Below are positions 1-32,047 of a stretch of 32,047 nt of DNA, piece after piece. The notes beneath the pieces were generated by a model. The model did not search any database and was not told the origin of the DNA. It worked only from the letters and a program-made list of their open reading frames with translations. Source of the stretch: Tissierellia bacterium. Lineage in GTDB: Bacteria > Bacillota > Clostridia > Tissierellales > Tepidimicrobiaceae. Where the stretch lies: contig JAAYFV010000041.1 in assembly GCA_012728075.1 (NCBI GenBank), forward strand, positions 1 to 32,047. Reading direction: 5' to 3'. Within the stretch, counting starts at the first letter, position 1, and each line of letters begins with the position of its first letter. A program made the translations under genes and the position numbers.

Positions 1-83
1 GAGAATAATTATCATTTATAAAATACATATATAAATTCATTATATATGTTAATTTTTCAATAAATAGGGAATATATGAATATA

Positions 84-126
84 GATGGAGGCTTCTAAAT
101 TATTTGAAAACAAATGATGGAGGTGG
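84..126 (+). promoter_or_regulatory. nqrB leader with duplicated SD-like motif
   Basis: The 132 bases before nqrB hold two copies of GATGGAGG (84-91 and 116-123). The second, extended to GATGGAGGTGG, sits 9 bases before the TTG start and decides it. The first copy could serve a TTG-initiated 14-codon frame that ends over nqrB codons 4-5, but nothing supports its translation. I see no convincing promoter and no end of an nqrA gene here. Confidence 0.4.
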
Positions 127-132
127 TTTGTT

Positions 133-1110
133 TTGTCTAAATTTATGAAGAAGTATTTTATACCTCAAAAGATGATGAGGACGGTAATTATTGCTTTGAT
201 TCCTTTAATAATAGCTTCTATTTATTTTTTTGGCTGGCGATCCTTGGTATTACTTTTATGGGTGACTTTGTTTGGAGTAGGCACTGAATATATATTTGAA
301 AAACAATATGATAGAAAGGTTTCTGAGGCCATATTTGTCACCTGCATATTATATGTATTGACTTTGCCAGCTAGGACTCCAATATGGATAGCAGTTGTGG
401 GAATCATATTTGGAGTACTATTTGGAAAGGAGGTATTTGGAGGATTTGGGAAAAATATATTTAATCCTGCACTAGTAGCTAGAGCTTTTGTATATGTATC
501 TTTTCCAGAACCTTTGACTATCCAGTGGTCTAAAGTAGCAACAGGATTTCCAGGAGGATTTGCTACATATATTACTGAAAACATAGATACTATATCTCAA
601 GCTACTCCAATGCTTATGTTCCGTGATACAGGGCAGATGGAACCTTTACGTAATTTATTAATAGGAAATGTATCTGGCTCTTTAGGGGAGACTAGTGCTA
701 TATTAATAATACTTGCTGCTATATATTTAATATATAAAAAAGTAGCAGCATGGGAGACCATGGCTGGGGTATTAATAGGTTTTACTGGATTGAGTAGTAT
801 ACTATACTTAGTAGGGAATCCTCAAATTCCCAATCCTTTATTTGGGATACTATCTGGTGGATTCTTATTTGGAATGGTGTTTATGGCTACGGATCCTATA
901 TCTTCTCCAAAGACCAAAGAAGGTAAATGGATATATGGAATATTAATTGGGATAATCACAGTGATAATTAGAGGATATGCCCTTTTTGCTGGTGGGATGA
1001 TGTTTGCTATACTCATTGGTAATACTTTTGCTCCTATTATAGATGAAGGGGTAAGATATGGGAAAAAGAGAAAGAAGGAATCTAAAGAGAAGGGAGGGAG
1101 TGTAGCATGA
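133..1110 (+). CDS. nqrB: Na+-translocating NADH:quinone reductase subunit B
   Basis: Integral membrane subunit of the Na+-NQR complex, which couples NADH oxidation to quinone reduction and Na+ export. The 325-residue protein is polytopic and contains the family stretch GKNIFNPALVARAF near residues 107-119. SQATP at 155-159 matches the NqrB flavinylation site (SGAT type), making Thr158 the likely carrier of covalent FMN; Gln replaces the usual Gly. The last transmembrane segment is followed by a Lys-rich tail. The start is TTG, supported by GATGGAGGTGG just upstream. It overlaps nqrC by 4 bases (ATGA). The B-C-D-E-F order and the NqrF-type last gene argue for NQR rather than RNF, whose RnfD is homologous. 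nqrA is not in view. No apbE flavin transferase gene lies in the window. Confidence 0.92.
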   Translation: MSKFMKKYFIPQKMMRTVIIALIPLIIASIYFFGWRSLVLLLWVTLFGVGTEYIFEKQYDRKVSEAIFVTCILYVLTLPARTPIWIAVVGIIFGVLFGKEVFGGFGKNIFNPALVARAFVYVSFPEPLTIQWSKVATGFPGGFATYITENIDTISQATPMLMFRDTGQMEPLRNLLIGNVSGSLGETSAILIILAAIYLIYKKVAAWETMAGVLIGFTGLSSILYLVGNPQIPNPLFGILSGGFLFGMVFMATDPISSPKTKEGKWIYGILIGIITVIIRGYALFAGGMMFAILIGNTFAPIIDEGVRYGKKRKKESKEKGGSVA

Positions 1111-1712
1111 AAAAATCCTTTGGATATCCTATTATATTTATGGTAGTAATTACAGCTTTTTTTACATCTATATTGGCTTTTTTAAACTACAAGACTATTG
1201 ATGTAATAGCCTATAATCAGGAAACGGATTTGAGGCGAACTATACTATATGTTTTTGATATAGAACCTCCTTCTGATGATCCAAAAGCTATAGAAGATAC
1301 CTTTAACCAGTATGTGGAGGAAGAGGAATTAGATGGACAAACCATATACGTAGTAAAAGAAGATGGAGAAACAAAAGCTTATGCTTTTCCCATAGGAGGT
1401 ACAGGCCTTTGGGGGACAGTGGAAGGATATGCTGCTATATCTTCTGATTATAGTAAGCTTTTAGGGTTGGATTTTATTTCTCATAGCGAAACTCCAGGAT
1501 TAGGGGGAAGAATATCTGAGGAACCTTTCAAACAACAGTTTAGGGGATTGGATTTGACTGGAGGGAAGGATGGAGAGTATATAGTATATAGACCTGCTCC
1601 TAATGGGAATGTAGATGCTATTGCTGGTGCTACCTTAACATCTGAATCGGTAAGTAGATTTCTTAATAAAGATATAGATAATTTTATAAAACTGAAAAAG
1701 GGGGAGAAATAG
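1107..1712 (+). CDS. nqrC: Na+-translocating NADH:quinone reductase subunit C
   Basis: FMN-carrying subunit of Na+-NQR. The 201-residue protein has one N-terminal transmembrane helix (about 8-27) and an extracytoplasmic FMN-binding domain. The motif AGATLTS at 173-179 is the ApbE flavinylation site, with Thr176 the predicted phosphoester attachment point. ETPGLGGRIS (128-137) is a further family hallmark. The start codon overlaps the nqrB stop, and nqrD begins directly after the stop, so translation is tightly coupled. At 201 residues it is shorter than the roughly 260 residues of proteobacterial NqrC and closer in size to RnfG, so assignment to NQR leans on the operon order and NqrF. Confidence 0.9.
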   Translation: MKKSFGYPIIFMVVITAFFTSILAFLNYKTIDVIAYNQETDLRRTILYVFDIEPPSDDPKAIEDTFNQYVEEEELDGQTIYVVKEDGETKAYAFPIGGTGLWGTVEGYAAISSDYSKLLGLDFISHSETPGLGGRISEEPFKQQFRGLDLTGGKDGEYIVYRPAPNGNVDAIAGATLTSESVSRFLNKDIDNFIKLKKGEK

Positions 1713-2327
1713 ATGGCAAATTCGAAGAAGATCATCAAAGATGGCCTTTGGGATGATAATCCCATATTTAGGCAGGTAATAGGCATATGCTCAGCCTTAG
1801 CAGTTACTAATTTGATGTTGAACTCTTTAATAATGGGATTAGGCTTGATGTTTGTTACAGCTTTTTCTGAACTCACCGTATCCTTAATAAGAAAGTTTAC
1901 CCCTAAACATATAAGGATGATGGTTCAAGTACTTATTATTTCTGTATATGTAATAATATTAGATATATTCTTAAAGGCCTATTATCCTGAAATGAGCAAA
2001 GCTTTAGGACCTTATGTAGGGCTTATAATTACCAACTGTATAATAATGGGGCGATGCGAAGCTTTTGCCCAAAACAATTCTCCATTGCCATCTTTTTTAG
2101 ATGGCTTGGCCTCTGGGGCAGGATATACTTTTGTATTACTGCTAGTAGCTTTCTTTAGGGAACTTTTAGGATTTGGAACTATATTTGGATATCCAGTATT
2201 AGGGGATAGTTGGACTAACTGGACTATAATGATTATGCCGCCAGGAGCTTTCTTCATATTGGCAATTATTATATGGGTAGCTAGAAGTCTATCTCCAGAA
2301 GAGAAGAAAGAAGGGGGGACTATATAA
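1713..2327 (+). CDS. nqrD: Na+-translocating NADH:quinone reductase subunit D
   Basis: Membrane subunit of Na+-NQR in the NqrD/RnfE family. The 204-residue, strongly hydrophobic protein starts immediately after the nqrC stop and its last base overlaps the nqrE start codon. Family features include WDDNPIFRQVIGIC near the N-terminus and ITNCIIMGRCEAF at about 106-118. Cys26 and Cys109 correspond by position to the pair that, with two cysteines of NqrE, holds the intramembrane iron-sulfur cluster known from Vibrio structures. The C-terminus ends in a charged cytoplasmic tail. Confidence 0.92.
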   Translation: MANSKKIIKDGLWDDNPIFRQVIGICSALAVTNLMLNSLIMGLGLMFVTAFSELTVSLIRKFTPKHIRMMVQVLIISVYVIILDIFLKAYYPEMSKALGPYVGLIITNCIIMGRCEAFAQNNSPLPSFLDGLASGAGYTFVLLLVAFFRELLGFGTIFGYPVLGDSWTNWTIMIMPPGAFFILAIIIWVARSLSPEEKKEGGTI

Positions 2328-2917
2328 TGATAGAACTTAATCCTTTTGTCATATTCTTTGCAGCTATATTTACAAACAATATGATACTTAGCAATTTTCT
2401 TGGGATGTGTTCTTTTATCGCTGTATCTAAGGAAATACCCACATCTTTAGGTTTAGGTCAGGCAGTTACTTTTGTATTGACTTTTACTACTATATTAAAT
2501 TATCTAATATATCATCATATTTTAGTTCCATTAGGTCTTGAGTACTTAAGATTCATAGTGTTTATAGTGAGTATTGCTGCTTTCGTTCAGTTATTGGAGA
2601 TGATAGTGGAAAGGTATTTCCCCAATCTATACTATGCTCTAGGTATATTCTTACCTTTGATTACAGTAAATTGTGCCATATTAGGAGTATCCCTATTTAT
2701 GGTAATTAGAGAATATACTTTCCTTCAGTCCCTTGGATTTGGAATAGGCTCAGGTATTGGATGGACCTTGGCTATAGTAGCTATGGCCGGTATTAGACAG
2801 AGATTAAGGGAAGATAGTATACCTAAAGGATTACAAGGTCCAGGGATAACTTTGATTATAACTGGATTGATGGCTTTAGCCTTTGTAGGTTTTTCTGGCA
2901 TAGTACAGATACAATAG
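2327..2917 (+). CDS. nqrE: Na+-translocating NADH:quinone reductase subunit E
   Basis: Membrane subunit of Na+-NQR in the NqrE/RnfA family and partner of NqrD, with inverted topology. The 196-residue protein shows the hallmarks NNMILSNFLGMCSF (17-30) and LPLITVNCAILG (109-120). Cys28 and Cys116 are the expected cluster ligands that pair with NqrD Cys26 and Cys109. Its ATG overlaps the end of nqrD by one base. A 12-base gap containing the SD AGGAGGG separates it from nqrF. Confidence 0.93.
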   Translation: MIELNPFVIFFAAIFTNNMILSNFLGMCSFIAVSKEIPTSLGLGQAVTFVLTFTTILNYLIYHHILVPLGLEYLRFIVFIVSIAAFVQLLEMIVERYFPNLYYALGIFLPLITVNCAILGVSLFMVIREYTFLQSLGFGIGSGIGWTLAIVAMAGIRQRLREDSIPKGLQGPGITLIITGLMALAFVGFSGIVQIQ

Positions 2918-2929
2918 GAGGGACAATAT

Positions 2930-4030
2930 ATGGAAAGCATACTTATAACAACAGCAGTGGTAACAGCTTTTAGTGGAATATTAGCCTTCCTTCTAACTTT
3001 GGCTGATAGGACTATAGGTGATTATGGTGAAGTAAAATTAATTATTAACGAAGAGAAGGAATATACAGTAGATGGTGGGGATTCTTTACTTGCTACTTTA
3101 ATAAGTCAAGAGATATTTATCCCTTCTGCCTGTGGTGGAAAAGGAACTTGTGGATATTGTAAAGTCAAAGTGATAGAGGGAGGAGGACCAATACTTCCTA
3201 CTGAACTACCTTGGCTTACAGAAGAGGAATTAGAAGACAATGTTAGGCTTTCTTGTCAGTGTAAGGTAAAAGAAGATATAAGTATAGAGATACCTGAAGA
3301 GCTATTTAACGTAAGACAATATGAAGTTACAGTGGAGTCCATAGAGGATTTGACTCCAACTATAAAGAAATTGCGATTAAGGTTTAAAGAAGGAGAGGAG
3401 ATTAATTTTAAACCAGGCCAGTATATTCAGCTTAAAGCTCCCATATACGAGGGTAATGATGAGGAGGTATATAGGGCATATTCCATAGCATCTCCACCTT
3501 CTCATAAGGACTATATAGATCTAATAATTGGTTATGTACCTGGAGGAATATGTACCACTTATGTTCATAAATATTTGAAAGAAGGGGATACTGTAGAAAT
3601 AAATGGCCCTTATGGAGATTTTTACTATAGAGATGAACATGATAACGATATGATATTAGTTGCTGTAGGGACAGGAATGGCTCCTATACTATCTATACTA
3701 TACCATATGAGGGATAATAATATAAAGAGAAGAGCCAAGTTTTACTTTGGAGCTAGGACACCAGAAGATTTATTTTTATTAGATGTTATGGAAGACTTTG
3801 AAAGAGAGTTATATGATTTTGAATTTATACCTACTTTATCAAGAGCATTAGATGAACATAATTGGTCAGGAGAAAGAGGTAGGGTAAATGTAGTGTTAGA
3901 TAAACATATAAAATCTCCAGAAGATAAGGAAGCTTATCTATGTGGAAATCCAGGGATGATAGATTCCGTAGTAAAAGTGTTAACGGAGAAAGGTATATTG
4001 GAAGAGCGAATATACTATGATAAGTTTTAA
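2930..4030 (+). CDS. nqrF: Na+-translocating NADH:quinone reductase subunit F (NADH entry)
   Basis: NADH dehydrogenase subunit of Na+-NQR, passing electrons from NADH through FAD and a [2Fe-2S] cluster. The 366-residue protein has an N-terminal membrane anchor (about 5-25) and a plant-type ferredoxin domain with cysteines at 68, 74, 77 and 109. An FAD/NAD reductase module follows, with RAYSIASPP, GICTTYV, VGTGMAPILS and YLCGNPGMID. It is shorter than the roughly 405 residues of proteobacterial NqrF. RNF complexes have no such ferredoxin-FAD protein, so this gene settles the NQR assignment. It ends the operon and is followed by a hairpin terminator. Confidence 0.94.
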   Translation: MESILITTAVVTAFSGILAFLLTLADRTIGDYGEVKLIINEEKEYTVDGGDSLLATLISQEIFIPSACGGKGTCGYCKVKVIEGGGPILPTELPWLTEEELEDNVRLSCQCKVKEDISIEIPEELFNVRQYEVTVESIEDLTPTIKKLRLRFKEGEEINFKPGQYIQLKAPIYEGNDEEVYRAYSIASPPSHKDYIDLIIGYVPGGICTTYVHKYLKEGDTVEINGPYGDFYYRDEHDNDMILVAVGTGMAPILSILYHMRDNNIKRRAKFYFGARTPEDLFLLDVMEDFERELYDFEFIPTLSRALDEHNWSGERGRVNVVLDKHIKSPEDKEAYLCGNPGMIDSVVKVLTEKGILEERIYYDKF

Positions 4031-4040
4031 TATGATGAAA

Positions 4041-4083
4041 AAAAACTACCTTTTTGGTATAATACCATGAAGGTAGTTTTTCT
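4041..4083 (+). terminator. terminator after the nqr operon
   Basis: A perfect 12-bp stem (AAAAACTACCTT with AAGGTAGTTTTT) runs into a T-rich tail. The loop contains a second small palindrome, GGTATAATACC. It begins about 10 bases after the nqrF stop. Confidence 0.85.
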
Positions 4084-4106
4084 CTTCCAATTAATAAAAA
4101 AGATGA

Positions 4107-4131
4107 TATAATATAATTTAGAGACTCTAAA
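4107..4131 (+). promoter_or_regulatory. putative -10 element and palindrome before the MATE gene
   Basis: TATAAT at 4107-4112 is followed by the palindrome TTAGAGACTCTAA, placed where a repressor could block a transcript starting there. No good -35 box is seen. The second MATE gene has a similar GATGATATAATAT stretch at 8711-8721 but lacks the palindrome. This is a pattern-based guess. Confidence 0.35.
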
Positions 4132-4148
4132 TAAGTGAAGGTGATTAA

Positions 4149-5522
4149 ATGAAAATACGAAACAAAAAGGATATGATACTTAATGGGAATATGTATAAAA
4201 CATTGATTTTATTATCTATTCCTATTATGATCAACAATTTAATTCAAACCCTATATAACCTGGCAGATGGAATTTGGGTAAGTAAATTGGGTTCAGTTCA
4301 ATTTGCTGCTACATCTTTCGTCTGGCCGGTAAATTTTTTGTTTATTTCCATAGGATTTGGACTATCCATTGCTGGGACCTCTATATTATCCCAGTTATTA
4401 GGAGGAGATAAATATGAGGATGCCAATGAATATGCAGAACAAATAATAGTTCTGTCCATGATTACCTCCGTTATATTTGCAATTATTGGATATATAGTAA
4501 GTCCCTTTATAATAGGCCTTATGGGTGCAAGAGGAGATTTGGCTAAATATAGTAATATATATTTGAGGATAACTTTCTTGGACATGCCTTTTATGTTTTT
4601 ATTTTTTAATTTCAACTCCATTATGACTGCCCAGGGGAATACCTTGACTCCTACCATATTAAGTGGTATAAGTGCAGTGCTCAATGTAATATTAGACCCT
4701 ATATTCATATTCACATTTAATATGGGTATAGGAGGAGCAGCTATTGCTACCCTTTTATCAAGGGTATTCTTGGCTTTAGCTGGTGTATTGGTACTGTACC
4801 GTTCCAATACTATTATAAGACCTAGTTTTAAAAATTTTAAATTTGATAAGGCTAGAATTGAAAAGATTATTAATGTGGCCTTGCCATCATCTGTAGGCCA
4901 ATCAGGTTCAGCATTAGGCTTTATGGTACTGAATGGTTTTATAGCTTCTTATGGTACTTCCACCATGGCAGCCTATGGAATGGTAAATAGGATTACCTCT
5001 TTAGTAATGCAGCCAGCCTCTGGTATAGGGGCAGCCTTAACCTCCATAGTAGGACAGAATATAGGAGCTAATCAGATGGATAGGGTAAAGGAAGCTTTTA
5101 GAAAGGCTTTAATATTTACTGTTATACTAGGGAGTGTTGGATGTATATTTATGTTATGGAAAGATAAGGGAATAATCAATTTTTTCATGCGTTCCAAAGA
5201 TGATATGGAGGTTATAAATCAGGGAATTGAATACTTAAGATATAGTGCTCTTTTTACCCCATTAATGGGTATATTTAGTGTGCTTCAAGGATTATTCCAA
5301 GGTTCAGGCCATACTAAATACTCCATGTCCATGGAGATAGGTAGGCTTTGGTTTGTAAGGCTCCCTATGATCCTTATATTTAAGCATTTTACCGATATTG
5401 GACCCACTGGTATATGGATATCTATGAGTGTTAGTAATTTAATAGTATGCATATATGGATATTTAATATATAGGAAGGATACTTGGCAGCAAAAGGTAGT
5501 GGATATGGAAGCTAATATATAG
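4149..5522 (+). CDS. MATE family multidrug efflux transporter
   Basis: Cation-coupled (Na+ or H+) drug and metabolite exporter of the MATE superfamily. The 457 residues match the family length, with about 12 predicted membrane segments in two homologous halves. Family stretches seen are SIPIMINNLIQTLYNLAD near the N-terminus, QGNTLTPTILSGI before mid-protein, and GIGAALTSIVGQNIGA in the second half, with FQGSGHTKYSM near the end. The start is ATG, preceded by GTGAAGGTG. It is monocistronic, lying between two terminators. A paralogue at 8755-10122 is very similar throughout but broken, so this is the working copy of the pair. The substrate cannot be inferred. Confidence 0.9.
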   Translation: MKIRNKKDMILNGNMYKTLILLSIPIMINNLIQTLYNLADGIWVSKLGSVQFAATSFVWPVNFLFISIGFGLSIAGTSILSQLLGGDKYEDANEYAEQIIVLSMITSVIFAIIGYIVSPFIIGLMGARGDLAKYSNIYLRITFLDMPFMFLFFNFNSIMTAQGNTLTPTILSGISAVLNVILDPIFIFTFNMGIGGAAIATLLSRVFLALAGVLVLYRSNTIIRPSFKNFKFDKARIEKIINVALPSSVGQSGSALGFMVLNGFIASYGTSTMAAYGMVNRITSLVMQPASGIGAALTSIVGQNIGANQMDRVKEAFRKALIFTVILGSVGCIFMLWKDKGIINFFMRSKDDMEVINQGIEYLRYSALFTPLMGIFSVLQGLFQGSGHTKYSMSMEIGRLWFVRLPMILIFKHFTDIGPTGIWISMSVSNLIVCIYGYLIYRKDTWQQKVVDMEANI

Positions 5523-5534
5523 ATATTTAATTTA

Positions 5535-5575
5535 AATACCCCTAATTAATATTTGTTAAATAGGGGTATTATTAT
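5535..5575 (+). terminator. terminator after the MATE gene
   Basis: A 10-bp stem, AATACCCCTA with TAGGGGTATT, is followed by an AT-rich tail shortly after the stop codon. Confidence 0.75.
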
Positions 5576-5656
5576 ATATAGATAAATTGAAGAAGCTTTT
5601 ATATACTAAATATGATAGAATTCTATATAGAATTAATTATTAAAAGAGGTGTATTT

Positions 5657-6496
5657 ATGATAGAACTAGGAGAAATACAAACTTTAGAAGTAAAAAGGTG
5701 TACTTCAGTAGGGGTGTTTTTAAATACTAAAGACAGAAGAGGAAAAGACAAAGATGTACTACTACCTAATAAAGAAGTACCAAAGGGAATTAAAGTAGGG
5801 GATGAAATAGATGTATTCATCTACAGGGATTTTAAGGATAGGATGGTTGCCACTACCAAGAAGCCAAAGATAACTTTAGGAGAGGTAGGCTTATTAAAAG
5901 TAGTGGATATAACCAAAATAGGTGCTTTTTTAGACTGGGGCTTGGAAAAGGACTTGTTCTTACCCTTTAAGGAACAAACTATGAAATTGGAAAAAGGAAG
6001 GGAATATCCAATTGCCCTATATATAGACAAAAGCAATAGACTATGTGGGACTATGAAAATACAGGATTTTTTAAAAACCAATTCTCCTTATAAGGAAAAT
6101 GATTGGGTAAAAGGAACTATATATAATATAAATGATGAGTTCGGAGCCTTTGTAGCAGTGGATAATAAATACCAAGGGCTAATACCTAAAAAGGAATTAA
6201 TAGGGGTATATACCCCAGGGGAAGTTGTAGAATTAAGGGTTACCAATGTGAAGGAAGATGGGAAACTGGATCTTAGCTTAAGGGATAAATTCTATATAGA
6301 AATAGAAGAAGATGCTGAGATTATTTTAAAAAAGGTAGAAGAAAATGGCGGAATACTATATCTAAATGACTATAGCAGCCCAAGGGAAATTCGCAAGGAA
6401 TTAAACATGAGCAAATCCGCCTTTAAAAGGGCTTTAGGAAGATTATTAAAAGAGGGAAAGATTGAGTTTATTGAAAGGGGAATAAGGTTAAAATAA
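5657..6496 (+). CDS. CvfB-like S1 domain RNA-binding protein
   Basis: Cytoplasmic RNA-binding protein of the CvfB/YitL family, whose staphylococcal member influences virulence gene expression. The 279 residues match the family length. Two or three S1-like beta-barrel repeats are visible: about 1-60, then LLKVVDITKIGAFLDWGL and the following stretch, then WVKGTIYNINDEFGAFVAV. A C-terminal winged-helix-like part contains MSKSAFKRALGRLLKEGKI. The ORF track starts 45 bases earlier, but AGAGGTG is well placed for the ATG at 5657 and not for the upstream codon, so I use 5657. It is transcribed alone between two MATE genes. The S1 repeats are clear; the physiological role here is unknown. Confidence 0.85.
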   Translation: MIELGEIQTLEVKRCTSVGVFLNTKDRRGKDKDVLLPNKEVPKGIKVGDEIDVFIYRDFKDRMVATTKKPKITLGEVGLLKVVDITKIGAFLDWGLEKDLFLPFKEQTMKLEKGREYPIALYIDKSNRLCGTMKIQDFLKTNSPYKENDWVKGTIYNINDEFGAFVAVDNKYQGLIPKKELIGVYTPGEVVELRVTNVKEDGKLDLSLRDKFYIEIEEDAEIILKKVEENGGILYLNDYSSPREIRKELNMSKSAFKRALGRLLKEGKIEFIERGIRLK

Positions 6497-6559
6497 TTGG
6501 AAAATTCTGCTCCTTAAAATAATATACTAATTATAACCAGATATTTAAGGATGGGTAGA

Positions 6560-6667
6560 ATGAAGCATGTTTCCATGGTGGATTATAACTATGGTTCTAG
6601 CCTTAGGGACAAGGTAGATGAGTGGATTTTAGGAAATGGGGATAGAGTACTAGAGATAATTGATTAG
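6560..6667 (+). CDS. small hypothetical protein, 35 residues
   Basis: Too short for the ORF track. It begins MKHVSMVDYNYGSSLRDKVD and ends in RVLEIID, with an AAGGATGGG sequence at a short distance before ATG. The pattern of a short beta strand, an amphipathic helix, then EIID weakly recalls small sporulation-linked proteins of the Cse60/DUF2758 type, but I cannot confirm that. It may be a decayed fragment. Confidence 0.3.
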   Translation: MKHVSMVDYNYGSSLRDKVDEWILGNGDRVLEIID

Positions 6668-6760
6668 GGCAGTTTTAATTAGATATATTGAGAATCCTAA
6701 GACTAAGACTTAAGAAAAAGATTGTTCTAAAGAAAATTGTAGATGATGTGGATTAGATAA

Positions 6761-6803
6761 TAAAAGCTACATTTGAAAGGTCAAATGTAGCTTTATTAGT
6801 TTT
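6761..6803 (+). terminator. terminator before the oxidoreductase gene
   Basis: A 14-15 bp stem, AAAGCTACATTTGA with TCAAATGTAGCTTT, has the four-base loop AAGG and is followed by TTAGTTTTT. It ends transcription from the S1 gene and small ORF. Confidence 0.8.
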
Positions 6804-6878
6804 TATTGTTAGTTTCTGCTGTTTTAGGGAATACAATAGATAGATTATGTTTTCATTAGTTTGGAAAGGGGGATATAA

Positions 6879-8549
6879 TTGGACTACAGCATATTGATTG
6901 GTGGAGAAGCAGGCCAAGGGATGGACACATTAACCCATATATTGGAGAAGACATTAAAAAGGTGTGGTTATTATGTTTTTTCTTATAAAGACTATATGTC
7001 TATGGTAAGAGGTGGTCACAACTTTATGCAGATAAGATTTTCCCGCTCACCTGTTTACACATATAGTTCTAAGGTGGATATAATATTAGCACTAAGCCAA
7101 GAGACTATAGATATCCATAGATGGAAATTAAAAGATAAGGGGGTAATAATTGCTGATGAAAGGTTTAATAAGGAAAAAAATACACTTTCCCTACCCCTGG
7201 GAGAAATCGCTAGAGATTTAGGAAATAAAAGAGTTATAGGTACCCTAGGATTAGGGGGAATACTTAAGTATTTTGGTCTTCCTATGGATAAGGCTAAAGA
7301 GGTTATAAAAGATGAATTTAGTGAAAGATTAATTGATATAAATATTAGAGCTTTAGAAGCTGGATATAATAGGGTAGAAAATAGATATGATCTTAATACC
7401 TATGAGGATAAAAATATAATAATCAATGGGAATCAGGGGGTAGCATTAGGGGCTATAGCTGCCGGTTGTAGATTTTATTGTGGCTATCCTATGACTCCAT
7501 CTACAAGTATATTAAGTTATATGGCAAAAAAATCTGAAGAAATTGGGATTGTAGTAGATCAGGTAGAAGATGAGGTTGCAGCATTAAATATGGCATTAGG
7601 TGCATCTTATGCAGGAGTAAGGGCTATGACAGGCTCATCTGGTGGAGGTTTTGCATTGATGGTGGAGGCATTAAGCCTTGCAGGGGTAACTGAAATTCCT
7701 GTAGTAGTTATTGATGTGCAAAGGCCTGGACCAGCGACAGGATTATCTACTAGGACAGAACAAGGAGATCTTAGATTTTTACTCCATGCTGGTCATGGAG
7801 AATTTCCAAGAATGGTTATAGCATTGAGAAATCCAGAAGATGCTTTTTACCAAACTGCTAGGGCTTTCAATCTTGCGGAAAAGTATCAAATACCTGTACT
7901 TATATTAAGTGATGAATACTTGGCAGACTATACTACCACGGTAAAACCATTAGATTTTAACAAGATTCAAATAGAAAGACATATTTCTGGCACCGAAGCT
8001 GTAACAGATGAAGAATACAAGAGGTATAAAATTACCCCTTCAGGTATTTCTCCTAGAATTATACCAGGCAAAATACCTGGGCAAGTAGTTCTAGTAGATA
8101 GCCATGAACATGATGAATGGGGGCATATATCTGAGGATGTAGACAATAGAATAAATATGGTAGAAAAGAGGATGAGAAAATTAGATAGACTAAAAGAGGA
8201 AGTAGAAGAGCCTTGGGTAATTGGAAAAGAAAGACCAGAAAATCTAATCCTATGCTGGGGCTCTACCTATGGTGCAGTAAGGGAAGTAGTCTATAGATTG
8301 GACGAGGAAGGGGTATCCATAGGCGCATTGGTATTTGGCGATATATGGCCTTTCCCTACTAAAAGACTAGTAGATATGGGAAGGAGGGCTAAGAGGATAA
8401 TAGATGTAGAACAGAACTTTACAGGGCAATTGGACACCCTAGTAAGGCAGGAATCCTCCATTAGATGTACCCACAAAATACTAAAATATGATGGTAGGCC
8501 TCTAGGGGGAGATGAGCTATATAGTAGGCTAAAGGAAGAGGTTTTATAA
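6879..8549 (+). CDS. 2-oxoacid:acceptor oxidoreductase, fused gamma-alpha subunit
   Basis: Part of a ferredoxin-dependent 2-oxoacid oxidoreductase (KorA/IorA-type superfamily), which makes acyl-CoA and CO2 from a 2-oxoacid. Residues 1 to about 170 form the gamma domain (GGEAGQGMDTL, then SMVRGGHNFMQIRF). Residues about 185-556 form the alpha domain, with FYCGYPMTPSTSIL, DQVEDEVAALNMALGASYAG and TGSSGGGFALM. This fused layout is typical of the subfamily, and 556 residues is normal. The start is TTG with a strong AAAGGGGGA upstream. The TPP-binding beta subunit (with the CPGCG motif), normally the next gene, is absent; a terminator and a MATE pseudogene follow. The substrate cannot be named. 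Either the beta subunit is encoded elsewhere or this is an orphan. Confidence 0.88.
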   Translation: MDYSILIGGEAGQGMDTLTHILEKTLKRCGYYVFSYKDYMSMVRGGHNFMQIRFSRSPVYTYSSKVDIILALSQETIDIHRWKLKDKGVIIADERFNKEKNTLSLPLGEIARDLGNKRVIGTLGLGGILKYFGLPMDKAKEVIKDEFSERLIDINIRALEAGYNRVENRYDLNTYEDKNIIINGNQGVALGAIAAGCRFYCGYPMTPSTSILSYMAKKSEEIGIVVDQVEDEVAALNMALGASYAGVRAMTGSSGGGFALMVEALSLAGVTEIPVVVIDVQRPGPATGLSTRTEQGDLRFLLHAGHGEFPRMVIALRNPEDAFYQTARAFNLAEKYQIPVLILSDEYLADYTTTVKPLDFNKIQIERHISGTEAVTDEEYKRYKITPSGISPRIIPGKIPGQVVLVDSHEHDEWGHISEDVDNRINMVEKRMRKLDRLKEEVEEPWVIGKERPENLILCWGSTYGAVREVVYRLDEEGVSIGALVFGDIWPFPTKRLVDMGRRAKRIIDVEQNFTGQLDTLVRQESSIRCTHKILKYDGRPLGGDELYSRLKEEVL

Positions 8550-8607
8550 AACACATGGGGATATTTTATCCATGGAAAAATGGAACATAGGGACAGTTTA
8601 AGGAATA

Positions 8608-8654
8608 AAGAAGGGATATATTAGGCATGTATAATATATCCCTTCTTGTGTTTT
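8608..8654 (+). terminator. terminator after the oxidoreductase gene
   Basis: A perfect 16-bp stem, AAGAAGGGATATATTA with TAATATATCCCTTCTT, has an eight-base loop and is followed by GTGTTTTT. Confidence 0.85.
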
Positions 8655-8713
8655 TAATATTATAAAAAAATATTTCGTGTATCTAAGGACTTTATTATTT
8701 AATCTATTGATGA

Positions 8714-8719
8714 TATAAT
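8714..8719 (+). promoter_or_regulatory. putative -10 of the MATE pseudogene
   Basis: TATAAT at 8714-8719 has a weak TTTATT 17 bases upstream (8691-8696). The surrounding GATGATATAATAT resembles the region before the intact MATE gene, suggesting the duplication included the promoter. Confidence 0.35.
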
Positions 8720-8754
8720 ATTGTAGACTAATAAATAATTAAGGTGGGCTGTGC

Positions 8755-10122
8755 ATGAAGAAACTAGATAGAAAAGAATTGATTTTAAATGGTATTATGT
8801 ATAAGGTAATTATTATATTATCATTACCTATTATGTTAAACAACTTTATTCAAACCCTATATAATCTTGCTGATGCCATGTGGGTTAGTAAACTAGGTTC
8901 TGTGCAGTTTGCAGCTACTTCTTTCGTATGGCCAGTAATTTTTTTATTTATCTCTTTAGGAATAGGAATTTCTGTTGCAGGTACATCTATACTATCTCAA
9001 CTGGTAGGAGCATCGGAATATGAAGAAGCCAATAGATATGCATCTCAGCTTATGGCTATATCTATGATTTTTTCAGTTATATTTGCCCTTTTAGGTTATT
9101 TTTTAAGTCCGTATATTGTAGGGTGGATGGGGGCAACTGGAGATTTAGCTAAGTATAGCAATATATATTTGCAAATTAGTTTTTTAGGATTTCCTTTTGT
9201 ATTTTTGTTTTTCAACTTTAACTCTATTATGAATGCCCAGGGAAACACCTTAGCACCAACAATATTAAGTGGCATATCTGCTATAATAAATGTAATACTA
9301 GATCCAATTTTTATATTTACATTAAATATGGGAGTAGCAGGGGCTGCTATTGCAACGGTTTTATCCCAGGCACTATTAGTGTTTGCTGGAATTTACATAC
9401 TAAAAAAACACTCCCCTATGATTAAATTGGATTTTAAGGGATTTAAGTTTAATAAAAATATGCTTAAAAAAATCGTAGAAATAGGTTTTCCTTCCACTAT
9501 AGGGCAATCAGGTGCTGCTTTAGGATTTACCGTATTAAATAGCTTTATTGCTTCTTAAGGTACTTCTACTTTGGCAGCTTTTGCAATGGTTAATAGAATA
9601 ACCTCATTGATAATGCAGCCTCCTATGGGAATTGGAGCTGCCTTAACATCTATAGTAGGTCAAAATATAGGTGCAAACCAGTTTGATAGAGTAATGGAAG
9701 CTTTTAAAAAATCTACCATAATAGTACTATCCCTTTCCATAGTGGGAACAGGATTTTTAATTTGGAAGGATAAGGGAATTATAGATTTTTTTATGCGCTC
9801 AAAGGATGATATGGAAGTAATAAATCAAGGAATTACTTTTCTTAGATATATATCTGTATCCATGCCCTTCATGGGAATGTTCAGTATATTTCAGGGATTA
9901 TTTCAAGGTTCAGGGCATACTAAATATTCAATGGCAATGGCCATAGGACGTCTTTGGTTTATTAGAATACCTATGATATTAGTATTTAAACACTTAATGA
10001 AAATTGGACCAGAAGGAATATGGTTTTCTATGAGTTTTAGCAATTTTTTAATATGTGTATATGGATATATAATATATAGGAAAGGGAAATGGAAGAAAAA
10101 GGTTATAAGGGAAGAGTATTAA
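8755..10122 (+). pseudogene. MATE transporter interrupted by one in-frame stop
   Basis: The ORF track splits this into two pieces, but they share one frame and are separated only by TAA at 9556-9558. The intact paralogue reads GFIASYGTSTMAAYGMVNR; this one reads SFIAS-stop-GTSTLAAFAMVNR, so a Tyr TAT codon has become TAA. Apart from that the 455-codon frame is complete and closely similar to the other copy, with no other damage, so the change looks recent. The second half has no evident SD before its first ATG. It could be a pseudogene, a read-through case, or a sequencing error; a nonsense mutation is simplest. It has its own SD (TTAAGGTGGG) and a downstream terminator. Confidence 0.88.
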
Positions 10123-10137
10123 TAGGCATAATTATAT

Positions 10138-10176
10138 AATAAATATCTATGATATATTCATAGGTATTTATTTTTT
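10138..10176 (+). terminator. terminator after the MATE pseudogene
   Basis: A 15-bp stem with one G-T pair (AATAAATATCTATGA with TCATAGGTATTTATT) is followed directly by TTTT. Confidence 0.75.
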
Positions 10177-10250
10177 ATCTAGAAAACCAAGCTATACTAG
10201 GTGTATAATAGTAGAAGATTTAACAATATAATTATGCGAGGAGTGTTAAC

Positions 10251-10793
10251 ATGATAAAAAGAATTAAAGTCAATTTAGATGTAGTAGAGGCAATGCTATA
10301 CTACTGGCAAGCCACAAGTGAAAAGGAAAAGGTAGGAGAGTCCTATATAATTAGTATAGGGGAATTTCCAGAAATGAAATATTTATATGGTGAAGGATTT
10401 GATAAAGAATCTGTAAGGAAGGTTTTGAGTGCTATTTCCAATAGGGAAATGTTAAATAGTGAAAGTAAAAAGGATAGAAAATATTGGAATAATAATATGT
10501 GGATGTTGGAAGATTTGGAATTCACAAATATGATGGTTGCCCCATTGAAGACATTAAATTTAAATAATTTAATTGATAAACTAAATAATGCAAATAATGC
10601 TTTTGAATATGAAGAGATAGAAGTAATATTTATCCCTGGGCATTTAGATGAATATATTATAGATGAAAACAAACTTGTAGTTAATTTTTTTAGAGTAATG
10701 CCAGATTTATATGGAGAAGGGAATGTAACTATAGCAGGTAAGGATTTAAATGATTATTTAGAAGAAAAATTATTGAAACTGGTTAGTAAATAA
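10251..10793 (+). CDS. conserved-looking hypothetical protein, 180 residues
   Basis: I do not recognise this family. The protein appears soluble and cytoplasmic, with no signal peptide or membrane segment. It is mixed acidic and basic, with an Asn-rich middle (LNLNNLIDKLNNANNAFEY) and two Trp-containing patches (YYWQATSEKEK and KYWNNNMWMLEDLEF). It has no Cys and no obvious catalytic motif. ATG has GCGAGGAG upstream, and a TATAAT lies at 10204-10209. It stands alone between the MATE pseudogene and the trpB leader; a terminator precedes it, but none is clear after it, so some read-through into the T-box leader is possible. It is probably a real gene because SD, promoter-like element and codon use agree. 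Confidence 0.7.
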   Translation: MIKRIKVNLDVVEAMLYYWQATSEKEKVGESYIISIGEFPEMKYLYGEGFDKESVRKVLSAISNREMLNSESKKDRKYWNNNMWMLEDLEFTNMMVAPLKTLNLNNLIDKLNNANNAFEYEEIEVIFIPGHLDEYIIDENKLVVNFFRVMPDLYGEGNVTIAGKDLNDYLEEKLLKLVSK

Positions 10794-10796
10794 TCC

Positions 10797-10825
10797 TTGC
10801 AAAATAGAAAATAATGATATATAAT
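10797..10825 (+). promoter_or_regulatory. promoter for the T-box/trpB transcript
   Basis: TTGCAA (10797-10802) and a perfect TATAAT (10820-10825) are separated by exactly 17 bases. This is a good vegetative promoter just ahead of the T-box leader. Confidence 0.65.
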
Positions 10826-10849
10826 TAAGCTTAATTAAAATATTGAGTT

Positions 10850-11116
10850 TAAATTCTATGTTAGGGAGTAGTAGTTAAGGTCGATTATCTACAGAGAGCT
10901 GGTGTAGGTGAGAACCTAGCGATATAGATTTTAATGAATGGACCCTATAGAAGCAGTGGGAAAGTCGAAAGATGAGTATCACTAGCCGGAAGCCAACCGT
11001 TATCTATGGACAGGACATGTTAGTGTCCCATTAAGAGTGATGCTTTTGTGCATAATTTAGGTGGTACCGTGGATTAATAACCTTCACCCTAATTTTTTAG
11101 GGTGGAGGTTTTTTTT
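10850..11116 (+). promoter_or_regulatory. T-box leader, tryptophan-specific
   Basis: A cis-acting RNA that senses uncharged tRNA and controls the downstream gene by antitermination. Stem I includes the characteristic AGAGAGCTGGTG and a GGTGAGAACC element. The specifier loop reads AATGAATGGACC, giving UGG (10939-10941), the tryptophan codon. The T-box sequence AGGTGGTACCGTGG is at 11059-11072. The terminator is AACCTTCACCCTAA with TTAGGGTGGAGGTT and a run of T (11079-11116). The specifier matches the regulated gene, trpB. Confidence 0.93.
11079..11116 (+). terminator. regulated terminator of the T-box
   Basis: A 14-bp stem with one G-U pair and a four-base loop is followed by at least six T. 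It forms when tRNA-Trp is charged; the T-box bases at 11059-11072 lie just upstream in the competing antiterminator. Confidence 0.88.
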
Positions 11117-11138
11117 ATTAAAAAAGGAGGAGAAGTAT

Positions 11139-12311
11139 ATGAAAAGATTTAATGGTTATTTTGGAGAATATGGAGGTTCCTATGTACCAGAGGACTTAAA
11201 GGAGGTGTTAAAAGAATTAGAAGAGAACTTTTATAAGTATGTGGATGATAAGGATTTTAAAGAGGAATTAAATTATTATTTTAAGGATTATGTTGGTAGA
11301 GAAAGCCCTCTATATTATGCCGAAAAATTGTCTAAATACGCTGGTGGAGCAAAGATATATTTAAAGAGAGAGGATCTTAACCATACTGGAGCTCATAAAA
11401 TAAACAATGCCATAGGACAAGCATTGTTGGCTAAGAGGATGGGTAAAAACAGAATAATAGCAGAAACGGGTGCTGGACAACATGGAGTTGCTACTGCTAC
11501 TGTGTGTGCGTTATTTGATATGGATTGTACCGTATACATGGGAGCTGTAGATGTGAAGAGACAAGAGCATAATGTATTTAGAATGGAATTATTAGGGGCT
11601 AATGTGGTACCTGTAAAAGAAGGTAATGCTACTTTAAAAGAAGCTGTGGATAAGGCGCTGGAAGACTTTGTAAAAAATGCTCATAATACTTTCTATCTAT
11701 TAGGTTCAGCTGTTGGACCTCATCCTTATCCTATTATAGTTAGGGAATTTCAAAGTATAATAGGAAAAGAGGCTAGAAAACAAATATTGGAGAAGGAAAA
11801 TAGATTACCAGATTATCTAATAGCATGTGTAGGGGGAGGGAGCAATGCCATAGGTTTATTCCATCCTTTCGTTAATGATAAAGAGGTAAAATTTATAGGA
11901 GTGGAACCTGCTGGGAAGGGAATTGATTCAGGCTATCATGCTGCTTCCATTTTAAAAGGGAAACCTGATATAATCCATGGATTTAAATGTTATACATTAG
12001 ATGAAAAAGAAACTAATATCCATTCTATAGCTGCAGGATTAGATTATCCTGGTGTAGGACCAGAGCATAGTTATTATAAGGATATAAAAAGAGCAGAATA
12101 TGTTTCTGTTACAGATAAGGAGGCATTAGACGCTTTTTATAAATTATCTAAGTTGGAAGGGGTAATACCTGCATTAGAAAGTGCCCATGGAATAGCATAT
12201 GGAATAAAATTAGCATCTACTTTACCTCAGGATAAAATAATCATAATAAACTTATCAGGAAGAGGAGATAAAGATATAAATCAAATAATGGATATGAGAA
12301 ATATAATTTGA
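11139..12311 (+). CDS. trpB: tryptophan synthase beta subunit
   Basis: PLP enzyme that joins indole to serine to make tryptophan. The 390 residues match the TrpB1 family. Motifs: [13 protein letters not shown] with the PLP lysine at 87, AETGAGQHG with Glu109, GGGSNAIG binding the PLP phosphate, and LESAHG. The ORF track starts at 11061 within the T-box; the true start is ATG 11139, preceded by AAAGGAGGAG. No trpA or other trp gene lies in the window, and a strong terminator follows. A lone trpB under Trp control suggests indole salvage or an alpha subunit elsewhere. Confidence 0.95.
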
Positions 12312-12315
12312 AGAG

Positions 12316-12372
12316 AAACATAAAGGGCATCTATTGTATATGTAAATAGATGCCCTTTATGTTTACACTTTT
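12316..12372 (+). terminator. terminator after trpB
   Basis: A perfect 20-bp stem (AAACATAAAGGGCATCTATT and its complement) with a nine-base loop lies immediately after the trpB stop. Confidence 0.88.
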
Positions 12373-12517
12373 TAAGGCTTTTATAAGATTGGGGATATAG
12401 TGTTGAGGGCTACTTTTGACATGGAACAACCTTCTTGATTTAAATATAATATATGTTGTTGAATAGGTCAAGCATATTACAATATTATATGACAATTTTA
12501 TTTTAACACATAAACCT

Positions 12518-12557
12518 TGCCACTAACTCATGACTGAAGTCACAAGTGGGCGTGGCA
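12518..12557 (-). repeat. IS200/IS605-like hairpin end, solo remnant
   Basis: Outer arms TGCCAC and GTGGCA enclose an inner hairpin, TGAC-TGAA-GTCA. Read on the minus strand, CCCACTTGTGACTTCAGTC followed by ATGAGTTAGTGGC resembles the subterminal structured end found downstream of tnpB genes in Clostridia. No transposase or tnpB is nearby, so it would be a leftover or non-autonomous end. The identification is from memory of such ends. Confidence 0.4.
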
Positions 12558-12697
12558 TTTTATCAAATTGGTATATTTACGGTTTTGGTTATTATGCTAA
12601 TTATATTATCTTAAAAAAGAGTCTAATTTAATTAAGATAAAATAGTTAATTTTAGTTATAAAAGGGTAAGGATAATATAGAATATTTAGACGAAAGG

Positions 12698-13198
12698 ATG
12701 AGTGAATTGTTACAAGAAGAACTGAATATTATTAGTCAGGCTATATTAAATGAGGTAGAAGGTTATGAATTTTACCAGATGGCAGCAAATCAAGCTGGAA
12801 CTAAAAGTAGTAAAGATGCTTTCATGGAACTAGCCAATGAAGAGTTAAAACATGTAGAGTTTTTAGAAGAATTATTTGATAAAATAAAAAAGGATGAAGG
12901 TGACGATTTTAAATTAGCTTTTGATGTAGCTCCCCCTTCTCCAGATATCTATAATTGGGAAAAGGTAGATAAGGAATACACTAGTCTAGCCATGTCTGTG
13001 TTTAGCATTGGGATACAGATGGAAAAAGCATCTATTCAATTCTACGAAGAGGCTAAATCCAAGACTCAAATTGAAGAAGCCAAAAAGCTATATGATCTAT
13101 TAATAAAATGGGAGAAGGTACATTTGGAGCAATTTACAGAACAGTATAATATATACAAGGATGAATGGTGGGCAGACCAAAATTTTGCACCGTTTTAG
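12698..13198 (+). CDS. ferritin-like (rubrerythrin-type) diiron protein
   Basis: Probable diiron protein of the ferritin-like/rubrerythrin group, likely handling peroxide or iron in an anaerobe. In 166 residues two helix pairs carry the ligand pattern: NEVEGYEFYQMA then NEELKHVEFLEEL, and QMEKASIQFYEEA then WEKVHLEQF, each with Glu followed by ExxH. There is no C-terminal rubredoxin domain, so it is the erythrin-only form. The ATG at 12698 abuts its SD-like GAAAGG with no spacing. TTG at 12707 has better spacing and would remove three residues. It is monocistronic, followed by a terminator. The actual substrate is not shown by the sequence. Confidence 0.82.
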   Translation: MSELLQEELNIISQAILNEVEGYEFYQMAANQAGTKSSKDAFMELANEELKHVEFLEELFDKIKKDEGDDFKLAFDVAPPSPDIYNWEKVDKEYTSLAMSVFSIGIQMEKASIQFYEEAKSKTQIEEAKKLYDLLIKWEKVHLEQFTEQYNIYKDEWWADQNFAPF

Positions 13199-13205
13199 TA
13201 TAGTC

Positions 13206-13245
13206 ATAAAAGAGAGTTGCTTGTGCAATTCTCTTTTATATTATT
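13206..13245 (+). terminator. terminator after the ferritin-like gene
   Basis: A 15-bp stem with one G-T pair (ATAAAAGAGAGTTGC with GCAATTCTCTTTTAT) and a four-base loop follows the stop closely. Confidence 0.8.
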
Positions 13246-13299
13246 AATCCATATTAGATAGAAAATAGAATATATACTATAAGTTTTAGAGGTGATATA

Positions 13300-13665
13300 G
13301 TGGAAAGCTTGAAACAATTTAGTGTAATATTGATTATTCTTTTTTCAGGACAGATTATTCAGCAAAAAACTAGTATACCTATTCCAGGAACAGTACTAGG
13401 TATGATTATATTATTGTTTTTACTTATGACTAGAATTATCAAGATAGAAAAAATAGAAAGGATAACCAATATATTATTGGAACATTTAACCTTATTCTTT
13501 GTACCTGTAAGCGTAGGAATAATAAATGTATTTGATAAGATAAAGGATACATGGCTACCCCTTTTGATTATAATATTTGTTTCTACTCTGGTAGTCATGA
13601 TAGTAACAGGATTGACCATTCAAATATTGAACAAACATACTGATAAGTCTAAGAAAGGAGCTTAA
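13300..13665 (+). CDS. CidA/LrgA family membrane protein
   Basis: Small membrane protein of the CidA/LrgA family, described as holin-like in staphylococci and linked to autolysis and, in other bacteria, to export of small metabolites such as pyruvate. The 121 residues form four hydrophobic segments. The family signature is visible as FSGQIIQQKTSIPIPGTVLG then MIILLFLL, with LFFVPVSVGI in the third segment. The start is GTG, with AGAGGTGAT upstream. The stop is four bases before the lrgB-like start, so the two are co-translated. The pairing with LrgB confirms the family; Cid versus Lrg cannot be decided. Confidence 0.9.
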   Translation: MESLKQFSVILIILFSGQIIQQKTSIPIPGTVLGMIILLFLLMTRIIKIEKIERITNILLEHLTLFFVPVSVGIINVFDKIKDTWLPLLIIIFVSTLVVMIVTGLTIQILNKHTDKSKKGA

Positions 13666-13668
13666 TAT

Positions 13669-14364
13669 ATGGGGATGTATTTAGACACCCCTTTATTTGG
13701 GGTAAGTATATCTATAATAGCATTTTTTATAGGTATTTATATAAATAAAAAGACCAACAAGGGGATACTAAATCCTTTAATAGTATCTTCTATTATCATA
13801 ATAGGCTTTTTACTATATTTTGATATAGATTATGAAATATATAATAAGGGAGGAAGCATGATCAGCTTTTTCATAGCTCCTGCCACAGTGGTATTGGCAG
13901 TTCCCCTTTATAAAAATATAAGATTATTAAAGGGAAAATGGTTTAATGTATTGACTGGTATAACCTTGGGGAGCTTAGCAGGGCTGTTTTCCATATATAT
14001 ATTAAGTAAGCTGTTTAAAATAGAAGCTACTGTAATGATATCCTTATTCCCTAAGTCCACCACAGCAGCTATTTCCATGGAAATAGCAGAGCATATTGGC
14101 GGTATTCCAGCCTTGGCATTAGCCTTTACAGTGTTAACAGGGAATATTGGATATTTTATGGCTGAATATATATTCAAATGGTTTAATATAGAGGATAAGA
14201 TGTCCAAAGGTTTAGCCTTAGGCACTACAGCCCATGTTCTAGGAACGGCTAAGGCCATGGAATTAGGGGAGACGGAAGGAGCCTTAAGCTCTTTAGCCAT
14301 AACTGTAGCAGGTATAGTATCGGTATTTTTGATCCCTTGGTTTATGAAGCTTTTATCCCTATGA
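13669..14364 (+). CDS. CidB/LrgB family membrane protein
   Basis: Polytopic partner of the upstream CidA/LrgA protein. The 231 residues match the family. Signature stretches are FFIAPATVVLAVPLYKN near residue 65, LFPKSTTAAISMEIAEHIGG at about 125-144, and LGTTAHVLGTAKAMELGE at about 183-200. AAAGGAG sits at a normal distance before ATG. It lies at the end of a two-gene operon; the next GTG-started fragment follows 25 bases later without a terminator. Confidence 0.92.
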   Translation: MGMYLDTPLFGVSISIIAFFIGIYINKKTNKGILNPLIVSSIIIIGFLLYFDIDYEIYNKGGSMISFFIAPATVVLAVPLYKNIRLLKGKWFNVLTGITLGSLAGLFSIYILSKLFKIEATVMISLFPKSTTAAISMEIAEHIGGIPALALAFTVLTGNIGYFMAEYIFKWFNIEDKMSKGLALGTTAHVLGTAKAMELGETEGALSSLAITVAGIVSVFLIPWFMKLLSL

Positions 14365-14389
14365 ACACCTACTTAAAGGATGTGATTAT

Positions 14390-14608
14390 GTGGAGAAGAA
14401 TATATTTATTACAGGAATTACTGGTACCATGGGAGGTGAAGGATTTAAACAATTATTAAATAGGCAGGATAGGTTTAATATCATATCCTTAGTAAGACCT
14501 TCTAATAAGAATAAAAAACTATTAAAACCCTATTTAAATAATCCTAATATAAAAATCATATTGATACTATTTAATGTGATTTTAGATACCAGGCCACTGG
14601 TGCCCTGA
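14390..14608 (+). pseudogene. Rossmann-fold NAD(P) epimerase/reductase remnant
   Basis: The first 58 or so codons encode a clear N-terminal NAD(P)-binding half-domain of an epimerase/SDR protein: NIFITGITGTMGGEGFKQLL (GxxGxxG) and a second strand IISLVRPSNKNKKL. The frame then runs into unrelated-looking residues and stops at 72 codons, where the family needs 250 or more. In 14570-14740 two other frames stay open (containing ATGALSVKLLPGIMGKLLKK and WNYGKIAEKNPFFAQVWYP), which may derive from lost C-terminal parts, but I cannot assign either. The GTG start has AAAGGATG upstream. It is probably a large internal deletion plus frameshift. Confidence 0.65.
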
Positions 14609-14782
14609 GTGTGAAGCTTCTTCCTGGAATTATGGGAAAATTGCTGAAAAAAATCCATTTTTTGCTCAAGTTTGGTATCCTATCTATTCAGAAAGAGAAA
14701 AAAATTATTAGTATAAGGATATACTATAACTGTAAAAAATAGCAAACTATGATATTATATATTATATAGGAGGAGGGAAATT

Positions 14783-15340
14783 ATGAAAAAGGAGATTGTT
14801 GAATGGATAAAAGCTATAGGTATGACTTTAATAGTAGGTTTTATTATCACCTCCTTTATAGGTGGAACTAGAGTTCATGGTAGTTCTATGAATCCAACTT
14901 TGGCTCAAGATGATTTTTTAATTACCTTTAATAATATAAAAAATATAGATAGAGGAGATATTATTATTGCAAATACGGATTTAGAGATTACCTCAGAGGA
15001 TTTAAAGGACCTAGCACCTTTAAGCAAGTTAAAAGCAGGTAGTACTAAAAAGGTAATAAAGCGAGTAATTGCTGTAGAAGGAGATAGCTTAATAATCAAA
15101 GATGGAAGGGTATATCTAAATGGGGAAGAGCTAAGGGAAAACTATATTAATGGAAATGAAACCTTTGGTGATTTGATCATAGAAAGGATCCCTAAAGGAA
15201 AGGTATTTGTCATGGGAGATAATCGAGGTAATAGTCTAGATAGCAGAGATGAAAGGATTGGATTGGTAGATAGGGATGATGTAGTAGGAAAGGCAGTTTT
15301 TCGCCTATTTCCCTTTTCAAAATTTGGTTTATTAAAATAA
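14783..15340 (+). CDS. lepB: type I signal peptidase
   Basis: Membrane-bound protease that removes signal peptides from secreted proteins. The 185 residues are typical of the Gram-positive form. One N-terminal membrane anchor (about 11-28) is followed by the catalytic serine motif GSSMNPTL (Ser35), the general-base motif KRVIAVEGD (Lys93) and [12 protein letters not shown]. The ATG is preceded by AGGAGGAGGG. msrA follows 22 bases later with its own SD, so the two probably form an operon. Confidence 0.93.
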
Positions 15341-15362
15341 TCAATATAAAGGAGATGGAAAT

Positions 15363-15839
15363 ATGAAGGAAATAGTATTAGCAGGAGGTTGTTTTTGGGG
15401 AATAGAAGAATATATGTCTAGAATAGATGGGGTAGTAGATACAAAAGTTGGTTATGCTAATGGTATAGTAGAGAACCCTACCTATGAACAAGTATGTACC
15501 AATACTACTGGGCACGCTGAAGCATGCTATGTCAAATTCGATGAAAATATAATATCCTTAGAAGAATTGTTAAATAAATATTGGAATATAATTGATCCAA
15601 CTCTTCTAAATAGACAAGGCCCAGATATTGGTAGTCAATATAGGACGGGTATATACTATATAGACGAAAAAGATTTACCTACTATAATGAAGTCCTTTGA
15701 AGAACAGAAGAAAAAATATAATGAGCCAATAGTTACAGAAGTAGAGCCTTTGAAAACTTTTTATGAGGCTGAAGAATATCATCAAAAATATCTAAAAAAG
15801 AATCCAGGAGGTTATTGTCATATAAATCTAGATGCCTAA
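15363..15839 (+). CDS. msrA: peptide methionine (S)-sulfoxide reductase
   Basis: Repairs oxidised methionine (S-sulfoxide) in proteins, using thioredoxin-type reductants. The 158 residues match the short MsrA family. The N-terminal [11 protein letters not shown] carries the catalytic Cys10. GQYRT-like [19 protein letters not shown] and the C-terminal GGYCHINLD are present; Cys in that tail may resolve the disulfide. SD AAAGGAGATGG precedes ATG. It shares a bidirectional terminator with the minus-strand HAD gene. Confidence 0.95.
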
Positions 15840-15844
15840 TAATG

Positions 15845-15890
15845 AAATAGCTATCCATTAGGTATACCTAATGGATAGCTATTTATTATG
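15845..15890. terminator. bidirectional terminator between msrA and HAD gene
   Basis: A perfect 40-base palindrome (AAATAGCTATCCATTAGGTA and its complement) lies between convergent genes, with TATTT on the plus side and A-rich sequence on the other, so it can serve both strands. Confidence 0.85.
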
Positions 15891-15898
15891 GTAAAAGA

Positions 15899-16546
15899 TT
15901 ATTCAAATAGTTTTTCTATAATATCCAAGTTTAATTCATCAAAATTTGAAATTACTAAATCTGCTTGGGACAGATCCTGCTCTCCTGAACCAGGATTTTT
16001 AAGACCAATACATTTCATCCCAGCAGCTTTGGCTGCTACAACTCCATTTTTAGCATCTTCAATTACTAAGCAATCCGATGGTTTAATTCCCATTTCTTTT
16101 ACAGCTTTTAAAAATATCTCTGGATGAGGCTTTCCATGGATAACATCATCACCACTTATGGATACTTTAAAATATCTATCCAATTTAAATCGATCCATCA
16201 CTAGATCTACTATTTTCCTATTATTTGAAGAGGCCAATCCCATTATGTATCCTTTATCATGGAGAGTTTTTATAAATTGTTCAAAATTATCTACTAGTTT
16301 AACTAGATGAATATTTTCAATAAATCGCTTTCTCTTAATATCAATGATTTCCTCTAAAGATTTTTCAATATTAAATTTGTCTTTTAGTATACTCCACATG
16401 TGATAATCCGTAGTACCTATAAGAGCATTATGTTCTTCTTTGGTCATCTTTCCTCCTAATTCTTCTAATAATTCCATTTCCAATTTTTGATGTAAAGGTT
16501 CGCTATCGATTATAACCCCATCCATATCAAATATAATTCCTTTCAA
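15899..16546 (-). CDS. HAD-family phosphatase, beta-phosphoglucomutase-like
   Basis: Haloacid dehalogenase superfamily hydrolase acting on a small phosphorylated metabolite. In 215 residues the motifs are FDMDGVIIDSEP (nucleophile Asp7, acid/base Asp9), LASSNNRK for motif II, GKPHPEIFL for motif III with Lys, and VIEDAKNGVVAA for motif IV. The helical cap between residues 15 and 85 places it in the subfamily of beta-phosphoglucomutase and related phosphatases. The start is TTG with AAGGAGTGG upstream. It is monocistronic and convergent with msrA. The exact substrate cannot be inferred. Confidence 0.88.
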   Translation of the reverse strand: MKGIIFDMDGVIIDSEPLHQKLEMELLEELGGKMTKEEHNALIGTTDYHMWSILKDKFNIEKSLEEIIDIKRKRFIENIHLVKLVDNFEQFIKTLHDKGYIMGLASSNNRKIVDLVMDRFKLDRYFKVSISGDDVIHGKPHPEIFLKAVKEMGIKPSDCLVIEDAKNGVVAAKAAGMKCIGLKNPGSGEQDLSQADLVISNFDELNLDIIEKLFE

Positions 16547-16691
16547 TTTACCACTCCTTATCCATTGATTATAGAAGAAATATTTAATATAATACTAGAT
16601 GTTGTCTTTTAAAAATATGTCTAAAATTGAATATACACTATATTTGAATATAAGTCAAAATTATCTCAATAATCATCATCCCAACATATTG

Positions 16692-16738
16692 ACACAACAT
16701 ATAGAGCTTTGATAATATATATATACAATATATTGTAA
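16692..16738 (+). promoter_or_regulatory. pair of NrdR boxes before nrdD
   Basis: Two 16-base sites match the NrdR consensus acaCwAtATaTwGtgt: ACACAACATATAGAGC (16692-16707) and ATACAATATATTGTAA (16723-16738). Their equivalent C positions are 31 bases apart, three helical turns, the usual spacing for NrdR pairs. They lie just upstream of the nrdD SD. This implies repression by dATP-loaded NrdR, which is not encoded in the window. Confidence 0.75.
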
Positions 16739-16763
16739 TATATCTAAAATTGGGGGTAATAAA

Positions 16764-18123
16764 ATGATTACTAAAATCAAAAAAAGAGATGGAAGGGAAG
16801 TGCCTTTCAATATTGAAAAAATAGCAAATGCAATATTTAAGGCAGCTCAAGCAGCTGGAGGTCAGGATTATGATTTAGCTTTAAAATTAGCTGAAGAAGT
16901 AACTTTTCAATTAAATGAAAAGTATGAAGGCCAAGTTCCAGGTGTGGAAGATATCCAGGATGTAGTAGAGAAAACTCTTATAGAAAAGGGTCATGCTAAA
17001 ACTGCTAAAGAATATATTTTGTACAGAGCTGAAAGGACTAGAATCCGAGAAATGGATACAAGGTTAATGAGGGTATACGAGGATTTAACCTTTAAAAGGG
17101 CAGAAGATGTAGATATTAAAAGGGAAAATGCCAATATAGATGGTAATACCGCTATGGGTACTATGTTGAAATACGGTTCAGAAGGGGCAAAGGAATTCTA
17201 CGATTTGTTTGTGTTAAATCCTGCCCATTCAAAAGCCCATAAAAATGGAGATATACATATCCATGATTTAGATTTTTTGACTTTAACTACTACTTGTTGT
17301 CAAATAGATATAGTAAATTTATTTAATGGTGGTTTTAACACAGGACATGGATATTTAAGGGAACCTAATGATATCCAATCTTATTCAGCACTAGCCTGTA
17401 TTGCAATCCAATCCAACCAAAACGATCAACATGGTGGTCAAAGTATACCTAATTTTGACTATGGGATGGCATTGGGAGTGAGAAAAACTTACAGGAAAAC
17501 TTATAGACAGAATCTGCTTAAAAGTATTGAACTATTGGTAGAAGATGTAGATCTAAAGGATAATGTAAACAATATATTTAGTATATTGGAAAAAGAATAT
17601 AATCTAGTACCTACTTTGGAAGATAATGATGAATATAAGCAGAAGGAAGCTGAATACTTAAAGGAGCTTTTAAATGACAATAAAATAGTTGAAAGAATAC
17701 AGGATTTTGCTGAAAGAAATGCTTATAAAGACACGGATAGAAGGACTTATCAAGCCATGGAGGCATTGATTCATAATTTAAATACTATGCATTCTAGAGC
17801 AGGAGCACAAATCCCCTTTAGTTCTATTAATTACGGTACAGACACTTCTCCTGAAGGAAGGATGGTTATGAGAAATCTTCTTCTATCTACAGAAGTGGGA
17901 TTAGGAAATGGTGAAACTCCCATATTCCCAATACAGATATTTAAAGTAAAAGAAGGAGTAAACTATAATCCAGGAGATCCTAATTATGATCTATTTAGAT
18001 TGGCTTGTAAAGTAAGCGCTAAAAGATTATTTCCTAATTTCTCCTTCATAGATGCTCCCTTCAATATTAAGTACTATAAAGAAGGACATCCAGAAACAGA
18101 AATTGCCTATATGGGCTGTAGAA
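16764..18123 (+). CDS. nrdD: anaerobic ribonucleotide reductase, 5' exon
   Basis: Class III ribonucleoside-triphosphate reductase, which makes dNTPs without oxygen. This part encodes residues 1-453 plus the first base of codon 454. Residues 1 to about 95 are the ATP-cone (ITKIKKRDGREVPFNIEKIA). The catalytic barrel follows, with IHDLDFLTLTTTCCQID and NQNDQHGGQSIPNFDYGMA. It ends at YMGCR, where Cys452 fits the thiyl-radical cysteine of the family. The ORF track adds SALRCA, which is read from the intron. The ATG is preceded by TGGGGG. The intron begins at 18124, and the frame resumes at 20743. Confidence 0.93.
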
Positions 18124-20742
18124 GTGCGTTACGTTGTGCCTAAACTCGGAAGAGAGGACGGTACCACTTGTTAAATTAAACAAGTAGAACTATATATTCA
18201 AAGATAGGAATGAGAGGGTAACGCCTTAAAACTATCTCCCTGAACCTCCCAAGTGCATTTTAGTAGCATATGACTAAAAGGTGCTAAGCTGGGTAAAGTC
18301 GCCTGAGAGCTACCCTAAAAGACGAGAGTCTACAGGAAAATTGCAACAATTATTAGTTGAGTAGTGATAGGGCGGGGGTCTAATAGCTACCTATGGTTAG
18401 GATGTCTCTGAACGAGACTGACGAAAACTGGAATGTACGAGTCTAAAAGCCCATTCAGCAGAAATGCTGTCAACACATAATAGTGTGGTTGATGAGGTAA
18501 AGTACAACTTTCGGCTAGGAAATACCTTATAATGTTAAAGGCATTATCAAGTCAACAGGCTCAGACAGTAGCCTAAGGGTAGTATAAATGGAGAGAATAT
18601 ATGGAACGTAAAAAGCTAGTTTACGTAGAGGTGATATAGCCACCAAAGACACGGTAGTTAGGAAAACTAATAAGGTATAACTAACTTTTAAAACTAGTGA
18701 GAGAGGTGTTAGAGTACCTATGAAATACTGATAATAAAGTATGGAGGGAAAGGCACTAGTCGTTATAATTTTGTATAATTTACAATTCCTCACGTTCAAG
18801 GTTCCAGTAAGACTAAGAAATCTACTCATGAGGGGGTAGAAACTTGAACAACGCAAGAGTATATAATGAATACTACGGGATTTTAGAAAAATATGACATG
18901 CTTTATGAACAAAGTAAAAATGGTGTTAAATTTACAAAGCTAATGGATATTATTACTAGCGAAGAAAACATAATGAGTGCATATAGAATTCTCAAAAAGA
19001 ATAAAGGAAGTAAAACAGCAGGAATAAATAATCATAATATAAGTCATTTAGAAAAATACACAAAAGATAATCTAATAAAATATGTCAGAAATAGATTAAA
19101 TAATTATCAAGCGCAAGGAATAAAAAGAGTATATATACAAAAAGCAAATGGTAAACAAAGACCTCTTGGAATTCCAACAATAGAAGATAGATTAATTCAG
19201 CAATGCATAAAACAGGTACTAGAACCTATAATTGAACCAAAGTTTTATGAACATAGCTATGGTTTTAGACCATTAAGAGATAGTTCTCATGCTCTATTTA
19301 GGATGCAATTCCTAATAAACAGATGTCAATTAACATATTGTGTAGACTTTGATATTGAAGGATTCTTTGATAATGTAAATCATGGTAAATTATTAAAACA
19401 ATTATGGAATTTAGGGATAAGGGACAAGAAATTAATTAAAATAATATCTCTAATGCTAAAAGATAAGGTAGAGGGCATACCAATGACCAAGGGAGTCCCA
19501 CAAGGTGGAATAATTTCACCACTACTAGCAAATATATATCTAAATGAATTAGACTGGTGGGTGGCAGAACAATGGCATAAACATCCACTAAATAATAATA
19601 GTGCTAGAAAATTAAAACAGACTAATATGAAAGAAATGTATATTATAAGATACGCAGACGATTTTAAAATCATGTGTAAGAATTACACAGAGGCAAATAA
19701 GATTTACCATGCTACAGGTCAATGGCTAAAAGAAAGATTAGACCTTGAATTAAATGAAGATAAAACTAGAATAGTTAATTTGAAAAAGAATTATTCAAAG
19801 TTCCTAGGTATTGAAGTCAAAGCAAGATGGAGAAAGAATAAATGGACAGCGACAAGCAGAATAGATAGAGAAGAAGTTGAGAACATAAAAGAGAGAATAA
19901 AGAAATGCGTTGATAATATTTGCAAAACACAGAATGAAAAAGAAGTCTATATGTATAATGTAGTCATTAGCGGAATGCATAACTATTATAGCAGGGCAAT
20001 TCAAGTATTTAATGATTTTAAAGAGATTAATTGGGCAACCAGAAAATACCACAAAGTTCGACTTAGTAAATATTGCAAAGAGGGAAAATGGAAAACAGGA
20101 ACTAAAGGTTTCGAAAAATATTTCCAAGGAAGATATAAAACATTTAAACTAGGAAATACACCACTAATACCAATATGTGATGTAGGATATAAAAGAAATG
20201 TAGCAGTAAATAAGAAAAAGAACCTTTATACAGAAGGAGGTAGGAAAGCCCTCAATATAGAAGAGTTAATACTTAAAGATGATTTGAAATATCTAAGGAG
20301 AAATTATAATACACATTGGAATATTGAATACTTTGACAACAGAATAAGTAGATATAGTATGCAAATGGGTAAATGTGCAATAAGTAAATATTACACAACA
20401 CCACAAAATGGAGAATGTCATCATGTAAATCCAAGGTTTAAGGGTGGAAAAGATAATTTTGACAATCTAAGGTGGATTGATAAAACAATTCACAAAGGAA
20501 TACATGCTAAAAATCCAGAAGTAATAGAAAAAGCTATCTTAGTCATGAGAGAACATAGTAAAGATAGTAAAGATTTTTCAAATATGCTAAAGAAATTTAA
20601 TTATTATAGAACCAAATGCGATAGAGAGGAATATAAAATTAGACAGAATTGACGATGGAAAGCCGTGTGAAGGGAAACTTTCATGCACGGTTTGGACTGG
20701 GGGAAAAGGTGGAGATAATATCAAAACCTTACCTATCAGTAT
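18124..20742 (+). mobile_element. group II intron inserted in nrdD
   Basis: Self-splicing retroelement of 2619 bases. The 5' end GTGCG matches the GUGYG consensus and the 3' end is AT (consensus AY). About 720 bases of structured domains I-III precede the reverse transcriptase gene in domain IV. Domain V is at 20660-20693 (AAGCCGTGTG, a GAAA tetraloop, then GCACGGTTT) with the AGC triad at 20661-20663. Domain VI follows to 20742. Excision joins exon bases a and ct into ACT, giving YMGCR-T-RVIGNVYDP, a continuous NrdD. The precise ends, complete domain V and full-length protein suggest it is active. The protein resembles the chloroplast-like class. Confidence 0.95.
18844..20652 (+). CDS. group II intron reverse transcriptase/maturase with HNH domain
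   Basis: Multifunctional protein that helps the host intron splice and move. The 602 residues include the RT domain (about 50-330) with QRPLGIPTIEDRLIQQ, HSYGFRPLRDSSHA, VDFDIEGFFDNVNH, TKGVPQGGIISPLLANIYL and the catalytic YADD at 270-273. A maturase region (about 340-450) follows, then a C-terminal HNH endonuclease with CHHVNPRFKGGKDNFDNLRW and KGIHAKN. The HNH allows target-strand cutting. The start is TTG with GAGGGGGT upstream. The last codons run into the start of domain V. All catalytic residues are intact. Confidence 0.96.
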   Translation: MNNARVYNEYYGILEKYDMLYEQSKNGVKFTKLMDIITSEENIMSAYRILKKNKGSKTAGINNHNISHLEKYTKDNLIKYVRNRLNNYQAQGIKRVYIQKANGKQRPLGIPTIEDRLIQQCIKQVLEPIIEPKFYEHSYGFRPLRDSSHALFRMQFLINRCQLTYCVDFDIEGFFDNVNHGKLLKQLWNLGIRDKKLIKIISLMLKDKVEGIPMTKGVPQGGIISPLLANIYLNELDWWVAEQWHKHPLNNNSARKLKQTNMKEMYIIRYADDFKIMCKNYTEANKIYHATGQWLKERLDLELNEDKTRIVNLKKNYSKFLGIEVKARWRKNKWTATSRIDREEVENIKERIKKCVDNICKTQNEKEVYMYNVVISGMHNYYSRAIQVFNDFKEINWATRKYHKVRLSKYCKEGKWKTGTKGFEKYFQGRYKTFKLGNTPLIPICDVGYKRNVAVNKKKNLYTEGGRKALNIEELILKDDLKYLRRNYNTHWNIEYFDNRISRYSMQMGKCAISKYYTTPQNGECHHVNPRFKGGKDNFDNLRWIDKTIHKGIHAKNPEVIEKAILVMREHSKDSKDFSNMLKKFNYYRTKCDREEYKIRQN

Positions 20743-21710
20743 CTAGAGTTATTGGAAATGTATATGATCCATCTAGAGAAATAGTCAATGGTAGGGGTAA
20801 TTTAAGTTTCACTACAATTAATTTACCTAGATTAGGCTTAAAACATCGAGGAGATATAAAGGGCTTTTATGAAGAATTAGATAGCACTATAGATTTAGTA
20901 ATAGAACAGCTAATAGAAAGGTTTGAAATACAAGCAAGTAAAAAGGTACACAATTTCCCATTTTTAATGGGTCAAGGTATATGGATTGATTCCGATAAGC
21001 TAAATAAGGATGATGAAATAAGAGAAGTGTTAAAACATGGTACTTTATCCATTGGATTTATTGGATTGGCAGAGTGTTTAAAAGCTTTAACAGGATTTCA
21101 TCATGGGGAAAGTATAGAGTCTCAAAAATTAGGTTTGGAAATTATAGGTCATATGAGGGATAGGATGGATGAAACTAGTAGACAATTTGGTATGAATTTT
21201 ACATTATTGGCTACTCCAGCAGAGGGTACTGCAGGTAGATTTGTAAAAATGGATAGGGAGATATTTGGAGAAATTGAAGGAATTACAGATAGAGAATATT
21301 ATACCAATAGTTTCCATGTACCTGTATACTATGAAATTACAGCTTTTAAAAAGATAAATATAGAAGCTCCTTATCATGAGTTGACTAATGCAGGGCATAT
21401 CACCTATGTGGAACTAGATGGGGATCCAACTCAAAATCTAGATGCTTTTGAAAAAATAGTAAGAGCAATGAAGGAAGCAGGTGTGGGATACGGTTCTATA
21501 AATCATCCAGTAGATAGGGATCCAGTATGTGGGTTTACAGGAATAATAGGGGACACTTGTCCTAAATGCGGTAGAGAAGAAGGAAATGTTAAGTTTCAAA
21601 GGATAAGAAGGATAACTGGTTATTTAGTTGGCACTTTAGAAAGATTTAATGATGCAAAAAGAGCAGAAGAAAGAGATAGAGTAAAGCATTTTTCTTGTTC
21701 CTATAAATAA
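20743..21710 (+). CDS. nrdD: anaerobic ribonucleotide reductase, 3' exon
   Basis: Second part of nrdD, resuming with RVIGNVYDPSREIVNGRGNL after the intron. It supplies the rest of the barrel, the zinc-binding CGFTGIIGDTCPKCG, and the C-terminal glycyl-radical motif RRITGYLVG. With the 5' exon it gives 2328 bases, 775 residues. The ORF track begins this frame at 20649 inside domain V; those first 31 residues are intron RNA. nrdG starts 12 bases after the stop. Without splicing neither half can work, since the presumed active-site cysteine and the glycyl radical lie on different exons. Confidence 0.93.
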
Positions 21711-21722
21711 AGAGGTGGCAAT

Positions 21723-22232
21723 ATGGAAGATGAAGTAAAGATTGCAGGAATCATAAAAGAATCCATAGTAGATGGTCCGGGGATTAGATTAGTGGTATTT
21801 ACCCAAGGTTGTGTTCACAATTGTATAGGTTGTCATAATCCTGAAACTCATTCTTTTAGTGGAGGCTATTATATGAAAATAGATGAGATAATAAATATGA
21901 TTAAAGAAAATCCTCTATTAGATGGTATAACATTAAGTGGCGGAGATCCTTTTGTTCAAGCAAAGGCTTGTGCTAATTTAGCTAACAAAGTAAAAGAAAT
22001 GGGATTAAATGTGGTTACCTATACAGGCTATACTTTTGAAGAGATAATCCAGGAGATGAAGATAAATCATAGTTGGGAAAAACTATTGTATGCTACGGAT
22101 ATATTAATAGATGGAAGATTTGACATAACCAAAAAGAGTTTATTATTAAAGTTCAGGGGTTCAAAGAATCAGAGGATAATAAATGTAAAAAAATCCCTAA
22201 ATGAAAATAAGATAATTTTAGCAGATATATGA
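21723..22232 (+). CDS. nrdG: anaerobic ribonucleotide reductase activase
   Basis: Radical SAM enzyme that installs the glycyl radical on NrdD. The 169 residues match the family. FTQGCVHNCIGCHNPET holds the CX3CX2C cluster motif, and TLSGGDPFVQ is the SAM-binding GGE-type motif. SD AGAGGTGG precedes ATG. It is the last gene of the nrdD-nrdG operon and is followed by a terminator, so its expression probably depends on transcription through the intron. Confidence 0.94.
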   Translation: MEDEVKIAGIIKESIVDGPGIRLVVFTQGCVHNCIGCHNPETHSFSGGYYMKIDEIINMIKENPLLDGITLSGGDPFVQAKACANLANKVKEMGLNVVTYTGYTFEEIIQEMKINHSWEKLLYATDILIDGRFDITKKSLLLKFRGSKNQRIINVKKSLNENKIILADI

Positions 22233-22236
22233 ACAT

Positions 22237-22273
22237 AAGGGCATCTAACCAAATTTTTGGATAGATGCCTTTT
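22237..22273 (+). terminator. terminator after nrdG
   Basis: An imperfect stem, AAGGGCATCTAACC with GGATAGATGCCTTTT, ends in a short T run just past the nrdG stop. Confidence 0.75.
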
Positions 22274-22288
22274 AAGCTAGGGGGAGTA

Positions 22289-22624
22289 TTAAATATTAAT
22301 TAATTCATCTATTTTGGCAGCTAGAATAAAATCATTTTCATGAAGACCTTGGATTTTATGAGTCCAAAGTTTTATGACCACTTTTCCCCAAGATAGATAT
22401 ATATCAGGATGGTGACCTTCATTTTCTGCTAATTGTCCTACTTTATTAACAAAATCAAGTCCTTCTTTAAAGTCTTTAAATCTATATGTTTTTTCTATAT
22501 ATTTATTATCTATTACTTTCCAGCCTTCCTTTAATGAAGGTAGTAATTCTTTAATCTCCTCTTCATTTAAAGTTGGTGCACCTACACTACAGGGAACACA
22601 TTTTTTAGTAAGTAGTTCACTCAT
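22289..22624 (-). CDS. phhB: 4a-hydroxytetrahydrobiopterin dehydratase (PCD)-like
   Basis: Pterin-4a-carbinolamine dehydratase family. The 111 residues include ENEGHHPDIYLSWGKVVIKL and WTHKIQGLHENDFILAAKID, the family's active-site region. The ORF track start at 22678 is too early; AAAGGTGG lies correctly before the ATG at 22624. An N-terminal CVPC pair is common in bacterial members. No aromatic amino-acid hydroxylase is visible, so the role here may be in pterin salvage or molybdopterin-type chemistry as suggested for other bacteria. It is convergent with nrdG and divergent from the dipeptidase pseudogene. Confidence 0.9.
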   Translation of the reverse strand: MSELLTKKCVPCSVGAPTLNEEEIKELLPSLKEGWKVIDNKYIEKTYRFKDFKEGLDFVNKVGQLAENEGHHPDIYLSWGKVVIKLWTHKIQGLHENDFILAAKIDELINI

Positions 22625-22809
22625 ATTTTCACCACCTTTTACAAATTGGAAAATTCTATTCGATGTATTCATACCCAAAAGCTATAAGATTATCACGTAT
22701 TTATTTTAAAACTATATAATATAGATTAGATTTTGAGATAAGAAGGATTATAACTATAAATATAGAATAAATATTATATGATAAAAAAATAATCAAAAGA
22801 GGTGGACAG

Positions 22810-23747
22810 ATGAGACCTATAGATATGCATTGTGATACTATACTAGGATTAATAGATGATAAAGGGGGTTTGGGACTATATGAAAATAATCTAAGTGTAG
22901 ATATTAAAAAACTAAAAAGGGGAATTCATTAGCTCAATTTTTTGCAATGTGGGTAAATATAAAGAGTAAAAAGGATCCAATGGAGAATTGTCTTGAATTA
23001 ATAGATAGATTTTATGTAGAGCTTGAAAAGAATTCCCATAGCATTTCAATAGCAACAAATTATGAAGATATAATAAAGAATGATGATAGTGATAAGATTT
23101 CTGCTATTCTTACCATTGAAGAAGGAGGTACAATTAAAGGTGAATTATATAATTTAAGGAACTTTTATAGATTAGGGGTAAGGGCAATAACTCTTACATG
23201 GAATGAACCTAATGAAATAGGATACCCTAATACGACTAGTAAATACAGGTCTAAAGGACTAACTAAATTTGGTCAACAAGTTGTAGATGAGATGAATCGA
23301 TTAGGTATGCTAATAGATGTTTCACATCTTTCAGATGAAGGATTTTATGATGTAGCTAAATTAAGCTCTAAACCTTTTATAGCTTCCCATTCAAACTCAA
23401 GAACTATGAAGAATCATCCTAGAAACCTTACTGATGATATGATAAAGGTTCTTTCGGAAAGTGGAGGGGTAATGGGTATATGCTTTGAAAGGGATTTTCT
23501 AGGAAATACTGAAAAAGCTAGAATAGAGGATATGATTAGACATATTAAACACATTAAAAACATTGGAGGAATAGAAGTAATAGCTCTAGGTTCTGATTTT
23601 GATGGCTCCCATCCTAATTGTGAAATAAACAATATTGGTGAAATAGAAAAGCTTGCTTTTGCTTTAAGTGATAATAAGTTTTCTGAAGATGAAATAGATA
23701 AGATTTTTTATAAAAATGTCTTAAGAGTAATAAAGGATGTATTATAG
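22810..23747 (+). pseudogene. M19 (membrane/renal dipeptidase) family peptidase, frameshifted
   Basis: Zinc dipeptidase family. The ATG at 22810, with AGAGGTGG upstream, begins MRPIDMHCDTILGLIDD, carrying the HxD metal motif. The frame breaks near 22922: AAAAGGGGAATTCATTAG stops at codon 41, while adding one A gives RGNSLAQFFAMWVNI and continues into the ORF listed at 22947. Restored, the protein has 312 residues, normal for the family. The rest is intact, with TIEEGG, DVSHLSD, ASHSNSR and GSDFDG ligand motifs. A one-base deletion or a sequencing error in the GGGGAA tract fits best. The fragment from 22947 alone lacks the HxD motif and an SD. Confidence 0.88.
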
Positions 23748-23799
23748 ATAAACAAAAATTCAACTAAGGAGGAAGGGATTACCCTTATAGTTTGGATAA

Positions 23800-23880
23800 A
23801 CTTGGCATGTTACTGCTCATTGACCAAGAAGCTCCCACTTCAACGAATGTATGGGAGTAAGTGGCGAGTAGTTTACATAT
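23800..23880 (+). repeat. IS200/IS605-like hairpin end upstream of the lyase gene
   Basis: GAAGCTCCCACTTCAACG followed by AATGTATGGGAGTAAGTGG and CGAGTAGTTTAC has the look of the structured end downstream of tnpB in IS605-type elements. Two alternative stems are possible: CTCCCA with TGGGAG, or CTCCCACTT with AAGTGGCGAG. No tnpB is present. It could be a solo end, a small non-autonomous element, or a leader RNA for the next gene. Confidence 0.45.
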
Positions 23881-23900
23881 AAGTATAATGGAGGTATTAT

Positions 23901-25085
23901 ATGTCTAAAAATTATCGTTTTGATACTAAAACTATACATGGTGGCTATACTGGTAAAAATCCAGAAAATGCATTAAATCCACCAATATTTCAAACTTCTA
24001 CTTTTACTTTTGATAGTATAGAACATGTGGAAAAAGTTATGAGTTTTGAATCTGATGATTATGTATATACTCGGGGGAACAATCCTACTTTAAGACTATT
24101 TGAAAATAGAATGGCAGAACTAGAATATGGAAAAGGAGCAGTGGCCTTTTCTTCAGGTATGGCTGCCATATCCTCAGTATTGTTTTCCTTTTTAAAACCA
24201 GGAGATAATGTAATAGTTCATAAAACCCTATATGGTTCAAGTTATAGTGTAGTTACTAAACTTTTGCCAGAATACCATGTAAATTATAAAATTGTAGACC
24301 TTACAAATACAGAGGAATTTATAAAAGCCATAGATGAAAATACTAAATTAGTTTATTTTGAAAGCCCATCTAATCCTGATTTGTCTATAATAGATATTAA
24401 AAAAATATCACAAAATGCCCATGAAAAAAATATAAAAGTAGTAGTAGATAATACCTTTGCTTCTCCCTATTTTCAAAATCCATTATTATTAGGTGCGGAT
24501 GTAGTGGTCCATAGTGCTACCAAATATATTTGTGGTCATGGAGATGTAGTAGGAGGAATAGCTATATCCCAAGATAACTACTATATTCAAAGCTTAAAAT
24601 TTGAATATATGTGTGAATTTGGTGGTGCCATGAGCCCCTTTGATGCTTGGCTTCTTTTAAGGGGATTAAAAACTCTAGGGATTAGAATGAGGCAACATGA
24701 AGAAAATGCCCTAACTGTAGCAAATTATTTGGAAAATCACCCAAAAGTTAAAAAAGTAAATTATCCAGGTCTAGAAAGCTTCAATGGACACAATATAGCC
24801 AAAGAACAGATGAATGGCTTTGGTGCCATGATTAGCTTTGAATTAAGTGGAAATCTACAAGATGCCATAAAATTTGTAGAAAGTGTAGAATTAGCTCAAT
24901 TAGCCGTAAGTTTAGGGGATTGTGAAACCTTAATAGAGTTGCCAGCAGCTATGACTCATAGAGGATATCCAAAAAAGAAAATTGAAGAATTTGGTCTAAC
25001 GGAAAGTATGATAAGAATTTCAGTTGGTATAGAGGACAAACGGGATATACTAGAGGATTTGGAGCAGGCTTTTAATCAAATTTGA
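23901..25085 (+). CDS. PLP-dependent trans-sulfuration enzyme (methionine gamma-lyase-like)
   Basis: Cys/Met metabolism PLP family (cystathionine gamma-synthase, gamma-lyase, methionine gamma-lyase). The 394 residues match. YTRGNNPTLRLFE (56-68) binds PLP phosphate from the neighbouring subunit, FSSGMAAISS precedes it in the fold, and HSATKYICGHGD holds the PLP lysine at 208. YGSSY at 111-115 has Ser113 where characterised methionine gamma-lyases carry a Cys, so true MGL activity is uncertain; a cystathionine or cysteine lyase is possible. SD TGGAGG precedes ATG. An IS605-like hairpin lies just upstream; no S-box riboswitch is seen. Confidence 0.87.
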   Translation: MSKNYRFDTKTIHGGYTGKNPENALNPPIFQTSTFTFDSIEHVEKVMSFESDDYVYTRGNNPTLRLFENRMAELEYGKGAVAFSSGMAAISSVLFSFLKPGDNVIVHKTLYGSSYSVVTKLLPEYHVNYKIVDLTNTEEFIKAIDENTKLVYFESPSNPDLSIIDIKKISQNAHEKNIKVVVDNTFASPYFQNPLLLGADVVVHSATKYICGHGDVVGGIAISQDNYYIQSLKFEYMCEFGGAMSPFDAWLLLRGLKTLGIRMRQHEENALTVANYLENHPKVKKVNYPGLESFNGHNIAKEQMNGFGAMISFELSGNLQDAIKFVESVELAQLAVSLGDCETLIELPAAMTHRGYPKKKIEEFGLTESMIRISVGIEDKRDILEDLEQAFNQI

Positions 25086-25161
25086 GAAATGGGCCAACTT
25101 TTGGCTGAATTTGAGATATATTTAAAGTTTAATGAAATAATAAAAATAGCCTTTGGAAGCG

Positions 25162-25191
25162 GTAGTGGGACAGTAAAAACTGTCCCACTAC
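25162..25191. terminator. terminator between convergent lyase and PepV genes
   Basis: A 13-bp GC-richer stem, GTAGTGGGACAGT with ACTGTCCCACTAC, has an AAAA loop. T tracts are weak on both sides, but its position between convergent genes suggests shared use. Confidence 0.6.
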
Positions 25192-25205
25192 TAAACTTAA
25201 TTTGT

Positions 25206-26603
25206 TTATTTAGCTAATTCATATATTGCCTTTCCATATATCCTAGTTAAGAGTAATAGATGGTCTATGGATATAAATTCATTTGGTTGATGAGCTAGTT
25301 CTTCTTGATCTGGAAGTACAGGTCCAAAAGCTACTGCATTTTCCATAGCTCTAGCATAGGTTCCACCACCTATAACTAATGGTTTACTTTTTTTATCTCC
25401 TGTTTCTTCTCTATATACTTTCATCAATTTTTGAACTAAAAAATGGTCTTCAGGAATATATAAAGGTTTCATTTCTTCTTTATCTTCAATTAGTTCAATT
25501 CCTGTACCTTTTAGATTTTCTCTAATTCCATCATATACTTGTTGAGAGGTAAATGTAATAGGGTATCTTATATTTATGGATAGTATTATTTTGTTGTCTT
25601 CCATACGTATAACTCCTGGGTTGAAGTTTAATTTTCCAGATACTTCATCTTCAAATCCGCATCCTATTCCTTCACCATGATGTTTAAAAGCTATTTTTTT
25701 ATTATACATGTTTATAAATTCACATATATCACATTCACAATCTATTATACTTCCTAAGAATTCCATTATATAGCTTATAGCATTTTTACCCTTTTCAGGA
25801 GTAGATCCATGAGCTGAAACACCTTTTGCTTTTACTGTTAAAGTGTTTTCATCTTTCTCTAGAGTCATTTGGTATTGTTTCTTTTCTAGAAATCTTTCAA
25901 AAGCATCTTCTACTCGTTTAATATCTTTAACCTCTAATGTAGCTTCACAGTAGTCTGGAACCATATTGACTGCATTTCCACCTTTTATATTTTTTATTGT
26001 TATATTGTTTGTACAATTTGTCTTTATATCTTTAACTAGGTCAAATTTAATGATTCCTTTTTCTCCATGAATAACAGGGAAATTAGCATCAGGAGTAAAT
26101 CCAATATTTGGGGATTTTTCATGTTCAAAATAATATTTCATACATCCCCAACCTGTTTCTTCGTTGGTACCAAATATAAGTCTTACTTTTTTGTTCAAAG
26201 GTACTTTCATATCTTTTAGTATATTCATAGCATGTAAAATTGCCATAGCAGGCCCTTTATCGTCTATAGCACCTCTTCCATATATTCTACCATCATGTAT
26301 TTCTGCTCCATAGGGTGGATATTTCCATCCATCTCCTTCAGGTACCACATCTAGGTGAACTAATACTCCTAATGTTTCATCACCTTCTCCAAATTCTGCA
26401 TATCCTGCATATCCATCTAAATTTTTAGTCTTAAATCCCATTTGTTTTGATAAATTTAAAGCATATTCCAATGCTCTATAAGGACCTTCTCCAAAAGGCA
26501 TACTTTCTTTTGGTTTATCTTCAACACTTTTGATTTTTATAATCTCTTGAGTTGTGGATATTATATCGTCTTTTCTTTGTTCTACTATTTCTTTAATATT
26601 CAT
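25206..26603 (-). CDS. M20 dipeptidase, PepV-like
   Basis: Cytoplasmic zinc dipeptidase with broad specificity. The 465 residues match PepV. The pattern is PFGEGPYRALEYAL, VLVHLDVVPEGDGW (first zinc His/Asp), GRGAIDDKGPAMA (bridging Asp), FGTNEETGWG (catalytic Glu), FTPDANFPVIHGEKG, and GGGTYARAM with AHQPNE at the end. The ORF track starts at 26642. I choose ATG 26603 (MNIKEIVEQRKDD) because it matches the PepV N-terminus. The SD-like AAAGGTGG is far upstream and a hairpin lies between, so the start is not certain. It is downstream of the OPT transporter and PqqD-like genes, fitting a role in cleaving imported peptides. Confidence 0.88.
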   Translation of the reverse strand: MNIKEIVEQRKDDIISTTQEIIKIKSVEDKPKESMPFGEGPYRALEYALNLSKQMGFKTKNLDGYAGYAEFGEGDETLGVLVHLDVVPEGDGWKYPPYGAEIHDGRIYGRGAIDDKGPAMAILHAMNILKDMKVPLNKKVRLIFGTNEETGWGCMKYYFEHEKSPNIGFTPDANFPVIHGEKGIIKFDLVKDIKTNCTNNITIKNIKGGNAVNMVPDYCEATLEVKDIKRVEDAFERFLEKKQYQMTLEKDENTLTVKAKGVSAHGSTPEKGKNAISYIMEFLGSIIDCECDICEFINMYNKKIAFKHHGEGIGCGFEDEVSGKLNFNPGVIRMEDNKIILSINIRYPITFTSQQVYDGIRENLKGTGIELIEDKEEMKPLYIPEDHFLVQKLMKVYREETGDKKSKPLVIGGGTYARAMENAVAFGPVLPDQEELAHQPNEFISIDHLLLLTRIYGKAIYELAK

Positions 26604-26611
26604 ACATACTA

Positions 26612-26631
26612 CTGGCATTTGTAATTGCCAG
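26612..26631 (-). promoter_or_regulatory. hairpin between SD and PepV start
   Basis: CTGGCA and TGCCAG form a six-bp stem with an eight-base loop between AAAGGTGG and the likely ATG at 26603. Folding would bring the SD to about 15 bases from the ATG. It may tune translation or be chance. Confidence 0.35.
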
Positions 26632-26650
26632 GATTTCACCACCTTTCTTT

Positions 26651-27007
26651 TTATTCAATGAATTTAATAAAATCGTTGCTTTTCAATATGTTAATATATT
26701 GTACTAGTCTTTCATATAGGGGTTCTGCTTTTTCACCAAAATTTTCTTCCACAAGTTTACCGATTTGATATATATTATTATTACCATCTATGTTGCTCCA
26801 TATAAAGCTACCTATTTCATCTAAATCAATTTTTAAATTTTCAGGAGCAAAGAACAACTTTATAGCTATTTTTTCAATTAAAGAATCTCTGGGAACTATC
26901 AATTGAACATTACCGTTACTTTTTACTTTGTATTTAATTTTTTTAGATTTAATAGGTATGAATGTTAAGTAGTTTTTATCTTTTTTCTCTTTTTTATTTC
27001 CTATCAA
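26651..27007 (-). CDS. PqqD-like protein
   Basis: Small protein of the PqqD fold, the peptide-chaperone module used in RiPP biosynthesis and also found in unrelated settings. The C-terminal two thirds shows the pattern IDLDEIGSFIWSNIDG then IYQIGKLVEENFG and LYERLVQYINILKSNDFIKF, typical of PqqD domains. The N-terminal 55 residues are Lys-rich and unassigned. The ORF track start (GTG 27019) overlaps its SD; TTG 27007 is better spaced after TGAGGTG, giving 118 residues. No radical SAM enzyme or precursor peptide is seen nearby. It sits between an OPT transporter and a dipeptidase, so its job may relate to peptide handling, which is inference. Confidence 0.75.
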   Translation of the reverse strand: MIGNKKEKKDKNYLTFIPIKSKKIKYKVKSNGNVQLIVPRDSLIEKIAIKLFFAPENLKIDLDEIGSFIWSNIDGNNNIYQIGKLVEENFGEKAEPLYERLVQYINILKSNDFIKFIE

Positions 27008-27030
27008 TTTATTATACACCTCAATTAGGA

Positions 27031-27064
27031 AAAATTATCTTGGGGATATCCCCAAGATAATTTT
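27031..27064 (-). terminator. terminator overlapping the OPT stop
   Basis: A perfect 34-base palindrome (AAAATTATCTTGGGGAT and its complement) begins at the OPT stop codon on the minus strand and is followed by TTTTTCC-like sequence. It should cut transcription before the PqqD-like and PepV genes, leaving them at lower levels or on another promoter. Confidence 0.8.
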
Positions 27065-29016
27065 TAGTTTTCTTCAGTTTTTTTCCATAGTGAATTTTTT
27101 AGAAGACTTATTGCTAATAATGCGAAAAATATTATAGCTCCGACTTTGCCTAAAGCTTCATTACCAAATGCAACTTTATCTGCTACTGTTAGTGCTTCTC
27201 CTGTAGCGCTTGTTCCAGCTGGAATTACTGCAAGTATTGCAAGTATAATTCCTATAACACCTTCTCCTGCTATAAGACCTGAAGAATATAATATTCCGCT
27301 ATCGATTTTTTCTTGAGCAACCTTTTCATCTAATTTCTTATTATTTTTCTTACTATCCAATATACCTCTTATAATTCCACCTATCATTATAGGGGTACTT
27401 AAGTGGATTGGCAGATATAATCCTACTGCAAAGGGAAGTATTTGAACTCCTAATAGTTCTACTACTGCTCCTATACCTACTCCCATAAATACTAATGCCC
27501 ATGGAAGATTGCCTTCCATAACTCCTTCTATGACAAGTCTCATCATAGCAGATTGTGGAGCAGGAAGTTCTTTAGATCCAAATCCCCATGCACTGTCTAG
27601 TAGAATTAATACCCATCCTATTACTAATGCTGCTGCTACAACACCAATAAGTTCACCAATTTGTTGTTTTTTAGGAGTTGCTCCTACTAAATATCCAGTT
27701 TTTAAGTCTTGTGACATATCACCTGCTATAGCAGAGATAATACATATAACTGTACCTACCATTAAGGCACCTATCATTCCTTCTTCTCCAGTAAATCCAA
27801 TAGCTTTAAATATTATACTTGTAATTAAAAGAGTAGCTATTGTCATACCAGAAACAGGGTTATTACTACTTCCTATTAATCCCACAAGTCTAGCAGAAAC
27901 TGTTGCAAATAAGAATCCAAATATTGCAATTATAATTGCACCAGCTAGTCCAACAGGTATAACAGGGGTTATTGCTATGAATAATATTACTATTATTATA
28001 CCAATTAATGCTGTTCTCATAGACATGTCTTGTTCTGTTCTCAATGTTGAAATTTCAGTATCTCTATTTTTAAGATCTGCTAAAGACTCTTTAAAAGTTT
28101 TTACAATTAAAGGTAAGGATTTAATAAGGCTTAATATACCTCCAAAAGCTACTGCTCCTGCACCAATATATCTTAAGTAATTTTCCCATATTTCCCAATA
28201 TCCTAGTTCAAGTAATGGTTTTGTTGCAGGATATATTATATCTGGTATATATTGTCCAAGATGTGCAAAAAGTGGCATAATTACAAACCAACCTAAAACA
28301 GCACCTGAAAGCATGTACGCAGATATAGTAGGTCCAACTATAAATCCAACGCCTAAAAGTGCTGGTAGTACATCAATTCCTATTGCAGAACCTTTGTATC
28401 CAGTTATTTCCCATTCTATTTCACTAGGGAATATTTTAAATCCATCAGCTATAAATTTATATAAAGCACCTATTCCTAAACCAGAGAATACAGTTTTTGC
28501 TTTTACGCCACCTGTTTCTCCTGCTTTTAATACTTCTGCACAAGCTGTTCCTTCTGGATAAGGTAAAGTACCATGTTCATTAACTATAAGAGCTTTTCTA
28601 AGAGGAAGCATAAAGAATACTCCTAATAAACCTCCTATAAGTGCAGTGATGGTGATTTCCATCATGTCAGGTTCTGCCATTCCTAATTCTTGAGCCCATA
28701 TGAATAATGCAGGTAGTGTAAATATTGCTCCTGCCGCTAAGGATTCTCCAGCTGATCCTATAGTTTGTACCATGTTGTTTTCAAGTATAGATTCTTTTTT
28801 CATTATGCCTCGTATAACACCCATTGAAATTACTGCTGCAGGTATAGAAGCACTAATGGTCATGCCTACCCTTAATCCTATATAGGCATTTGCAGCACCA
28901 AATACTACAGACATTATAATACCTAAAATAATTGATGTGGTAGTAAGTTCAGGCATTGTTTCTTTTGCTGAAACATAAGGGGTAAATTCATCTTTTTTAT
29001 TATTTCCACTATTCAT
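27064..29016 (-). CDS. OPT-family oligopeptide transporter
   Basis: Polytopic importer of the OPT superfamily, moving small peptides or metal-chelate-like compounds. The 650 residues match prokaryotic OPT proteins, with many membrane segments. Hallmarks are PELTTTSIILGIIMSVVFGAAN and AYIGLRVGMTISASIPAAVIS near the N-terminus, NMVQTIGSAGESLAAG, LPYPEGTACAEVLKAGE, GDMSQDLKTGYLVGATPKKQ and YSSGLIAGEGVIGI. The ORF track starts 63 bases early; CAGGAGGTG sits six bases before ATG 29016. A strong vegetative promoter lies 72 bases upstream. Divergent amidohydrolases and downstream peptidase suggest the cargo is a peptide or cyclised peptide. Confidence 0.93.
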   Translation of the reverse strand: MNSGNNKKDEFTPYVSAKETMPELTTTSIILGIIMSVVFGAANAYIGLRVGMTISASIPAAVISMGVIRGIMKKESILENNMVQTIGSAGESLAAGAIFTLPALFIWAQELGMAEPDMMEITITALIGGLLGVFFMLPLRKALIVNEHGTLPYPEGTACAEVLKAGETGGVKAKTVFSGLGIGALYKFIADGFKIFPSEIEWEITGYKGSAIGIDVLPALLGVGFIVGPTISAYMLSGAVLGWFVIMPLFAHLGQYIPDIIYPATKPLLELGYWEIWENYLRYIGAGAVAFGGILSLIKSLPLIVKTFKESLADLKNRDTEISTLRTEQDMSMRTALIGIIIVILFIAITPVIPVGLAGAIIIAIFGFLFATVSARLVGLIGSSNNPVSGMTIATLLITSIIFKAIGFTGEEGMIGALMVGTVICIISAIAGDMSQDLKTGYLVGATPKKQQIGELIGVVAAALVIGWVLILLDSAWGFGSKELPAPQSAMMRLVIEGVMEGNLPWALVFMGVGIGAVVELLGVQILPFAVGLYLPIHLSTPIMIGGIIRGILDSKKNNKKLDEKVAQEKIDSGILYSSGLIAGEGVIGIILAILAVIPAGTSATGEALTVADKVAFGNEALGKVGAIIFFALLAISLLKNSLWKKTEEN

Positions 29017-29585
29017 CAAAAGCACCTCCTGTTTAATTAACATTAGAGCAATAAAATAATGGTAGATGGGCATCACCATTCAATATAAATATACCATAAC
29101 AAATAGATATAGTCAATATAAGGAAATTTATCCTATTAAAGTTATATTTCTTAATATGTACATAATTTAAATTTAACTTGTATCTTTGGATGTATGAATT
29201 AAGAACAATCTATATTCTAGATTATAATTTATCAGCATTTATTAGTAATTAAATTAAAAATATGTAGATTTACCCTTGTATAATTATATATATTTATATA
29301 TTCATCACATTAATTAAATGTATCCTATTTATCTCATCCATTGTACTTATAGAATATTGTGATAGAATAGGCATTAAAGATACTGTCATAATTTTGGGAG
29401 GGCAACCAACAGATGGGGCAATTTTTCTAATAAAGTAGATGGAGCATTAATCCTATTTTGCAATAATTTTGTTCTTATTTACATTGTGAAGGTAAAATAT
29501 TTAATTATGAATATATAAAGCAAAACAAGTAAAAATAATGAGTTAATATGAGACGGTAAGTACAATTCCAAAAGGAGGTAGACAT
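29017..29585 (+). other. 569-base divergent control region
   Basis: This holds the OPT leader and promoter (29088-29116, minus). A possible plus-strand promoter, TTGTTC (29469-29474) and TAAAAT (29493-29498) with 18-base spacing, and the SD AAAGGAGG precede the amidohydrolase. A short frame at 29343-29438 resembles part of a corrinoid protein but is not convincing. The rest is AT-rich with no RNA gene seen. Confidence 0.5.
29088..29116 (-). promoter_or_regulatory. vegetative promoter of the OPT gene
   Basis: On the minus strand TTGACT (29116-29111) and TATATT (29093-29088) are separated by exactly 17 bases, near the sigma-A consensus. The transcript would begin about 65 bases before the OPT start codon. 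Confidence 0.75.
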
Positions 29586-30788
29586 ATGTTAATTATCAAA
29601 AATTGTAGACTAATGGATATGGTAAGTATTGATGAAAAAATTAAAGATATCCATATTAACAAGGAGGGAAAGATAGAGGCCATTGAGGATAAAATAGATA
29701 TTAAAGATTATTCCAATGTGGAGGTAATTAATGCCAAGGGAAGATTGGTAACCCCAGGTTTTATAGAGCCCCATTGTCATATGGGAGTTTATGAAACTGG
29801 TATAAGGGAAGGTATGGATGGAAATGAATCCACAAATCCTGTTACACCTCAGTTAAGGGCAATAGACGCAATTGATCCTATGGATGCAGCCTATGATGTA
29901 GCTATAAGGCATGGTGTTACAACAGTAGTAGCTGGACCAGGAAGTGCCAATATTATAGGAGGTACCTTTGCTGCAATGAAAACCTATGGAAATATATTGG
30001 ACAAGTCCCTTATAAAAGAAGAAGTGTGTATGAAAATGGCTTTAGGGGAAAATCCTAAGTTTAATTATGGTAAAAGAGGTAAGGCCCCATCTACTCGTAT
30101 GATGAGTGCTGCCATCATGAGGGAACAATTATTTAAAGCTAAGGAATATTATGAAAAATTTAAGGAATATGATAAGAGTAAAGACAAATCTAAAGGTTTT
30201 GATTATGATCTAGGCCTACATAATCTAATGAGAGTATTTGATGGAATGAGAGTGAAAATCCATGCTCACCAGGCAGATGATATTTTAACAGCCATAAGAA
30301 TAGCAGAGGAATTTGGTCTAAGATATACTATAGACCATTGTTCAGAAGGATATTTAATAGTAGATGAACTAAAGGAGAAAAATGTTCAGTGCATTATTGG
30401 GCCTACTGTAGGAGGAGCTGGAAAATTTGAATCTCGTAATAAAACCCTAGAAAGTGCAGCTATATTGGAAGAGGAAGGTATAGATTTTGCTATAATGACT
30501 GACCATCCAGTGGTTCCAATAGAAGGCCAGGCTATGCAGTTAGCTTTGTTTGTAAAACATGGACTATCACGAGATAAAGCCTTAAAAGGAGTTACTATAA
30601 ATGCAGCTAGATTGACGGATATTGATGATAGGGTTGGCAGCATAGAAGTAGGAAAAGATGGGGATATAGTAATTTGGAATGTGGATCCCCTCGATACTAT
30701 GAGTGAGGTAGGTATGACCATTATAGATGGGAAAGTAGTTTATGAAAACAAGGGGGATGAGGCTTGTGTTGATTATAAAAAGATGTAA
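29586..30788 (+). CDS. amidohydrolase, catalytically intact paralogue
   Basis: Metal-dependent amidohydrolase-superfamily enzyme (imidazolonepropionase-like subgroup), probably hydrolysing a cyclic or linear amide. In 400 residues the ligands are visible: HxH at His63 and His65 (EPHCHMG), KIHAHQADD (His226/228), TIDHCSEGYL (His251) and MTDHPVV (Asp306). GPGSANIIGGTFAAMKTYG and VGSIEVGKDGDIVIW are shared family stretches, the latter belonging to the C-terminal beta domain. SD AAAGGAGG precedes ATG. The next gene begins within its last 23 bases. The substrate is unknown; the OPT and dipeptidase neighbours suggest a peptide-derived amide. Confidence 0.88.
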   Translation: MLIIKNCRLMDMVSIDEKIKDIHINKEGKIEAIEDKIDIKDYSNVEVINAKGRLVTPGFIEPHCHMGVYETGIREGMDGNESTNPVTPQLRAIDAIDPMDAAYDVAIRHGVTTVVAGPGSANIIGGTFAAMKTYGNILDKSLIKEEVCMKMALGENPKFNYGKRGKAPSTRMMSAAIMREQLFKAKEYYEKFKEYDKSKDKSKGFDYDLGLHNLMRVFDGMRVKIHAHQADDILTAIRIAEEFGLRYTIDHCSEGYLIVDELKEKNVQCIIGPTVGGAGKFESRNKTLESAAILEEEGIDFAIMTDHPVVPIEGQAMQLALFVKHGLSRDKALKGVTINAARLTDIDDRVGSIEVGKDGDIVIWNVDPLDTMSEVGMTIIDGKVVYENKGDEACVDYKKM

Positions 30789-31911
30789 TTTAATAGATAT
30801 GGTAGGTATATATGAGGAGACTAGGGATATAAGAGTAGAAGATGGAAAGATAGTTGAAATTGCTAAGAATATAGACCCAGAAAGATATAAGGATGCTAAA
30901 ATAATAGATGCAGAAAATAATTTTGTAACCCCTGGAATTGTAGAGCCCCATTCGGAAATGGGAGTACGAGAGCAGATATATAGACATGAAGGAAATGACT
31001 CTAACGAAGTAACAGATCCAATATTACCCCAATTAAGGGCAATAGATGCTATAAACCCTACAGATGAAGGGATTAAAGTAGCAAGGGAATCTGGAGTAAC
31101 AACAGTAGTAGCAGGTCCTGGAGATTCTAATTTAATTGGAGGCACTTTTGCTGCATTTAAAACCTATGGAAGTACTGTTGATAAAATGATAATAGAAGAT
31201 GAAATAGCATTTAAAATATCCTTAGGGAATACTCCTAAAAAAGCCTATGGTAGTAGAGACATGATGCCTAAAACAAGGATGGCATCTGCTGCTATGATTA
31301 GAGAGGCCTTCATAAAGGCTAAAGAGTACCATAGACAGTATCATTCAGAAAATCCTCCTAAATTTGATATGAAGATGCATTCCTTAATGAGAATATATGA
31401 TGGAATGCTAGTGAAGTTTACAGCCCATCAAGCCTATGATATAGTTACAGCTATAAGATTAGGTGAGGAGTTTAATTTAAATTACACAGTAGATAAATGT
31501 AGCGAGGCGTATTTAATAGCAGAAGAATTAAAGGAGTTTCATCCAAAGCTTGTCATAGGTCCTGCTTATGGGGGAAAAAGGGATCATGAAATAAGAAATA
31601 GGGACACAATAATAGGCTCAGCAATGGAAAAGAATGGTTTGGATTTCTGTATATCTACAGGGCATCCTACGGTAGATATAAGTATGACCATGGTTCAAAC
31701 TATAATGATGCATAAAAAGGGACTATCTAGAAAAACTGCCTTAGAGGCCATGACTATTAATGCAGCCAATATGGTAGGCTTAGGAGATAGAATTGGTAGC
31801 ATAGAAGTAGGAAAAGATGCAGATATAGTGATTTGGGATGGGGAACCTTTGGATTACTATACATCACCTAATACGGTAATTATAGATGGAAATATCGTTT
31901 ATAATAGATAA
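30766..31911 (+). CDS. amidohydrolase paralogue lacking metal ligands
   Basis: The 381-residue protein aligns end to end with its upstream neighbour and keeps GPGDSNLIGGTFAAFKTYG and IGSIEVGKDADIVIW. Most metal ligands have changed: HxH to HxE (His62, Glu64 in EPHSEMG), HAHQ to TAHQ (Thr219), DH to DK (Lys244 in VDKCSEAYL) and TDHP to TGHP (Gly299). The reading frame is intact, so selection seems to keep it. Start: GTG 30766, giving LIIKRCNLIDM aligned with MLIIKNCRLMDM and preceded by AAGGGGGATGAGG; the ORF track begins at 30742. It overlaps the first gene by 23 bases, so it is probably co-translated as an inactive or altered-specificity partner. Confidence 0.85.
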   Translation: MLIIKRCNLIDMVGIYEETRDIRVEDGKIVEIAKNIDPERYKDAKIIDAENNFVTPGIVEPHSEMGVREQIYRHEGNDSNEVTDPILPQLRAIDAINPTDEGIKVARESGVTTVVAGPGDSNLIGGTFAAFKTYGSTVDKMIIEDEIAFKISLGNTPKKAYGSRDMMPKTRMASAAMIREAFIKAKEYHRQYHSENPPKFDMKMHSLMRIYDGMLVKFTAHQAYDIVTAIRLGEEFNLNYTVDKCSEAYLIAEELKEFHPKLVIGPAYGGKRDHEIRNRDTIIGSAMEKNGLDFCISTGHPTVDISMTMVQTIMMHKKGLSRKTALEAMTINAANMVGLGDRIGSIEVGKDADIVIWDGEPLDYYTSPNTVIIDGNIVYNR

Positions 31912-31936
31912 AAATATTAATAATATGCGAAAAATG

Positions 31937-31982
31937 CGAGTAGATTTTTATATTGTTATAAAAATCTACTCGTATTTTTTCT
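31937..31982 (+). terminator. terminator after the amidohydrolase pair
   Basis: A perfect 16-bp stem, CGAGTAGATTTTTATA with TATAAAAATCTACTCG, has a four-base loop and is followed by TATTTTTT. Confidence 0.88.
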
Positions 31983-32047
31983 CTTATAAAAGCAATATTT
32001 AAATTGATATTTATTTGACAATATGCAAGAATAAAAAACAAACTTGC

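Follow-up and report, generated by a model that had tools for sequence, protein, structure and literature searches.

Why should a bacterium keep, overlapping an intact amidohydrolase gene, a full-length second copy that lacks the metal-binding residues? The question is raised by gene A (29586..30788, forward strand, 400 amino acids) and gene B (30766..31911, forward strand, 381 amino acids from a GTG start), two paralogues in a 32,047-nucleotide stretch of DNA (hereafter the window) from contig JAAYFV010000041.1 of a Tissierellia bacterium (GCA_012728075.1). The host genome is a draft in 229 contigs (98.55% complete, 3.19% contamination), and the pair was found independently in relatives. We consider it probable that A and B make up one heteromeric metal-dependent amidohydrolase, with A as the catalytic subunit and B as a structural or regulatory pseudoenzyme.

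The overlapping gene pair and its family

The initial annotation had described two overlapping genes that align over their full lengths, the second without a stop or frameshift, and this description was borne out by BLASTP (195/387 residues identical, 50%, E 1e-134) and by the uninterrupted reading frame of B. The overlap amounts to 23 nt (30766..30788, forward strand) at the conserved start of B and to 47 nt at the longest open reading frame, an in-frame ATG at 30742 being a possible alternative start. A possible ribosome-binding stretch (about AAGGGGGATGAGG; 30746..30758, forward strand) lies within A just 5' of the GTG of B, and a terminator-like hairpin followed by a T run (31931..31978, forward strand; 20-pair stem with four GC pairs by pattern scan) closes the unit. 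Since the next gene upstream of A, encoding an OPT transporter, is divergently oriented, A and B look like a two-gene unit. The overlap was also present in each of the seven genomes, counting the window's own, in which A and B share a contig; it spans 14-26 nt when measured from the conserved (M/V)LIIK/TLIIK start and 38-62 nt from that of the longest open reading frame, and the two genes are likely to be translationally coupled through it.

Both proteins score above the Pfam cut-offs for Amidohydro_1/Amidohydro_3 of the amidohydrolase superfamily, and no NCBIfam equivalog fits either of them. Imidazolonepropionase (HutI), the top match of A, was rejected as an identity, with TIGR01224 scores of 67.9 for A and 56.7 for B against a cut-off of 298. 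The nearest PDB structure of both is 3OOQ, a structural genomics entry that we take to be the Thermotoga maritima amidohydrolase TM0814; it matches both over the full length (E 4.6e-84 for A, 7e-67 for B) and shares their family-specific loops, and its ligands are intact, as in A and unlike in B. No paper on TM0814 or 3OOQ was found in a literature search confined largely to open-access papers, and the 3OOQ-like family is little studied and uncharacterised. AlphaFold2 monomer models built from six-sequence alignments reached a pLDDT of 43.2 for A and 38.7 for B, values too low for the models to be used.

All ligand motifs (HCH, KIH, DH, and TD) are present in A, where H63, H65, H226, H251, and D306 were assigned by the superfamily motif pattern together with conservation and not by a solved metal site. 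The resulting HHHHD set, which is that of the catalytic members of the 3OOQ-like family, is found in A and its seven orthologues alike (8/8) and is absent from B, which carries His, Glu, Thr, Lys, and Gly (HETKG) at the same positions with four of the five ligands lost. The three replacements listed in the initial annotation, namely the second His of HxH by Glu (HCH to HSE), the IDH His by Lys (IDH to VDK), and the TDHP Asp by Gly (TDHP to TGHP), were all found in B; the list was incomplete in that it overlooked a further loss on strand 5 (KIHAHQ to KFTAHQ).

Conservation of gene B and the residues it has lost

Absence of the second gene from related genomes, or random ligand losses in them, had been named as what a decaying duplicate would show. 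In a search across 249 genomes from the host's order, B orthologues were recovered in seven others, every one ligand-less and accompanied by an A orthologue, at identities of 94% in Clostridium sp. Cult3 (G014), 90% in a Tissierellia MAG (G009), 87% in G023, where the copy is split by a contig edge, 78% in G228, 57% in G118, and about 50% in G140 and G141. A scan of viral contigs for B gave no match, and a scan of genome contigs returned only two loci.

None of the B genes in the eight genomes contains a stop or frameshift (one copy ends at a contig edge). Between the window and G014, the closest pair, dN/dS with the overlap removed is 0.058 (0.032-0.088) for B and 0.115 (0.076-0.173) for A; over the five closest comparisons, B ranges from 0.055 to 0.120 and is no higher than A, larger distances having been left out because synonymous sites were saturated. 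Relaxed selection and disruptions, the signs of a pseudogene, are absent, and B is under purifying selection, not decaying. A ligand-less paralogue is co-retained with its active partner under selection, and we infer its inactivity from the loss of the ligands.

The ligand positions of the orthologues read HQTKG, SSTRG, and SSERN: across the B copies, HSE, HCQ, SCS, or SSS stands at HxH, Thr or Glu on strand 5, Lys or Arg on strand 6, and Gly or Asn on strand 8. The anticipated conservation of the replacements in relatives therefore held for the IDH position, which is always basic, and for the Asp position, which is always Gly or Asn (both 8/8), and failed for the Glu of the window copy, the position of which is occupied by Glu, Gln, or Ser. 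H63, the first His of HxH, is lost in three of the seven B proteins compared.

Out of 51 reference positions with an invariance of 95% or more across 144 active members, only seven (H65, S120, A152, N156, H226, H251, and D306) were fully or almost fully lost in B of the window type. The two other ligand-less clades of the family, introduced below, lose nearly the same set, with D306 kept in the second type; A152 is replaced mostly by Ser or Thr in all three clades, the polar non-ligand residues E81 and K158 are kept throughout, as are M172 and P168, R171 is kept or becomes Lys, and the strand-6 His position holds Gly, Tyr, Ser, or Asn in the other clades. The active site has thus been selectively erased within an otherwise retained protein, which is what one would expect of a subunit maintained for its fold, its surface, or regulation. 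E81 and K158 may, at a guess, lie at the subunit interface.

Repeated origin of ligand-less copies in the 3OOQ-like family

Among the 138 family members read, eight ligand-less copies belong to the window type, 16 to a second type with the dead copy as the first gene of the pair, and nine to a third type with the dead copy as the second gene. Thirty of these 33 adjoin an intact copy, the remaining three (L063, L166, and L169) lying at contig edges; an adjacent intact copy accompanies all 32 ligand-less copies situated away from contig edges. The restriction of dead copies to the side of live ones is a statement about the copies read. Single copies at loci not picked for tandems were intact in 58 of 59 cases, with one partial reading. 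These single and pair frequencies are not population estimates, because the survey used one genome per species, scored four to seven candidates per genome at first look in the wide searches, and drew on regions picked partly for being tandem.

The host genome itself holds two further family loci, a single intact copy (contig C113) and a second tandem pair on contig C35 (L069, 4412-6696), the latter with the dead copy first, the live copy second, and Opp/Dpp-type transporter genes upstream. At one second-type locus (L079, 8437-10378, genome G017), the active partner appears broken into open reading frames of 318 and 253 amino acids beside an intact dead copy.

In a first tree, from which the ligand columns had been left out, the ligand-less proteins formed three clades; well-supported branches required a minimum of three state changes, compared with an average of 26.5 when labels were shuffled. 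Within each pair type, the active and ligand-less subtrees agree in branching order at most of the supported forks. A second tree, widened to include members found elsewhere in the phylum, placed each dead clade as sister to its own live partner (support 100/99, 100/96, and 99/86). It also brought in a fourth ligand-less case, the distant genome G964, with support of only 92/64 and long branches, where three copies stand in tandem (L201, 4346-7827), the middle one intact and both flanking ones ligand-broken (HQHND and HQHFN); G964 is possibly a fourth independent origin. Dead-site twins arose at least three, and probably four, separate times in the family, and because they did so repeatedly and always beside a working copy, B probably serves as a retained partner subunit and is unlikely to be junk.

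In other parts of the phylum, two intact copies, often overlapping, make up most of the tandems read. Some of these are co-inherited as pairs (f112/f202/f154), and the overlapping tandems L183, L193, L194, and L198 are inherited together across several families of the phylum, which is what one would expect were pairing to come before the loss of a site; they may show heteromers before one site is lost. Pairing is thus common in the family, and site loss recurs inside pairs. A broader generalisation, which we put forward tentatively and would not yet call probable, is that the family is prone to obligate hetero-oligomers of tandem paralogues, in which at least four times one subunit would have become a metal-free regulator or scaffold through the erasure of nearly the same active-site residues. 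Dead paralogue subunits are usually known singly, whereas here at least three independent cases, with a probable fourth, each stand beside an active partner, and how heteromers lose one site and what the dead subunit does become testable across replicates within one family. If true, the repeated erasure would be a natural replicate experiment in pseudoenzyme evolution. It also carries a warning for annotation, as the dead partners would be named hydrolases and should not bind metal in the usual way.

The role of B and possible substrates of the pair

In the heteromer considered probable here, A would hold the only working metal site, and B, with its fold and most family-invariant residues retained and no metal site, would be a structural or regulatory pseudoenzyme subunit needed by A for assembly, stability, or control, the gene overlap serving to balance the synthesis of the two. 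The pair would have originated by local duplication followed by the loss of one active site, independently several times in the 3OOQ-like family. The initial annotation had likewise proposed a heteromer with a regulatory or scaffold subunit; the kept pair is supported by selection and by the orthologues, and association with a non-catalytic subunit is the best reading of it. On the other side, adjacent tandem duplicates could be co-inherited through linkage alone, and since many active relatives work without a partner, A might do so too.

An arrangement of this kind is already known from other proteins. AibH1H2 is an (alpha-beta)2 heterotetramer with one catalytic and one mainly structural subunit, the former related to a hydroxylase repurposed from the amidohydrolase superfamily (PMC10401708, PMC12141560). 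The likeness to A and B would lie in this division of labour; AibH1H2 differs in being an oxygenase from another branch of the superfamily, and AibH1 still binds metal, whereas B is predicted not to. In the aspartate transcarbamoylase of Pseudomonas aeruginosa, the pseudo-dihydroorotase (pDHO) chain resembles dihydroorotase, is inactive, and is required by its partner enzyme, and related pDHO domains are without zinc ligands (PMC7053772); this chain would resemble B as an inactive homologue and differs in having an unrelated enzyme as its partner instead of a paralogue. In the trypanosome prozyme/AdoMetDC and DHS pairs, a dead paralogue activates the live enzyme within a heteromer (PMC5201418, PMC3663545), with folds unrelated to those of A and B and in eukaryotes. 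No description of a tandem dead-site pair in the 3OOQ-like family was found in a literature search confined largely to open-access papers, and within that scope its occurrence in this family is apparently undescribed.

Alternatively, B might be a metal-free binding protein or sensor for the substrate or product of A, acting without a stable stoichiometric complex, with the basic residue in place of the strand-6 His binding an anionic ligand in the old pocket. The unbroken Lys/Arg and Gly/Asn conservation in window-type B would suit such a role, as would the retention of most other family-invariant positions. We nevertheless regard it as unlikely, given that the residues found at the strand-6 position in the other clades mean that the ligand-less copies do not generally share a basic pocket, and that the tight overlap and matching inheritance suggest a fixed stoichiometry. 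It is very improbable that B is a working enzyme with a new chemistry in which Glu and Lys stand in for the metal, as the initial annotation had also suggested: a full-length protein under purifying selection with a conserved Lys/Arg could be read in this way, but the Glu varies among orthologues, the first His is also lost in three of them, and independent clades have lost the same active-site positions to differing residues. Decay of a duplicate, for which the lost ligands and the differences in some replacements between genomes might speak, is almost certainly not the explanation in view of a dN/dS of 0.06-0.12, eight genomes without a stop or frameshift, and orthologues down to about 47-50% identity.

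The OPT transporter, PqqD-like protein, and PepV dipeptidase of the window, from which a peptide-use system had been proposed, lie near the pair in no other genome with a window-type pair. The neighbours vary: G014 has an aldo/keto reductase and an HMGL-like protein, G140 has an AbgT-type transporter, and G118 has a third amidohydrolase from outside the 3OOQ-like set directly 3' of the pair (L065, 5989-7092). The proposed setting is thus not conserved for the window-type pair, and its peptide theme reappears in the two sister types, whose conserved operons encode permeases and ATPases (oligo_HPY) of Opp/Dpp ABC transporters along with an SBP_bac_5 binding protein, joined in part of the second-type operons by an M14 carboxypeptidase and in those of the third type by an M20 peptidase, an AroM protein, and a PucR regulator. 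Because of these transporter operons with peptidases, a peptide-derived substrate is plausible for the second and third types; for the window pair they give only a hint, and a peptide-derived amide or cyclic amide would be our guess from the sister operons.

Several other features of the window were observed. An M19 membrane dipeptidase (22807-23747) is split by a frameshift, its N-terminal part with the MHCDT motif lying in a different frame from the 22947-23747 open reading frame, which reflects either a sequencing error or a pseudogene. A group II intron (RF02004 at 18185-18386, RF00029 at 20658-20742, and a reverse-transcriptase open reading frame at 18844-20652) interrupts an apparent anaerobic ribonucleotide reductase gene, nrdD (16764-21710), which is followed by nrdG at 21723, both genes being named from sequence. 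Finally, a T-box leader (10849-11094; Rfam RF00230, 112.9 bits) lies ahead of the 11061-12311 open reading frame.
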